From NCBI RefSeq assembly GCF_902826655.1, contig NZ_CADEFR010000008.1:1-64000 (forward strand): DNA of 64,000 bases, read 5' to 3'. The notes below the pieces were generated by a model, which searched no databases, was not told the DNA's origin, and saw nothing but the letters and a program-made list of their open reading frames with translations. The first letter of the stretch is position 1; every line of letters starts with the position of its first letter. The DNA comes from an uncultured Methylibium sp. GTDB taxonomy: Bacteria; Pseudomonadota; Gammaproteobacteria; Burkholderiales; Burkholderiaceae_C. Below, in pieces: positions 1-64,000 of the stretch. The position numbers were made by a program, and so were the translations under genes.

Positions 1-880
1 GCTCGCGCGCCGGGTCGAAATAGTCGAGCGCGCGCGTGATCAGCAGGTAGGTGTTCGCATCGAAGTAGTCGCTGAACTTGTCGCCCTGGTAGCGCAGGTA
101 GCTCTCGATCTGGAACTCGATGTCCTGGGTGGTGTAGGCCAGCTCGCCGTTGACGATCTGACGGCCGAACTTGCTGGCCATCACGTCGTCGGACAGGTAG
201 GTGATGTGGCCGACCATGCGCGCCACGCGCAGCCCGCGCTTGGGCACGACGCCGTGGCCGTAGTAGTGACCGCCGTGGAAGTCGGGGTCGGTGACGATGG
301 CACGGCGCGCCACCTCGTTGAAGGCGATGTTCTGCGCGCTGAGGTTGGGCGCCGAGGCGACCACGATCGCGTGGCGCACGCGCGTCGGATGGCGCACCGT
401 CCACGACAGCGCCTGCATGCCGCCCAGGCTGCCACCGATCACGGCCGCCAGCTGCGTGATGCCCAGCGCGTCCAGCAACTGCGCCTGCGCGTCGACCCAG
501 TCCTCGACGGTGACGACCGGGAAGTCCGCGCCCCAGGGTCGCCCGGTCGCGGGGTGGGTGTGCGTCGGCCCGGTCGAGCCGAAGCACGAGCCCGGGTTGT
601 TGACGCCGATGACGAAGAAGCGCTCGGTGTCCAGCGGCTTGCCCGGACCGACCAGGTTGTCCCACCAGCCCTCGTTCTTGTCCTGCGCGTCGTGGCGCCC
701 CGCGACGTGGTGCGAGGCATTGAGCGCGTGGCAGACCAGCACGGCGTTGCTGCGGTCGGCATTGAGCGTGCCGTAGGTCTCGTAGACCAGGGTGCATTCG
801 GGCAGCACGGCGCCGCTCTTCAGCGCGAGAGGCGCTGCGAGCCTGAGGCTTTGCGGTGTGACGATGCCGACGGAACCCAT
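1..880 (-). CDS. metX: Homoserine O-acyltransferase MetX (3' end outside window)
   Basis: Acylates homoserine for methionine synthesis in the cytoplasm. The 293 visible residues form an alpha/beta-hydrolase of the MetX family: the N-terminal strand with [10 protein letters not shown] (about residues 31-40), the [13 protein letters not shown] stretch (93-105) and the nucleophile elbow GGSLGGM with Ser151. The family is about 380 residues long, so the catalytic Asp and His should lie beyond position 1. ATG at 880 gives the usual N-terminus, but no good ribosome binding site precedes it. A SAM-II aptamer and a terminator hairpin lie just upstream, which supports the methionine role. Betaproteobacterial members often use succinyl-CoA rather than acetyl-CoA (MetXS); the sequence seen here does not settle which. 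Divergent from the hydrolase at 1067. Confidence 0.95.
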
Positions 881-896
881 GCGCGATGAACCACGG

Positions 897-938
897 AAAA
901 AAGACAACCCGGCGTCGCTGTAGCTAGCGAGGCCGGGT
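897..938 (-). terminator. Intrinsic terminator in the metX leader
   Basis: Read on the minus strand, ACCCGGC (938-932) pairs with GCCGGGT (913-907). An inner TCGCT/AGCGA stem (930-926 with 919-915) sits around a GTAGCT loop, and six T follow (902-897). The hairpin lies between the SAM-II aptamer and the metX ATG, so it is probably the expression platform that stops transcription when SAM is bound. This is inferred; an anti-terminator pairing was not worked out. Confidence 0.75.
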
Positions 939-957
939 GACGGTTCGAGTCGCGGGG

Positions 958-1010
958 CCCCTCTTTAGCTGCATTTGTAGAGCGCCCGCAATCCGGATCA
1001 AATCGGCGCT
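958..1010 (-). ncRNA. SAM-II riboswitch aptamer upstream of metX
   Basis: On the minus strand, from 1010, the leader begins AGCGCCGATTTGATCCGG, continues ATTGCGGGCGCT, and ends with ACAAATGCAGCTAAAGAGGG. This matches the SAM-II pattern known upstream of metX and metA genes: P1 AGCGCC...GGCGCT, the GATTTGA loop, the ACAAATG segment, and the GCTAAA that closes the H-type pseudoknot. It binds S-adenosylmethionine and lowers metX expression. The AAAGAGGG end, which serves as the ribosome binding site in many SAM-II leaders, lies about 78 nt from the metX ATG and cannot do so here. Control therefore probably runs through the terminator at 897-938. Confidence 0.9.
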
Positions 1011-1019
1011 GTGGGAGGT

Positions 1020-1025
1020 AGTATA
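1020..1025 (-). promoter_or_regulatory. Candidate -10 box of the metX leader
   Basis: TATACT on the minus strand lies about 10 bases before the first aptamer base, so a start site 6-8 bases downstream would put the SAM-II aptamer at the very 5' end of the RNA. No strong -35 is visible 17 bases upstream. Confidence 0.45.
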
Positions 1026-1066
1026 GCCACGCCACGGTCTGGCGAAATCCGGCGAAAGGACGCGAC

Positions 1067-1963
1067 ATGGGCTGGTTCGATGGCTTCGAGGCGGGCGATC
1101 ACGCGGTCAACGGCACGAGCCTCCACGCGCGCTGCGGCGGCCGCCGCGACGGACCGCCGCTGCTGCTGCTGCACGGCTACCCGCAGACGCATGCGCTGTG
1201 GCACCGCGTCGCGCAGCGGCTCGCGGGCGACTACCGGCTGGTCATCCCGGACCTGCGCGGCTACGGCCGCTCGGCCAAGCCGCCGGGCGACGCGGACCAC
1301 GGCAACTACAGCAAGCGCGCGATGGCAGCCGACCTGGTGGCGCTGATGCGCTCGCTCGGCCACGAGCGCTTCTTCGTCGCCGGCCACGACCGCGGCGGGC
1401 GCGTCGCGCACCGCCTGGCGCTCGACCATCCGCAGGCCGTGCGCAAGCTCTGCGTGCTGGACATCGTGCCGACGCTGACGATGTACGAGCGCACCGACAT
1501 GGCCTTCGCCCAGGCCTACTACCACTGGTTCTACCTGATCCAGCCGGCGCCGCTGCCCGAGCGGCAGATCGGCGCCGACCCGGCCTGGTACCTGCGCTGG
1601 ACGCTGTCGGGCTGGGGCAGCAAAGGGCTGGACTTCATCGAGCCCGAGGCGCTGGCCGACTACGAGCACGGCTTCTGCAATGCCGCGGGCATCCACGCCG
1701 CCTGCGAGGACTACCGCGCCGCCGCCTCGATCGACCTGGACCACGACCGCGCCTCGCGCGCGGTCGCAAGCCAGGTGCGCTGCGACCTGCACGTGCTGTG
1801 GGGCGAGCGCGGCGTGGTGGCGCGCCTGTTCCGGCCGCTCGACGACTGGCGCGCGGCGTGCAGCGGCACCGTGACGGGCCGCGCGGTCGCGGCCGGGCAC
1901 TTCATCCCCGAGGAACTGCCGGACCTGACGGCCGACGAACTGGCGGCCTTCTTCACCGATTGA
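1067..1963 (+). CDS. Alpha/beta hydrolase, haloacetate dehalogenase-like
   Basis: 298 residues, the size of fluoroacetate dehalogenase (DehH1/FAc-DEX). Family-specific residues are visible: nucleophile Asp108 in GHDRGGR with Arg109 and Arg112 (carboxylate binding), Asp132, the His153-Trp154 halide-pocket pair in YYHWFY, and a late His in AGHFIPEE. Epoxide hydrolases share the fold but usually lack the HW pair. The expected reaction is hydrolysis of a 2-haloacetate to glycolate, inferred from these residues. AAAGGA at 1054 is the ribosome binding site. It is divergent from metX. A second, unrelated dehalogenase lies at 44937. Confidence 0.82.
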   Translation: MGWFDGFEAGDHAVNGTSLHARCGGRRDGPPLLLLHGYPQTHALWHRVAQRLAGDYRLVIPDLRGYGRSAKPPGDADHGNYSKRAMAADLVALMRSLGHERFFVAGHDRGGRVAHRLALDHPQAVRKLCVLDIVPTLTMYERTDMAFAQAYYHWFYLIQPAPLPERQIGADPAWYLRWTLSGWGSKGLDFIEPEALADYEHGFCNAAGIHAACEDYRAAASIDLDHDRASRAVASQVRCDLHVLWGERGVVARLFRPLDDWRAACSGTVTGRAVAAGHFIPEELPDLTADELAAFFTD

Positions 1964-2025
1964 CGGTGGCCGGCCGCCGCGCCGGCGGCTAGCATGCGGC
2001 GGGCCGCCCGCCCGAAGGACCTGCG

Positions 2026-3708
2026 ATGCTCGCCTGGCTGCTGCGACTGAACGACCAGTTCCCGCTCCGCTACACCGCCTGGCTGGCCTGTGCCGTCGGC
2101 CTGCTGCTGTCGGCGCTGGCCTGGGTGGCCGGCGGCGGGGCGCCGGCGGTGCTGTGGACGCTGGTCTTCGCGGTGCTGGTCGGTGTCGGCGTGCGCGACG
2201 TGCGCCAGCAGCGCCACTCGATCCTGCGCAACTACCCGGTGATCGGCCACCTGCGCTTCTTCTTCGAGTTCATCCGCCCCGAGATCCGCCAGTACTTCAT
2301 CGAGAGCGACCGCGAGAAGACGCCGTTCTCGCGCCAGCAGCGCAGCCTGGTCTACCAGCGCGCCAAGGGCGAGCCCGACAAGCGGCCCTTCGGCACCCAG
2401 CTCGACGTGGCCGCGCACGGCTACGAGTGGATCAACCACTCGATGGTGCCGACGCACATCGCGAGCCACGACTTCCGCGTCACCATCGGTGCCGGTCGCG
2501 CGCAGCCCTACAGCGCGTCGGTCTTCAACATCTCGGCGATGAGCTTCGGCGCGCTCAGCGCCAACGCGATCCTGGCGCTCAATGCCGGGGCCAGGCGCGG
2601 CGGCTTCGCGCACGACACCGGCGAGGGCTCGATCAGCCGCTACCACCGCGAGCACGGCGGCGACCTGATCTGGGAAATCGGCTCCGGCTACTTCGGCTGT
2701 CGCAACGACGACGGCAGCTTCAGCGCCGAACGCTTCGCCGAGGCGGCGCGCGAGCCGCAGGTCAAGCTGATCGAGATCAAGCTCAGCCAGGGTGCCAAGC
2801 CCGGCCACGGCGGCGTGCTGCCGGGCGCCAAGGTCACGCTGGAGATCGCCGCGGCGCGCGGCGTGCCGATCGGCGTCGACTGCGTCTCGCCGGCCAGCCA
2901 CGGCGCCTTCGACACGCCGGTCGGCCTGCTGCAGTTCGTCGACCGGCTGCGCGATCTGTCGGGCGGCAAGCCCACCGGCTTCAAGCTGTGCATCGGCCAT
3001 CCGTGGGAATGGTTCGCGATCGCCAAGGCGATGCGCGAGACCGGCCTGCTGCCCGACTTCATCGTCGTCGACGGCTCCGAAGGCGGCACCGGCGCGGCGC
3101 CGCTCGAGTTCACCGACCATGTCGGTGCGCCGCTGCAGGAAGGCCTGCTGCTGGTCCACAACACGCTGACCGGCCTGGGCCTGCGCGAGCAGATCAAGCT
3201 GGGCTGCGCCGGCAAGGTGGTCAGTGCCTTCGACATCGCGCGGCTGATGGCGCTGGGCGCCGACTGGTGCAACGCCGGGCGCGGCTTCATGTTCGCGCTG
3301 GGCTGCATCCAGGCCCAGGCCTGCCACACCGGGCATTGCCCGACGGGCGTCACCACCCAGGACCCGCTGCGCCAGAAGGCGCTGGTCGTGCCGACCAAGG
3401 CCGACCGCGTCTACATGTACCACCAGGAGACGCTGCGCGCGCTGAAGGAGCTGGTGCAGGCCGCCGGCCTGGAGCACCCGCGCCAGGTCAGCGCCGCGCA
3501 CATCGTGCGGCGCGTCGCCGACCACGAGGTCAAGCTGCTGGCCAACCTGGTGCCCTTCGTCAGGCCCGGGGCGCTGCTGGCCGCCGAGCGCGGCGACATC
3601 GACTGGCCGCACCAGGTGTTCCGGCTGTACTGGCCGCTGGCCAGCGCGCATTCGTTCGCGGCGCAACAGGTCGCGCTTGCGGCCGACCCGCCGCAGCGAC
3701 TAGGCTAG
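2026..3708 (+). CDS. FMN-binding glutamate synthase-like membrane protein
   Basis: 560 residues. Two hydrophobic helices (about 15-60) anchor a domain like the FMN-binding synthase domain of the glutamate synthase large subunit. Visible are SAMSFGALS and GAKPGHGGVLPGAKV, VDGSEGGTGAAP (FMN phosphate loop), and the cysteine cluster GCIQAQACHTGHCPTG, which matches the [3Fe-4S] binding region. There is no glutaminase domain, so it is not a full GltB; the family occurs widely as a stand-alone oxidoreductase of unknown substrate. GAAGGA precedes ATG. The response regulator follows 104 bases later on the same strand. Confidence 0.88.
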   Translation: MLAWLLRLNDQFPLRYTAWLACAVGLLLSALAWVAGGGAPAVLWTLVFAVLVGVGVRDVRQQRHSILRNYPVIGHLRFFFEFIRPEIRQYFIESDREKTPFSRQQRSLVYQRAKGEPDKRPFGTQLDVAAHGYEWINHSMVPTHIASHDFRVTIGAGRAQPYSASVFNISAMSFGALSANAILALNAGARRGGFAHDTGEGSISRYHREHGGDLIWEIGSGYFGCRNDDGSFSAERFAEAAREPQVKLIEIKLSQGAKPGHGGVLPGAKVTLEIAAARGVPIGVDCVSPASHGAFDTPVGLLQFVDRLRDLSGGKPTGFKLCIGHPWEWFAIAKAMRETGLLPDFIVVDGSEGGTGAAPLEFTDHVGAPLQEGLLLVHNTLTGLGLREQIKLGCAGKVVSAFDIARLMALGADWCNAGRGFMFALGCIQAQACHTGHCPTGVTTQDPLRQKALVVPTKADRVYMYHQETLRALKELVQAAGLEHPRQVSAAHIVRRVADHEVKLLANLVPFVRPGALLAAERGDIDWPHQVFRLYWPLASAHSFAAQQVALAADPPQRLG

Positions 3709-3812
3709 GGCCTACTCTCCCCCGGAGTCGCGGGGGACTTCGGGCGACGGGCACGGCGAGAATCGCCCGCGGTTCGCCGAAGAGCGAAGCAACGATCGTT
3801 GAGGAGTCGCGA

Positions 3813-4538
3813 GTGCTGAAGGTGTATCTGGTCGAAGACGACCCGCTGGTGTCGCAGCATGTGCGCGACGCGCTCGACGAGGCGCCGGGCATCCGCTGCG
3901 TCGGCCATGCCAACCGGCTGTCGATCGCGCGCGTCGAACTGCCGCAGTGCCGCCCCGACGTGCTGCTGTCCGACCTGGGCCTGCCCGACGGCGACGGCAC
4001 CGAGCTGATCGGCGAGCTCAGCCACGCGCCGGCGCTGGACGGCGTCTGGCACCCGCACATCCTGGTGTTCTCGGTGTTCGGCGACGAGGCCCGCGTGATC
4101 CAGGCCATCGAGGCCGGCGCCGACGGCTACTTCCTCAAGGGCTGCACCGCCGACGAGCTGGTGCGCGCGGTCGAGCAGGCCGCGCGCGGCGAGTCGCCGA
4201 TCTCGCCGGCCATCGCGCGCCACCTGCTCAAGCGCTTCCGCGACGAGGGCTTCACCGACTCGAGCTTCCGCGACTCGGGCTTCGTCGACTCGGACGGCGG
4301 CGCGACCGGCGTGATGGACATCGAGTCGCCGTCGAAGCGCGACCACGAGGTCAGCAAGCGCGAGCACGAGGTGCTGCGCCTCGTGGCGCAGGGCTATGTC
4401 GGCGAGGAGATCGCCGAACGCCTGCTGACCACGCCGCGCGCGGTCGCGATCGCGGTGCGCAACGTCTATCGCAAGCTGCAGCTCGGCCAGCGCGCCCGCG
4501 TGGCCGAACAGGCCCACGCCCGGCCCGGATGGGCTTGA
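3813..4538 (+). CDS. NarL/LuxR-family response regulator
   Basis: 241 residues from a GTG start with GAGGAG seven bases upstream. The receiver domain (1-125) has acidic residues VEDD, phospho-acceptor Asp54 in LLSDLGLPDGDG and the YFLKG lysine. A LuxR-type helix-turn-helix (about 178-235) begins SKREHEVLRLVAQG. A linker of about 35 residues between the domains contains three tandem copies of a five-residue unit, encoded by the repeat at 4248-4292. Its stop overlaps the start of the histidine kinase gene, so the two are a cognate pair made from one mRNA. The signal is unknown. Confidence 0.92.
   Translation: MLKVYLVEDDPLVSQHVRDALDEAPGIRCVGHANRLSIARVELPQCRPDVLLSDLGLPDGDGTELIGELSHAPALDGVWHPHILVFSVFGDEARVIQAIEAGADGYFLKGCTADELVRAVEQAARGESPISPAIARHLLKRFRDEGFTDSSFRDSGFVDSDGGATGVMDIESPSKRDHEVSKREHEVLRLVAQGYVGEEIAERLLTTPRAVAIAVRNVYRKLQLGQRARVAEQAHARPGWA
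4248..4292 (+). repeat. Three tandem 15-bp units in the response regulator linker
   Basis: Three units of the form (G/A)GC-TTC-NNC-GAC-TCG in frame encode G/S-F-x-D-S three times. Only the third codon and the first base vary. The number of units could change by slippage without a frameshift, altering the linker length between receiver and DNA-binding domain. Confidence 0.85.
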
Positions 4539-6412
4539 GGCGCCTCGCCACCGTTGCCCTGCTGGCCCTGGCGGCAGGGCTCGGTGCTTGCAGCCCCTTC
4601 GCGCCGGGCGCAGCCGTCGAGCTGCGCTCGGCCCGCCTGGTCGACGCTGGCGTCGAGCGCGAGGTCGCGCTGCCCGATGCCTGGGAGTCCGGCGCGCCGT
4701 CGCGCCGCGGCAGCGTGCGCTACCGGCTGGACCTGCCCGACGCCACGCTGCGCTCGCCGCAATCGGCGATCTTCGTGCCGCGTGTCGGCAATGCCTACCG
4801 CATCCAGATCAACGGCCAGACGCTGCTGGCCGTCGGCCCGTCGGCGCCGCGCGACGGCGAACTGCCGCTGCTGCTGCCGCTGCCGCAGGCCCTGCTGCAG
4901 CCGGCCGGCAACCGGCTGGAGATCGAGGTCAGCGGCGAGTCGCGCCGCGAGGCCGGGCTGTCGCCGGTCTGGATCGGCCCGCTGTCGGAGCTGTCGGTGC
5001 GCCATGCCGCGCTGAGCCGCAACCAGGTCTTCGGCGCCTGGGTCGTCAGCTCCGCGGCCAGCGTGATGGGGGCGCTGGCGCTGCTGCTGGCCTGGCGCAC
5101 GCGGCGCTCGCTCTACGCCTTCTTCGGCGTGGCCAGCCTGCTGTGGGCCTGGCGCGTGTCGGGCATGCAGCTCGGCGGGGCCGACGGCACCTGGGCCGCG
5201 ATCGGGACCGTGCTCTTCCACGCCTCCTACGCCTGGTTCGCGTTGCTGATGACGCTGTACTCGCTGGCCGCGATCGGCGGCGACTGGCCGCGCGCGCGCC
5301 GGCTGCTGCTGGCCTGGGGCGGGGTGGCGCTGCTGCTGAGCGCCGGCGCCTGGATGCTGGACGCGCCGCTGCTGCGCACCGTGGTGCTGGCCGGCACGCT
5401 GCTCAACGTGCTGTGGCTGCTGATCGTGCTGGCGCGCGCCGCTTGGCGCGACCACACGCCGGCGGCGGTGATGCTGGGGGCGGTCGCGGCGATCGCGGTC
5501 GCGGTCGGCGCGCGCGACTTCTGGGTCTTCCGCGTGCTGTCCGACTACGGCGCGCTGACCTGGAGCCGCTACACCATCCTGCTGCTGCTGGCGGTGCTGG
5601 CCTGGCTGCTGGTCGACGAGTTCACGCGCTCGACGACCGCGCTGCGCGCGCTCAACACCGACCTGCAGGAGCGCGTCGCGCAGAAGGAGCGCGAGCTGCA
5701 GGGCGTCTTCGACGGCAAGCGCGAGCACGAGCGCGAACAGGCCGTGCTGGCCGAGCGCGACCGCATCCTGCGCGAGATGCACGACGGCCTGGGCGGTCGC
5801 CTGGTCGCCGCGATGGCGCTGACCTCGCAGGTCGAGCGCCAGTCGCTGCCGCCGCCGGGCGGCGCGCCGCGCAGCGTCGACGAGCCGCTGCGCGACCTGA
5901 AGCTCACGCTCGACGACTGCCTGGTCGAGCTGCGGCTCGCGCTCGACTCGCTCGAGACCGACCAGCGCCCGCTGATCGAGGCGCTGGCCGAGCTGCGCTT
6001 TCGCGTCGAGCCCTCGCTGCGTGCCGCCGGCGTGCGCCTGGTCTGGCAGGTCGACGACGCGGCCAGCGAGGTCGAGCTGCCGGCCGCCGAGACCCTGCAC
6101 GTGCTGCGCATCGTGCGCGAGGCGCTGACCAACGTCATCAAGCACGCGCAGGCCACGGTGGTCTGGCTCAAGCTCGAGTCGGCGGGCGAGCAGGGCCTGC
6201 TGCTGTCGGTGGTCGACAACGGCCTGCAGCAGCGCACCAGCGACGAGCAGGAGACGATGCCGCTGTTCGTGCCGCCGACGCTGGTCCACGGCGGCCGCGG
6301 ACTGGCCAACATGCAGCGCCGCGCGGCGGCGCTGTCGGCCCGCCTCGAGAGCGGGCCGCACGCCGAGGGCTGGGCGGTGACGCTGCAGCTCGCGGCGCGG
6401 TCCGCCGCCTAG
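4529..6412 (+). CDS. Sensor histidine kinase (NarX/UhpB type) with extracytoplasmic sensor
   Basis: 627 residues starting at an ATG that overlaps the regulator stop. Order of parts: a signal segment ending in LGAC, which has lipobox form; a periplasmic beta domain (about 25-160) resembling 7TMR-DISM extracellular sensors; about seven hydrophobic helices (165-360); a short coiled coil; a HisKA_3 domain with His418 in REMHDGLGG; and a HATPase domain with EALTNVIKHA and GGRGLANMQRRA. It phosphorylates the regulator at 3813. If the lipobox is used, the N-terminus would be lipidated, which is unusual for a kinase; the segment may equally be a plain membrane anchor. Confidence 0.9.
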   Translation: MGLRRLATVALLALAAGLGACSPFAPGAAVELRSARLVDAGVEREVALPDAWESGAPSRRGSVRYRLDLPDATLRSPQSAIFVPRVGNAYRIQINGQTLLAVGPSAPRDGELPLLLPLPQALLQPAGNRLEIEVSGESRREAGLSPVWIGPLSELSVRHAALSRNQVFGAWVVSSAASVMGALALLLAWRTRRSLYAFFGVASLLWAWRVSGMQLGGADGTWAAIGTVLFHASYAWFALLMTLYSLAAIGGDWPRARRLLLAWGGVALLLSAGAWMLDAPLLRTVVLAGTLLNVLWLLIVLARAAWRDHTPAAVMLGAVAAIAVAVGARDFWVFRVLSDYGALTWSRYTILLLLAVLAWLLVDEFTRSTTALRALNTDLQERVAQKERELQGVFDGKREHEREQAVLAERDRILREMHDGLGGRLVAAMALTSQVERQSLPPPGGAPRSVDEPLRDLKLTLDDCLVELRLALDSLETDQRPLIEALAELRFRVEPSLRAAGVRLVWQVDDAASEVELPAAETLHVLRIVREALTNVIKHAQATVVWLKLESAGEQGLLLSVVDNGLQQRTSDEQETMPLFVPPTLVHGGRGLANMQRRAAALSARLESGPHAEGWAVTLQLAARSAA

Positions 6413-6416
6413 GGCT

Positions 6417-7037
6417 TCAAGCCGCGACGGGTTTCGTGTCGGCGAAGCTCGGACGCTGCACCAGCTTGTCGACCAGGCGCTCGAGGTTGGGGTAAGTCGA
6501 GCGCCACGCGATCTGCGGGAAGCGGAACTCGATCCACGCCAGTGCACAGCCGACCGAGATGTCGGCCAGCGAGAAGTGATTGCCGGCGCACCACGGTCGA
6601 TCGCCCAGGCCCTGGCTCATCGCGCCCAGCGCGGCGTGCACCTTGTCCAGCTGACGGTCGATCCAGGCGGCGCTGCGCTGCTCGGCCGCGCGGCCGGTCC
6701 AGGTCTGCTCCAGGCGGGCCAGGATGCCGGCATCGATCAGGCCGTCGGCCAGCGCTTCCCAGGTGCGCACCTCGATGCGCTCGCGCCCCGACGCCGGGAT
6801 CAGCTTGCCCACCGGCGACAGCATGTCGAGGTACTCGACGATGACGCGCGAGTCGAACACCGCCTCGCCGCCTTCCATCACCAGGCAGGGCACCTTGCCC
6901 AGCGGGTTGGACTCGACGATCGTGCTGCCGGGTTGCCAGACGTCTTCCAGCACGAACTGGTAGTCCAGCTTCTTCTCCGCCATCACGACGCGGACCTTGC
7001 GGACATAGGGGCTGGCGAGGGAACCGATGAGTTTCAT
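6417..7037 (-). CDS. Glutathione S-transferase family protein
   Basis: 206 residues, cytosolic GST length. The N-terminal thioredoxin-like domain starts MKLIGSLASPYVRKVRV (Ser-containing active site region) and has the SNPLGKVPCL cis-proline turn and the DSRVIVEYL stretch that binds the glutathione glutamyl group. The all-alpha C-terminal domain has the FSLADISVGCAL N-capping motif. It conjugates or reduces substrates with glutathione; the substrate is unknown. It converges on the histidine kinase with only four bases between stops, and diverges from the DUF898 gene. Confidence 0.92.
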   Translation of the reverse strand: MKLIGSLASPYVRKVRVVMAEKKLDYQFVLEDVWQPGSTIVESNPLGKVPCLVMEGGEAVFDSRVIVEYLDMLSPVGKLIPASGRERIEVRTWEALADGLIDAGILARLEQTWTGRAAEQRSAAWIDRQLDKVHAALGAMSQGLGDRPWCAGNHFSLADISVGCALAWIEFRFPQIAWRSTYPNLERLVDKLVQRPSFADTKPVAA

Positions 7038-7177
7038 GGTGGGGTGGGAGCGTTTGCGAGGATTCTAGAGAAGGCCTGCCGCGTGCCTGATGGCACGATG
7101 CCACACCCCCGTGTCGGGGGCCGGCGACGCGGTGGTGCGCACCTAAAGTGCCGGTGGGTCAGCAGGGAGGAAGAGAC

Positions 7178-8419
7178 ATGGCCGACATCGGATCGACCGC
7201 CGGGGGCATGAACGCGCCCGGGCCGGCGCCCATCGTGCTGGACTTCGCGCAACGCGGCCAGCCCCGCGCGGCCGCCGACGACGCGCCGCTGCCGCACCGC
7301 CACGCGATCCGCTTCAGCGGCTCGGGCAGCGAGTACTTCCGCATCTGGATCGTCAACCTGCTGCTGATCCTGGTGACGCTGTCGCTCTACTACCCCTGGG
7401 CCAAGGTGCGCAAGCTGCGCTACTTCCACACCAACACGCAGGTCGCCGGCCATGCGCTCGACTTCCACGGCGAGCCGCTGAAGATGCTGCGCGGCTACCT
7501 GCTGGTGCTGGGCCTGGCCGGCGCCTACGCGCTGGCGGGCGAGGTGTCGCCGATCGCGCAGAGCCTGGCGCTGCTGGTGCTGGCCGTGCTGTGGCCGGCG
7601 CTGTGGCGGGCCTCGCTGCAGTTCCGCCTGGGCAACACCAGCTGGCGCGGGCTGCGCATGCAGTTCACCGGCAGCATGGGCGGCGCCTACGGCGCGCTGC
7701 TGCTGCCCTGGGTGGCGTTCGCACTGATCGGCGGGGCGCTCGGCTTCATGGCCGGTGCCGCGGCCGGCGGCGGCCTGCTGGCGGTGCTGCTGCCGGTGGC
7801 GATCATGCTGGGCGTCTACGGACTGATCCCGTACTTCTGGCTGCGCCTCAAGCGCTACCAGCACGGCCACTACGCCTACGGGCAGATCCAGACTTCGCTG
7901 GACGCGCGCGTCGGCGCCACCTACGGCGTGTTCGTGCGCACCGCGGGCGTGGCCTTCCTCGCCTTCCTCGTCGCGGGCCTGTGCTTCCTGCTCGGACTCA
8001 TGGTGTTCGGCGGGCTCGGCGGCGGCGACCCGCGCGCCTTCGGCGCCGCGATCCTGGCGTTCGCGCCGCTGGTCGCGCTGCTCTTCGTGCTGGCCCAGGT
8101 GCTGCCGCGCGCCTATGCCACATCGCGCCTGCAGAACCTGCTGTGGTCCGGCACCGGCAGCGAGGACATCCGCTTCAAGAGCCGCGTCGGCTTCGGCGCG
8201 CTGGCCAGGCTGCTGCTGAAGAACTGGCTGCTCGTCATCCTGACCCTCGGCCTCTACTGGCCGTGGGCGGCGATCGCCGTGGCGCGGCTGCGGCTCGAGG
8301 CGGTGAGCCTGCGCACCCGCCGGCCGCTCGACGAGCTGAGCGCCGGCGCCCGCGCGCGCAGCGGCGACGCCGCGGGCGATGCGGCCGGCGACGTCTTCGG
8401 CATCGATCTCGGGCTCTGA
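7178..8419 (+). CDS. DUF898 (YjgN-like) polytopic membrane protein
   Basis: 413 residues with a hydrophilic N-terminus (about 50 residues) and at least eight hydrophobic helices. The family hallmark occurs twice in related form: NLLLILVTLSLYYPWAKVRK near residue 65 and NWLLVILTLGLYWPWAAI near 350, showing an internal duplication. The role of DUF898 proteins is not established. GGAGG eight bases before ATG at 7178 fixes the start; an in-frame ATG at 7148 lacks one. The M48 protease follows four bases after the stop, and this pairing is common in proteobacteria, so the two probably act together at the inner membrane. Confidence 0.88.
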   Translation: MADIGSTAGGMNAPGPAPIVLDFAQRGQPRAAADDAPLPHRHAIRFSGSGSEYFRIWIVNLLLILVTLSLYYPWAKVRKLRYFHTNTQVAGHALDFHGEPLKMLRGYLLVLGLAGAYALAGEVSPIAQSLALLVLAVLWPALWRASLQFRLGNTSWRGLRMQFTGSMGGAYGALLLPWVAFALIGGALGFMAGAAAGGGLLAVLLPVAIMLGVYGLIPYFWLRLKRYQHGHYAYGQIQTSLDARVGATYGVFVRTAGVAFLAFLVAGLCFLLGLMVFGGLGGGDPRAFGAAILAFAPLVALLFVLAQVLPRAYATSRLQNLLWSGTGSEDIRFKSRVGFGALARLLLKNWLLVILTLGLYWPWAAIAVARLRLEAVSLRTRRPLDELSAGARARSGDAAGDAAGDVFGIDLGL

Positions 8420-11790
<3,371 letters not shown>

Positions 11791-11813
11791 GCGGCCTGCG
11801 CGCCGCGGGAAAA

Positions 11814-11842
11814 CCTGTCCGCCGCCCCTCGTGGTGGACAGG
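11814..11842. repeat. Inverted repeat after pyrF
   Basis: CCTGTCC (11814-11820) and GGACAGG (11836-11842) form a hairpin in the 70-base gap between pyrF and the hybrid kinase. There is no T-run, so it may be a weak terminator or processing site; the function is not shown. Confidence 0.4.
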
Positions 11843-11860
11843 GAAAATCGGCTCCACGCC

Positions 11861-14800
11861 ATGAGCCCTGCTCGATCCCCGAGTCCCACCCTGCTGGCGT
11901 CGACCCCGGTCGACGGTCGGGTCGCGTGGACGTTCTTCGGCGGCGGCGCGGTGCTGGCCGTGATGTTCGCGCTGTCGGCGCTGCTGCTGCCCGGGCCGCT
12001 GCCTCCGGTGCGGCGCGTCGTCATCGCGCTGTCCTGCCTGGCCCTGTGCGGCCTGTTCCTGCTGGGGCGCTGGCTGGTCGCGCGCCGGCCGATCGGCGGC
12101 GTCGCGCTCGGCATCAGCTACGGCGGCGTGGCCGTCGCGACGCTGACCGCGGTCCTGATGGACACCCCGGCCGGCGCCTTGCCGCTGGCGCTGCTGGGCT
12201 ACTTCGTGCTGATGGCCGCGGTGTTCTGCGGCACGCGTGCCGCCGTCGTGCTGGCGGCGGCGTGCGCGGTGGCGGTGCTGGGGCGCCACGCGCTGGCGCC
12301 GTCGTCCCAGTGGGTCGGCACCGTGCTCGACCTGCTGCTGCTCGCGTCGGGCCTGCTGGTCGGCGTCGCCACCGGCCGCGCGCTGGCGCACACCGTCGAC
12401 TTGCTGGGCGAGCGCGAGCGCCGCTTCAGCCGCCTCCTCGGCATCGCCGTCGACTGGTACTGGGAGCAGGACGCCGAGCTGCGCTTCACCGTCATCTCCG
12501 ACTCCGTCGTCGACGACACCGGCGTGCCGGCCCACGAGCACCTGGGCCGCACCCGCTGGGAGATCCCCGAGCTGGAGCTGACGCCCGCGCAATGGGCCGC
12601 GCACCGCGCCGACCTCGACGCCCGCCGGCCCTTCCGCGACCTCGTGATGCGCCGGCCCGATGTCGGCGGCCAGCCGCGCTACATCAGCGTCAGCGGCGAG
12701 CCGGTGTTCGACGCCGCCGGCAGCTTCTGCGGCTACTGGGGCGTCGGTCGCACCATCACCGCCGACGTGCTGGCGCAGCGCGCGCTGCGCGCCAGCGAGG
12801 AGCGCTACCGCGAGCTGTTCGCGCGCTCGCCGACGCCCAAGCTCATCCACCGCGGCGGCTGCGTCGTCGATGCCAACGAGGCGGCGGCCGAGCTGTTCGG
12901 CTATGCCGACGTGGCCGCGATGCGCGGCGTCGACATCGTCTGGCACTACGACGACGGCGCCGACCAGGTCGCGCGCGTGCGGGCGCGCATCGCCGAGGTC
13001 GAGTCCATGCCGGTCGGCCAGCGCCTGCCGCTGAAGGAGTTCAACCTGCGCCGCCTCGACGGCCGCCGCGCGCACGCGCAGGTCACCGGCCTGCGCATCC
13101 ACCTCGACGACGGCCCGGCCACCGTGTCGATCTATGTCGACCTGACGGCGCGCAAGGCCGCCGAGCAGGCGCTCGGCCACAGCCAGACCCTGCTGGCGCG
13201 GCTGTTCGACACCACGCCGGACACCGTGTCGCTGACCGAGCTGCGCACCGGCCGCTACCTGATGCTCAACGAGCACTTCACGCAGGTGCTGGGCTGGACG
13301 CCCGAGGACGCGATCGGCCGCACCGCCACCGAGCTCGGCATCTGGCGCCACGCCGCCGACCGCGAGCGCCTGCTGCGCCTGATCGACGAGCAGGGCACCG
13401 CCCGCGACCTGTCGGCGATGTTCTCGCACAAGTCGGGCGCCCCGGTGCCGCTGCGCGTGTCGGCGGCCAGCTTCAGCGCCGACGGCGTCGACTACCTGGT
13501 GGTCGTCGGCCGCGATGTCGCGGCGGCCGAGCAGGAGCGGATGGAGCGCGAGGCCATCCTGCAGCATGCCTCGGTCGGCATCGCCTTCACGCGCGACCGC
13601 CGCTTCGTGCACGCCAATCCGCGCTTCGAGCAGATGTTCGGCTGGCCGCCGGGCGGGCTGGCCGGCCAGCAGGGCATCGTCGTGTGGCCGGGCGAGCGCG
13701 ACTACCACGAGGTCAGCGCCACCGCCGGGCCGCTGCTGGCGGCCGGCAAGCGCTTCGAGGTCGAGCGTGTGATGAAGCGCCTCGACGGCAGCCTGTTCTG
13801 GGCGCGGCTGCAGGCGCAGGTGGTCGACCCGGGCGACCCCAGCCGCGGCGGCACGATCTGGATCGCCGACGACGTGACCGAGCGCCGCCAGGTCGACCAG
13901 GCGCTGTCGGCGGCGCGCGATGCGGCCGAGGCCGCGAGCCGCGCCAAGAGCGCCTTCCTCGCCAACACCAGCCACGAGATCCGCACGCCGCTGAACGGCC
14001 TGCTCGGCCTGGCGCGGCTGCTGCAGCAGCCCGACCTCGCGCCGGCGCGGCGCCAGCAGTACCTGGCGCAGATCCTCGACAGCGCGCAGAACCTGTCGAA
14101 CATCATCTCCGACATCCTCGACCTGTCCAAGATCGAGGCCGGCAAGCTGAGCCTCGAGTCGCTGCCCTTCGCGGTGCGCGAGCTGCTCAACGCCACCGCG
14201 CGCGGCTACGAGGCGCTGGCCGAGGAACGCGGCCTCACGCTGTCGTGGCTGATCGCGCCCGACGTGCCGCCCACCGTCAGCGGCGACCCGGTGCGCGTGC
14301 GGCAGATCCTCGGCAACTTCCTCAGCAACGCGATCAAGTTCACCGACCGCGGCGGCGTGCGCGTCGAGCTGGCCTGCGTGCGCGGCGACCGCCTGCGCTT
14401 CACGGTGGCCGACACCGGCCCGGGCATCGATGCCGAGACGCGCGCGCGCCTGTTCCGTCCCTTCACCCAGGCCGACCAGTCCATCACGCGGCGCTACGGC
14501 GGCACCGGCCTGGGCCTGTCGATCTGCCGCGAGCTCGCCACGCTGATGGGCGGCAAGGTCGGCGTCGACAGCGATCCCGGCCAGGGCAGCCGCTTCTGGG
14601 CCGAGCTGCCGCTGCCGCCGGCCGAGGCCGTCGCGGTGACGACCGGCGACACCCGCAGCCCGGCCGAGCGCCTGGCCGGCGCGCGCGTGCTGGTGGTCGA
14701 GGACAACGCGGTCAACATGCTGATCGTCCGGGCGATGCTCGAGGGCTGGGCGGTGCAGGTCAGCGAAGCCGGCGACGGCCAGCAGGCCCTCGATGCAGTG

Positions 14801-15070
14801 ACGGCGGCCGAGCAGGCCGGCACGCGCTTCGATGCCGTGCTGATGGACGTGCAGATGCCGGTGATGAGCGGCCACGAGGCGGCGCGCCGGCTGCGCGAGC
14901 GCCACGACCCGCGCACGCTGCCCATCATCGCGCTGACCGCGGCGGCGCTGGTGTCCGAGCGCGACCAGGCGCTGGCCGCCGGCATGGATGCCTTCCTCAC
15001 CAAGCCGATCGACGCCGAGCAGCTGCTGCGCGCGCTGGTGCGCGCGATCGACGCCCGCCAGGCCGCCTGA
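11861..15070 (+). CDS. Hybrid sensor histidine kinase, multi-PAS, with receiver domain
   Basis: 1069 residues. Five or six membrane helices (about 20-180) form a MASE-like sensor. Four PAS-like domains follow (about 190-310, 315-430, 440-560, 565-685). A HisKA domain has His705 in NTSHEIRTPLNG, the HATPase has NFLSNAIKFTD and GGTGLGLSI, and the receiver has Asp996 in VLMDVQMP and a late TKP lysine. The layout is that of BarA/RpfC-like hybrid kinases. Phosphate would pass from His705 to Asp996 and then to an Hpt protein not encoded nearby. No cognate regulator is adjacent, so it is an orphan here. The signal is unknown. Confidence 0.93.
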   Translation: MSPARSPSPTLLASTPVDGRVAWTFFGGGAVLAVMFALSALLLPGPLPPVRRVVIALSCLALCGLFLLGRWLVARRPIGGVALGISYGGVAVATLTAVLMDTPAGALPLALLGYFVLMAAVFCGTRAAVVLAAACAVAVLGRHALAPSSQWVGTVLDLLLLASGLLVGVATGRALAHTVDLLGERERRFSRLLGIAVDWYWEQDAELRFTVISDSVVDDTGVPAHEHLGRTRWEIPELELTPAQWAAHRADLDARRPFRDLVMRRPDVGGQPRYISVSGEPVFDAAGSFCGYWGVGRTITADVLAQRALRASEERYRELFARSPTPKLIHRGGCVVDANEAAAELFGYADVAAMRGVDIVWHYDDGADQVARVRARIAEVESMPVGQRLPLKEFNLRRLDGRRAHAQVTGLRIHLDDGPATVSIYVDLTARKAAEQALGHSQTLLARLFDTTPDTVSLTELRTGRYLMLNEHFTQVLGWTPEDAIGRTATELGIWRHAADRERLLRLIDEQGTARDLSAMFSHKSGAPVPLRVSAASFSADGVDYLVVVGRDVAAAEQERMEREAILQHASVGIAFTRDRRFVHANPRFEQMFGWPPGGLAGQQGIVVWPGERDYHEVSATAGPLLAAGKRFEVERVMKRLDGSLFWARLQAQVVDPGDPSRGGTIWIADDVTERRQVDQALSAARDAAEAASRAKSAFLANTSHEIRTPLNGLLGLARLLQQPDLAPARRQQYLAQILDSAQNLSNIISDILDLSKIEAGKLSLESLPFAVRELLNATARGYEALAEERGLTLSWLIAPDVPPTVSGDPVRVRQILGNFLSNAIKFTDRGGVRVELACVRGDRLRFTVADTGPGIDAETRARLFRPFTQADQSITRRYGGTGLGLSICRELATLMGGKVGVDSDPGQGSRFWAELPLPPAEAVAVTTGDTRSPAERLAGARVLVVEDNAVNMLIVRAMLEGWAVQVSEAGDGQQALDAVTAAEQAGTRFDAVLMDVQMPVMSGHEAARRLRERHDPRTLPIIALTAAALVSERDQALAAGMDAFLTKPIDAEQLLRALVRAIDARQAA

Positions 15071-15074
15071 ACGT

Positions 15075-15103
15075 GGGAGGCGCGCCGCGCCTCCCGAGTT
15101 TGT
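15075..15103 (+). terminator. Probable terminator after the hybrid kinase gene
   Basis: GGGAGGCGC (15075-15083), loop GCC, GCGCCTCCC (15087-15095): a perfect 9-bp stem followed by GAGTTTGT. The T-run is short, so termination may be partial. Confidence 0.5.
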
Positions 15104-15167
15104 CGATTGACGCTGCACGCCGGCGGCGCCAAGACTGGGGTCCCGCACGCTTCCTGCCGGAGCCCTC

Positions 15168-16001
15168 ATGGCCAAGCTCTTCTCCGTCGCCTCGTGGAAT
15201 GTCGAGCACTTCAAGGACGACCTCTCGCGCGTCGGTCGCGTCGTGCAGTTCGTGTCCGACCAGCGGCCCGACGTGTTCGGGCTGTACGAGGTCGAAGGCG
15301 CCGCGATCTTCGACGAGCTGGTCGCGCGCATGCCCGACTACAGCTTCCAGATCACCGAAGGCCTGCAGACGCAGGAGATCCTGATCGGCGTGCGCCGCAC
15401 GCTGACCGCCTTCATCACCCAGCGCACCGAATTCCGGTCCGGCACCACCCACATGCGGCCGGGCCAGCTGGTGACCGTGGTGAAGGGCGGCGTCAACTAC
15501 GCGCTGCTCTTCCTGCACCTGGCCAGCAGCACCGATCCGCGCGGCATGGGCCTGCGCGACGACATGCTCGAGCGCGCGCTCGAGTTCCGCCGCACGCTCG
15601 ACAAGGCCGAGGGCGGGCCGGGCCAGGCGCGCTACGTCTTCCTCGGCGACCTCAACACCATGGGCCTGAAGTACCCCTTCGACCGCTCGATCGACGCCGC
15701 CACCGAGCTGCGCAAGTGGGACCGCGAGGCCGCGCGCGTCAAGTTCGGCATGCGCCGCCTGGCCAAGACCCACGACGCGACCTGGTTCAACGGCAGCAAC
15801 TCCTCGCTGCCGCCGTCCAACCTGGACCATGTCTTCGCCAGCACCAACCTCACGTTCAAGACCTTCGTGCGTCCGGACGACGGGCAGCCTGCCGAAGTCG
15901 CGGTGCGTGGCTGGGTCGACGAGCCCACCGATGCGAAGAAGGATGCGTGGATCGGGCAGTTCTCCGATCACTCCTTGCTCTACTTCGAGGTGCACGGCTG
16001 A
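15168..16001 (+). CDS. Endonuclease/exonuclease/phosphatase (EEP) family protein
   Basis: 277 residues with all landmarks of the EEP fold: WNVEHF near the start (Asn), the metal-binding Glu in LYEVEG, the GDLN motif (about 160) and the final SDHSLL (Asp-His). Members cut phosphodiesters or phosphomonoesters using Mg2+. There is no signal peptide, so it acts in the cytoplasm. The substrate cannot be inferred. Its 3' end faces priA across a 191-base convergent gap that holds repeat copy A. Confidence 0.88.
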   Translation: MAKLFSVASWNVEHFKDDLSRVGRVVQFVSDQRPDVFGLYEVEGAAIFDELVARMPDYSFQITEGLQTQEILIGVRRTLTAFITQRTEFRSGTTHMRPGQLVTVVKGGVNYALLFLHLASSTDPRGMGLRDDMLERALEFRRTLDKAEGGPGQARYVFLGDLNTMGLKYPFDRSIDAATELRKWDREAARVKFGMRRLAKTHDATWFNGSNSSLPPSNLDHVFASTNLTFKTFVRPDDGQPAEVAVRGWVDEPTDAKKDAWIGQFSDHSLLYFEVHG

Positions 16002-16061
16002 TTCATTTGAGCGGGCAGCGACTTGGCTGTCGACGGCCGACAGAATCAGTCGCTGGTGAGC

Positions 16062-16161
16062 CGAGGGCGATGGGCGACCGGCGCAGTGAAGTAAAGGAGG
16101 AGACGCGAGCGTTCAGCAAGCGTCGGGGGACATGAACGGAGCCGGTCGCGCGTCGGCCTCG
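16062..16161 (+). repeat. Structured dispersed element, copy A
   Basis: Outer arms 16062-16082 and 16141-16161 pair over 21 positions with two mismatches and one G-U. Inside lie a 20-base conserved core (16083-16102, with GAAGTAAAGGAGGAG), a variable hairpin ACGC...GCGT (16103-16123) and a 17-base conserved core (16124-16140, GGGGGACATGAACGGA). The copies at 50457-50566 (minus) and 50615-50716 have the same plan. It sits between the convergent EEP and priA genes. The compensating base changes suggest it works as RNA; the function is unknown. Confidence 0.8.
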
Positions 16162-16192
16162 TTCCGCGCGAGGCGAGCATGACCAAACGAGT

Positions 16193-18313
16193 TCATATTG
16201 CCAACGGATCCACATCCACCGCCCAGCGCAACACGCCCTTGCTCTCGGGCCGGCGCTCCTGCAGCACCGCATGCCAGGCCGCCAGAAAGCGCTGCAGCGC
16301 CGGCCGCGAGGCGGACTCCAGCAGCATCTGCGCGCGCTCGACGTCGGCCACGCGCTGCACCGACAGCGGCACCGGCGGGTAGATCGTCACCTGTTCCTGC
16401 GCGGCCAGCGCTTGAGCCGCGTCGGCCACCGCCTGCAGCCAGGCCTGCGCCACCGGCTGGCTGCGTGCGTCGGCGCGCAGCAGCGCCAGGTGGGCGTGCG
16501 GCGGCAGGCCGGCGCTGCGGCGCTCGTCGATCTGAGTCTGCGCGAAGCTCACGTAGTCGTGCGCGCGCAGCGCCGCGTACAGCGCGTGCTGCGGGTGCCA
16601 GGTCTGCACCCACATCTCGGCGCCGGCTGCCTGCTGCGCGTCGCGCCCGGCCCGGCCCGCCGCCTGCATCAGCAGCGCGAACAGGCGCTCGGGGCCGCGG
16701 AAGTCGCTGCTGAAGAGTGCCGCGTCCGGGTTGATCGCCGCCACCAGCGTGACGCGCCGGAAGTCGTGGCCCTTGGCGATCATCTGCGTGCCGACCAGCA
16801 CGTCGACCTCGCCGGCGTGCATGCGCGCCAGCTCGGCCTCCAGCGCGCCGCTGCGCCGCGTGGTGTCGGCATCGATGCGCGCCACGCGCGCGCCGGGCAG
16901 CGCGCTCGCGAGCTGCTCCTCCAGCCGCTCGGTGCCGCGGCCCAGCGGCTGGATGTCGGGGTTGCCGCAGCTCGGGCAGGCGCGCGGCACGCGCTCGCTG
17001 AACCCGCAGTGGTGGCAGCGCAGCGTGCGGTCGACCTTGTGGAAGACGCGCCAGGCGCTGCAGTGCGGGCAGTCGCTCTTCCAGCTGCACTCGGTGCAAT
17101 GCAGCACCGGCGCGTAGCCGCGTCGGTTGAGGAAGACCAGGCTCTGCTCGCCGCGCGCCAGCCGCTGCTGCAGCGCCGCCAGCAGCGGTGCGGCGAGCGG
17201 GGTGACGCGCTGCTGCTCGCGCGGGATGCGGCTCATGTCGACGAGCCGCACCGCCGGCAGCGCGCCGCCGCCGATGCGCGCGTGCAGGCTCAGCCGCCGG
17301 TAGCGCCCGGCACCGCCGTCGGCCGCCGGCTGCGCGTTGTGCCAGGTCTCCAGCGAGGGCGTGGCCGACCCCAGCAGCACCGGCACGCCCTCGAGGCGGC
17401 CGCGCACCACCGCCAGGTCGCGCGCCGAGTAACGCGCGCCTTCCTGCTGCTTGTAGGACGGGTCGTGCTCCTCGTCGACGACGATCAGCCCGCAGCGCGG
17501 CAGCGGCGCGAACACCGCCATGCGCGTGCCCAGCACGAGGTCGGCCTCGCCCAGCAGCGCCAGCAGCCAGTGCTGCAGGCGCCGCGCCGGCGTCAGGCCG
17601 CTGTGCAGCGACACCACGCGGCGGCCCGGAAAGCGCTCGATGAAGCGCGCCTCGAGCTGCGGCGTGAGGTTGATCTCGGGCACCAGCACCAGCGCCTGCC
17701 GGCCGGCCGCGACGACGCGCTCGGCCTCGCGCAGGTAGACCTCGGTCTTGCCGCTGCCGGTGCTGCCGTGCAACAGGGTCACGCCCGGCTCGGCCTGGGT
17801 CGCCAGCGCCTGCAGCGCCGCGGCCTGCTCGGCGCTGGGTTCGGGCAGGGCCGGCGGCTCGCCGCCGGGCGTGACGAGCCGCGCCCGCAGCCGCGCCAGA
17901 CGCCGCGCCAGCTGCACGCCGCTCAGCTTGCGCAGCTCGGGCGGCAGCACCGCCAGCGCCAGTTCGCCGACGCTGCGCTGGTAGTAGCCGGCCGCAAAGG
18001 CCACCAGTTCGCACCACGCGGCGGGCAGCGGCGGCAGCGCGTCGAAGACGTCGATCAGCTCGCGCAGTGCCCCGGGCTCGGGCGCCGCGGCGTCGCTCGC
18101 GGCCGGCTGCGGCCACACCACGCCCAGCACCTCGCGCCGGCCCAGCGGCGCGCGCACCAGCGTTCCCGGCGCGAGCGGGCGCTTACCGAGGTAGTCCAGC
18201 GCGCCCTGCAATCCGCTGTGCTGGGGCGTCGCGACGGCGACCGCGACGCGCTGCAGCGGGCCGTCATCGGCCGCCGGCGGCGCGACGGGAAGGGGGGGAG
18301 TCGACTTGCCCAA
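16193..18313 (-). CDS. priA: Primosomal helicase PriA
   Basis: 706 residues. A 3'-to-5' DNA helicase that restarts stalled replication forks by loading DnaB. An N-terminal 3'-DNA-binding domain (about 20-120) precedes the helicase with Walker A HGSTGSGKTEVYL and Walker B VVDEEHDPSYK. The two-zinc cluster inserted in the helicase is complete: CTECSWKSDCPHC followed by CHHCGF and CPSCGN. The GTQMIAKGHDF helicase motif and the QAAGRAGR motif are also present. The gene lies downstream of hemE on the same strand, separated by 343 bases with DnaA-box-like words. Confidence 0.97.
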   Translation of the reverse strand: MGKSTPPLPVAPPAADDGPLQRVAVAVATPQHSGLQGALDYLGKRPLAPGTLVRAPLGRREVLGVVWPQPAASDAAAPEPGALRELIDVFDALPPLPAAWCELVAFAAGYYQRSVGELALAVLPPELRKLSGVQLARRLARLRARLVTPGGEPPALPEPSAEQAAALQALATQAEPGVTLLHGSTGSGKTEVYLREAERVVAAGRQALVLVPEINLTPQLEARFIERFPGRRVVSLHSGLTPARRLQHWLLALLGEADLVLGTRMAVFAPLPRCGLIVVDEEHDPSYKQQEGARYSARDLAVVRGRLEGVPVLLGSATPSLETWHNAQPAADGGAGRYRRLSLHARIGGGALPAVRLVDMSRIPREQQRVTPLAAPLLAALQQRLARGEQSLVFLNRRGYAPVLHCTECSWKSDCPHCSAWRVFHKVDRTLRCHHCGFSERVPRACPSCGNPDIQPLGRGTERLEEQLASALPGARVARIDADTTRRSGALEAELARMHAGEVDVLVGTQMIAKGHDFRRVTLVAAINPDAALFSSDFRGPERLFALLMQAAGRAGRDAQQAAGAEMWVQTWHPQHALYAALRAHDYVSFAQTQIDERRSAGLPPHAHLALLRADARSQPVAQAWLQAVADAAQALAAQEQVTIYPPVPLSVQRVADVERAQMLLESASRPALQRFLAAWHAVLQERRPESKGVLRWAVDVDPLAI

Positions 18314-18656
18314 GAAAGCTCAAGGCGACATCAAGGACCGGCCCCAAGTCCTTGATTCGAGGCTGTTTTCGAGGCTATCCACGGGCGGTGTGGACAACAT
18401 TGTGGGAAACCTGCGCAAACGGATGCCAAGTGCTTGATGCCGAAGGCCCTTCATCACGCTGAGGCATTTGAGGGCAGTCTGACAAGCGCATATGAATCAA
18501 CGACTTACGGATATGCATCGAGTTTGTGCTGCTGCGTCGCAGCAGCCTAGATGCCACCGTTCGTGAACCCTGCATTTGGGGATAAGTCAAGTCCCCAAGA
18601 CCTGCTTCACGGGTAAACCCGGCTTGTCGTGCAAGCTCGCCGAAAGCCAGTCCGGA
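18314..18656. other. priA-hemE gap with DnaA-box-like words and an AT-rich segment
   Basis: No gene was seen. Against the DnaA box TTATCCACA, the minus strand has TTGTCCACA (18389-18397) and TTATCCCCA (18577-18585), one mismatch each, and the plus strand has CTATCCACG (18375-18383), two mismatches. The segment around 18489-18525 is locally AT-rich for this genome. CAAGTCCTTGA near 18345 partly repeats the words around it. The gap could be a DnaA titration site, a regulatory region or a relic of an origin; no dnaA or parAB gene is nearby. Confidence 0.35.
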
Positions 18657-19766
18657 TCACCCCTGCGCCACCCGCTGCCGGCGCGACAACTCGTGCACCG
18701 CATCCACCAGCACGCTCACGTTGTCCGGCGGCGTGTGCTGGCTGATGCCGTGGCCCAGGTTGAAGACGTGGCCGGCGCCGGGCCGCAGCGCGCCGAAGCT
18801 TTCCAGCGTGCGCGCGACCTCGGCACGCACCTGCTCGGGCTCGGCGAACAGCACGTTGGGGTCGAGGTTGCCCTGGATCGCGACCTTGTTGCCGACGCGC
18901 GCCCGCGCGCTGCCCAGGTTGACCGTCCAGTCGATGCCCACCACGTCGCAGCCGGTCGCGGCGATCGCCTCGAGCCACAGGCCGCCGCCCTTGGTGAAGA
19001 CGATGTGCGGGATGCGGAAGCCTTCGTGCTCGCGCTTCAGCTGCCGCAGCACGCGCTCGGTGTAGGCCAGGCTGAAGCGCTGGAAGGCGCCGTCGGCCAG
19101 CACGCCGCCCCAGCTGTCGAAGACCATGACCGCCTGCGCGCCGGCCTCGATCTGCGCGTTGAGGTAGGCCGCCACCGCATCGGCGTTGACCTCCAGGATG
19201 CGGTGCATCAGGTCGGGCCGGCGGTACATCAGCGTCTTGACGAGGCGGTAGTCGTCGCTGCCGCCGCCTTCGACCATGTAGCAGGCCAGCGTCCACGGGC
19301 TGCCCGAAAAACCGATGAGCGGCACGCGCTGTTCGCGGCCCGAGCCCAGGGCGCGGCGGATCGACGCCACCGCGTCGAACACATAGCGCAGCTTGTCCAT
19401 GTCGGGCACCGCGAGCTTCGCGACGTCGGCCTCGTCCTTGATCGGGTGCGCGAACTTCGGGCCTTCGCCGGCGCCGAAGCTCAAGCCCAGGCCCATCGCG
19501 TCGGGCACGGTCAGGATGTCGCTGAACAGGATGGCGGCATCGAGCGCATAGCGGTCGAGCGGCTGGATCGTCACCTCGGTGGCGTACTCAGGGTTGGTCG
19601 CCAGGCCCATGAAGCTGTTGCCGGCCTTCATGCGCGTCGCCTTGTACTCGGGCAGGTAGCGGCCGGCCTGGCGCATCAGCCACACGGGCGTGCAGTCGGT
19701 CGGCAGGCGCAGGCAGGCGCGCAGGAAACGGTCGTTGGCCAGGGGCGGCAGGGCGGTGGACGTCAT
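18657..19766 (-). CDS. hemE: Uroporphyrinogen decarboxylase
   Basis: 369 residues, usual length. It removes four carboxyl groups from uroporphyrinogen III to give coproporphyrinogen III in heme synthesis. The N-terminal signature [15 protein letters not shown] (about 28-42) with its substrate-binding Arg is present, as are the [13 protein letters not shown] and [13 protein letters not shown] motifs. It diverges from creB with only 36 bases between starts, so their promoters must overlap. Confidence 0.97.
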
Positions 19767-19802
19767 CGGACGATTATCACGGCCCTATCATCCTTGCCCA
19801 GC

Positions 19803-20540
19803 ATGGCTCGCCCGCACATCCTGATCGTCGAGGACGAACCCGGCATCGCCGACACCCTGAGCTATGCGCTGCGCACCGAAGGCTTCGATCCGCTGTGCTG
19901 CGCCACCGGCGAGGCGGCGCTGCAGCAGGTGGCGCAGCAGCTGCCCGCGCTGGTGATCCTGGACGTGGGTCTGCCCGACATCAACGGCTTCGAGCTCTTC
20001 AAGCGCCTGCGCGAACGCGCCGACGTGCCCGTCGTCTTTCTCACCGCGCGCAGCGACGAGATCGACCGCGTGGTCGGCCTGGAGCTGGGCGCCGACGACT
20101 ACGTGGCCAAACCCTTCTCGCCGCGCGAGCTGGTGGCGCGCGTGCGCACGGTGCTGCGGCGCACGGCGCGCGGCGCGGCGGCGCCCGCTCCGGCAACACC
20201 GGCCGTGCCGGTGCCCGCACCCGCGGTGCTGCCCGTCGAGGTCGACGACGGCCGCCGCCGCATCCGCTACTACGGCCACGCGCTCGACCTGTCGCGCTAC
20301 GAGTACGGCCTGCTCAGGACCCTGGCCGCGCGCCCCGGCCATGTCTACAGCCGCGACGCGCTGCTGCGGCTGGTGTGGGACGACGCGACCGAGAGCTTCG
20401 ACCGCACGGTGGACGCGCACGTGAAGACGCTGCGCGCCAAGCTCAAGGCCGTGGCGCCGACGCTGGAGGCCATCGTCACCCACCGCGGCGCGGGCTATGC
20501 GCTGGCCGAGGACCTGCCTGCGACGCTGCCCGCTCAGTGA
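19803..20540 (+). CDS. creB: OmpR-family response regulator, CreB-like
   Basis: 245 residues. The receiver (1-120) has phospho-acceptor Asp54 in VILDVGLPD, and Lys103 in ADDYVAKPFSPREL. A Pro/Ala-rich linker (about 125-145) leads to a winged-helix DNA-binding domain that ends VKTLRAKLKA and THRGAGYAL. The overlap with a CreC-type kinase and the sequence pattern favour CreB. In enterobacteria CreBC responds to growth on minimal medium or cell-wall stress; whether that holds here is not known. Confidence 0.85.
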   Translation: MARPHILIVEDEPGIADTLSYALRTEGFDPLCCATGEAALQQVAQQLPALVILDVGLPDINGFELFKRLRERADVPVVFLTARSDEIDRVVGLELGADDYVAKPFSPRELVARVRTVLRRTARGAAAPAPATPAVPVPAPAVLPVEVDDGRRRIRYYGHALDLSRYEYGLLRTLAARPGHVYSRDALLRLVWDDATESFDRTVDAHVKTLRAKLKAVAPTLEAIVTHRGAGYALAEDLPATLPAQ

Positions 20541-22000
20541 ACACGAAGCGCAACCGCATCTTCGTCGGCATCCTGCTGGCCTACGCGCTGGGCGTAGCCT
20601 TCCTGCTGTGGCGGCTGGTGGCCGACATCGACCCGCGCTACCGCGAGTCGGCCGAGGAGTCGCTGGTCGAGACCTCGCACCTGATGGCCGCGCTGATCGA
20701 GGCCCGCTCCGGCGGCCCCGAGGCCGCCCTCAACGGCCCCAACGTCGAAGGCCTGCAGCAGGTCTTCCGCAATCTCTACGCGCGCGAGTTCGAGGCCGAG
20801 ATCTTCGGCTTCGTCAAGAAGCGCGTCGAGCTGCGTGTGACGGTGATGGACCGCGAGGGCATCGTGCGCTTCGACTCGCTGGGCCTGCACGAGGGTGCCG
20901 ACCACTCGCGCTGGCGCGACGTGCGGCTGGCGCTGCAGGGCGCCTACGGCGCGCGCACCTCGCCCGACGTGGACGGCGACACCCGGACCTCGGTGATGTA
21001 CGTGGCCGCGCCCGTGCAGGTGGACGGCCTGGTCATCGGCGCGGTCTCCGTCGGCAAGCCGGTGCAGAGCTTCGGGCAGTTCGTCGAGAAGGCGCGCCGC
21101 CGCACGCTGCTGGTGGGCGCCACCTCGGTGGGCGCGGTGCTGGTGGGCGTGCTGATCCTGTCCGTCTGGCTGGCGCGGCCCTTCGGCCTGGTGTCGGACC
21201 TGTGGCGCCACGTGCGCACGCAGCGCAGCCTGAACCTGCGGCGCCTGGGCCGCCGCACCGTGGGCGCGCTGGGCGCCGCCTACGACGACATGCGCGACGC
21301 GCTGGCCGGCCGCAACTACGTGGCCGACTACGTGCAGACGCTGACGCACGAGCTCAAGAGCCCGCTGTCCGCCATCCGCGGCGCCGCCGAGCTGCTGAAC
21401 GACGAGCCCGCGATGGCTGCCGCCGACCGCCAGCGCTTCCTGGCCAACATCCAGCGCGAGACCCTGCGCATCCAGGAGCTGGTGGACCGCATGATGGAGC
21501 TGGCCGCGCTGGAGTCGCGCCGCCAGATCGACCGCCCCGAGCCCGTGGCGCTGCGACCGATGCTCGAAGAGCTGGCCGCCAGCGCCCAGGCCGCCGGCTC
21601 ACCGAGGCAGATCGAGGTGGAGCTGGAGCCCGGCATCGAAGCGACCGTGGAAGGCGACCCCCTGCTGCTGCGCCGCGCGGTGAGCAACCTGCTGGACAAC
21701 GCCATCGACTTCTCACCCACCGGCGGCCGCGTGACCATCGAGCTGCGCGCCAACGGTCCGACCACGGTCGAGATCAGCGTGCGCGACCACGGCCCCGGCA
21801 TCCCCGACTACGCCGACGACAAGGTCTTCGAGCGCTTCTATTCGCTGGCGCGGCCGCACTCGCAGAAGAAGAGCACGGGGCTGGGTCTGGCGTTCGTCAA
21901 GGAGATCGCGGGGCTGCACCGGGGCAAGGTGACGCTGAGGAATGCGGGGGATGGGGCGGGGGCGGTGGCGACGGTGTCGTTGCCGAAGGCAAGTGGCTGA
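20537..22000 (+). CDS. creC: Sensor histidine kinase CreC
   Basis: 487 residues from a GTG that overlaps the creB stop. A membrane helix (8-28), a periplasmic sensor (about 30-185) with the VMDREGIVRFDSLG strand, a second helix (about 190-212) and HAMP-like linker, then HisKA with His271 in TLTHELKSPLSAIRG, and HATPase with NLLDNAIDFSPTGG and STGLGLAFVKEI. It phosphorylates CreB. No creD (the usual third gene, an inner membrane protein) follows; the accessory patch begins instead, so creD may be lost or located elsewhere. Confidence 0.87.
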   Translation: MNTKRNRIFVGILLAYALGVAFLLWRLVADIDPRYRESAEESLVETSHLMAALIEARSGGPEAALNGPNVEGLQQVFRNLYAREFEAEIFGFVKKRVELRVTVMDREGIVRFDSLGLHEGADHSRWRDVRLALQGAYGARTSPDVDGDTRTSVMYVAAPVQVDGLVIGAVSVGKPVQSFGQFVEKARRRTLLVGATSVGAVLVGVLILSVWLARPFGLVSDLWRHVRTQRSLNLRRLGRRTVGALGAAYDDMRDALAGRNYVADYVQTLTHELKSPLSAIRGAAELLNDEPAMAAADRQRFLANIQRETLRIQELVDRMMELAALESRRQIDRPEPVALRPMLEELAASAQAAGSPRQIEVELEPGIEATVEGDPLLLRRAVSNLLDNAIDFSPTGGRVTIELRANGPTTVEISVRDHGPGIPDYADDKVFERFYSLARPHSQKKSTGLGLAFVKEIAGLHRGKVTLRNAGDGAGAVATVSLPKASG

Positions 22001-22304
22001 GGTGCGATGAACGGCTGCGCTCGCCCCGAAGAGGTCTGCCGCATATCAGCAACCGAAAGCCCAGCCCCTCGCCTCTCCGGCTGAGGGGGAGCCTCCAGAG
22101 AGAGGCGCACCAGGTGCTGGATTCCCGACACTAAAAAGTTCGGTATAGATGGCGACAATAGCGCCTGAGCGCTTCTGGCGCTGCGCGAGCTGCCGGGGAT
22201 GACCCGCATGTCTCCCATCGGCGTCGTTGCCGATAAGGGTAGTTCGGTAGAGGCTACAGGCGGTGCAGACAGAGAATCCGGCCACGTCAACCAGGTAAGG
22301 AGCA
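22001..22304. other. Intergenic stretch at the left edge of the accessory patch
   Basis: No coding signal. It holds the inverted repeat at 22070-22107, then sequence clearly poorer in GC than the core genome, including ACTAAAAAGTTCGGTATAGA near 22131 (TATAGA could be a -10 box for the gene at 22305). It marks the switch from core to accessory DNA. Confidence 0.4.
22070..22107. repeat. Inverted repeat downstream of creC
   Basis: CGCCTCTC (22070-22077) and GAGAGGCG (22100-22107) form 8-bp arms around a 22-base loop that contains GAGGGGGAGCCTCC. It may act as a transcript-end hairpin for creC; there is no T-run. Confidence 0.45.
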
Positions 22305-22589
22305 ATGGCAATGGCAACGGGCAAGAACAAGAAGAACCTGATTCCTATTGGCGACAAGAGCATCGCCGTGTATGCCTCACCGAGGATTTCGGCTGCAATG
22401 GAGATCGTCATCGAAGACATGAATCTCATAAAGGGCGTGAAACTCGCCCAAGTGCTTGAGGCGGTCTACGCCCAAGGCAAGAAGGACGGGGCCCGCGCTG
22501 CGTTCGACGCCATGCACTTGAGCTTCAAGGATGCCGAGAAGGCGGTTCCCCATAGGAACCCGGGCAAACCGAAGAAGAAAAAGCCGTAG
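22305..22589 (+). CDS. Small basic protein of unknown function
   Basis: 94 residues, not recognised. AAGGAG (22297-22302) lies just before ATG 22305, which supports expression. There is no signal peptide or membrane helix. Residues 15-60 look helical (SAAMEIVIEDMNLIKGVKL), and the tail is strongly basic, ending PGKPKKKKP, which suggests nucleic-acid binding; this is inference only. Lysine and AT-rich codons are used more than in neighbouring genes, consistent with transfer. Confidence 0.6.
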   Translation: MAMATGKNKKNLIPIGDKSIAVYASPRISAAMEIVIEDMNLIKGVKLAQVLEAVYAQGKKDGARAAFDAMHLSFKDAEKAVPHRNPGKPKKKKP

Positions 22590-22794
22590 AGGCCAGATGG
22601 GCCTATGGCCGAAAGCTAACGTGTGCGATCTGGACACGTCCCCGCCGTGGCCATCGACAACTCGGCATGCGAGTGATGCCGATAAGCAGACCTTCGGCAA
22701 GCGACGGCGTCGCCAGTGGTGCTCGCCGAAGACCGTATCGATGTTGTGTGCGCTATGGAGCACGCGCAACCGGCGGCAGCGCTGAGCTTCTTTG
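22590..22794. other. Gap between two convergent accessory genes
   Basis: 205 bases at reduced GC with no credible gene. Both flanking genes end here. No terminator with a T-run is evident. Confidence 0.35.
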
Positions 22795-23331
22795 CTATTG
22801 ACCGACAGCCTTTCGAAGCGGGTGAATCACCAGCGGCGTCTTCGGGTTGACGGTCCACACAACCTCGCCCTTTTCCCTGTTCTTGGGAATGTCCAAGTAT
22901 CGCAATTGCACTCGCACGCGCTTTGCATTGCGGACGTACTGGATCAGAGCCGGCACGTCTGCAAAGTCCAGTCTGTAGCTACCGAATTCAAACCTCCGGA
23001 CCGTTACCGCAAACGATTTGGGCGCCGCATCGTCGGCGCGCACGAGTAGTTGGCACGCACCCGGACAATTGACCTCTCCGTCTGGAAACGCATACGCCTG
23101 AAGCCCGTCGTCTTTGCTGTTCCTGATGACGAGTTGCATGTACGGAGCATCGCGACTCTGAAACATGGCAGTCGTCTCGGTGACCTCTCCCGTCATCTCG
23201 TTCTCGGTCTTCGAGTACTCCCAGTCTCTGCCAGCCTTTGCGAGAGCGGCCGAAAATTCAGACAAGGTGTCGGCCGCCGATACGGCTCCTGCGACGGTCA
23301 AGATGAAGAGCGCTGTCGCCAGGCGGTGCAT
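22795..23331 (-). CDS. Secreted protein of unknown function
   Basis: 178 residues. A clear signal peptide (MHRLATALFILTVAGAVSAA, cut after about residue 19) sends it to the periplasm. The mature part is beta-rich with two cysteines in NCPGACQ that may form a disulfide. Strands such as SFAVTVRRFEFGSYRLDF and RVQLRYLDIP suggest a small beta domain. The family is not recognised. Composition is AT-richer than the genome. It stands alone on the minus strand. Confidence 0.65.
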   Translation of the reverse strand: MHRLATALFILTVAGAVSAADTLSEFSAALAKAGRDWEYSKTENEMTGEVTETTAMFQSRDAPYMQLVIRNSKDDGLQAYAFPDGEVNCPGACQLLVRADDAAPKSFAVTVRRFEFGSYRLDFADVPALIQYVRNAKRVRVQLRYLDIPKNREKGEVVWTVNPKTPLVIHPLRKAVGQ

Positions 23332-23680
23332 CTATGCCTCCGAAATTGCTTGATTGACCAAGTTTAGGCCCTCACCCTCGATCGGAGCCGTGCACGACAT
23401 CACAGCGTCTTGTTGCTGAGAGACAGAGAGATCGTGAGGCGAGGGTCTAGCCGTTACCAACCGGGCACCCTGCGCTGCTGGCATTGCAGGTGTGGAGTCG
23501 GCGGTCGCGCCCGTGCGGTATCCAGATACGTTCGCCCAGTCCACCGCGAACGTCCCTTGATGCCTGATTGCGGTTGTTGCGCGCCCCAGTTGAGTCTTGA
23601 CCCTTCCTGCCTGCATCGGTCAGTTCTTCACCCCGCACCAACGATCCACGCATTCGACCCACTCAAGTACATGGGCAACC
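23332..23680. other. Non-coding stretch in the accessory patch
   Basis: 349 bases of lower GC. The open frame 23332-23616 on the minus strand has no ribosome binding site and a composition unlike a protein, so I left it out. Sequence upstream of 23331 should hold the promoter of the secreted-protein gene; I see no clear boxes. Confidence 0.35.
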
Positions 23681-24019
23681 TCACGCGCCGAGCAGCCGCC
23701 GCTCCAGCAGCGCCCGCAGATCCCGCCGGCCATCGACGATGAGCAGCACGAACACCTGCCGATCGATCACGCGGTAGATCAATCGGTAGGGCCTGAGGCT
23801 GATCTGCCGGAAGTCGCGGATGCCCAGTTCCAGCAACTCGGCGGGCCAGCTGCCGCGCTCGGGCTGCAGCGCGAGGGCGAGAACCTCCTTCTGCAGCTTG
23901 CGGACAACCTGCGCGGCTCGCAGCGGCGACGTGCCTTGCGCGATGTAGTCGTACAGGTCCTCGAGGTCGCGCTCGGCGTTGCGGGTCAGGAAGACCCGGT
24001 AGGGCCGGGTCTTCGCCAT
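23681..24019 (-). CDS. Type II toxin, RelE/ParE family
   Basis: 112 residues. The ParE-like pattern is visible: TRNAERDLEDLYDYIA near the N-terminus, a central PERGSWPAEL region, and the C-terminal strands RPYRLIYRVIDRQVFVLLIVDGRRDL. ParE members poison gyrase and RelE members cut mRNA on the ribosome; the DLEDLYDYI helix and lack of an obvious RelE active site favour ParE. Its ATG overlaps the antitoxin stop (ATGA), as is typical of these modules. Confidence 0.88.
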   Translation of the reverse strand: MAKTRPYRVFLTRNAERDLEDLYDYIAQGTSPLRAAQVVRKLQKEVLALALQPERGSWPAELLELGIRDFRQISLRPYRLIYRVIDRQVFVLLIVDGRRDLRALLERRLLGA

Positions 24020-24306
24020 CAGGTGCCGCTCGCGGGGGCGGCCTTGCGCGCGAGCAGGCGATCGAAGGCCGCCTCGGCCGGCGTCACGCGGCCGGCTTCG
24101 ATGTCCTCGCGGCCGAGGGCCAGCAACTTCAGCAGCGCCAGGGTCTGCTGCGTGCGCTCGTAGCTGCCCACGTCCTGCAGCACCGCCTTGGCTTCGCCGT
24201 TCTGGGTGATGACCATCGGTTCGCCCTGCTCGGCGAGCTGCACCAGCACGTCGGCCGCATTGGCCTTCAGGTAGCTGATGGACTTGATGTGCGAGGAGTA
24301 GCGCAT
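24019..24306 (-). CDS. Antitoxin, Phd/YefM family
   Basis: 95 residues from ATG 24306. The N-terminus (SISYLKANAADVLVQLAEQ) and the strand pair EPMVITQNGEAKAVLQDV are hallmarks of Phd/YefM DNA-binding antitoxins; the C-terminal half (60-95) should wrap the toxin. It neutralises the toxin encoded downstream and represses the shared promoter. A frame extending to 24474 exists, but the family N-terminus begins at 24306. Confidence 0.88.
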   Translation of the reverse strand: MRYSSHIKSISYLKANAADVLVQLAEQGEPMVITQNGEAKAVLQDVGSYERTQQTLALLKLLALGREDIEAGRVTPAEAAFDRLLARKAAPASGT

Positions 24307-24322
24307 GGAGGACTCTCGGTGG

Positions 24323-24355
24323 AACAGTCGAACTGAATATAGATCATAAACAGTC
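24323..24355 (-). promoter_or_regulatory. Candidate promoter/operator of the toxin-antitoxin operon
   Basis: Two direct AACAGTC words (24323-24329, 24349-24355) flank the AT-rich core TATAGATCATA. On the minus strand TATATT and TATGAT could serve as -10 boxes 18-35 bases before the antitoxin ATG. Repeated words over the promoter fit Phd-type autorepression. Confidence 0.4.
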
Positions 24356-24497
24356 TGAGTCGATCTCGCGCTGCGGCGCCGAGGCTTCACGCCGACTTCA
24401 CACCAGCCCCGCGCGCCCTTCGAACTCGCTTCGCCTCCCCCGCGCATCCTGACCCCGTGCCCACTCCGCGGCACGCCACCCTCGTCAGGAGTCGCGC

Positions 24498-26627
24498 ATG
24501 TCCTTGTTCTCCCTGCGTCCCGACAGCCTCCCGCTGCGCCCGCTGTCGCGGCCGGGTCGCCTGTGGGCCGTCGTGCTGGCCATCGCCTGCGCTGCGACCC
24601 TGTTGCTGGTCGCCCTGCCGGCCCAGGCCGACGACGCCGAGGCGCGGCCGGCCGAGAGCCCCTACTTCTTCGTCCGCAGCGACGACCCCGGCACCGACCG
24701 CCTGCCGCTCAAGGCGACCGAGGTCGACGCGCGCATCGCCGGCGCGATCGCCGACGTCACGGTCACGCAGCGCTACCGCAACGAGGGCCAGCGCCCCATC
24801 GAGGCGCGCTACGTCTTCCCGGGCTCGACGCGCGCGGCGGTGCATGCGATGCAGGTGCGCATCGGCAGCAGGCTGATCGTCGCCGACATCCGCGAGAAGC
24901 AGCGCGCCCGCATCGAGTTCGAGGCCGCCAAGAGAGAGGGCAAGACCACCGCGCTGCTGGAGCAGGAGCGGCCCAACGTCTTCGCGATGAACGTGGCCAA
25001 CATCCTGCCGGGCGACGAGGTGGCGGTGGAGCTGCGCTACACCGAGCTGCTGCCGCCCAGCGAGGGGCGCTACCAGTTCGTCTTTCCCACCGTCGTGGGT
25101 CCGCGCTATCACCGGCCCAAGGCGGAGGGCGGGTCTTCGTCGTTCACCGCCGTGCCCTACCTGCGTGCCGGCGAAGCATCCGCCACCAAGTTCGACCTGC
25201 GCGTCGCCTTCGCCTCGCCACTGCCGGTGAGCGCGCTGCGCTCGTCGTCGCACGGGATCGAGGTCGAAGGCGAGGGCACGAACGCCGCACGCGTCGCGCT
25301 CGGTGGCGGCGCCGACGACGACAGCGGCAATCGCAACAACCGCGACTTCATCCTCGACTGGCAGCTCGCCGGCGAGCAGCTGACGTCGGGCCTCACGCTC
25401 TTTCCCGGCAAGCCCGGCGAGGAGAACTTCTTCCTCGCGATGGTCGAGCCGCCGCGCGCCATCGCCACCGCGCAGATCGTGCCGCGCGACTACGTCTTCG
25501 TGGTCGACATCTCGGGCTCCATGCACGGCTATCCGCTGGACACCGCCAAGGTCCTGCTGCGCCACCTCATCGGCAGCCTGCGTCCCAGCGACACCTTCAA
25601 CGTGCTGCTGTTCTCGGGCAGCAACCGCGTGCTGAACGAAAGCTCGGTCCCCGCCACGCAGGCCAACATCGACCAGGCGCTGCGCGTCATCGGCCAGATG
25701 GGTGGCAGCGGCAGCACCGAGATCGTGCCCGCGCTCAAGCGCGTGGCCGCGCTGCCCAAGGCGCCCGAGGTGTCGCGCAGCGTGATCGTGGTCACCGACG
25801 GCTTCGTCACCGTGGAGAGCGAGGTCTTCCAGCTGATCCGCCGCAACCTCGACAAGACCAACGTCTTCGCCTTCGGCATCGGCAGCTCGGTCAACCGCCA
25901 CCTCATCGAAGGCATCGCGCGCGCCGGCCAGGGCGAGCCCTTCATCGTCACCAGGCCCGACCAGGCCAAGGCCCAGGCCGAGCGTCTGCGCCGCATGATC
26001 GACTCGCCGGTGCTCACGCAGGTGAAGGCGCGCTTCGAGGGCCTGGAAACCTACGACGTCGAGCCGCAGCCGCTGCCCGACGTGCTGGGCGGCCGGCCGG
26101 TGCTGCTGTTCGGCAAGTGGCGCGGCGAGCCGCGCGGCCAGCTGGTGGTGGAAGGCCAGGCCGCCCACGGCGCCTGGCAGGCGATGCTGCCGGTGGCCAC
26201 GCCGGACCCGGATGCCGCGGCGCTGCGCCACCTGTGGGCCCGGCATCGCATCCAGTCGCTGTCGGACCAGGAGGCGCTGCAGGGCGGCGACGCGCAGCGC
26301 GACGCCATCACCGCGCTGGGCCTGCGCTACAGCCTGCTGACGCAGTACACCAGCTTCATCGCGGTCGACCGCGTGGTGCGCAACCCGGGCGGCGAGGCCG
26401 CGGCCGTCAACCAGCCCTCGCCGTTGCCGCAGGGCGTGAGCGAGAAGGCCGTCGGCAGCCTGGGCGCCGAGGTGCCCAGCACGCCGGAGGCGTCGGGCTG
26501 GCTGGCGCTGGCGGTGGTGCTGCTGATGCTGCTGGGCGCCGCCTGGCACCGCGGCGGCGACAGCGTCAAGCGCCTGTGGCGTCGCCCGCGCCGCCTGCAG
26601 CACGGCCTGCGCGCGCGGGCTCGTTGA
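24498..26627 (+). CDS. VIT and VWA domain protein with a PEP-CTERM-like C-terminus (exosortase substrate)
   Basis: 709 residues. Signal segment (about 20-45), VIT domain (about 50-185; ITDVTVTQRYRNEG-like strand and EARYVFPG), VWA domain (about 330-500) with the metal-site motif DISGS at 337-341, and a C-terminal sorting region. The tail reads VPSTPEASGW, then a helix WLALAVVLLMLLGAAW (about 670-685), then a basic stretch, the tripartite plan of exosortase substrates. It resembles the VIT-VWA sortase-target proteins of proteobacteria (TIGR03788-like), but the cluster encodes an exosortase, not a class A sortase. First gene of the four-gene operon; likely surface exposed and metal-dependent in adhesion. 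Confidence 0.85.
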   Translation: MSLFSLRPDSLPLRPLSRPGRLWAVVLAIACAATLLLVALPAQADDAEARPAESPYFFVRSDDPGTDRLPLKATEVDARIAGAIADVTVTQRYRNEGQRPIEARYVFPGSTRAAVHAMQVRIGSRLIVADIREKQRARIEFEAAKREGKTTALLEQERPNVFAMNVANILPGDEVAVELRYTELLPPSEGRYQFVFPTVVGPRYHRPKAEGGSSSFTAVPYLRAGEASATKFDLRVAFASPLPVSALRSSSHGIEVEGEGTNAARVALGGGADDDSGNRNNRDFILDWQLAGEQLTSGLTLFPGKPGEENFFLAMVEPPRAIATAQIVPRDYVFVVDISGSMHGYPLDTAKVLLRHLIGSLRPSDTFNVLLFSGSNRVLNESSVPATQANIDQALRVIGQMGGSGSTEIVPALKRVAALPKAPEVSRSVIVVTDGFVTVESEVFQLIRRNLDKTNVFAFGIGSSVNRHLIEGIARAGQGEPFIVTRPDQAKAQAERLRRMIDSPVLTQVKARFEGLETYDVEPQPLPDVLGGRPVLLFGKWRGEPRGQLVVEGQAAHGAWQAMLPVATPDPDAAALRHLWARHRIQSLSDQEALQGGDAQRDAITALGLRYSLLTQYTSFIAVDRVVRNPGGEAAAVNQPSPLPQGVSEKAVGSLGAEVPSTPEASGWLALAVVLLMLLGAAWHRGGDSVKRLWRRPRRLQHGLRARAR

Positions 26628-26643
26628 ACGACGGAGCCTCACG

Positions 26644-27471
26644 ATGCAGCAACGACTCCCACTCGCCGGGCCGGCCGGCCTGACCGCACTGCCCGCCTGG
26701 TCCTGGCTGGCGCTGCAGGCCGCCGCGCTGTGGCCGCACGCGGCCTGGGCCGCGGCGCGCATGCGCGACGGCTCCGACGACCCGATGGGCCTCGCCGCAC
26801 TCGCGATGCTGGCCTTGCTGCTGCTGCGCAGCGGCCTGCGCGACGCCCCGCGCGCAGGCTGGCTGGGCGCGAGCCTGGCGCTGACCGCCGGCGCGACCGC
26901 GGCCCTGTGGACGCTGCCGCCGCTGGCCGCCGGCGTGATCGCCGCCGCGGCGCTGGGCACCGCGCTCGCGGCCTGGCTGCCCGATGACGCGCCGCGCCTC
27001 GCGCCGGCCGGCCTGGTGCTGCTGGCGCTGCCGCTGCTGGCCTCGCTGCAGTTCTATGCCGGCTATCCGCTGCGGCTGCTGACGGCGCAGCTCTCGGCCG
27101 GCCTGCTGCAGCTGGCGGCGGTGGACGCGGTGGCCAGCGGCGCGGCGATGACGGTGCAGGGCCGGCTCGTCATCGTCGACGCGCCCTGCTCGGGTGTGCA
27201 GATGGCCTGGCTGGGCTACTTCTGCGCGCTGGCCGCCGCCGGCTGGTTGGGCCTGCGCGACGGCGCGCTGCTGAAGCGTCTGCCGCTGGTGGGCGTGATC
27301 GTGCTCGGCGGCAACGTGCTGCGCAACAGCCTGCTGGTGGCGCTGGAGTCGCGGCCGCAAGGCCTGGCCGAAGGCACGCACGCGGCGATCGGCTTCCTGG
27401 TGCTGAGCGGCGTGTGCGCGGCGGTGCTGTGCTGGACGACGCGGGAGGCGGGCGATGCGCATCGCGACTGA
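26644..27471 (+). CDS. Exosortase (archaeosortase/exosortase family)
   Basis: 275 residues, with eight or so hydrophobic helices. The three catalytic residues of exosortases are in place: Cys182 in DAPCSGVQM, Arg227 in GNVLRNSLL and His246 in GTHAAIGF. The enzyme is a membrane transpeptidase thought to cut PEP-CTERM-type tails and hand the protein to an acceptor. The upstream VIT/VWA protein ends 16 bases away and is the obvious substrate. The subtype (XrtN, XrtQ or another) cannot be assigned by eye. The next gene begins inside its 3' end. Confidence 0.88.
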   Translation: MQQRLPLAGPAGLTALPAWSWLALQAAALWPHAAWAAARMRDGSDDPMGLAALAMLALLLLRSGLRDAPRAGWLGASLALTAGATAALWTLPPLAAGVIAAAALGTALAAWLPDDAPRLAPAGLVLLALPLLASLQFYAGYPLRLLTAQLSAGLLQLAAVDAVASGAAMTVQGRLVIVDAPCSGVQMAWLGYFCALAAAGWLGLRDGALLKRLPLVGVIVLGGNVLRNSLLVALESRPQGLAEGTHAAIGFLVLSGVCAAVLCWTTREAGDAHRD

Positions 27472-28081
27472 GCGCGCCGGCTTCTGGCGCCGTGTGCTGG
27501 AGCACACCCTGCCGGTCGCCCTGAGCCTGTCGAAGGGCCACGCGGGCGGCGCGGCACGCCTGGCGATGCTGCTGGTGCTGGGCGCCTGCGCGCTGGCCCC
27601 GCTGGCGCGTGAAGCGGCCCCCGCCGCGGACACCGCCCGCAGCGTCGAGTGGCCGCAGGTCTTCGACGGCCGCCGGCTGCGCCCGCTGGCCCTCAGCGCC
27701 GTGGAGCAGCGCTTCGCGGCCGCTTTCCCCGGCGCGATCGGCCGCTTCAGCGACGGTGAGCGCCTGCTGGTGCTGCGCGAGGTGCGGCGCCCCACGCGCA
27801 TGCTGCATCCGGCCGCCGACTGCTATCGCGGCCTGGGCTATGCGATCGCCGGTGCGCGCCTCGAGCGCGACGGCCAGCAGCGACTGTGGCGCTGCTTCGA
27901 GGCGCGCCGCGGCGACAAGCGCCTGCGCGTGTGCGAGCGCATCGAGGACTCGCAGGGCCTGGCCTGGACCGACACCTCGGCCTGGTTCTGGGACAGCGCG
28001 CTCGGCCGGTCGGCCGGGCCCTGGCAAGCGGTGACGACCGTCGCGGAAGTCGATGTTCCCGTGGCAGGCATTCAGGAGTGA
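27455..28081 (+). CDS. Exosortase-associated EpsI-like protein
   Basis: 208 residues. ATG lies 17 bases inside the exosortase gene, after GGAGG, so it is translationally coupled. One N-terminal membrane helix (about 38-55) precedes a periplasmic domain with RMLHPAADCYRGLGY (about 110-124), which matches the HxxxxCYxxxG pattern of EpsI partners of exosortases, and later cysteines at RCFEA and VCERIE. EpsI proteins assist exosortase-dependent export or polymer attachment; the exact task is unknown. Residues about 21-28 (ALSLSKGH) are encoded by a REP-type palindrome (27512-27538), an insertion other members would lack. Confidence 0.75.
   Translation: MRIATERAGFWRRVLEHTLPVALSLSKGHAGGAARLAMLLVLGACALAPLAREAAPAADTARSVEWPQVFDGRRLRPLALSAVEQRFAAAFPGAIGRFSDGERLLVLREVRRPTRMLHPAADCYRGLGYAIAGARLERDGQQRLWRCFEARRGDKRLRVCERIEDSQGLAWTDTSAWFWDSALGRSAGPWQAVTTVAEVDVPVAGIQE
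27512..27538 (+). repeat. REP-type palindrome inside a coding sequence
   Basis: CGCCCTGAGCCTGTCGAAGG followed by GC matches the widespread proteobacterial palindromic repeat (reverse form GCCCTTCGACAGGCTCAGGG), with palindromic ends GCCCT/AGGGC. It lies in frame in the EpsI-like gene, in the segment before the membrane helix. Confidence 0.8.
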
Positions 28082-28084
28082 ACC

Positions 28085-29449
28085 GTGAAGATCCCGAGTC
28101 GTGAAGCTCTTTCGTCGCGCAGCGCGCGCTGGTGGATGGGCACGCTGGCGGTGCTGGCGACGCTGGTGCTGGTGGCGATCGCGTTGCTGGCGGCGGCGCT
28201 GCACGCGCTGGCGCCGCAGCCCGGCGAATGGAGCACGACGCTGCGCATCGGGCCGCGCGGGCTGCAGCTCTCTCGGCCGGTCAGCGTGCCGGCGCTGCTG
28301 CGCATGGCCACGCACCCGCTGGGCCAGGCCTGGCTGGACGGCCGCCGCATCGACACCGCCTACGGCGCCTGGACCTGGCAGCGCCTGCCGCAGGACCGGC
28401 TGCGCGGCACCTGCTCGCCCTGCGAGCTGACGCTGGAGGCCGTCGGCCCCGTGCCGCTGCGGCTGCCGCACGCGGAGCTGCAGTTCCACCGCGAGATGCA
28501 GGACCGCTACGTGGGCAGCTTGCGTCTCGTTGGACATGGGGGCGAAGGCGTGCGCACCGTCACGCTGCCGTGGAAGGCACGGCTCGACCCCACCGGCCTG
28601 GCCGTCGAGGCGATGTTGGCCGACACCGCGCTGGCCGACGCCTATGCCGTCTTCGGCAGCGACGCGATCCCCGAGCTGGCGCGCGCGCGCATCGAGGGCC
28701 GCGTCAGCGCCAGCCTGCGCCTGCGCCTGCCCGAGCGCCGGCTGGACCTGCGCCCGCGCCTCAGCGGCTTTGCGGTGGACGGCCTGGGCACCGAGGCCCT
28801 GCTCAATGCCGAGCCGGCGCTGGCCTGCGCCGCGGTGGCGTCACCGGCTGCGCAGGCGGCTCCGGGCGACGCCGGTACGCGCGTGCTGGGCTGGCTGCCG
28901 CGCGCCGTGGTGGCCGCCGAAGACCAGCGCTATGCCGAGCATGCCGGCTACGACCTCACGCAGATGCTGGCCGCGTGGTCGGCCAACCAGCAGCCCGGCG
29001 CGCCGCGGACGCAAGGCGCCAGCACCCTCACGCAGCAGCTCGCCAAGCTGGTCTACACCGGCGACGAACGCTCGGCCACGCGCAAGCTGCGCGAGCTGCT
29101 GTACGCGGTGGAGATGGAGCGCACGCTGGGCAAGGGCCGCATCCTGCAGCTCTACCTGCAGATCGCGCCCTGGGGCGAAGGCGTGTGCGGCGCCGAGGCC
29201 GCCGCGCGCCACTACCTGCGCAAGCCGCCGGCGAAGCTCACGCCGCTGGAGGCCGCGTGGCTGGCCAGCCTGCTGCGCGAGTCGTCGGGCGCCCACGGCG
29301 AGCGCCACGTCGACGCGGAGCGCGTGGGCTGGGTCCTGGGCAGCCTGCGCGGACCGCTGTCGGCGGAGCGGCGGGCGGAGCAGCTGGAGCTGCTGCGCGG
29401 CGGCTGGGCGCCGCCGGCGGGGAGGAGGGTGATGACGGGGCAGAGGTAG
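28085..29449 (+). CDS. GT51-family peptidoglycan glycosyltransferase domain protein
   Basis: 454 residues: membrane helix (about 15-40), an unassigned extracytoplasmic domain (50-255), and a GT51 transglycosylase domain with catalytic Glu279 in AAEDQRY, the GASTLTQQLAKL motif, and KLRELLYAVEMERTLGKGRILQLYLQ. No transpeptidase domain follows, so it resembles MtgA but with a long extra N-terminal domain. It begins three bases after the EpsI-like stop, so it is part of the exosortase operon. Its place there suggests lipid II or a related polymer is the acceptor or is made alongside the sorted protein; that is inference. Confidence 0.82.
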   Translation: MKIPSREALSSRSARWWMGTLAVLATLVLVAIALLAAALHALAPQPGEWSTTLRIGPRGLQLSRPVSVPALLRMATHPLGQAWLDGRRIDTAYGAWTWQRLPQDRLRGTCSPCELTLEAVGPVPLRLPHAELQFHREMQDRYVGSLRLVGHGGEGVRTVTLPWKARLDPTGLAVEAMLADTALADAYAVFGSDAIPELARARIEGRVSASLRLRLPERRLDLRPRLSGFAVDGLGTEALLNAEPALACAAVASPAAQAAPGDAGTRVLGWLPRAVVAAEDQRYAEHAGYDLTQMLAAWSANQQPGAPRTQGASTLTQQLAKLVYTGDERSATRKLRELLYAVEMERTLGKGRILQLYLQIAPWGEGVCGAEAAARHYLRKPPAKLTPLEAAWLASLLRESSGAHGERHVDAERVGWVLGSLRGPLSAERRAEQLELLRGGWAPPAGRRVMTGQR

Positions 29450-30130
29450 CTAGCCGCTGCCTCGCCGAACCACGATCGGCGTGTCGGCGCCCAGCTCATT
29501 GAACAAGCGAACAGGATCGTAGTCGTGGACGATGCGATCCGGCCGGACGAGGATGTTCTCGGCGTGTCCCGTGCTGCGCTTGTCGGTGAACTCGAATGCC
29601 AGTCGTATCCACAGGTCCCACTGCGCCTCGGTGCGCGCGAGGCGTTGACAGAGGTCGAGCACGTCGGGAGTGAGCACGGCTGGTTTGAGCGCCGATACGG
29701 AGATGCCGTTGGATGGCATGTAGTCGGTGATCAGGTAGAAGTCGGAATCATCGTCTGAACCCAAGCGATACCCGAGCGCCTCAAGCTCCCGTTCTACGGC
29801 CCCAAGCAGGCGGAACCACGCTTCCTCGTGCTCTTTCGGGAAGAGCGTGTCGTTCTCGTCGACGTAGCTGGGCGCTGGCAGCTTGATCGCCTCGGTATCC
29901 GGCAGCAGACATGACCCGAAGGTGTACATACCGATCGTCATCTCACTGTGAGAGTCGGGAAACGAGATGCTGACTTGCATCGACCAGTTCGAATGGTGCA
30001 TCCGCGGTTCAACGACGCTGCGAACCTTGCACACGCCGACGTGAGGCACGTCGATGGGAGTGCCTTCGGCCAGCGTCCTGGCGAGCCCCCGCATGAAGAA
30101 CTCACCGAAACGTGTGTAGCGGTCGGGCAT
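29450..30130 (-). CDS. Protein of unknown function, accessory patch 2
   Basis: 226 residues from ATG 30130; a longer frame to 30268 overlaps the DUF1653 gene and looks non-coding. The family is not recognised. It is soluble and acidic, with GMYTFGSCLLPDTEAIKL in the middle and a C-terminal alpha/beta part. The texture (DENDTLFPKEHEEAWFRLL, EFTDKRSTGHAENILV) is like immunity or SMI1/KNR4-type proteins, but I see no motif that proves this. GC is lower than in the flanks. It converges on the GT51 gene with no gap. Confidence 0.6.
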   Translation of the reverse strand: MPDRYTRFGEFFMRGLARTLAEGTPIDVPHVGVCKVRSVVEPRMHHSNWSMQVSISFPDSHSEMTIGMYTFGSCLLPDTEAIKLPAPSYVDENDTLFPKEHEEAWFRLLGAVERELEALGYRLGSDDDSDFYLITDYMPSNGISVSALKPAVLTPDVLDLCQRLARTEAQWDLWIRLAFEFTDKRSTGHAENILVRPDRIVHDYDPVRLFNELGADTPIVVRRGSG

Positions 30131-30194
30131 GGCTTGACTTTCGGCTCCATCGAGCAGGCGCAAGCTGATGTCGCTTGGTTGCTCGGTTGAGATG

Positions 30195-30458
30195 CTAGGG
30201 CGTACCCTCGACCTCGGCGCCGGGCTGCCGTGCCAGGAGGACGAAGCGCGGTTGCCGGACACCGTCAATCTCGATCTCTCCGACGAACATGGCGTGAGGG
30301 CGGACCCACGAGCCCGATTCGTTGTAGAGCGGTCGGTACAAGACCATCGGCTCCAGCGATTCGGAGTGGTGCACCACCTCGAGGACCTCGTACTCGCCGC
30401 CCTTGTAGTGCCGGTAGCGACCTGGCTCGATCTGCGGCAGGGAAGACAACTCGCTCAC
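30195..30458 (-). CDS. DUF1653 domain protein
   Basis: 87 residues, almost all one DUF1653 domain: PGRYRHYKGGEYEVLEVVHHSES, followed by EPMVLYRPLYNE and SWVRPHAMFVGEIEIDG. The domain is a small SH3-like barrel found alone or fused to other enzymes; its function is unknown. It stands in the AT-richer patch, 64 bases upstream of the 226-residue orphan on the same strand. Confidence 0.88.
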   Translation of the reverse strand: MSELSSLPQIEPGRYRHYKGGEYEVLEVVHHSESLEPMVLYRPLYNESGSWVRPHAMFVGEIEIDGVRQPRFVLLARQPGAEVEGTP

Positions 30459-30521
30459 GGCTTGGGTTACTGAGGTGTTTGGTGTGAGACCGAGTATGGG
30501 TCTGAACGTCTGAGCCGAGCT

Positions 30522-30878
30522 TCACTGTGTTCGCTCGACCGGCACGGTCGGGTCGAAGTGATACAGCAATACATAGTCATTCCATCCATCGCTACCGGTG
30601 CGAAGCGCCATTGACCGGCTTCGCAGCACTGGTCCGTGAACCGCCGACTGATACAGGGTCGCATTGATCGATGGCCAGAGGTCCTCGGGCGCATGCGAGC
30701 CGAAGACGATGTTGAGGTACCGACCGCCATCATCGCCTTCCTCGAACTGGACGCCGAGTGCGCTGGCAAGCGTGGCGGCAAGACTCTCGCACGCAGTCTT
30801 GAGCGAGGCCAAGTCATAGCTAGAGGTCGCATCGGCGTGAACTTGGATGCACACCTGACCAGTGGAGGGTGACTTCAT
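30522..30878 (-). CDS. Small protein of unknown function
   Basis: 118 residues from ATG 30878 (a GTG one codon earlier is possible). The family is not recognised. No signal peptide. Alternating strands (VCIQVHADATS, YLNIVFGSH, SMALRTGSDGWNDYVLLYHFDP) suggest a ferredoxin-like alpha/beta fold. Reduced GC, same strand as the two orphans downstream; the three may be one transferred unit. Confidence 0.6.
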   Translation of the reverse strand: MKSPSTGQVCIQVHADATSSYDLASLKTACESLAATLASALGVQFEEGDDGGRYLNIVFGSHAPEDLWPSINATLYQSAVHGPVLRSRSMALRTGSDGWNDYVLLYHFDPTVPVERTQ

Positions 30879-30891
30879 CACTTCATCAACG

Positions 30892-31638
30892 CTACCCCAA
30901 CCACTCCCTCACCACCCCTTCCGCGCCCTCCCCTTGCGCCGCCCGCCACAACACGGGCGCCCCCGCCACCCGCGTCCCCGGCGCCGCGTCGGGCCACTGC
31001 CGCAGCACCTCGAAGACGAAGTCGATGACCGCCGCAGCGCGCACCGGTTGCTCGCGCTGCGGGATCATGTAGCGCAGTTGCGAGAGCATCCAGCGCGCCA
31101 GGCGCTCGGGCCAGCGCGACAGCGTGGCGAGCGGCGCGTCCTGCGTGGGCCGTACGAAGAGCAGGCGCTCGAAACCCAGGGCCGCGACGGCCTGCTCGTC
31201 CAGGTCGGCCAGGCCCTGCTGCAGCGCCTGCGGCAGCAGCGACGGCGAGACCGGGCACAGCACGGCCAGCGTGTGCACGCCGGCTGCGTGCAGGCGGCGC
31301 GCCAGCGGCAGCAGGTCGGGCGGCTCGGGCAGGTGGTAGGCCTCGTCCCGACCGTAGTGGTCGCGGCCGCGGTCGAAGACGACGATCGCCGCGTCGGTGG
31401 CGGGCAGCGGGCCGTCGGTGGTCCAGGCCACCGGCTCGAGTCCACGCACGCCGGGCTGCAGCGGCGCGCGCGTCAGCACGCCCACGCTGGCGTAGCGGCC
31501 GCGCGCCAGTGCTTCCTCCACCGCGGCGCGGCCCAGTGCGCCGCCGGCACCGGCGATCAGCAGGCGCTGTGGCGTGGTCGAGATGCGTGGCGCCGGTCGC
31601 GCGGCGGTCTGCAGGGCCGTTAGGGGGTCCAGGGTCAT
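30892..31638 (-). CDS. NAD(P)-binding Rossmann protein, atypical SDR-like
   Basis: 248 residues from ATG 31638 (ATG 31665 also possible). A dinucleotide-binding loop AGAGGALGRAA (about 27-37) begins a Rossmann fold of the atypical short-chain dehydrogenase or NAD-dependent epimerase kind. The Tyr-x3-Lys pair of classical SDRs is not evident, so it may bind nucleotide without classical catalysis. The LPEPPDLLPLARRLHAAGVHTL strand-helix and the C-terminal RQWPDAAPGTRVAGAPVLW resemble oxidoreductases related to HTATIP2. It is divergent from lemA. Confidence 0.72.
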   Translation of the reverse strand: MTLDPLTALQTAARPAPRISTTPQRLLIAGAGGALGRAAVEEALARGRYASVGVLTRAPLQPGVRGLEPVAWTTDGPLPATDAAIVVFDRGRDHYGRDEAYHLPEPPDLLPLARRLHAAGVHTLAVLCPVSPSLLPQALQQGLADLDEQAVAALGFERLLFVRPTQDAPLATLSRWPERLARWMLSQLRYMIPQREQPVRAAAVIDFVFEVLRQWPDAAPGTRVAGAPVLWRAAQGEGAEGVVREWLG

Positions 31639-31754
31639 GGCGTGCGCGATGGGTGCGGGTAGCATGCCACGCAGGCCTTGAAAGGCGGGGCGCCGGCAGC
31701 ATCTGCGCGGCGTCGCCGGCATCGCCCTGCGGCCTCAACCCGAAAGGACCCGAC

Positions 31755-32360
31755 ATGTTCCGACGCCTCTTCGCCGCCCTGACCCTGCTGGCCACGCTGG
31801 CCCTCGGCGGCTGCGGCTACAACGACTTCCAGCGCCTGGACGAGGCGACCAAGAGCGCCTGGTCCGAGGTGCTCAACCAGTACCAGCGGCGCGCCGACCT
31901 GATCCCCAACGTCGTCGCCACCGTCAAGGGCGAGGCCAACTTCGAGCAGGAGACGCTGACCAAGGTGGTCGAGGCGCGTGCCAAGGCCACCAGCATCCAG
32001 GCGACGCCGGAGCTGATCAACGACCCGGCCGCTTTCCAGAAATTCCAGGCCGCGCAGGGCGAGCTGTCCAGCGCGCTGAGCCGGCTGCTGGTGGTGACCG
32101 AGAACTATCCCAACCTCAAGGCCAACCAGGGCTTCCAGGACCTGCGCGTGCAGCTCGAGGGCACCGAGAACCGCATCACCGTGGCGCGCAACCGCTACAT
32201 CAAGGCGGTGCAGGACTACAACGTGCTGGCGCGCAGCTTCCCCAGCAACCTGACCGCGATGGTGTTCGGCTACCAGACCAAGGCCAACTTCACGGTGCAG
32301 AACGAGGCGCAGATCTCCGCGCCGCCGGCGGTCACGTTCGAGAAGCCGGCGTCGAAGTGA
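31755..32360 (+). CDS. LemA family lipoprotein
   Basis: 201 residues. The signal peptide ends in the lipobox LGGC (Cys20), so the protein is lipidated. The LemA core is clear: a long helical bundle with RRADLIPNVVATVKGEANFEQETL, SRLLVVTENYPNLKAN and NRYIKAVQDYNVLARSFP. LemA proteins form envelope complexes of unclear role and nearly always sit next to TPM-domain proteins, as here: two follow on the same strand. Confidence 0.93.
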   Translation: MFRRLFAALTLLATLALGGCGYNDFQRLDEATKSAWSEVLNQYQRRADLIPNVVATVKGEANFEQETLTKVVEARAKATSIQATPELINDPAAFQKFQAAQGELSSALSRLLVVTENYPNLKANQGFQDLRVQLEGTENRITVARNRYIKAVQDYNVLARSFPSNLTAMVFGYQTKANFTVQNEAQISAPPAVTFEKPASK

Positions 32361-32391
32361 CGCTCCTGCAACGCGCAACTCCCGTCGTGTG

Positions 32392-33294
32392 ATGCGCCTC
32401 GGGCGCTCGTTCGTCGCTGCGCTCGCGCTGGTGTTCGGCTGCGGCTGGGCGCTGCCGGCCGGCGCGCAGGAGCTGCGCCCGGTGCCGGTGCTGAGCGCCA
32501 GCGTGATCGACCAGACCGGCACGCTGACGGCCACGCAGGTCAGCGCGCTGGAGGCCAAGCTCGCGGCCTTCGAGCGCGAGGCCGGCTCGCAGCTGGTGGT
32601 GCTGATGGTCGGTACGACCCAGCCCGAGGAGATCGCGGCCTATGCGCAGCGGGTCGGCGAGGCCTGGAAGATCGGCCGCCGCGATGTCGGCGACGGCCTG
32701 ATCGTGCTGATGGCCAAGGACGATCGCAAGATCCGCATCGAGGTCGCCAAGACGCTGGAAGGCGCGGTGCCCGACCTGGCGGCGCGCCAGATCATCGAGC
32801 GCGCGATGACGCCGGCCTTCCGCGCCGGTGACTTTGCGGGCGGGCTGAACGCGGCGGTGGACCAGCTGGCCCAGCGCATCCGCGGCGAGGCGCTGCCGGC
32901 GCCGACGAGCAAGGCGCGCGGCGCGCAGTCGGGGACGCAATGGCAGGACCTGGCGCTGTTCTTCCTGCTCGGTGTGCCGGTCATCGGCGCGGTGCTGACC
33001 GGCATCCTGGGCCGCAAGCTCGGCTCGCTGGCGACCGGCGCCGGGGCCGGCGGGCTGGCCTGGGTCGCGACCGCCAGCCTGGCGATCGCCGGCGTCGCGG
33101 GCTTCATCGCGCTGCTGCTGGTCGGCGTGCTGGGCATCGGCGCGGCGCGGCGGCGTGGCGTCGACAGCGGGCCGCCGATCATCTGGGGCGGCGGCGGTGG
33201 CGGTGGATGGGGCGGCGGTGGTGGCGGCGGCGGCGGCTTCTCGTCGGGCGGCGGCGGCGACTTCGGCGGCGGCGGCGCCTCGGGCGACTGGTAG
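32392..33294 (+). CDS. TPM domain (YgcG-like) protein with glycine-rich tail
   Basis: 300 residues. A signal peptide (1-24), TPM domain (about 35-165; VIDQTGTLTATQVSALEAKL and GLIVLMAKDDRKIRIEVAKTLE), two membrane helices (about 185-245) and a Gly/Ser/Trp-rich tail (about 263-300) are characteristic of YgcG proteins. TPM domains have phosphatase-like or structural roles in the envelope. The gene lies 31 bases after lemA and is co-transcribed. ATG at 32392 is preceded by an in-frame GTG. Confidence 0.92.
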   Translation: MRLGRSFVAALALVFGCGWALPAGAQELRPVPVLSASVIDQTGTLTATQVSALEAKLAAFEREAGSQLVVLMVGTTQPEEIAAYAQRVGEAWKIGRRDVGDGLIVLMAKDDRKIRIEVAKTLEGAVPDLAARQIIERAMTPAFRAGDFAGGLNAAVDQLAQRIRGEALPAPTSKARGAQSGTQWQDLALFFLLGVPVIGAVLTGILGRKLGSLATGAGAGGLAWVATASLAIAGVAGFIALLLVGVLGIGAARRRGVDSGPPIIWGGGGGGGWGGGGGGGGGFSSGGGGDFGGGGASGDW

Positions 33295-33315
33295 GGCGAC
33301 TGGTAGGACGAAGGC

Positions 33316-33822
33316 ATGAACAAGCTCACCCGCATGCTGCGCCACGGCTGGCTCGACGAGGACGATGCGCGCCGCATCCTCGGCCCGGTCGCGCTCGAGC
33401 GCATCGAGGAGCGCGTGCATGCCAGCGAGAAGGCGCACAGCGGCGAGATCCGCGTCTGCGTCGAGGCCGGCCTGCCCTTCTCCTACCTGTGGCGCGACCT
33501 CGACGCGCGCGACCGCGCGATCACGCTGTTCGGCAAGCTGCGCGTCTGGGACACCGAGAACAACAACGGCGTGCTGATCTACCTGCTGCTGGCCGAGCAC
33601 CGCATCGAGATCGTTGCCGACCGCGGGCTCGACCGCCACGTCGGCGCGGCGCGCTGGCAGGCCATCGTCGACGGCATGGGCGATGCCTTCCGCGAGCGGC
33701 GCTTCGAGGACGGCCTGGCGGCGGCGGTCGATGCCGTGGATGCGCTGTTGCGGCAGCATTTCCCACTGGCCCCGGGGGCGCGCAATCCCAACGAGCTGCC
33801 GGACGCACCGCTGGTCGGCTGA
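33316..33822 (+). CDS. TPM domain protein, short form
   Basis: 168 residues, one TPM domain with no signal peptide. It has ERIEERVHASEKAHSGEIRVCVEAGLP and RIEIVADRGLDRHVG, the family's N- and C-terminal landmarks. It is third in the lemA operon, 21 bases after the long TPM gene. Probably a cytoplasmic or membrane-peripheral partner. Confidence 0.88.
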   Translation: MNKLTRMLRHGWLDEDDARRILGPVALERIEERVHASEKAHSGEIRVCVEAGLPFSYLWRDLDARDRAITLFGKLRVWDTENNNGVLIYLLLAEHRIEIVADRGLDRHVGAARWQAIVDGMGDAFRERRFEDGLAAAVDAVDALLRQHFPLAPGARNPNELPDAPLVG

Positions 33823-33882
33823 GATCGCGACACGGCGGCGTGTCCGCATCGAACGAGAGCACGACATCAAGGAGGATCACCG

Positions 33883-34665
33883 ATGACCCGTCGCATGCTG
33901 GGGCTCCTGGCCCTGCTGAGCGCCGCCCTGCCCACCCTCGCCGCCGACCACCCCTGGCTCAGCGCCCCGCTGCGCAGCCAGCAGCCCGAGACCTACTTCA
34001 CCAACCTCAAGGACGGCGACCGCATCGAGACGCCCTTCGTGCTGAAGTTCGGCCTGGCGCGCTACGGCCTGGCGCCGATCGTGAAGCCGGTGCCGGGGGC
34101 CGGCCACCACCACCTGCTGGTCAACCGCGACCTGCCGCTGGACTTCACGCAGCCGCTGCCCTTCAACGACCAGTACATCCACTTCGGCAAGGGCCAGATG
34201 GAGACGGTGCTGAGCTTCAAGCCGGGCGAGTACACGCTGCGCCTGCTGCTGGCCGACCACAAGCACATCCCGTATTTCATCTACAGCAAGCCGATGAAGA
34301 TCACGGTGACGGCGAAGAACGAGGCGGTCGATCCCAAGAGCCTCGTCAAGCCCGGCGTCGCCATCCTCGAGCCGCGCACCGGCGACGCGCTGAAGCCGCC
34401 GCTGCGCGTGCGGCTGCACGCCTCGGGCCTGAACGTGGGCCACGTCGACATCAAGGACGCCGGTGTCGGCCATTTCCGCCTGGTCGCCGAGCGCGCGGAC
34501 AAGGCCGGCACGCCGCCCGAGACCATCGACCTGCCCAAGGGCCAGACCGAGGTGTGGCTGGCGCCGCCGCCGGGGCGCTACAAGCTGCGCGTCGAGCTGG
34601 TCGCCAATGCCGACCTGAAGACGATGTCGGCGTCGACGCCGATCGACCTGGAGGTCACTCGCTAG
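33883..34665 (+). CDS. DUF4399 domain protein, periplasmic
   Basis: 260 residues with a signal peptide (1-21). The conserved stretch is ETYFTNLKDGDRIETPFVLKF, followed by GAGHHHLLVN and PYFIYSKPMKITV, typical of DUF4399. A second related unit lies in the C-terminal half (VAILEPRTGDALKPPLRVRLHASG and GVGHFRLVAE), so the protein is an internal duplication. The His-rich GHHHLL loop could bind a metal; that is inference. GGAGGA precedes ATG. It overlaps the convergent methyltransferase gene by 11 bases. Confidence 0.88.
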   Translation: MTRRMLGLLALLSAALPTLAADHPWLSAPLRSQQPETYFTNLKDGDRIETPFVLKFGLARYGLAPIVKPVPGAGHHHLLVNRDLPLDFTQPLPFNDQYIHFGKGQMETVLSFKPGEYTLRLLLADHKHIPYFIYSKPMKITVTAKNEAVDPKSLVKPGVAILEPRTGDALKPPLRVRLHASGLNVGHVDIKDAGVGHFRLVAERADKAGTPPETIDLPKGQTEVWLAPPPGRYKLRVELVANADLKTMSASTPIDLEVTR

Positions 34666-35920
34666 CGTCGGCGGCGGGCGGGGCGGCCGGCTCGCGCATC
34701 GAGCCGGCCACCAGGTCGAAGCGGAACAGCCGGCACTCGATGGGACCGTTCCACATCGGCACGCGGCGGCTCTCCTTCAGGCGCATCGCCTGCGGCAGCT
34801 TCATGTCGGGGCTCAGCACCCAGGCGGTCCAGCCGCCGTAGTGGCGCTTCCAGTGCGTGGCCAGGCGCGAGAAGAACTCGGGCGCCGAGGCGCCGTCGTC
34901 GAAGCCTTCGCGGGCGGTCGCGCCGCGCGCGTCGTTGCGTTCACCGCCGCGTGATCCCTTGGGGTCGATGCGTTCGCCGTACGGCGGGTTGAGCATCAGC
35001 GTGCCGCGGGGCGTGGCCGGCGTGCGCTGCAGCGCGTCGGCGGTCTTGAAGTCGATCGCGCCGCGCACGCCCGCGCGGTCGGCATTGCGCACCGCGAAGT
35101 CGGTCATGCGGAAGGACACGTCGCCGGCCGCGATGGGCACCGCGCTCTGCCGCACCTGCGCCTGCGCCGCGTCGCGCAGCTCGCGCCAGGCCTGCCGGCC
35201 CGCCGCGTCGCGGAAGGGCCCGAGCCGCTCGAACGCGAAGTGCCGCTGCAGCCCGGGTGCGATGCCGCAGGCGATCTGCGCGGCCTCGATGGCGATGGTG
35301 CCGGAGCCGCACACCGGATCGAGCAGCGGGCCGTCGGCCTCGCGGCCCTGCCAGCCGGCGGCGGCCAGCATCGCGGCGGCGAGCGTCTCCTTCAAGGGCG
35401 CGTCGCCCTGGTCCTGGCGCCAGCCGCGCTTGAAGAGCGCCTCGCCCGAGGTGTCGGCGTACAGCGTCGCATGCTCGGGCGCCAGGTGCAGCAGCAGCGG
35501 CAGGTCGGGCCGGCGCGTGTCGACGCTGGGGCGCGCGCCGTGGGCGTCGCGCATCGCGTCGCAGACGCCGTCCTTGATGCGCAGCGCGGCGAAGTTCAGG
35601 CTCTTGAGCGGCGCGCGCTGGGCGGTGACGTCGACCTTGAGCGTCTGCTGCGGCGTGATCCAGTCGTCCCAGCGCGGCGTGCGCGCCAGCGCGTAGAGGT
35701 CGTCCTCGCTGCGGTAGGGCGCGTCGCACAGCGGCCACAGCACGCGCTGCGCGAGGCGGCTGCCGAGGTTGAGCGCCATCGCCTCGCGGGCGCCGCCCTG
35801 CACCTCGACGCCGCCGCGGCGCGTCTGCGTCGCGGCTTGCGGCAGCAGGCGCGCGACCTCGTCGGCGAGCAGGCCCTCGACCCCGGCGGCGCAGGGCAGG
35901 AAGAGCTGGACGGCGCTCAT
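34655..35920 (-). CDS. THUMP-domain RNA guanine-N2 methyltransferase (RlmL-like)
   Basis: 421 residues. The N-terminal ferredoxin-like and THUMP region (1-155) binds RNA. The methyltransferase domain has a SAM-binding motif DPVCGSGTIAIEAA (about 205) and the NPPY catalytic motif (LNPPYGERI, about 305). It matches the RlmL/RlmK N-terminal half (23S rRNA G2445) without the RlmK half. No partner is adjacent. It follows rpoN by 10 bases on the minus strand, so it is probably in the lptA-lptB-rpoN transcript. Confidence 0.9.
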   Translation of the reverse strand: MSAVQLFLPCAAGVEGLLADEVARLLPQAATQTRRGGVEVQGGAREAMALNLGSRLAQRVLWPLCDAPYRSEDDLYALARTPRWDDWITPQQTLKVDVTAQRAPLKSLNFAALRIKDGVCDAMRDAHGARPSVDTRRPDLPLLLHLAPEHATLYADTSGEALFKRGWRQDQGDAPLKETLAAAMLAAAGWQGREADGPLLDPVCGSGTIAIEAAQIACGIAPGLQRHFAFERLGPFRDAAGRQAWRELRDAAQAQVRQSAVPIAAGDVSFRMTDFAVRNADRAGVRGAIDFKTADALQRTPATPRGTLMLNPPYGERIDPKGSRGGERNDARGATAREGFDDGASAPEFFSRLATHWKRHYGGWTAWVLSPDMKLPQAMRLKESRRVPMWNGPIECRLFRFDLVAGSMREPAAPPAADASE

Positions 35921-35930
35921 GCGCGGCCGA

Positions 35931-37469
<1,539 letters not shown>

Positions 37470-37470
37470 C

Positions 37471-38231
<761 letters not shown>

Positions 38232-38235
<4 letters not shown>

Positions 38236-38843
38236 GGTCGGGTCGCAGGCGCCGAAGCCGGCGCCTCCCGGGGCGTCAGCACGCCACGAACGCGCCCGGG
38301 CGCGGCGGCCGACGCAGGCCCGCCGACCACCTGGAAGACCTCGGTCGTGTTGTCGTAGGAGATGGTGCTGCCCGAGACCTCGTCGGCCAGCGTGTTGCCG
38401 CGAAAGCGCCGCATCACGGCCTGGTTGAGCAGGCGCACGGTGTCGCTGCGGCCGTCGTATTCGAGCTTCTCGGCCTCGCCCTCGAGGTACTCGTCGCTGC
38501 CGTCGCGCTTCTGGCGGAAGTAGGCGCGCTTCGTGGGCCAGCCGGTCGCGACCGCGTGCTGGTAGCCCTCGGGGCTCTGGCGGACCTCGACCCGGTCGGC
38601 GCGGATGACGATGCTGCCCTTGGTGATCTCGACGTTGCCCGACAGGATGTTGAGCTGCTTCAGCTCGTCGACCCGGGCCGTGTCGGCGGCAAAGGACAGC
38701 GGCTGGTTGCGGTCGGCCTTGTCGCCCCAGGCGGGCGGCAGCAGGGTCAGCAGCCCGGCCAGCAGGGCCGCGGCCGGCACGGCGGCTCGGCGGGGGCGGC
38801 GGACGATGGCCAGGGGGAGACGGGGCGGGAAGTCGGGGATCAC
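38232..38843 (-). CDS. lptA: LPS transport protein LptA
   Basis: About 203 residues if GTG 38843 is the start; an ATG further upstream (38942) gives a long unusual leader. The signal peptide ([21 protein letters not shown]) precedes the OstA/LptA beta-jellyroll with [36 protein letters not shown] and [19 protein letters not shown]. It forms the periplasmic bridge for LPS between LptC and LptD. The lptC, kdsC and kdsD genes that commonly precede lptA are absent; dsbA lies upstream instead. Confidence 0.9.
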
Positions 38844-38949
38844 GGGCGCATCGGCATGAATCTTGCTGCCGATTCTAGAGCCCTTCCGACCCGCCCCGGG
38901 GCCGAAACGGTGCAGGGCCCGACGCTGTGGCGTCGGCGCCAAAGGCGGA

Positions 38950-39597
38950 TCAGCCGGCCTTGCGCGCCTGGGCCATCAGGTATTCGGTGACCGCCAGCGA
39001 GCGCTCGTTGGACCCGGCCAGCGACCCGGCCGTGTAGTAGCGGCCGTCGATGCCGATCGCCGGCGTACCGTCGATCTTGTAGCCGGCCGACAGCGCCGCC
39101 GCCTGCTTGGACTTGGCCTGCACCGAGAACGAGTTCATCGTGTCCAGGAACTTGGCCTTGTCGACGCCGTTCTTCGCCACGAAGTCGCCGATCGCCTCGG
39201 GCGTGTTCAGCGGGTTGCGCTCGATGTGCATCGCATTGAAGACCTTGCGGTGCAGCGAGTCGACCAGCCCCATCGTCTCGATCGCGAAGTAGAGCTTCTG
39301 GTGCAGCACGAAGGGCACTTCGCGGAAGGCGACCGGCAGGCGCCGGAAGTTCACGTCGGCCGGCAGCTTCTTGACCCAGGCGTCGAGCATGGGCTCGAAG
39401 GCGTGGCAGTGCGGGCAGCCGTACCAGAAGAACTCGACGACCTCGAGCTTCTTCGGGTCCTGGGTCGGCTGGCGCTGCGTCAGCTTGACGTAGTGCTGGC
39501 CCTCGATCGGGCCGCCCTGGGCCCGGGCCAGCGGCGCCAGGCCGGCCAGCGGAGCGACGAGCGCGAGGGTCGTGAGTTCACGACGGTTCATGAGCAT
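38950..39597 (-). CDS. dsbA: Thiol:disulfide interchange protein DsbA
   Basis: 215 residues with a Tat/Sec-like N-terminus (MLMNRRELTTLALVAPLAGLAPLARA). The thioredoxin-fold active site is FFWYGCPHCHAFEP (CPHC, as in E. coli DsbA), and the cis-proline lies in DGTPAIGIDGRY. It forms disulfides in exported proteins and is reoxidised by DsbB. It sits between the SPOR protein gene and lptA; the argS, SPOR, dsbA order is common in Burkholderiales. Confidence 0.96.
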   Translation of the reverse strand: MLMNRRELTTLALVAPLAGLAPLARAQGGPIEGQHYVKLTQRQPTQDPKKLEVVEFFWYGCPHCHAFEPMLDAWVKKLPADVNFRRLPVAFREVPFVLHQKLYFAIETMGLVDSLHRKVFNAMHIERNPLNTPEAIGDFVAKNGVDKAKFLDTMNSFSVQAKSKQAAALSAGYKIDGTPAIGIDGRYYTAGSLAGSNERSLAVTEYLMAQARKAG

Positions 39598-39655
39598 CCC
39601 TTTCAGTCAGCGATTCGGTCGACCGGGCGATGGAGTCGGTGCCGCCCGGCGAAGT

Positions 39656-40264
39656 TCATTTCTGCACCCGCACCAGCGCCGTCGTCATGCCGGCGCCGTC
39701 CAGCGTGTCCTTCACCTTCTCGGCGTCGGGCCGCTGGTTGAACGGCCCGACCCGCACCCGGTACATCAGGCGGCCGGCCTGCTCGCGCTCGGTGATCTTG
39801 GACTCGAAGCCCTGGATCGCGAGCTTGGCGCGCTGGGCCTCCGCTTCCTCGGTGCGGGAGTAGGCGCCGACCTGCACGAAGTAGACAAACGCGTCGACGC
39901 TGCCGGTGGTGGACAGGTCGGTGCCGGGCCGCGCCGGCGCGCCGATCGGCGCCGAGGCGCCGGGCGCCGTCGGGCGCGCGACGGCGGTGCCGCCGGGCTG
40001 CTGGGCGGCCGGCGTGCCGGGCGGCGGCGGCGCCGAGGCGGCGCCCTTGCCCTGCAGCGGCGCGTTCGGGTCCCAGTTGCGGTTCTTCTCGGCCTCGGCG
40101 GCGTCCTGCTCGGCGGTCCGCTGCGGCACCTTGTTGATGAAGGGCACCGGCACCTTGGTGACGTACAGCGCGACGCCGAGCGCCAGCGCCAGCCCGACCA
40201 GCAGGCCGACGATGAGGCCGACCAGGAAGCCGCCGCGTTGGGAGAGCTTGGAATGAGAAGGCAT
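39656..40264 (-). CDS. SPOR domain inner-membrane protein
   Basis: 202 residues: short cytoplasmic tail, one membrane helix (about 12-36), a Pro/Ala-rich periplasmic linker (50-115) and a C-terminal SPOR domain (about 125-202; FVYFVQVGAYSRTEEAEAQRAKL and YRVRVGPFNQRPDAEKVKDTL). SPOR domains bind glycan strands stripped of stem peptides at the septum; such proteins help cell division (FtsN-like). It lies 14 bases after argS, so the two share a transcript. Confidence 0.93.
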   Translation of the reverse strand: MPSHSKLSQRGGFLVGLIVGLLVGLALALGVALYVTKVPVPFINKVPQRTAEQDAAEAEKNRNWDPNAPLQGKGAASAPPPPGTPAAQQPGGTAVARPTAPGASAPIGAPARPGTDLSTTGSVDAFVYFVQVGAYSRTEEAEAQRAKLAIQGFESKITEREQAGRLMYRVRVGPFNQRPDAEKVKDTLDGAGMTTALVRVQK

Positions 40265-40278
40265 GAACGCTCCGGTCG

Positions 40279-41961
40279 TCACATCTTGTCGGGCGCGCCG
40301 ACACCCAGCATGGCCAGGCCGTTGCGCAGCACCTGCGCCGTCGCGGCCAGCAGGGCCAGCCGCGCGCGCGTCAGGGCCGCATCCTCGCCGAGAAAGCGCT
40401 CGGCCGCGTAGTAGCTGTGGAAGGCGCCCGCGAGGTCGCGCAGGTAGAAGGCCACATCGTGCGGCGCCAGGTCGGCGGCCGCCGCGGCCAGCATGCCGGG
40501 GAAGGCAGCGAGCCTGAGCATCAGCGCGGCCTCGGTCGGCGCGGCCAGCAGCGACAGGTCGGCGCCGGCCAGCGCGGCCACGTCGCCGCCGGACTCGCGC
40601 CACTGCGCGACGACCGACTGGATGCGCGCATGCGCGTACTGCACGTAGAAGACCGGGTTCTCGTCGCTCTTCTTCAGCGCCAGGTCGACGTCGAAGACGA
40701 ACTCGGTGTCGGCCTTGCGGCTGATCAGGAAGAAGCGCACCGCGTCGCGGCCGGTCCAGTCGATCAGGTCGCGCAGGGTCACGTAGCTGCCGGCGCGCTT
40801 GGAGATCTTGACCTCCTCGCCGCCCTTCATCACGGTGACCATCTTGTGCAGCAGGTAGTCGGGGTAGCCGGCGGGGATGCCGACCCCCGCGGCCTGCAGC
40901 CCGGCACGCACCCGCGCGATCGTGCCGTGGTGGTCGCCGCCCTGCACGTTGATGACCTTGTGGAAGCCGCGCTCCCACTTGGCGACGTGGTAGGCGACGT
41001 CGGGCACGAAGTAGGTGTAGCCGCCGTCGGACTTGCGCATCACGCGGTCCTTGTCGTCGCCATAGTCGGTGCTGCGCAGCCAGAGCGCGCCGCCGTCCTC
41101 GTAGGTCTTGCCGGCCGCGACCAGGCGCTCGACGGTCGCCTCGACGCGGCCGCTGGTGTACAGGCTGGACTCGAGGAAGTAGTTGTCGAAGCGCACGCCG
41201 AAGGCCTGCAGGTCCAGGTCCTGCTCGTGGCGCAGGTAGGCCACGGCGAACTGGCGGATACCGTCCAGGTCTTCGGGGTCGCCCGAGGCCGTGAACTCGC
41301 GGTCGTCGGCCTTGACGGTCTTCTTCGCCAGGAAGTCGGCCGCGATGTCGGCGATGTACTCGCCGTTGTAGGCGTTGTCGGGCCAGCCGGGCTCGCCGGG
41401 GTTCAGGCCACGGATGCGGGCCTGGGTCGACGTCGCCAGCGTGGCGATCTGCACGCCGGCGTCGTTGTAATAGAACTCGCGCGTGACCTGCGCGCCCTGG
41501 CTTGCGAACAGGCGGCAGAGCGCGTCGCCCAGCGCCGCCTGGCGGCCGTGCCCCACGTGCAGCGGGCCGGTCGGGTTGGCCGAGACGAACTCGACCATCA
41601 CGCGCTCGGCCGTGGCCGGCTGGCGGCCGAAGGCCTCGCCGGCGGCCAGCACCTCGCCGACCACCTGCTGCTTGGCGGCGGCCTTGAGCCGCAGGTTGAT
41701 GAAGCCGGGGCCGGCGATCTCGAGCGAGTCGACCCAGCGCTGCACGGCCGGCTGCCGGTGCAGCGCATCGATCAGCGCCTGCGCCAGTTCGCGAGGATTG
41801 CGCCGCAGCGGCTTGGCCAGCTGCATCGCCACGGTGATGGCCAGGTCGCCATGCGCGGCCTGCTTGGGGCTTTCGAAGACGGCGGGAGGGGTCTGCTCGG
41901 GGGCCAGGTCGGCGAGCGCGTCGCCGAGGGCCTGCAGGAGCTCTTGCTGGGCACGGATCAT
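40279..41961 (-). CDS. argS: Arginyl-tRNA synthetase
   Basis: 560 residues from ATG 41961. Class I synthetase: the HIGH-equivalent is [13 protein letters not shown] (about 135), the N-terminal Arg-tRNA-specific domain spans 1-110, and the KMSKS-equivalent segment is VKISKRAG (about 380). The C-terminal DALR anticodon-binding domain begins near 445 and carries [11 protein letters not shown]. It charges tRNA-Arg. A longer frame to 42033 exists, but the family N-terminus begins at 41961. Confidence 0.97.
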
Positions 41962-42059
41962 CGAGACAATTTTACGGGCCGGTCGTCGGAGGCCCGGCGG
42001 GCAGTCCGTCACGCCCGGCCGGCCGCTGCGCATCCGGCGGTTGCCCTAGCCCGTAGGCG

Positions 42060-43427
42060 ATGGAAAGATGCGGCTTCGCCGCGCGCACCGACATGACCAC
42101 CGCCCCATCCTCCGTCCCCGACCAGATCGGGAAGTACCGCGTCCTGCGCAAGCTCGGCGAAGGGGCGACCAGCGAGGTCTTCCTGGGCCGCGACGACTTC
42201 AACGACCGCGACGTGGCGATCAAGCGCGTGCGCGCCAGCGCGCTGGCCGACGTCAGCGACGGCGGCCTGCACGCGCGCTTCTTCGCCGCCGAGGCCGCGC
42301 TGGTCGGGCGCCTGCAGCATCCCAACGTCGTGCAGATCTTCGACGCGGTGCCCGACCCGACCGAGCCCTACGTCGTGATGGAGTACGTCGCCGGCACCAC
42401 GCTGCGGCCGTTCTGCCGCCCCGACCAGCTGCTGCCGCTGGACCAGCTGGTCGAGATCGGCTTCAAGTGCGCGATGGCGCTGGGCTACGTCTCGCGCCAG
42501 GGGCTGATCCACCGCGACGTGAAGCCGGCCAACCTGCTGGCCAGCACCAACGCGGCCGGCGACATCGTCGACGTCAAGGTCAGCGACTTCGGCAGCGTGC
42601 TGAACCTGCAGTCCGACACGACCCAGGTGTTCCGCGTCGGCTCGCTGGCCTACATGTCGCCCGAGCAGCTGGACGGCGGCACGCTCGATGCGCGCGCCGA
42701 CATCTATTCGCTGGGCGCCGTGCTCTACCACCTGGTGGCCGGCCGCCCGCCGTTCGACGCCAGCGCGCAGTCGGTGCTGATGGCGCAGATCTACAGCGCC
42801 AAGCCGGCCGCGCTGAGCGGCCTGCGCAGCGGCGTGGACCCGGCGCTCGACGAGGTGATCCAGCGCGCGCTGGCCAAGCACCCGGGCGAGCGCCACGCCG
42901 GCTGGGACGAGTTCGCGCAGGCGCTGTCGGCGCTGGTCACCAACCGCCAGGTGCCGCGCGGCGAGCGCCAGGCGGTGCTGGACTCGGAGCGCTTCACGCT
43001 GCTGCGTGCGCTGGAGTTCTTCAGCCACTTCGGCGACGTCGAGCTGTGGGAGGTGGTGCACCGCGCTACCTGGCAGCGCCACGCGCTCGACCACCGCATC
43101 TACCGGCGCGGCGAGGAAGGCAACACCTTCCACATCATCGCGGCCGGCGCGGTCGACGTGCACCGCGACGGCCAGCGCGTCGCGCACCTGGGCGCGGGCA
43201 CCTCGGTCGGCGAGATGGTCTACCTCGCGCCCAACCCCGAACTGCGGCGCCACAGCACCGACGTCGTGGTGGTCGAGCCGGCCACGACGATCAGCTTCAC
43301 GCCCGAGTCGCTGGCGCGCCTGAGCCCGGGCTGCCGCCATCTCTTCGACGAGGCCTTCATCCGCGTGCTGGTGCGGCGACTGCACGTCGCGCACGAGGCG
43401 CTGGCGCATCCGCGGCGCATCATCTAG
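42060..43427 (+). CDS. Ser/Thr protein kinase with C-terminal cyclic-nucleotide-binding-like domain
   Basis: 455 residues from ATG 42060 (ATG 42093 also possible; neither has a clear ribosome binding site). The kinase domain (about 20-290) has GEGATSEVFLG (Gly loop), VAIKRVRA (catalytic Lys), HRDVKPANLL (catalytic loop), SDFGS and APE-equivalent YMSPEQLDGG. Residues 335-435 resemble a cyclic-nucleotide-binding fold (GEEGNTFHIIAAGAVDV, GTSVGEMVYL), but the phosphate-binding Arg of cAMP sites is not in the usual position, so the ligand may differ. There is no membrane helix. Diverges from argS. Targets are unknown. Confidence 0.87.
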   Translation: MERCGFAARTDMTTAPSSVPDQIGKYRVLRKLGEGATSEVFLGRDDFNDRDVAIKRVRASALADVSDGGLHARFFAAEAALVGRLQHPNVVQIFDAVPDPTEPYVVMEYVAGTTLRPFCRPDQLLPLDQLVEIGFKCAMALGYVSRQGLIHRDVKPANLLASTNAAGDIVDVKVSDFGSVLNLQSDTTQVFRVGSLAYMSPEQLDGGTLDARADIYSLGAVLYHLVAGRPPFDASAQSVLMAQIYSAKPAALSGLRSGVDPALDEVIQRALAKHPGERHAGWDEFAQALSALVTNRQVPRGERQAVLDSERFTLLRALEFFSHFGDVELWEVVHRATWQRHALDHRIYRRGEEGNTFHIIAAGAVDVHRDGQRVAHLGAGTSVGEMVYLAPNPELRRHSTDVVVVEPATTISFTPESLARLSPGCRHLFDEAFIRVLVRRLHVAHEALAHPRRII

Positions 43428-43575
43428 AGCGTCCCGGCCGACGGGGCTGACGGCAAGCGGACAGCCCTCAACGCTGCCGCCGGCCTGCCGTTGTCGCGCT
43501 TGTGGCGCGGGCCGGGCCCGTGCTTCAATGCCCACGGGCAATCACGCCCTTGGCGAGTCGAACGAAGGAGACCCG

Positions 43576-43860
43576 ATGAAGCACCTGTTCACTGCCCTGG
43601 CCCTGGCGGCCGCCGTCGTCAGCGTCCACGCCGCCGACGACAAGAAGCCCACCGCCCAGCAAGGCAAGATGGCGACCTGCAACAAGGACGCCGGCGACAA
43701 GAAGGGCGACGAGCGCAAGGCCTTCATGAAGGAATGCCTGTCGGCCAAGAAGGCCACGCAGCAGGACAAGATGAAGACCTGCAATGCCGACGCCAAGGGC
43801 AAGACGGGCGACGACCGCAAGGCCTTCATGAAGACCTGCCTGAGCGGCGCCAAGGCCTGA
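43576..43860 (+). CDS. PsiF-repeat periplasmic protein
   Basis: 94 residues. Signal peptide (1-19, cut after VHA). The mature part has two copies of the PsiF repeat, recognised by the pattern K-M-x-T-C-N-x-D-A followed by K-x-G-D-(E/D)-R-K-A-F-M-K-x-C-L; each unit has two cysteines. In E. coli psiF is phosphate-starvation induced; the role is unknown. GAAGGAG precedes ATG, and a strong terminator follows. Confidence 0.92.
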   Translation: MKHLFTALALAAAVVSVHAADDKKPTAQQGKMATCNKDAGDKKGDERKAFMKECLSAKKATQQDKMKTCNADAKGKTGDDRKAFMKTCLSGAKA

Positions 43861-43881
43861 GGCCCGCTCTTCCGCTCGATG

Positions 43882-43909
43882 AGCCCGGCGCCGCCGGGCT
43901 TTTTCTTTT
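43882..43909 (+). terminator. Intrinsic terminator after psiF-like gene
   Basis: AGCCCGG (43882-43888), loop CGCCG, CCGGGCT (43894-43900), then TTTTCTTTT. It ends the PsiF transcript and lies just before the stop of the convergent lysR gene at 43921. Confidence 0.9.
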
Positions 43910-43920
43910 GGCGGCCGGGC

Positions 43921-44829
43921 TCAGGGGCCGGACCAGTAGGCCTCGTCGCCGTAGGTGTGCTTCAGGAAGTCGATCCACAGCCGCACGCGCAGCGGCAGGT
44001 GCTTGCGCTGCGGGAACACCGCGTAGATGCCGTTCGGCGGCGCGGCGAAGTCGTCGAGCACGCTGACGAGGCGGCCGGCGCGCACCTCGTCCTCGACCTC
44101 CCAGGTGCTGCGCCACGCGATGCCGTGGCCGGCCAGGCACCAGTCGTGCAGCACCTGGCCGTCCGAGCAGTCGTAGCGGCCGGCCGGCCGCAGGTGCGTG
44201 ATCTCGCCGTCGACCGTGAAGGCCCAGCCGCGCGCCTGGCTGGCGTTGGAGCTGAGCGTCAGGCACTGGTGGCGCGCCAGTTCGCCGGGGTGCTTCGGTG
44301 TGCCGGCGCGCTTCAGGTAGGCCGGCGCGGCGACGCACAGCCGGCGGTTGTCGGCCAGCCGCAGGCTCACCAGGCTGGAGTCGGGCAGGTCGCCGACGCG
44401 CACCGCGCAGTCGTAGCCCTCGTTGACGATGTCCACCACGCGGTCGCTCAGGTTCAGCGACACCGACACGTCGCGGTGCGCCTCGGCAAAGCGCGGCAGC
44501 AGCGGCGCCACGTGGCGGCGCCCGAAGCCGGCCGGCGCGGTGACGCGCAGGTGGCCGCTGGCCTTGACGCCGCCGGCGCTGACGCTGGCCTCGGCATTGG
44601 CCAGGTCGGCCAGCAGGCGCTGGGCGTCCTCGAGGAAGGCGCTGCCTTCGTGCGTCAGGCTGATGCGGCGGGTGGTGCGCACCAGCAGCTTCACGCCCAG
44701 GCGCTCCTCCAGCGCATCGATGCGCCGGCCGATGACCGCGGGCGCCACGCCCTCGGCGGCGGCGGCGGCGGTCAGGCTGCCCTTGGTGGCGACGGCGGCA
44801 AAGGATTCGATCTGCTTCAGGCGGTCCAT
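43921..44829 (-). CDS. LysR-family transcriptional regulator
   Basis: 302 residues from ATG 44829. Winged helix-turn-helix at the N-terminus (FAAVATKGSLTAAAAAEG, then VIGRRIDALEERLGVKLLVRTTR) and a substrate-binding domain (about 92-300) with the family turn VRVGDLPDSSLV. It is divergent from the haloacid dehalogenase and malate synthase genes across 107 bases that contain a perfect palindrome, so those genes are its likely targets. The effector is unknown. Confidence 0.93.
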   Translation of the reverse strand: MDRLKQIESFAAVATKGSLTAAAAAEGVAPAVIGRRIDALEERLGVKLLVRTTRRISLTHEGSAFLEDAQRLLADLANAEASVSAGGVKASGHLRVTAPAGFGRRHVAPLLPRFAEAHRDVSVSLNLSDRVVDIVNEGYDCAVRVGDLPDSSLVSLRLADNRRLCVAAPAYLKRAGTPKHPGELARHQCLTLSSNASQARGWAFTVDGEITHLRPAGRYDCSDGQVLHDWCLAGHGIAWRSTWEVEDEVRAGRLVSVLDDFAAPPNGIYAVFPQRKHLPLRVRLWIDFLKHTYGDEAYWSGP

Positions 44830-44894
44830 CGGTGAAGGGTAGCGCGTCGGGCGGCGATTAGGGGTTGTTGGGTCAAAGATCAAGCGCTATTCGC

Positions 44895-44906
44895 CCGATT
44901 AATCGG
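44895..44906. promoter_or_regulatory. Palindromic operator candidate for the LysR regulator
   Basis: CCGATTAATCGG is a perfect 12-bp palindrome in the lysR-dehalogenase gap, 31 bases before the dehalogenase ATG. It contains the T-N(n)-A shape usual for LysR sites (ATTAAT centre). AATAAA at about 44919 may be the -10 box of the rightward promoter. Confidence 0.5.
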
Positions 44907-44936
44907 CGCCCAGGTTCGCAATAAAGTCAGGTCACG

Positions 44937-45650
44937 ATGAAGTCCGCCGGTTCGCTGCCGCCTGTCCAGGCCGTCCTCTTCGACGCCTACGGCACGCTGT
45001 TCGACGTCTACAGCGTCGGCACGCTGGCCGAGCAGCTGTTCCCGGGCCGCGGCGAGGCGCTGGCCGTGCTGTGGCGCGACAAACAGATCGAATACACGCG
45101 GCTCACCTCGATGAGCGGCCGCTACCGCCCCTTCTGGGACCTCACGCGCGCCGGCCTGCGCTACGCCTGCGCGCGCCTGAAGCTCGAGCTGACGGCCGAG
45201 CGCGAGTCGCAGCTGCTCAACCAGTACCGCCACCTCGGGTCCTTCCCCGAGAACAAGGCCGTGCTGCAGGCGCTCAAGGCGCGCGGCGTGACGACCGGCA
45301 TCCTCAGCAACGGCGACCCGGACATGCTGTCGGTGGCCGTCAAGAGCGCCGGCTATGTCGACGACCAGGGCCGCAGCCTGCTCGACCACCTGATCAGCGT
45401 CGAGACCGTGCAGCGCTACAAGACCGACCCGGCCACCTACGCGCTGGGCACGCAGGCGCTGGGCAAGCCGGCACGGCAGGTGCTTTTCGTTTCCAGCAAC
45501 TGCTGGGACGCGATCGGCGCCACCTGGTTCGGCTACACCACGCTGTGGGTCAACCGCGGCAAGCTGCCGCTCGAGGCCCTGGACACCGAACCCACGCGCA
45601 CCGGCAGCAGCCTGCGCGATGTGCTCGACTTCTTTCCCGCCGCGTCCTGA
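44937..45650 (+). CDS. (S)-2-haloacid dehalogenase, type II (HAD family)
   Basis: 237 residues. HAD motifs: nucleophile in LFDAYGTLFDV (about Asp16), SNGDPDM (motif II Ser, about 121), Lys in RYKTDPATY, and SSNCWDAIGATWFGYTTLWVNR (motif III/IV). This is the haloacid-dehalogenase subfamily. It converts L-2-haloacids to D-2-hydroxyacids; with haloacetate it gives glycolate. It lies 38 bases before malate synthase on the same strand, so both are probably in one operon under the divergent LysR. Whether the natural substrate is halogenated is unknown. Confidence 0.9.
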   Translation: MKSAGSLPPVQAVLFDAYGTLFDVYSVGTLAEQLFPGRGEALAVLWRDKQIEYTRLTSMSGRYRPFWDLTRAGLRYACARLKLELTAERESQLLNQYRHLGSFPENKAVLQALKARGVTTGILSNGDPDMLSVAVKSAGYVDDQGRSLLDHLISVETVQRYKTDPATYALGTQALGKPARQVLFVSSNCWDAIGATWFGYTTLWVNRGKLPLEALDTEPTRTGSSLRDVLDFFPAAS

Positions 45651-45688
45651 TCCCCGAAACTGAAACTTCCCGTCCCCAGGAGTCCGCC

Positions 45689-47275
45689 ATGACGACCCTT
45701 CAAACCCCTGCCGGCATGCAGATCACCGGCGCGATCCAGCCCGGCTTCGAGACCGTGCTGACGCCCGAGGCGCTGGCCTTCGTGGCCCAGCTGCACCGCG
45801 CCTTCGAGCCGCGCCGCCAGGAGCTGCTGGCCGCGCGCGCCGTGCGCGCCAAGCGCCTGGACGCCGGCGAGCGCCCCGACTTCCTGAAGGAGACGAAGCA
45901 CATCCGCGACGGCGACTGGAAGATCGCGCCGCTGCCCAAGGCCCTGCACTGCCGTCGCGTCGAGATCACCGGCCCGGTCGAGGCCAAGATGGTCATCAAC
46001 GCCTTCAACTCGGGCGCCGACAGCTACATGACCGACTTCGAGGACAGCAACTCCCCGAAGTGGAGCAACCAGATCCAGGGCCAGATCAACCTGTCCAAGG
46101 CGATCCGCCGCACGCTGACCGTCGGTCAGGCCGGCAAGACCTACAAGCTCAACGACAAGATCGCGACGCTGCAGGTGCGGCCGCGCGGCTGGCACCTCGA
46201 CGAGAAGCACGTCACCGTCGACGGGCAACGCGTGTCGGGCGGCATCTTCGACTTCGCGCTGTTCTTCTTCCACAACGCGAAGGAGCAGATCGAGCGCGGC
46301 GCCGGTCCCTTCTTCTACCTGCCCAAGATGGAGTCGCACCTCGAGGCGCGGCTGTGGAACGACATCTTCGTGATGGCGCAGAAGGAAGTCGGCCTGCCGC
46401 AGGGCACGATCAAGGCCACCGTCCTGATCGAGACCATCCTCGCCGCCTTCGAGATGGACGAGATCCTGTACGAGCTGCGCGAGCACTCGGCGGGCCTCAA
46501 TGCCGGCCGCTGGGACTACATCTTCAGCTGCATCAAGAAGTTCAAGAACGACCGCGACTTCTGCCTGGCCGACCGCGCCAGGGTCACGATGACCGCGCCC
46601 TTCATGCGCGCCTACGCGCTGCTGCTGCTGAAGACCTGCCACCACCGCAACGCGCCGGCGATCGGCGGCATGAGCGCGCTGATCCCGATCAAGAACGACC
46701 CCGAGAAGAACGCCGTCGCGATGGCCGGCATCATCAAGGACAAGCGCCGCGACGCCAACGACGGCTACGACGGGGGCTGGGTCGCGCACCCGGGCCTGGT
46801 CGACGTGGCGATGAAGGAGTTCGTCGACGTGCTGGGCGACAAGCCCAACCAGATCGAGCGCCAGAAGAAGTACACGCACATCGAGGCCGAGCACCTGCTG
46901 GAGTTCAAGCCCGAGGGCCCGATCACCGAGGCCGGCCTGCGCATGAACATCAACGTCGGCATGTACTACCTGGCGTCCTGGCTGGCGGGCAACGGCTGCG
47001 TGCCGATCTACAACCTGATGGAAGACGCGGCCACCGCCGAGATCTCGCGCTCGCAGGTCTGGCAGTGGATCCGGTCGCCGAAGGGCGTGCTCGACGACGG
47101 CCGCAAGGTCACCGAGGCGATGGTGCGCAAGATGGTCGCGGAAGAACTCGCGGGCATCAAGGAAGCCGGCTACGAAGGCACGACCGTGGATCGCGCGGCC
47201 GAGATCTTCGAGCAGATGAGCACGCAGGAGGCCTTCGCCGAGTTCCTGACGCTGCCGCTCTACGAGGAACTCTGA
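45689..47275 (+). CDS. aceB: Malate synthase A
   Basis: 528 residues, type A length. Condenses glyoxylate and acetyl-CoA to malate. Family segments are clear: FEDSNSPKWSNQIQGQINL, LQVRPRGWHLDEKHV, the catalytic RPRGWH Arg, the GPFFYLPKMESHLEARLWND stretch and the Asp-containing NLMEDAATAEISRSQ region near the C-terminus. CAGGAG lies about 10 bases before ATG. No isocitrate lyase is present in the window. Co-transcription with a dehalogenase suggests glycolate or glyoxylate use. Confidence 0.96.
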   Translation: MTTLQTPAGMQITGAIQPGFETVLTPEALAFVAQLHRAFEPRRQELLAARAVRAKRLDAGERPDFLKETKHIRDGDWKIAPLPKALHCRRVEITGPVEAKMVINAFNSGADSYMTDFEDSNSPKWSNQIQGQINLSKAIRRTLTVGQAGKTYKLNDKIATLQVRPRGWHLDEKHVTVDGQRVSGGIFDFALFFFHNAKEQIERGAGPFFYLPKMESHLEARLWNDIFVMAQKEVGLPQGTIKATVLIETILAAFEMDEILYELREHSAGLNAGRWDYIFSCIKKFKNDRDFCLADRARVTMTAPFMRAYALLLLKTCHHRNAPAIGGMSALIPIKNDPEKNAVAMAGIIKDKRRDANDGYDGGWVAHPGLVDVAMKEFVDVLGDKPNQIERQKKYTHIEAEHLLEFKPEGPITEAGLRMNINVGMYYLASWLAGNGCVPIYNLMEDAATAEISRSQVWQWIRSPKGVLDDGRKVTEAMVRKMVAEELAGIKEAGYEGTTVDRAAEIFEQMSTQEAFAEFLTLPLYEEL

Positions 47276-47420
47276 GCGCCGGCGCGCGAGCGCGCCGTGC
47301 GCCTTTTGTTGCAAGCCGCTGCATCCGCCGCGGCGGGATGTCCGTAGTCCCCGACATGCGAACCCGATCGGCCGAAAGGCCGTCGGGCTCTTGTGTCATC
47401 GACCACGGAGACTTCCCGCC

Positions 47421-49043
47421 ATGCATCGCAAGACCCTGCTCGCCACCGTTGCCGCCTTCGCTCTCGGGGGCCTCGCTGCCTGCGGTGGCGGAGGCGATGC
47501 GCCGCCGCCGGCACCGCAACCGGTGGCGGTCGGCGACACCGTCGCGCTGACCGCCAGCGGCCGCATCGTCTCGTTCAACCGCGCGACGCCGGCCACGCTG
47601 GTCGGCGCGGTGTCGGTCACCGGCCTCGCCTCGGGCGAGACGCTGCTCGGCATCGACATCCGTCCGGCCGACGGCCTGCTGTACGCGCTGGGCAGCGCCG
47701 GCAACATCTACACGATCGTGCCGTCGACCGGCGCGGCCACGCTGCGTGTCGCGCTGCGCGCCGCGGCCGGTGACGACAACCCTTACGCCGCGCTGGTCGG
47801 CGACAGCTTCGCCGTCGACTTCAATCCGGCCGCGGACCGCCTGCGCGTGATCGGCAACCTGGGCCAGAACCTGCGCATCAACGTCGCCACCGGCGACACC
47901 ATCACCGACGGCCTGATCGCACCGGCCGCCGGCGGCACCGCGACGGTCAGTGCCGGCGCCTACACCAACAGCTTCGCGGGCACGACGACGACCCAGCTCT
48001 TCGACCTGGACGTGGTCGCCGGCACGCTGCACCTGCAGGACCCGCCGAACAACGGCACGCTGGCCGCCGGCCTGCCGCTGGGCGTGACGGCGACCGCGGC
48101 CAACGGCTTCGACATCGACGCGCGCAACAACACCGGCTACGCCGCACTGACGGTCGGCGGCACGACCTCGCTGTACACCGTCAACCTCACGACCGGCGCC
48201 GCGACCGCCGTGGCCGGCGGCGCGATCGCCGGCGGCGAAGCGATCCGCGGGCTGGCGCTGGTGCAGCCGGCCGCGCCCACGGCCATCGGCCTGACCGCCG
48301 ACAACCGCCTGCTGGCCTTCAACCCGGCGGCGCCGAACACCATCACCTCCACGACCACCATCACCGGCCTGCAGACCGGCGAAGTGATCCTCGGCATCGA
48401 CGTGCGGCCGGGTAACGGCCTGCTCTACGCGCTGGCCACCGGCGGGCGGCTCTACACCGTCGACCCGGCCACCGGCGCGGCGACCTTCCGTGTCGCGCTG
48501 GCCGCCGATCCGGCCGACGCGACCGCGCCCTACAGCGGCCTCGCGAGCAACGCGCTCAGCGTCGACTTCAACCCGGCCGCCGACCGCCTGCGCGTGATCG
48601 CCGACAACGGCCAGAGCCTGCGCATCAACGTCGACACCGGCCTCACCACGACCGACGGCGACATCAACCGCGTCGGCGTCGCGCCCTCGGTGCTGGCTGC
48701 GGCCTACGCCAACAGCTTTGCCGGCACGACGACGACGGTGCTCTACGACCTGGAGGCCGCCAGCAACGTGCTGGCGATCCAGAACCCGCCGAACAACGGC
48801 ACGCTGGTCGACGTCGGCGCGCTCGGCCTCGACATCGCCGGCAGCGGCGGCTTCGACATCGCGGGCGGCGGCAACGGCCTCGCGCTGGCGGCGCTGCGGG
48901 TCGGCACGACCGGCCCGATGTCGCTGTACGCCGTCAACCTGACCACCGGGGCCGCGACCTTCTATCGCGGCCTGGCGGCCGACGCGGCGCAGATCGGCGG
49001 CGCCGGCGGCGTGCCGCTGGTCGACCTGGCGATCCGCTTCTGA
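47421..49043 (+). CDS. DUF4394 lipoprotein, two repeats
   Basis: 540 residues. The signal peptide ends in GGLAAC, a lipobox; Cys then a Gly-rich linker. The mature protein is two DUF4394 units (about 45-295, 300-540) that repeat the same order: a start GDTVALTASGRIVSFNRATP-type strand, LLGIDIRPADGLLYAL, VDFNPAADRLRVI and NSFAGTTTTQLFDLD. It should be a beta-propeller. Its function is unknown. An ECF sigma and anti-sigma factor follow, a neighbourhood also seen in other proteobacteria. Confidence 0.9.
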   Translation: MHRKTLLATVAAFALGGLAACGGGGDAPPPAPQPVAVGDTVALTASGRIVSFNRATPATLVGAVSVTGLASGETLLGIDIRPADGLLYALGSAGNIYTIVPSTGAATLRVALRAAAGDDNPYAALVGDSFAVDFNPAADRLRVIGNLGQNLRINVATGDTITDGLIAPAAGGTATVSAGAYTNSFAGTTTTQLFDLDVVAGTLHLQDPPNNGTLAAGLPLGVTATAANGFDIDARNNTGYAALTVGGTTSLYTVNLTTGAATAVAGGAIAGGEAIRGLALVQPAAPTAIGLTADNRLLAFNPAAPNTITSTTTITGLQTGEVILGIDVRPGNGLLYALATGGRLYTVDPATGAATFRVALAADPADATAPYSGLASNALSVDFNPAADRLRVIADNGQSLRINVDTGLTTTDGDINRVGVAPSVLAAAYANSFAGTTTTVLYDLEAASNVLAIQNPPNNGTLVDVGALGLDIAGSGGFDIAGGGNGLALAALRVGTTGPMSLYAVNLTTGAATFYRGLAADAAQIGGAGGVPLVDLAIRF

Positions 49044-49134
49044 TCATGGCGAGGCGGCCGACGTGGTCTGCGACGGCCACGTCGGCCGGGCCGCCGGCTC
49101 GGCTAGGATCGCGTCCGACCCGCCCCGCCGCCCC

Positions 49135-49698
49135 ATGCCCAGCCCGACGAGCACTTCCCCCGATGGCTTCGACTACGAGTCGGCGCTCGAGGCCTGCGCG
49201 CGCGGCGAGCGCTACGCGCTGCGCGCCCTCTACGAGCGCGAGTCGCGCTGGCTGCTGGGCGTGGCGCAGCGCATCGTGCGCGACCGCGACACCGCGCACG
49301 ACGTGCTGCAGGAGGCCTTCCTGCAGGTCTGGCAGCGCGCATCGACCTACCAGCGCGCGCTGGGCTCGGGGCGCGGCTGGATCTACACCGTGGTGCGTCA
49401 CCGCGCGCTGGACGAGGCGCGCCGCGTGCAGCGCGAGATGCCGGCCGGCGACGACCTCGAGGCCGTCGCCGATGCGCACGCCGCGCTCGAGCCCGCGCCC
49501 GACCTGCCGCACGCCGACGCCGCGGCGCTGGACCGCTGCCTGTCCGCACTGGAGGAGCGCAAGCGCGACTGCATCGTGCGCGCCTTCGTCGAGGGCTACA
49601 CGCACGAGCAGATCGCTCGCGAGATCGCCACGCCGGTCGGCACCGTCAAGTCGTGGATCCGCCGCGGGCTGCTGTCGCTGAAGGAGTGCCTGTCGTGA
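49135..49698 (+). CDS. ECF sigma-70 family factor
   Basis: 187 residues from ATG 49135; an earlier frame start (49063) gives a tail with no homology. Region 2 has AHDVLQEAFLQVWQRAS and the RGWIYTVVRHRALDEAR helix; region 4 has EQIAREIATPVGTVKSWIRRGLLSLKECL. It recruits RNA polymerase to a small regulon, perhaps including its own operon and the DUF4394 gene. It overlaps the anti-sigma gene by four bases, so the pair is coupled. Confidence 0.93.
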   Translation: MPSPTSTSPDGFDYESALEACARGERYALRALYERESRWLLGVAQRIVRDRDTAHDVLQEAFLQVWQRASTYQRALGSGRGWIYTVVRHRALDEARRVQREMPAGDDLEAVADAHAALEPAPDLPHADAAALDRCLSALEERKRDCIVRAFVEGYTHEQIAREIATPVGTVKSWIRRGLLSLKECLS

Positions 49699-50429
49699 GC
49701 CTCGATCAGGATCCGCAGGAACGCAGCGCCACCGCCGGCGAGTACGTGCTCGGCACGCTCGATGCCGCGACGCGCGCCGAGGTCGATCGGGCCCTGCCTG
49801 CCGACGCGGCGCTGCAGGCCGAGGTCTACCGCTGGCAGGACCGCCTGCTCGGCCTGACGCGCCGCGTCGCGCCGGCCGAGCCCGACGCCGGCCTGTGGCC
49901 CAAGATCGCCGCACGGCTGGGCGCCGCGCCCGCGGCACGACCGGCCGCCGCGCCCGCCGCCGCCAACGACCCGCTGTGGCAGCGCCTGCGCCGCTGGCAG
50001 CTCACCGGCGGCCTGGCGATCGCGGCTTCGATGGTGCTGGCCACGCTGCTGGTGCTGCGCGCGCCGACCGCGGTCGATGCGCCGGTGCGCTACCTCGCGG
50101 TGCTGCAGGCGCCCGACAACCAGACCGCCGGCTGGGTCGTCGAGATCACCGCCGGCGACAAGCTGCGCCTGGTGCCGGTGGCGGCGGTCGCGGGGCAGCC
50201 GGTGCCCGCCGGCAAGACGCTGCAGTTCTGGACCAAGCCCGAAGGCGCGGCCGGCCCGACCTCGCTGGGCCTGGTGCGCGCCGGCCAGACCGTCGAGCTG
50301 CCGGTCGGCCAGCTGCCGGCGGTCGAGGCCAGGACGCTCTTCGAGCTGACCCTCGAACCCGAAGGCGGCTCGACGATCGGACGGCCGACGGGGCCGATCC
50401 TGTACGTGGGGCGCACCGTCAAGCTCTGA
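49695..50429 (+). CDS. Anti-sigma factor (RskA-like)
   Basis: 244 residues from a GTG in the sigma stop. The cytoplasmic N-terminus (about 1-90) has the AGEYVLGTLDAATRAEVDR helix of zinc-less anti-sigma domains. One membrane helix (about 105-122) leads to an RskA C-terminal domain (about 130-244; YLAVLQAPDNQTAGWVVEI and TLQFWTKPEG). It holds the ECF factor inactive at the membrane until an envelope signal releases it. Confidence 0.92.
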   Translation: MSLDQDPQERSATAGEYVLGTLDAATRAEVDRALPADAALQAEVYRWQDRLLGLTRRVAPAEPDAGLWPKIAARLGAAPAARPAAAPAAANDPLWQRLRRWQLTGGLAIAASMVLATLLVLRAPTAVDAPVRYLAVLQAPDNQTAGWVVEITAGDKLRLVPVAAVAGQPVPAGKTLQFWTKPEGAAGPTSLGLVRAGQTVELPVGQLPAVEARTLFELTLEPEGGSTIGRPTGPILYVGRTVKL

Positions 50430-50456
50430 TTCACCTTGCTTGCTTGCGCGGCGCGG

Positions 50457-50566
50457 GCAGCGAAACCGACTGGGGCGCTGTACTGCGCTCATGTCCCCCG
50501 GGGCGGGCGATGCCCGTCCCTCCTCCTTTACTTCGCTCCGTACAACGCCCCAGCCGGCTTCGCTGC
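50457..50566 (-). repeat. Structured dispersed element, copy C
   Basis: On the minus strand, 27-base outer arms (50566-50540 and 50483-50457) pair along their full length: 24 Watson-Crick pairs and three G-U or U-G. The left core is 50539-50520 (ggagc then GAAGTAAAGGAGGAG) and the right core 50500-50484 (CGGGGGACATGAGCGCA). The inner hairpin has CGGGC, loop ATC, GCCCG. The arm sequences are unrelated to copies A and B; core changes compensate each other (see findings). Confidence 0.82.
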
Positions 50567-50614
50567 TGGCATCGCTCTGGCCGCTCGGAGGCCTGCAATG
50601 CTGCGGCGGTGGAA

Positions 50615-50716
50615 GGTCGAGGGCAGTGGGTGACCGGCGCAGTGAAGTAAAGGAGGAGGCCGGGCGCAGCCCGGTCGGAGGACATGAACGGAGCCGGTCA
50701 CCCGCTGTCCTCGACC
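50615..50716 (+). repeat. Structured dispersed element, copy B
   Basis: Outer arms 50615-50638 and 50693-50716 form 24 pairs: 22 Watson-Crick and two wobble. Left core 50639-50658 is identical to copy A; the right core 50676-50692 differs from copy A by one base (GGAGG for GGGGG). The inner hairpin GCCGGGC, loop GCA, GCCCGGT replaces the one in copy A. Lies upstream (in plus coordinates) of the convergent cytochrome c gene end. Confidence 0.85.
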
Positions 50717-50749
50717 CGCGCGACCGACGTCACACAGTAGCGAGGAGGC

Positions 50750-51082
50750 TCAAGGCTCCTTCACTTCGACCTTCAACGACGCATACCAGGCCGCCAGCGC
50801 CGCGATGTCGGCATCGCTCAGGTACTGGGCGACGACGTTCATCACCGGGTGCTGGCGCGCACCGCTGCGGTAGGCCTTGAGCTGGGCCTCGACGTAGATC
50901 GCTGGTTGTCCGGCGAGGTTCGGCGCGTCCGGCAACGTCGCCAGGCCCAGCCGGCCATGGCAGGCGGAGCAGGCGGCCGACTTGGTACGGCCCGCTTCGT
51001 TGGCCTGGGCCGCTGGTACCGCGGCGCTGATCAACAGCGCCGCGATCCAGCACCAGGTCCTAGCGCTTCGCGTCGCCCACAT
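50750..51082 (-). CDS. Periplasmic cytochrome c, class I
   Basis: 110 residues from ATG 51082 with a signal peptide (TWCWIAALLISAAVPAAQA). The heme motif is CSACH, and the axial Met is likely in HPVMNVVAQYLSDADIAALAAWYAS. Single-heme, cytochrome c4/c553 type. Its start overlaps the 3' end of the sugar dehydrogenase gene by 23 bases, so the two are coupled; it probably accepts electrons from that enzyme. Confidence 0.9.
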   Translation of the reverse strand: MWATRSARTWCWIAALLISAAVPAAQANEAGRTKSAACSACHGRLGLATLPDAPNLAGQPAIYVEAQLKAYRSGARQHPVMNVVAQYLSDADIAALAAWYASLKVEVKEP

Positions 51083-52337
51083 AGCTGATGCGGTAGATCG
51101 CGCCGACGTAGTCATCGGAGACGAGCAGCGAGCCGTCCTTCATCGTCGCCACGTCGACCGGGCGGCCGCGGAAGGTGCCGGTGTTCTCGTCGAGCCAGCC
51201 GCTCGCGAAGACCTCGGTCTTGTCGGCCGTGCCGTCGGCCTTGAGCGAGGTGAACAGCACCTGCGCGCCGTTGGGCTTGGTGCGGTTCCACGAGCCGTGC
51301 TGCGCGCTGAAGAAGCCGCCCTGGTACTTGGCCGGGAAGGACTTGCCGGTGTAGAAGGCCATGCCCAGGTCGGCCGCATGCGCTTCGGTCAGCACCTGGG
51401 CCGCGGTCACGTTGGTCGGCAGCGGGTCCTTGTCGTAGCCGTGGTCGGTGATGCGGGTCTTGCCCTGGATCCACGGGTAGCCGAAGAACTGGCCCGCCTT
51501 GGTGATGCGGTTGATCTCGCCGTTGGGGATGTCGTCGCCCATGCCGTCGGTCTGGTTGTCGGTGAACCAGAGCGTGCCGTCCTTGGGGTTGAAGTCGTGG
51601 CCGACCGAGTTGCGGATGCCGGTGGCGTAGACCTCGCGCTTGCTGCCGTCGAAGGCGTTCATGCGCACCATGCCGCCGATGCCGACCTCGTTGAAGATCT
51701 TGAGCTTGTCGCGCGGCTGCACGTTGAAGGGCTGGCCCAGCGAGATGTAGACCATGCCGTCCGGCCCGATCTTGCAGACCCGCGCGCCGTGGTTGAAGGA
51801 CTCTTCCTCCACCGGGATCAGCTTGCCCTGCGGCACGACCTCGATCACCGCGACGTCCGGGCCTTCGTAGAAGAACTCGGCGGCGGGGAAGTTGAGCACG
51901 CGGTTGTGCTCGGCCACCAGCAGGAAGCCGTCCTTGGTCCAGCACACGCCGTTGGGCACCTTGAAGTTGAGGCTGGGCGCGAAGGCCTTGACCTCGTCGG
52001 CCTCGCCGTCGGAGTTGCGGTCGGTCACGGCCCACACCGTGGTCTTGCGGGTGCCGACGAAGAGCATGTTGGTGCTGGGCGCCACGGCCATGTGGCGCGC
52101 GTCGGGCACCACCGCGAACAGGTCGATGCGAAAGCCCGGCGGCAGCTTCACGCGCTCGAGGTTCCTGCGGATCGCGTCGGCGTTCTTGCCGGTCTGCGGC
52201 ACCGGCGGGATGTTGAGGTCCACGCCGGACACCTTGAACTGCTTGAGCTTCTCGATGTTCTGCTGGGCCAGCGCGGGTCCGGCGGACAGCAGGGCGGCCG
52301 CGACGGCCGTCAGCGTGAGGCGGGCGAAGGGATGCAT
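51060..52337 (-). CDS. PQQ-type sugar/sorbosone dehydrogenase family protein
   Basis: 425 residues with a signal peptide cut after ALA (about 25). It is a six-bladed propeller related to soluble glucose dehydrogenase and L-sorbosone dehydrogenase: VPNGVCWTKDGFLLVAEHNRV, the FNHGARVCKIGPDGMVYISLG blade, YATGIRNSVGHDFNP (Arg-Asn in the cofactor site), TDNQTDGMGDDIPNGEIN and HGSWNRTKPNG. It oxidises an aldose or similar substrate in the periplasm. PQQ synthesis genes are not in the window. The GGAGACCC upstream is the ribosome binding site. Confidence 0.9.
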   Translation of the reverse strand: MHPFARLTLTAVAAALLSAGPALAQQNIEKLKQFKVSGVDLNIPPVPQTGKNADAIRRNLERVKLPPGFRIDLFAVVPDARHMAVAPSTNMLFVGTRKTTVWAVTDRNSDGEADEVKAFAPSLNFKVPNGVCWTKDGFLLVAEHNRVLNFPAAEFFYEGPDVAVIEVVPQGKLIPVEEESFNHGARVCKIGPDGMVYISLGQPFNVQPRDKLKIFNEVGIGGMVRMNAFDGSKREVYATGIRNSVGHDFNPKDGTLWFTDNQTDGMGDDIPNGEINRITKAGQFFGYPWIQGKTRITDHGYDKDPLPTNVTAAQVLTEAHAADLGMAFYTGKSFPAKYQGGFFSAQHGSWNRTKPNGAQVLFTSLKADGTADKTEVFASGWLDENTGTFRGRPVDVATMKDGSLLVSDDYVGAIYRISYVGDAKR

Positions 52338-52649
52338 GGGGTGGGTCTCCTTGAATCGTTCTTGGATAAGGAAGGCGGTGCGGCGGGTGGCCGGTCGCCG
52401 GGCGGCTGCCGATCGGTCGGGCGGATGGCAACCGGCTGCCGACTGTAGGCCGGGGGGCCGGCTCCGGCACGGCCCCCCGGGTTACCCCGGACGCCGGCGC
52501 GGGCAGGCGGTGCCCCGTCCATTCCACGCTTTCCGCCGTCCGTCGCACGGCCCTGCCGACGCCGGGTGGCCGGGCTTTAGAGTGGCGCCCGGCGCCGACC
52601 GGTGCCCACCCCACAACGCAAGCGGTCACCGCCGCGAGGAGTCTTGATC
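52338..52649. promoter_or_regulatory. Divergent promoter region between sugar dehydrogenase and M13 peptidase genes
   Basis: 312 bases with no gene. The GC-rich hairpin at 52450-52480 lies in the middle. Candidate boxes are weak: TAGAGT near 52578 (plus) could be a -10. GAGGAG at 52636-52641 serves the peptidase. Confidence 0.4.
52450..52480. repeat. Perfect GC-only inverted repeat in a divergent promoter region
   Basis: CCGGGGGGCC (52450-52459) and GGCCCCCCGG (52471-52480) are 10-bp perfect arms around 11 bases. There is no T-run, so it is unlikely to be a terminator. It may be an operator or structural block between divergent genes. Confidence 0.6.
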
Positions 52650-54695
52650 GTGAGTATTTCCTGCAAGCCCCGCCGGGCGCTGGCCCTCGGCGTCGTCGGC
52701 GCCGCCGTCGCGCTGGCCGTCCTGGCCCCCGTCCATGCCCAGCCGGCCGCGTCCGGCGTCGAGCAGGCCAACGTCGACCGCGCCGTGCGCATCCAGGACG
52801 ACTTCTACCGCCACGTCAACGGCAGCTGGCTCAGGAACACGCCGATCCCGGCCGACCGCGCCAGCACCGGCGCCTTCAACCAGATCCACGACGCCATCCA
52901 GCCGCAGCTGCTGGGCCTGATCGAGGAGGCGGCGAAGAGCGGCCGCGACGCCGAGGCGCGCCAGATCGGGGACCTGTACGCCAGCTTCATGGACGAGGCC
53001 ACCGTCGAGAAGCTGGGCCTCAGGCCGATCGCCGCCGAGCTGGCCGCGGTCGACGCGCTGACCGACCGCAGGCAGCTCGGCGCGCTGATGGCGCGCTCGG
53101 TGCGTGCGGGCATCGGCATGCCGGTGGCCTTCTATGTCGGCCAGGACGACAAGGACTCGACGCGCTACGCGACCTTCCTGTCGCAGAGCGGCCTGGGACT
53201 GCCCGACCGCGACTACTACCTGAAGGAAGACGACGCGCGCTTCAAGGACATCCGCGCCAGGTACCTGGACCACCTGCAGAAGATGCTGGCGCTGGCCGGC
53301 GACAAGGACGCCGCCGCGTCGGCGGCCGCCGTGCTGGCGCTGGAGACCGAGCTGGCCCGCGTGCAGTGGACCAAGGTCGAGAACCGCGACCCGGTGAAGA
53401 CCTACAACAAGGTCGAAGTCGACGCGCTGCCGAAGCTCGCGCCCGCGATCGACTGGAACGCCTTCCTCGCCGGCACCGGCGTGGCGGGCAAGGCCGGCTA
53501 CGTGATCATCGGCCAGCCGAGCTACTTCGAGGGCCTGTCGAAGCTGGCCGAGACGGCGCCGTTGCCGGCGTGGAAGGCCTACGCCAAGGTGCGTGTGCTG
53601 AATGCCTACGCGCCCTTCCTGAACAAGGAGATGGTCGACACGCGCTTCGCCTTCGCCGGCACCGTGCTGCGCGGCACGCCCGAGAACCTGCCGCGCTGGA
53701 AGCGCGGCGTCGCGCTGGTCGAGGACTCGGTCGGCGAGGGCCTGGGCAAGCTCTACGTCGCGAAGTACTTCCCGCCGTCGCACAAGGCGCGCATGGAGAG
53801 CCTGGTCGCCAACCTGATGCTCGCCTACCGGCAGAGCATCGACAAGCTCGACTGGATGACGCCGGCCACCAAGGCGCAGGCCCAGGCCAAGCTCGCGAAG
53901 TTCACCACCAAGATCGGCTACCCGAAGCAGTGGCTGGACTACCGCTCGCTGAAGATCCAGCGCGACGACCTGGCCGGCAACGTGCGGCGCGCGCGCGAGT
54001 TCGCGCACGAGCGCCTGGTCGACAAGCTCGGCAAGCCCATCGACCGCGACGAGTGGCTGATGACGCCGCAGACGGTCAACGCCTACTACAACCCGGGCCT
54101 CAACGAGATCGTGTTCCCGGCCTCGATCCTGCAGCCGCCGTTCTTCAACGCGGCGGCCGACGAGGCGGTCAACTACGGCGGCATCGGGGCGGTGATCGGC
54201 CACGAGATCAGCCACGGCTTCGACGACCAGGGCAGCCAGTACGACGGCGACGGCAACCTGCGCAACTGGTGGACCGCCGAGGACCGCGCGCGCTTCGCGG
54301 CCAGGACCGAGGTGCTGATCGCGCAGTACGGCGCCTTCGAGCCGGTGCCCGGCTACAAGCTCAACGGCAAGCAGTCGCTGGGCGAGAACATCGCCGACAA
54401 CTCCGGCCTCGAGATCGCCTACAAGGCCTACCAGCTGTCGCTGGGCGGCAAGCCGGCGCCGACGATCGACGGCCTGAGCGGCGACCAGCGCTTCTTCTAC
54501 GGCTTTGCGCAGATCTGGCGCAGCAAGGAGCGCGAGGCCGCGCTGATCGAGCGCGTGAAGGCCGGCGTGCACTCGCCGTCGGAGTTCCGCGCCAACGGCG
54601 CGGTGCGCAACCATCCGGCCTTCTACACGACCTTCGACGTGAAGCCGGGCGACGCGATGTACCTGCCGCCGGCGCAGCGCGTGTCGATCTGGTAG
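52650..54695 (+). CDS. M13-family (neprilysin-like) metallopeptidase
   Basis: 681 residues from GTG 52650, chosen because GAGGAG lies eight bases upstream. Signal peptide (to about residue 34), then M13 N domain (RIQDDFYRHVNGSWL, then IPADRASTGAF) and catalytic domain with zinc motif HEISH (VIGHEISHGFDDQG, about 515), the Glu ligand in ENIADNSGLEIAY (about 576), and NAYYNPGLNEIVFPA upstream. It degrades peptides in the periplasm or outside. A start at 52602 would add a non-homologous tail. Confidence 0.93.
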   Translation: MSISCKPRRALALGVVGAAVALAVLAPVHAQPAASGVEQANVDRAVRIQDDFYRHVNGSWLRNTPIPADRASTGAFNQIHDAIQPQLLGLIEEAAKSGRDAEARQIGDLYASFMDEATVEKLGLRPIAAELAAVDALTDRRQLGALMARSVRAGIGMPVAFYVGQDDKDSTRYATFLSQSGLGLPDRDYYLKEDDARFKDIRARYLDHLQKMLALAGDKDAAASAAAVLALETELARVQWTKVENRDPVKTYNKVEVDALPKLAPAIDWNAFLAGTGVAGKAGYVIIGQPSYFEGLSKLAETAPLPAWKAYAKVRVLNAYAPFLNKEMVDTRFAFAGTVLRGTPENLPRWKRGVALVEDSVGEGLGKLYVAKYFPPSHKARMESLVANLMLAYRQSIDKLDWMTPATKAQAQAKLAKFTTKIGYPKQWLDYRSLKIQRDDLAGNVRRAREFAHERLVDKLGKPIDRDEWLMTPQTVNAYYNPGLNEIVFPASILQPPFFNAAADEAVNYGGIGAVIGHEISHGFDDQGSQYDGDGNLRNWWTAEDRARFAARTEVLIAQYGAFEPVPGYKLNGKQSLGENIADNSGLEIAYKAYQLSLGGKPAPTIDGLSGDQRFFYGFAQIWRSKEREAALIERVKAGVHSPSEFRANGAVRNHPAFYTTFDVKPGDAMYLPPAQRVSIW

Positions 54696-54735
54696 CCGAC
54701 AGGGAGGGCGCGCCGATCTGCACAAGAATCGGCGC

Positions 54736-56223
54736 ATGAGCCCCCCGGTCGACGACGCGCCGCCCCCCGATCCGGACTCGCTGGCCGCGCTGCGCGCGCG
54801 CCACGGTCCGCGCTACCGCTGGATGGTGCTGGGCACGGTGATGCTCGGCACCGTCGCGGCCATCCTGTCGTCGACCATCGTCAACGTCGCGGTGCCCGAC
54901 CTGAGCCGCCACTTCGGCCTGGGCCAGGAGCGCGCGCAATGGGTCGCGGCCGGCTTCATGGCGGCGATGACGCTGTCGATGCTGCCGACCTCGTGGCTGC
55001 TGGCGCGCTACGGCTACCGCCGCACCTTCGGCGTGGCGGTGTCGCTGCTGGGCCTGGGCGGTGCGGTCGGCGGCCTGGCCAACGACTACGGCCTGGTGCT
55101 GGCGATGCGCGTGCTCGAGGGCCTGGCGGCCGGCGTGCTGCAGCCCATCCCGGCGATCATCGCGGTGCACGCCTTCGCACCGCACGAGCGCGGCAAGGCG
55201 ATGGGGCTGTTCGGCTTCGGCGTGGTGCTCGCGCCGGCCATCGGGCCCAGCGTCGGCGGCGTGCTGGTCGAGCATTTCGGCTGGCGCTCGATCTTCTTCG
55301 TCGTGCTGCCCTTCTGCCTGATCGCACTGGCGGCCGGCCAGCGGCTGCTGCCGACCACCGCGCCCGGCGGCGTGCCGGCCGACCCGACCCGGCGGCTCGA
55401 CGTCGCGGGCCTGGGCCTGGTGAGCGCGGCGACGCTGGCGCTGCTGAACGGCCTGGTGCAGCTGCACCACCCGGACCGCCGCGTCGGCCTGGCGCTGCTG
55501 GCGCTGGCGGCGCTGCTGACCGTCGGCTTCATCGTGCACCAGCGCCGCGGCGCGCGCGCCGGCCGGCCGACGCTGCTGGCGCTGCAGCTCTTCGACGCGC
55601 GGCCCTTCGCGATGGGCGCGCTGGTCGCCTTCATCTACGGCATGGGCCTGTTCGGGTCGACCTACCTCGTGCCGGTGTTCATGCAGAGCGGCCTGCACTT
55701 CCCGCCGTCGGAGGCGGGCGCGGTGCTGCTGCCGGCCGGCCTGGTGCTGGCGGTGACCATCCCGCTGGCCGGCCGACTGAGCGACCGCGTTCCGCCGCAC
55801 CGGCTGGTGGCGATCGGCGTGCTGCTGCTGGCCGTGTCGTTCGCGCTGATGGCGCTGATCGGCACCGGCACGGCGCTGTGGCTCATCGCCGCGATGGCGG
55901 TGGTCGGGCGCATCGGCCTGGGCCTGGTGCTGCCGTCGCTGAACCTCGGCGCGATGCGCGGCCTGGAGATGGCGATGATCTCGCCGGCGTCGAGCAGCAT
56001 CAACTTCCTGAGGCAGCTGGGCGGCGCGGTGGGCGTCAGCGTGGTCGGCATCTTCCTGCAGTGGCGCATCGCGGTGCGCGGCGAGGCCCAGGCGCTGGCG
56101 GCCTTCGGCGACACCTTCTGGCTGGTCGCCGCGGTGTGCGCGCTGGCGACGCTGGCGGCGGTGCGCATGAAGCCGGCGGATGCCGCCAGGGACGCGCCCC
56201 GGCACGACGCCCCCGCTTCCTAG
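54736..56223 (+). CDS. DHA2-family MFS multidrug exporter (EmrB-like)
   Basis: 495 residues with 14 predicted hydrophobic helices. Typical DHA2 motifs: TIVNVAVPDLSRHFGLGQE (helix 1), WLLARYGYRRTFGVAV (motif A region), GVLQPIPAIIAVHAFAPHERGKAMGLFGFG (motif C-like) and PSLNLGAMRGLEM in the C-half. Uses the proton gradient to expel drugs or metabolites. There is no EmrA-like adapter beside it, so it may act alone. Confidence 0.93.
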   Translation: MSPPVDDAPPPDPDSLAALRARHGPRYRWMVLGTVMLGTVAAILSSTIVNVAVPDLSRHFGLGQERAQWVAAGFMAAMTLSMLPTSWLLARYGYRRTFGVAVSLLGLGGAVGGLANDYGLVLAMRVLEGLAAGVLQPIPAIIAVHAFAPHERGKAMGLFGFGVVLAPAIGPSVGGVLVEHFGWRSIFFVVLPFCLIALAAGQRLLPTTAPGGVPADPTRRLDVAGLGLVSAATLALLNGLVQLHHPDRRVGLALLALAALLTVGFIVHQRRGARAGRPTLLALQLFDARPFAMGALVAFIYGMGLFGSTYLVPVFMQSGLHFPPSEAGAVLLPAGLVLAVTIPLAGRLSDRVPPHRLVAIGVLLLAVSFALMALIGTGTALWLIAAMAVVGRIGLGLVLPSLNLGAMRGLEMAMISPASSSINFLRQLGGAVGVSVVGIFLQWRIAVRGEAQALAAFGDTFWLVAAVCALATLAAVRMKPADAARDAPRHDAPAS

Positions 56224-56253
56224 AATGCGGCCCGCGCCCCGCCAACGCCTGCC

Positions 56254-57534
56254 ATGGATCCCGTCGCCGCTCCGTCCACGCCCTCGCCCCCGCTGCTGAA
56301 CCGCCCGCCCGCCGAACTGCCGGCGTCCTGCGAGGTGCTGGTCGTCGGCGCCGGACCGGCCGGCAGCGCGGCTGCGTGCACGCTGGCGCGCGCCGGCGTC
56401 GACGTGGTGCTGGTCGACCAGCAGGCCTTTCCGCGCGACAAGGTCTGCGGCGACGGCCTCATCCCCGACGCCCACCGGGCGATGGCCCGGCTGGGCGTGC
56501 TCGACGAGGTGATGGCGCTGGCGCAGCCGGTGAAGCACGTGCGCTGCATCGGCCCGCGCGGCGGCTTCATCGACGTGCCCGGCACGCTGGCCGTGCTGCC
56601 GCGCCGGCAGCTCGACCTGGTGCTGTGCCGCGCCGCGGCCGAGGCCGGGGCGCGCATGCACGCGCCGCTGCGCTTCGTCGCACCGATCGAGGAGGCCGGC
56701 GTCGTCGTCGGCGCGCGCCTGCAGGCCGGCGAGGCGACGCACGAGATCCGCGCGCGCTGGGTCGTGATGGCCGGCGGCGCGGTGCCGCAGGCCGCCATCG
56801 CCGCGGGCGTGTGCGAGCGCCGTACGCCCAGCGCGGTGGCGTTGCGCGGCTACGTGAAGAACGACGCGATGGTCGGCCGCATCACCGAGCTGGAGGTGTT
56901 GTGGCACCGCCGCGTCAAGCCCGGCTACGGCTGGATCTTTCCCTGCCGCGACGGCGTGTTCAACATCGGCGTGGGCGTCGCGCACAGCCACAGCCGCGGC
57001 CGCGACGGCCGCAACACCATGCAGGACGTGAACCTGCGCGAGGTCTTTGCCGCCTTCACCGAGGTGCACCCGCCGGCGCGCGAGCTGATGCAGGGCGGCC
57101 AGCTGCTGGGCGAGCTGAAGGGTGCGCCGCTGCGCTGCAGCCTGGAAGGCGCCGCCTGGTCGCGCCCCGGCCTGCTGGTCACCGGCGAAGCGGCCGGCAG
57201 CACCTACGCGCTGACCGGCGAAGGCATCGGCAAGGCCCTGGAGACCGGCATCCTGGCCGCCGAGGCGGTGATCGACGGCCGCCGCGCGAGCCACGACGAT
57301 GCCACCGTGCGCCAGCGCTACGAAGCCGCGCTGCACGCACTGCGCCCGCGCTTCGCGGTCTACGAGAAAGCCAACAGCGTCAACGCGCGGCCCTGGCTGA
57401 TCGACCTGCTGGTGTGGAGCGCCCGACGCAGCCCGCGCCGCCTGCAGCGCATGAGCGGCGTGCTGGAAGAGACGCACACGCCGGGCAACCTGGTCAGCCT
57501 GAAGAGCTTCGCGAGGTTGCTGTTCGAGCGGTGA
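56254..57534 (+). CDS. Geranylgeranyl reductase-family flavoprotein
   Basis: 426 residues. N-terminal FAD-binding Rossmann fold: VLVVGAGPAGSAAACTLARAG, then the family signature FPRDKVCGDGLIPDAHRAM. A second flavin contact is GEAAGSTYALTGEGIGKALETGILAAE. The family (COG0644) reduces double bonds of prenyl groups or halogenates and hydroxylates; a geranylgeranyl substrate is not proven. No photosynthesis genes are nearby. It lies 30 bases after the MFS gene. Confidence 0.9.
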   Translation: MDPVAAPSTPSPPLLNRPPAELPASCEVLVVGAGPAGSAAACTLARAGVDVVLVDQQAFPRDKVCGDGLIPDAHRAMARLGVLDEVMALAQPVKHVRCIGPRGGFIDVPGTLAVLPRRQLDLVLCRAAAEAGARMHAPLRFVAPIEEAGVVVGARLQAGEATHEIRARWVVMAGGAVPQAAIAAGVCERRTPSAVALRGYVKNDAMVGRITELEVLWHRRVKPGYGWIFPCRDGVFNIGVGVAHSHSRGRDGRNTMQDVNLREVFAAFTEVHPPARELMQGGQLLGELKGAPLRCSLEGAAWSRPGLLVTGEAAGSTYALTGEGIGKALETGILAAEAVIDGRRASHDDATVRQRYEAALHALRPRFAVYEKANSVNARPWLIDLLVWSARRSPRRLQRMSGVLEETHTPGNLVSLKSFARLLFER

Positions 57535-57625
57535 GCGCGTGCGGGAGCGAGGCGCTGGCTGACTATCATCCCCGGGCCGGCGCGAAGGCTCGACCACCCG
57601 GCGTCCACCAACTCGCTGCCCCACG

Positions 57626-58018
57626 ATGACCATCGCCGACGCCTGCCTCCTGGTCGCCTGCCTCCTGCCCATCGCCTGCGCGTGGATCGCCAAGTCCAGG
57701 GGCTTCGGCAAGCCGCGTCGCGAGGGCGGTTTCGACAACCACAACCCGCGCCAGTGGCTGGGCAATCTGCAGGGCTGGCAGGCGCGTGCGCACGCGGCAC
57801 AGATGAACAGCTTCGAGGCGCTGCCGCTCTTCATCGCCGGGGTGCTGGTGGCCGAGCGCCTGCAGGCCTCGCAGTCGCTGGTCGACGGCCTGGCACTGGC
57901 CTTCGTGGCGGCGCGGGTCGGCTACATCGGCGCCTATCTCGCCGACCGCGCGAACCTGCGGTCGGTGCTCTGGGCGATCGGGCTCGCGTGCTGCATCGCG
58001 ATGTTCTTCGCGAAGTAG
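57626..58018 (+). CDS. MAPEG-family membrane protein
   Basis: 130 residues, four hydrophobic helices. The sequence NPRQWLGNLQGWQARAHAAQMNSFEALPLF (residues about 33-62) carries the RxxRAxxNxxE pattern typical of MAPEG proteins (glutathione-dependent membrane enzymes). Its substrate is unknown. Confidence 0.88.
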   Translation: MTIADACLLVACLLPIACAWIAKSRGFGKPRREGGFDNHNPRQWLGNLQGWQARAHAAQMNSFEALPLFIAGVLVAERLQASQSLVDGLALAFVAARVGYIGAYLADRANLRSVLWAIGLACCIAMFFAK

Positions 58019-58095
58019 CCGCTCCTGCGGGCGCCACGGCAGGCCCGGCACCGTCGCATACTCGAACCGATTCCAAGGCTTGCAGGAGACGCGCC

Positions 58096-58506
58096 ATGAC
58101 CCCCCGCGGATTCGTCGCGACGCATGCGAAGGACGCCCGCTTCGAGCGCGGGCTCCGGTCCTTCTTCGAGTACCGCGACCTCGGCATCAAGGACGCCACC
58201 GACGGGCAGGTGGTGGCCCACGTCATCCGCGCCGCCGCAGGGACCGAGTTCTCGGGCCAGCCGCATGTTCACGACATCGCCTTCCAGCTGGTCTACGTGC
58301 TCAAGGGCTGGATCGAGTTCGAGTACGAAGGGCAAGGCATCGTCCGGCTGGAAGCCGGCTCGTGCGTGCACCAGCCACCCGGCATCCGTCATCGCGAGAT
58401 CGGGCACAGCCCGGACGTCGAGATGCTCGAGATCGTGATGCCCGGCGAGTTCCAGACGCGGGAGGTGGCGGCGGTGGAGCCGTCGGCTGGCGGCACGGCC
58501 GCCTGA
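58096..58506 (+). CDS. Cupin-domain protein
   Basis: 136 residues, a single cupin barrel. Motif 1 is HVHDIAFQLVYVLKGWIEFEYEG, motif 2 is QPPGIRHREIGHSPDVEMLEI; His and Glu residues at the usual metal-binding positions are present in part. Small cupins bind sugars, metals or aromatic acids; the role is unknown. AGGAG precedes ATG. Confidence 0.88.
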   Translation: MTPRGFVATHAKDARFERGLRSFFEYRDLGIKDATDGQVVAHVIRAAAGTEFSGQPHVHDIAFQLVYVLKGWIEFEYEGQGIVRLEAGSCVHQPPGIRHREIGHSPDVEMLEIVMPGEFQTREVAAVEPSAGGTAA

Positions 58507-58525
58507 GCCCGCCGGACCCGACACG

Positions 58526-58942
58526 ATGATCCTCACGCCCGCCCGCAGCCCCGACGAGTACATCGCCGCGCTCGCCGGCTGGCAGCGTCGCTATGCCGAG
58601 GCGCTGCGCGGCGCCGTCCGCGAGGCCGCGCCCGGCCTGGACGAGCAGCTGAAGTGGGGCCACCTCGTCTACCTCCGCAGTGGCCCGGTGCTGCTGATCC
58701 GGGCCGAGCCCGCGCGCGTGCTGTTCGGCTTCTGGCGCGGCCAGCGCCTGCGCGACATCGAGCCGCGGCTCAAGCCGGGCGGCAAGTACGAGATGGCGAC
58801 GCTGGCGATCGGGCCCGACACGCCGCTGAGCCGCGAGACCGTGGTCGCGCTGGCCGAGGCCGCCGTGGCGCTCGACCGGGCGCTGGGCGATCCGCGGCGG
58901 GATGCGCCGACATCGGGCGCCCGGCGCGCACCGGCGGCCTGA
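58526..58942 (+). CDS. DUF1801 domain protein (YdhG-like)
   Basis: 138 residues matching the DUF1801 fold: EYIAALAGWQRRYAEALRGAVREAAPGLDEQLKWGHLVYLRSG, followed by LLIRAEPARVLFGFWRGQRLRDIEPRLK. Function unknown; cytoplasmic. It lies 20 bases after the cupin gene. Confidence 0.85.
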   Translation: MILTPARSPDEYIAALAGWQRRYAEALRGAVREAAPGLDEQLKWGHLVYLRSGPVLLIRAEPARVLFGFWRGQRLRDIEPRLKPGGKYEMATLAIGPDTPLSRETVVALAEAAVALDRALGDPRRDAPTSGARRAPAA

Positions 58943-58962
58943 TCGGCGAGCGGCCCGGCACC

Positions 58963-59346
58963 ATGCGCTCCACCGGCCTCCCGATCGCCTGCCTGGCCGC
59001 TGCGCTGCTGGCCGCCGTCGCGCCGGGGGCGGCCGCGGCGAACCCGGCGCCCGGCAACTGCGACGCGCTGCGCGAGCAGATCGAAGCGAAGATCCGTGCC
59101 TCGGGCGTCGCGAGTTTCACGCTCGCCGTCGTCGATGCGGATGCACCGGCGGACGGCAAGGTGGTCGGCAGTTGCGACCGCGGCAGCCGCAGGATCGTCT
59201 ACGCGCGTTCCACCGGCGCCGCGGCCGCAGTCCCGGCCGCCTCGTCGACATCCCCGCCGGCGTCCGCCCCCGCGCGGCGCGACGCCCCCGTGCTGACCGA
59301 GTGCAAGGACGGCACGGTCCGCTACGGCGGCGACTGCCCGCGCTGA
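58963..59346 (+). CDS. DUF1161 periplasmic protein
   Basis: 127 residues with a signal peptide (1-26). The mature N-terminus [27 protein letters not shown] is the DUF1161 signature (YhcN-like length). It has conserved cysteines (NCDAL, GSCDRG). A disordered Pro/Ala/Ser segment (about 80-100) is followed by a short C-terminal [15 protein letters not shown] unit, an addition absent from the usual DUF1161 protein. Function unknown. Confidence 0.82.
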
Positions 59347-59386
59347 GGCGCGGCAGGTTCATCCACGCATCGAAGGGAGACGCTCC

Positions 59387-59707
59387 ATGGCCTGGTTGCT
59401 GCTGGTGGTGGCCGGATTGTTCGAGGTGGGCTGGGCCATCGGCCTGAAGTACACCGAGGGCTTCACGCGGCCCTGGCCGACCGCGGCCACGGTGGCGGCG
59501 ATGATCGTCAGCCTGGGCCTGCTGGGCGAGGCGATGAAGACGCTGCCGGTGGGCACGTCCTACGCAGTGTGGGTCGGCGTCGGCGCGGTCGGCACGGCGA
59601 TCCTGGGCATCGTGCTGCTGGGCGAGTCGGCCAGCGCCGGCCGGCTGCTGAGCCTGGGGCTGATCGTCGCCGGCATCGTCGGCCTGAAGCTCGCGACGCC
59701 GGGCTGA
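59387..59707 (+). CDS. sugE: SugE/Gdx-type small multidrug resistance transporter
   Basis: 106 residues, four helices. The SMR active Glu lies in [13 protein letters not shown] (Glu13), and helix 3 has the Gdx-specific stretch [21 protein letters not shown]. Gdx proteins export guanidinium as a dimer; some SugE relatives export quaternary ammonium compounds. No guanidine riboswitch was recognised upstream. Confidence 0.92.
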
Positions 59708-59711
59708 GGAT

Positions 59712-60887
59712 TCACTTCGCGCCCTGCACCACCAGGTGCACGAACTGCAGCTTGCCGATCGCCGGTCGCGGCAGCACGAAGGGGTAGTAGTCGTGCTGGC
59801 CCATGCTGCGCGACAGCTCGTTCAGCACGCTGGTCAGCTCGACCCAGGCATTGACGAAGCCGACGAACTGCCCGGCCCCCGGGTCGTCGGGGCGCCACAG
59901 GGCATCGGACCCGAAGCGGTCGAACTCCAGCTCCAGGTCGTCGGCGTCGAGGCCGAAGCTGAGCGCGGTGTCCAGCGTGTCGACCATGTGCAGGTAGTGG
60001 GCCCAGGTCTCGGCCCAGTCCTCCCACGGGTGGGTGCTGGCGTAGCTGCTGACGTGGCGCTGCGCCCAGTCGGCGGGCGCGCCGTTCGCGTAGTGCCGCT
60101 GCAGCGCGGCCGCGTAGTCGGCGCGCTCGTCGCCGAACAGCGCGCGGAAGTCGTCCAGCCACGGTGTGCCGGCGACCAGGCGGTCCCAGTAGTAGTGGCC
60201 GACCTCGTGGCGGAAGTGACCCAGCAGCGTGCGGTAGGGCTCGTGCATCTGCGCGCGCACGTGCTCGCGCACCGCGTCGTCGGCTTCCTCGAGGTTGAGC
60301 GTGATCAGCCCGCCCGCGTGTCCGGTCAGCACCGGCACGCCACCGGGCGGCGCGCGCAGCACGTCGAACATCAGCCCGCGCTCGGGGTCCTCGGCGGCCG
60401 CGGGCACCTTGGACGCGACCGGCAGCCCCAGCGCGATCAGCTGCGACACCAGGCGCCGGCGCGCCACCTCGATGCGGCGCCACAGGTCGGCGTTCTCGGG
60501 CACCGACAGGTCGGGGATGGTGCGGCTCAGCCGGCAGGCGCGGCACAGCAGCGGCGTCGCCCGGCCCGGCGGCGCCACCGGGATCAGCCAGTTGCAGCCG
60601 GCCGGGGTGTCGAGGTTGGCGCAGCGGCGCACGGGGGTGTCGGCGGCGACGCCGGCGGCGGGGTCGATGCGCCACTCGCCCGCGGCGGGGCCGGGCTCGA
60701 GCGGCAGCAGGCGCTGCGAGTCCGGGTCGAAACCCAGCGCCGCGCCGCAGCGGGTGCAGGCGCTGTTGCGGAAGAACACCGGCCGGCCGCAGCGGCAACG
60801 GTAGCTGCGCGTGCCGCGCGCTGGCTCGCGCTGCGGTGCCCGCGCCCGCTGCAGCAGGGCGCTGACCAGATCGAAGAGTCCCGGCAT
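59712..60887 (-). CDS. Zinc-binding metallopeptidase with N-terminal zinc ribbon
   Basis: 391 residues from ATG 60887. Zinc ribbon near 30-55: CRCGRPVFFRNSACTRCG. A second Cys pair occurs in LLCRACRLS. The peptidase domain (about 220-350) has HFRHEVGHYYWDRLV (HExxH, about 245-250) and the SYASTHPWEDWAETWAHYLHM downstream Glu/His helix. It matches a two-domain family (zinc-ribbon plus putative zinc-dependent peptidase) of unknown substrate. Cytoplasmic. Confidence 0.88.
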   Translation of the reverse strand: MPGLFDLVSALLQRARAPQREPARGTRSYRCRCGRPVFFRNSACTRCGAALGFDPDSQRLLPLEPGPAAGEWRIDPAAGVAADTPVRRCANLDTPAGCNWLIPVAPPGRATPLLCRACRLSRTIPDLSVPENADLWRRIEVARRRLVSQLIALGLPVASKVPAAAEDPERGLMFDVLRAPPGGVPVLTGHAGGLITLNLEEADDAVREHVRAQMHEPYRTLLGHFRHEVGHYYWDRLVAGTPWLDDFRALFGDERADYAAALQRHYANGAPADWAQRHVSSYASTHPWEDWAETWAHYLHMVDTLDTALSFGLDADDLELEFDRFGSDALWRPDDPGAGQFVGFVNAWVELTSVLNELSRSMGQHDYYPFVLPRPAIGKLQFVHLVVQGAK

Positions 60888-60980
60888 CGCTGTACTCCCT
60901 GGGCGACCCCCGGGGCGGTGGGCCGTGGCCGCAGTCTGGCATGCCGGCCGGCAGAGTCGCGCGCTTGCGATACTGGCCGC

Positions 60981-61739
60981 ATGTGCCAGCTGCTCGGAAT
61001 GAACGGCAACACGCCGACCGACATCGTCTTCAGCTTCACCGGCTTTGCCACGCGCGCCGTGGAGCACAAGGACGGCTTCGGCATCGCCTTCTTCGAAGGT
61101 CCCGGCGTGCGCTGCTTCGTCGACCATCACAGCGCCGCGAGCTCGCCGGTGGCGGAGATGGTGCGCCGCTACCCGATCCGCAGCGAGCACGTCATCGCCC
61201 ACATCCGCAAGGCCACGCAGGGCCGGGTCGCGCTGCAGAACACCCACCCCTTCGTGCGCGAGCTGTGGGGCCGCTACTGGGTGTTCGCGCACAACGGCGA
61301 CCTGAAGGACTTCCATCCCAAGCTGCATGCCGCGTTCCGGCCGGTGGGCGACACCGACAGCGAGCGCGCCTTCTGCTGGCTGCTGCAGGAGCTGGCGAAG
61401 AACCACGCCTCGGTGCCGAGCGTGGGCGACCTGACCGAGACCCTGCGCGAGCTGGTCGCGCCGGTGGCGAGGCACGGCAGCTTCAACTTCCTGCTGAGCA
61501 ACGGCGACGCGCTGTGGGCCCATTGCTCGACCGCGCTGCACTGGCTGCAGCGCCGCCATCCCTTCCGCGAGGCGCGCCTGCAGGACCAGGACCTGACCGT
61601 CAACTTCGCCGAGCTGACCACGCCGCAGGACCGCGTGGCCGTCGTCGTGACCGAGCCGCTGACCACCGACGAGCCCTGGGCCGCCTTCGCGCCGGGCGAG
61701 CTGAAGGTCTTCCAGGGCGGCGAGCTGCTGGCGGCCTGA
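60981..61739 (+). CDS. Class II glutamine amidotransferase (YafJ-like)
   Basis: 252 residues. The protein starts MCQLLGMN, so Cys2 becomes the catalytic N-terminal nucleophile. RKATQGRVALQNTHPF and the WVFAHNGDL segment complete the Ntn glutaminase site. No synthetase domain is attached; the acceptor for ammonia is unknown. It diverges from the peptidase with 93 bases between. Confidence 0.92.
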   Translation: MCQLLGMNGNTPTDIVFSFTGFATRAVEHKDGFGIAFFEGPGVRCFVDHHSAASSPVAEMVRRYPIRSEHVIAHIRKATQGRVALQNTHPFVRELWGRYWVFAHNGDLKDFHPKLHAAFRPVGDTDSERAFCWLLQELAKNHASVPSVGDLTETLRELVAPVARHGSFNFLLSNGDALWAHCSTALHWLQRRHPFREARLQDQDLTVNFAELTTPQDRVAVVVTEPLTTDEPWAAFAPGELKVFQGGELLAA

Positions 61740-61840
61740 GGCCGCCGTTCATGACGGCGGGCGGGCCGTTCGCGTCGGGCAGGCTGCCGTTCGCCGCGCG
61801 CGGCCGGCCACCGGTCTGCGGCCTGCTTAGACTGCGCCCG

Positions 61841-63010
61841 ATGACCGTGCCCCTGCCCCTTGCGCACAACCGCTTCCAGCGCTGGTACTTCCGCTGGGCG
61901 GCGCCGCACTACGCGCGCATGGCGCCGGAGGTGCGTGCGCAGGCCGAGGCCATCGACCGGCTGCTCTACAGCCGCCGCGGGCTGTGGGTCTGGCTGGGCG
62001 TGGCGCTCGGCGTGGCCGGAGCCGCCGCCGGGCTGGCCGCGGCCGGCGTTGCCTTCGCGTCGGCCCTGCTGGTGAGCCTGGTGCTGGCCTTCTGCTTCGT
62101 CGTCGGCGGGGTCAGCGTGTGGCTGATGCCGCAGCGCTACTCGGGTCGCCGGCTGTGGCGCATCGCGCTGATCATGATGCTGGGCACCTATGCCGGCGTG
62201 TTCGCCTCGGTCATCGGCTCGACCTGGCGCAGCGCGATGTCGGGCGAGCAGTGGCTGCAGGCCCTGGGCGCGGTGCTGTGGCGTGCCACGCCCTTCCAGC
62301 TGCTGGCCGGGCTGGCGCTGATGCTGGTGATGTGGGGCACGGCGGCGGCGCGGCGCTACGCGCTGCAGCAGGAGCTGGCGCAGTCGCGGCTGGAGCAGGA
62401 GCGCGATGCCGCGGCGCGCCAGGCCGCCGAGGCGCGGCTGAAGCTGCTGCAGGTGCAGATCCAGCCGCACTTCCTGTTCAACACGCTGGCGACGCTGCAG
62501 CACTGGGTCGACACCCAGGATGCGCGCGGCGGCCCGCTGCTGAAGAGCCTGACCAGCTTCCTGCGCCAGTCGGTCGGCCTGCTGGAGAAGGACAGCACGA
62601 CGCTCGCCCAGGAGGCCGAGCTGGCGCGGACCTACCTGGGCATCATGCAGGCGCGCCTGGGGCCGCGGCTGCGCCACGAGATCGCACTGCCGGTCGAGGC
62701 GGCCGACATCGTGCTGCCGCCCGGCCTGCTGCTGACGCTGGTCGAGAACGCGATCGAGCACGGCATCGAGCCGGCCCTGCACGGCGGCCTGCTGCGCATC
62801 GAGGCCGAGCGCGGCGACGGCGGCGTCGAGCTGCGCGTGCGCAACGGCGGCGTGCCGCTGGCCCTGCCGGTGAGCGAAGGCGTGGGCCTGCGCAACTCGC
62901 GCGAGCGGCTGGTCGGCCGCCACGGCGCGCAGGCCCGGCTGGAGTTGCTGCGCGACCCGCAGGGCGGGACGCTGGCCCGCGTGTGGCTGCCCGACGCGAA
63001 CGCCCCATGA
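61841..63010 (+). CDS. LytS/AlgZ-type sensor histidine kinase
   Basis: 389 residues from ATG 61841; the frame runs open further upstream, but this start places the membrane helices correctly. Four helices (about 45-70, 70-95, 105-128, 150-172), a coiled coil (about 180-210), then a His_kinase domain with QIQPHFLFNTLATLQHW (His, about 211) and a HATPase with ENAIEHGIEPALHGG and GVGLRNSRERL. It overlaps the LytTR regulator start and pairs with it. The signal is unknown. Confidence 0.93.
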   Translation: MTVPLPLAHNRFQRWYFRWAAPHYARMAPEVRAQAEAIDRLLYSRRGLWVWLGVALGVAGAAAGLAAAGVAFASALLVSLVLAFCFVVGGVSVWLMPQRYSGRRLWRIALIMMLGTYAGVFASVIGSTWRSAMSGEQWLQALGAVLWRATPFQLLAGLALMLVMWGTAAARRYALQQELAQSRLEQERDAAARQAAEARLKLLQVQIQPHFLFNTLATLQHWVDTQDARGGPLLKSLTSFLRQSVGLLEKDSTTLAQEAELARTYLGIMQARLGPRLRHEIALPVEAADIVLPPGLLLTLVENAIEHGIEPALHGGLLRIEAERGDGGVELRVRNGGVPLALPVSEGVGLRNSRERLVGRHGAQARLELLRDPQGGTLARVWLPDANAP

Positions 63011-63768
63011 CGATGGACGCCACGACCCCGACCGCGCTGGTCGCCGACGACGAAGAGGCCCCGCGCGAGCAGCTGCTCGCCGCGCTGGCGCGCCGCTGGC
63101 CGGCGCTGGCCGTCGTCGCCGCGGCGGCCAACGGCAGCGACGCCTGGGACGCCTTCCTCGAGCACGAGCCGGCGGTCTGCTTCCTCGACGTGCGCATGCC
63201 CGGCCTGACCGGCCTGGAGGTCGCGCAGCGCATCCGCGGCCGCGCGCACGTGGTCTTCGTCACCGCGCACGGCGACCACGCGCTGGAGGCCTTCGATGCC
63301 GGCGCGGTGGACTACCTGATGAAGCCGGTCGAGGACGAGCGTCTCGGCCGCGCGGTCGACCGCCTGCAGCAGCGCCTGAACCAGCCGCCGGCCGACCTGC
63401 AGGGCCTGATCGGGTCGCTGCTCGGCGGCCTGCGCAAGCCGGCGCCGCTGGACGTGATCCAGGCCGGCGTCGGGCGCGAGGTGAAGCTGATCCGCGTCGA
63501 GGACGTCGTCTACTTCGAGTCCGATGCGCGCTACACGCGCGTGGTCCATGCCGACGGCGACGCGCTGATCCGCCTGCCGCTGAAGGAGCTGCTGACGCAG
63601 CTGGATGCCGAGCGCTTCTGGCAGATCCACCGCTCGGTGATCGTCAACCAGCGCTGCATCGCCAGCGCGCTGCGCGTCGACGAAGGCCAGATGGTCGTCA
63701 CGCTGCGCGGACGCAGCGAGCGGCTGGCGGTGTCGCGGCATTTCCAGGGCTTGTTCAGGGGTTTGTAG
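63007..63768 (+). CDS. LytTR-family response regulator
   Basis: 253 residues. The receiver has acidic DDEEAP, phospho-acceptor in CFLDVRMPGLTG (about Asp60) and Lys in VDYLMKPVED. The LytTR DNA-binding domain (about 155-253) begins VGREVKLIRVEDVVYFES and ends with FWQIHRSVIVNQRCI and LAVSRHFQGLF. It starts within the kinase stop, as in AlgZ/AlgR-type pairs. Regulates unknown genes; the lipoprotein at 63884 is 115 bases downstream. Confidence 0.94.
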   Translation: MTMDATTPTALVADDEEAPREQLLAALARRWPALAVVAAAANGSDAWDAFLEHEPAVCFLDVRMPGLTGLEVAQRIRGRAHVVFVTAHGDHALEAFDAGAVDYLMKPVEDERLGRAVDRLQQRLNQPPADLQGLIGSLLGGLRKPAPLDVIQAGVGREVKLIRVEDVVYFESDARYTRVVHADGDALIRLPLKELLTQLDAERFWQIHRSVIVNQRCIASALRVDEGQMVVTLRGRSERLAVSRHFQGLFRGL

Positions 63769-63883
63769 CTCCCGCGGCCGCGGGGGTGACGGTTGCAAAC
63801 GCCTACATGGCTGGCGCCGGACGCCACTAAGCTCCCTGCGCAAGGCCCAGCCGTCGAAGGGCCCGATACCGAGGAGTCCAGCC

Positions 63884-64000
63884 ATGAGGTCCAGCCAGAC
63901 ACCGAACCGCCCTGCCCGACTCGTCGCGGCCGCCTTGATCGGCGGCGCCGCCCTGGTGGCCGCCTGTGGCGGCGGCGGAGGCTCCGGCGACAGCGGCACG
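63884..64000 (+). CDS. Lipoprotein N-terminus (3' end outside window)
   Basis: 39 residues visible: a basic start, helix VAAALIGGAALVAA, and lipobox LVAAC followed by a Gly-rich linker. GAGGAG (63871-63876) precedes ATG. The rest lies beyond the window, so the family cannot be named. The N-terminus looks like that of the DUF4394 lipoprotein at 47421. Confidence 0.75.
   Translation, partial: MRSSQTPNRPARLVAAALIGGAALVAACGGGGGSGDSGT

Follow-up and report, generated by a model that had tools for sequence, protein, structure and literature searches.

REP sequences are typically located near the 3' ends of genes, and attC sites are characterized by R and L boxes of the GTTRRRY type. REPs are described as dispersed palindromes of 20-40 bp with a tetranucleotide tag, often arranged as inverted dimers and often as heterodimers (PMC3733652), and attC sites as strand-specific folded sites, poor in sequence and rich in structure, with a variable terminal structure (PMC8946536). 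A further study (PMC2864571) describes the STAXI motif, for which a possible single-stranded DNA (ssDNA) nature was weighed by loop type (UUCG loops speaking for RNA), and Burkholderiales-1, a motif of the Burkholderiales scored "?" as RNA and without an Rfam accession.

The window studied here (i.e., the whole stretch of 64,000 nucleotides that was analysed) contains three copies of an element that shares features with some of these systems. The three copies are members of a large family of hairpin elements (modules) of ~105 bases, which are intergenic and usually occur in back-to-back pairs. Like REPs, REPINs and BIMEs, the modules are intergenic palindromes found in inverted dimers (88 -+ pairs). 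Unlike REPs with GTAG/CGTC tags, they are ~105 bases long, have a 24-bp stem of free sequence and a core of ~30 bases, and carry no tag beside the stem. They resemble attC in having a strand-specific fold with a variable tip, but their conserved bases lie in an internal loop rather than in crossover boxes, the modules stand in inverted pairs, and boxes of the GTTRRRY type are absent from the consensus of 49 copies. STAXI differs from the modules by its UUCG loops and its pseudoknot. The features of the window are as follows.

15168..16001, plus strand: gene upstream of module A, endonuclease/exonuclease/phosphatase family (PF03372, E 3.2e-11)
16059..16164, plus strand: module A, single copy between convergent genes (R1 match 16056-16168, 81.0 bits, E 1.6e-16)
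16088..16102, plus strand: left core of module A, GAAGTAAAGGAGGAG (near-invariant columns in the 49-copy alignment)
16103..16123, plus strand: variable terminal hairpin P2 of module A, 21 bases
16124..16135, plus strand: right core of module A, CGGGGGACATGA (conserved in the 49-copy alignment)
16193..18313, minus strand: gene downstream of module A, PriA-like primosomal helicase (PF18074, PF17764, PF18319)
49653..50429, plus strand: gene left of module C, anti-sigma-K factor RskA C-terminal domain (PF10099, E 8e-21)
50457..50566, minus strand: module C, left member of the C/B pair, 27-bp stem (R1 match 50456-50566, 108.2 bits, E 8.8e-23)
50520..50534, minus strand: left core of module C, conserved
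50567..50614, no strand: spacer between modules C and B, whose 5' ends face each other
50615..50716, plus strand: module B, right member of the C/B pair, 24-bp stem (R1 match 50612-50720, 103.9 bits, E 8.6e-22)
50644..50658, plus strand: left core of module B, conserved
50750..51115, minus strand: gene right of module B, cytochrome c (PF00034, E 2.9e-7)

R1, a covariance model of 111 columns built from 49 copies, matched exactly three places in the window and gave no further match up to E 10; it thus returned all three copies where an earlier note on this DNA had placed them, and nothing else. The hairpin lengths given there (21, 17 and 19 bases in A, B and C) were reproduced, as were the outer arms of C, with 27 pairs (24 Watson-Crick and three G-U), and those of B, with 24 pairs (22 Watson-Crick and two G-U) and mismatches beyond. 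Two traits had gone unmentioned: the outer arms of A have four non-pairing positions among their 27, and C and B form a pair, as many other modules of the family do. The right core of B has GGAGG in place of GGGGG, and the RNA fold of module A has a z-score of -4.97. The 15-mer GAAGTAAAGGAGGAG is present three times in the window, against 1.5e-5 expected from base composition, and seven times in the whole genome, where its reversed control is absent. No empty orthologous sites for A or for the C/B pair were found in the genus, because the neighbouring genes differ.

The family extends well beyond these three copies. In six genomes of the window's genus, R1 gave 91 matches at E 0.01 or better (13, 18, 20, 36, 1 and 3), and matches were present in 28 of the 100 genomes of a set of relatives, own genome included, under filters stricter than those of the genus set (28 versus 36 matches in genome G004). 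Five of 276 genomes drawn from the class contained matches, again with the own genome included; two of the five belong to another family (f51) and one, with a weak match (44 bits), to a third. A gapped core pattern was found in at least 120 stretches (loci L031-L150), and the record titles of the stretches listed name Rubrivivax, Hydrogenophaga, Variovorax, Rhodoferax, Sulfurisoma, Luteimonas, Lysobacter and Pseudoxanthomonas among others, genera of the Burkholderiales, Rhodocyclales and Xanthomonadales. The same pattern had no match in viral contigs and matched a single plasmid record, from Burkholderia anthina, in which the copy lies between annotated genes for a 2-hydroxymuconic semialdehyde dehydrogenase and an alpha/beta hydrolase. 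Family copies are not independent of one another. Shorter relatives of ~82 bases were also seen in -+ pairs at L324, L325 and L326 (G004:C124 and C128); they scored 40-51 bits with R1 and were missed by the module finder.

The earlier note could not name the family, and the comparison with Rfam gave no match at the gathering threshold in the window or in 12 other loci. Below threshold there was none around A, and around C/B three microRNA models appeared at E 0.75 or worse. Among the titles and abstract openings found on REPIN/Burkholderia, on Methylibium/Rubrivivax repeats, on Burkholderiales structured RNA and on Burkholderiales-1, none describes the element; core strings led only to PMC7722926, which is unrelated by its title, and the RepRanger paper (PMC12306157) names none of six taxa looked for. 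The family is apparently new to description, although it could conceivably be Burkholderiales-1 of Weinberg 2010. Its copies number in the hundreds, in bacteria of soil and water, and share a conserved covarying fold that is missing from Rfam.

Each module combines a 24-bp stem, free in its sequence, with a purine-rich core of ~30 bases that is nearly invariant and with a variable hairpin. Read 5' to 3', its plan is P1; G-N-A; G-Y-G-A-A-G-T-A-A-A-GG-N-GG-A-G; P2; C-GG-N-GG-A-C-A-T-G-A-R-C; G-N-A; P1'. In the finder set, the paired fraction of P1 was 0.82 to 0.98 at positions 1-23, then fell to 0.66 at position 24 and to 0.30-0.54 further out, and a similar drop in pairing past the end of P1 was present in copies picked by the core alone. 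None of the columns past the stem, up to 44 bases from the core, reached 60% conservation. Two-sided changes occurred in 24 of 24 P1 pairs and in seven of eight P2 pairs of alignment A1. The whole structure was paired in 94.8% of cells, compared with 64.4% after shuffling and at most 42.9% in slid versions, and the covariation score was 0.810, compared with 0.212 and at most 0.142, respectively. Arms, core and P2 all carry compensatory changes, which supports the earlier note's proposal of a real family. A weak CACC-N-GGTG mini-palindrome was also observed ahead of many stems, some 50 to 33 bases upstream of the core.

Within the core, two exchanges had been proposed, of which the inner one (U-A / C-G), at the -2/+1 positions, holds, with C-G in 120 and U-A in 23 of 158 modules, whereas pairing is incomplete in the other (C-G / G-C), with C-G in 77, G-C in 21, G-G in 15 and A-G in 12 of the same 158. 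The core pair A2-U6 is A-T in 136 of them and G-C in 16. Tandem G-A pairs in the core are plausible because an AAAT/ATTC subtype (12 of 158) has G-C/A-T (A-U in RNA) in place of the tandem G.A/A.G. Kink-turn RNAs have a three-base bulge beside the tandem G-A, and the likeness to a kink-turn drawn earlier is not supported, since the G-A pairs here sit in a symmetric stack, paired on both sides and with no such bulge. The two N of the GGNGG motifs are strongly linked (A,G 136; G,A 13; A,A 5; A,C 3; C,G 1; G,G 0; Fisher p 5.5e-14), which may reflect a swapping A.G pair or the avoidance of two five-G runs beside a two-tier quadruplex.

One of the two strands is the folded one, since G-T wobbles far outnumber A-C mismatches in the stem. 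Among 151 distinct copies picked by the core pattern alone, the first 22 stem positions held 267 G-T versus 24 A-C, a count independent of the finder, which scores G-T as paired and therefore favours wobble copies. The larger finder set gave 543 versus 32, and a set of 158 modules nonredundant in their arms gave 319 versus 24 (p 6e-67); the wobble table was limited to modules in which at least 16 of 22 positions pair, which removed 5 of 293 modules and 4 of the 158 arm-nonredundant ones. Together with the covariation, this asymmetry identifies the strand carrying GAAGTAAAGGAGGAG as the folded strand, in agreement with the first reading of the window. In members of pairs, the G-T to A-C ratio was 211:12 on the plus strand and 188:9 on the minus strand. 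The constraint on folding is therefore tied to the strand of the individual module and acts on the two strands of a pair simultaneously, a pattern that a replication-strand bias would not give. Such asymmetry would likewise not arise from a duplex site, which argues against a BIME-like element that the host would retain as a protein-binding site or for the topology of its DNA, and in which a GGGYG block of the stem would be a double-stranded site. This block, at P1 positions ~13-17 from the core, does consist mostly of G-C pairs of fixed sense, and the intergenic placement would fit as well; the patchy distribution (28 of 100 genomes) also counts against this explanation, which we consider improbable.

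The modules fall into 162 distinct clusters, comprising 88 -+ pairs with the 5' ends facing, one +- pair, one triple and 72 singles. Only two clusters overlap a predicted gene (gene calls were made within this analysis, and the window genes next to copies have Pfam matches). Divergent gene junctions are avoided, with three of 160 clusters in such a position versus 73 of 305 junctions in a background set with a minimum length of 100 bp (p 1.3e-11), where cluster contexts and background come from overlapping, not identical, loci. Among 1075 predicted proteins of 155 loci, 23 gene groups recur in at least four loci; no recurrent neighbouring transposase was found among them, and, judged from the appearance of one sequence each, they resemble common genes of metabolism, transport and regulation. 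In four loci (L296, L297, L298 and L134), modules lie beside the same two genes, whose products resemble a semialdehyde dehydrogenase and a ring-cleavage dioxygenase (hpaE/hpaD-like), and other modules adjoin CoA-carboxylase genes.

The family is a test case for structured RNA versus structured ssDNA, which covariation alone does not tell apart. The earlier note had taken the G-U tolerance and the paired core changes as an argument for RNA, but tolerance of G-T on one strand fits ssDNA equally. In the RNA explanation, modules would be transcribed from their own strand, from a weak promoter or by pervasive transcription, as a small RNA or as an element at the 3' end of an mRNA or between cistrons, and would be bound by an RNA-binding protein or have their 24-bp stem processed by RNase III. 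The covariation and the wobble asymmetry agree with it, as does the position of the modules 3' of genes, beside or between catabolic genes. Besides, the strand with the core is predicted to be more stable as RNA than the opposite strand (-54.5 versus -41.9 kcal/mol in A, -71.6 versus -58.7 in B and -75.4 versus -64.2 in C), but the DNA fold prediction gives the same strand preference. G-T wobbles in DNA are weaker than G-U wobbles in RNA, which counts against the ssDNA reading.

A fold serving read-through mRNA should vanish in modules that a neighbouring gene can read only in antisense. The asymmetry is unchanged in such modules, both in pairs (G-T:A-C 123:14 versus 262:20 in sense modules; Fisher p 0.34) and as singles (28:1 versus 93:6), which argues against read-through RNA. 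No sigma-70-like promoter was found in the two window regions scanned. An intrinsic terminator was also considered and rejected, as neither window region has a hairpin followed by a T run. The P2 loops of 158 modules were C(GNA)G in 86, GNRA in seven, UUCG in one and other types in 52, with no hairpin in 12, whereas 137 terminator-like hairpins of the same loci, chosen by a different stem rule, had no C(GNA)G, 14 GNRA and 10 UUCG loops. GNA loops are reported to form extraordinarily stable DNA minihairpins (Yoshizawa 1997, as cited in PMC6479982), although loop type is an indirect argument. Considering the asymmetry kept in antisense-only modules, the lack of a promoter in the scanned regions and the DNA-type GNA loops in place of GNRA or UUCG, the evidence leans away from an RNA gene and towards a REP-like repeat that folds as ssDNA, and we regard the RNA explanation as possible but rather doubtful.

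We therefore favour, with a probability of about 45%, a REPIN-like dispersed repeat of two inverted ~105-base modules that acts as folded ssDNA. The repeat unit would usually be formed by two inverted modules with facing 5' ends, and the folded strand would be exposed when the duplex opens during replication, repair or processing. Its near-invariant core, with the G-A and G-rich motifs, may be bound by a putative trans-acting enzyme that would move, copy or convert the elements, and the copies within a genome would swap core and terminal hairpin. If this holds, the Burkholderiales possess an enzyme that recognizes the folded strand, and cores continue to be swapped among the elements. No such enzyme was found among the neighbour groups present in at least four loci, which speaks against this proposal. 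Mobilization by RAYT/Y1 was rejected as a candidate, with a Y1 transposase in 19 of 28 module-bearing and 48 of 72 module-free genomes and no match in G001, G003, G004, G016 and G025, which carry 18-36 copies; unlike REPs and REPINs with RAYTs, the modules thus lack an association with Y1/RAYT genes.

The integron integrase was likewise rejected. It scored over the cut-off in 15 of the 28 genomes with modules and in 30 of the 72 that lack them (counts without a significance test), and in none of the high-copy genomes G004, G014, G025 and G049. This weighs against attC-like recombination sites, i.e., folded single strands whose variable tip would mark the ends of cassettes. The modules do share with attC a strand-specific imperfect palindrome with a variable tip (PMC8946536), and pairs bracket inserts of 2835, 2468, 779, 651 and 311 bp with GC contents of 0.53, 0.60, 0.57, 0.67 and 0.59, compared with 0.62, 0.67, 0.66, 0.70 and 0.69 for the whole loci. 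On the other hand, these five are the only inserts above 300 bp among the fetched loci, and the modules are inverted and not in direct arrays, so that an attC-like role appears unlikely. A further, rather tentative reading is a new class of strand-specific recognition site made of folded ssDNA in inverted pairs, with the core set between the stem and a GNA-capped hairpin, and handled by a putative enzyme, which would spread the pairs, convert cores between copies and at times bracket cargo. Here the G-A pairs of the core would stack, and GGNGG...GGNGG could form a two-tier quadruplex.

Most pairs in G003 and G001 are one X-Y composite, found at seven sites in G003 and four in G001, and similarity among the composites stops within ~10 bases of the stem ends; this dispersal supports the REPIN-like reading. 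Flanks common to a fetched G001 locus were found for eight of 10 G003 loci; the shared sites, of which five of eight site pairs were aligned, differ by the loss of parts of pairs and not by insertion, which does not favour a mobile repeat. In favour of it, the whole L242 composite is missing at the orthologous site in G001, where flanks 93-94% identical lie 15 bases apart, compared with 308 in L242. The element lies ~20 bases past the apparent end of a gene, and a 5-base ACCGC, read by eye, is possibly repeated on both sides; the difference could stem from insertion in one lineage or, as well, from clean loss in its counterpart. Of the L262 pair of G001, G003 keeps only the outer halves (L353, G003:C1 near 169971), which are joined to each other inside the P2 hairpins. 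In G049, L331 (G049:C8:57389-57582) resembles this derivative, with outer halves joined within the P2 hairpins. Fused-half derivatives in two genomes suggest breakage at the hairpin tips.

Orthologous copies are identical at 449 of 480 bases in the stem arms, 127 of 167 in the spacer and 195 of 258 in P2. The X arms and X P2 hairpins of orthologous sites are no more alike than those of non-orthologous sites (p 0.39 and 0.13, six site pairs), from which we infer that core and hairpin were exchanged between copies after the split, the alternative being rapid independent change of P2. The Y arms keep an orthology signal (p 0.0125, four site pairs), which speaks against free exchange in the REPIN-like reading; the Y P2 hairpins do not (p 0.32).

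Terminal inverted repeats with a target duplication would mark a MITE. Terminal repeats TSATACSGWYTTGC surround composites in G049. Long terminal repeats around composites are absent in the window's genus, where the one empty site has no more than a possible 5-bp repeat. In G049, five composites lie inside larger units, four of them with both terminal repeats and 343 to 356 bp long, and an 11-bp direct repeat flanks one of the four units with both ends found. The end pattern of TSATACSGWYTTGC occurs at 14 places in this genome, as read in short stretches (backward controls, 1 and 0), some of which may hold a gene. The moving unit of G049 seems to be the larger one with its own terminal repeats, which counts against the REPIN-like reading. 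A short unit, L343 (G049:C37:28931-29146), has similar terminal repeats and contains stem pieces only.

Several of the bracketed inserts contain genes. In L282:2173-5215 (G010:C40), two modules of the same subfamily bracket 2.8 kb of cargo-like DNA, low in GC (0.53), which encodes an ORC/AAA-ATPase-like product (PF24389) as well as a protein of 290 aa without a Pfam match. In Rubrivivax gelatinosus (L124:4698-7369), modules with identical P2 bracket 2.5 kb that include an Xre-like HTH gene, two proteins without a Pfam match and a second copy of the 3' end of a neighbouring gene. The pairs at L285:2573-3409, L283:2363-3347 and L284:2290-2808 hold the inserts of 651, 779 and 311 bp, respectively, and the one in L285 carries a gene for a DUF2306 membrane protein.
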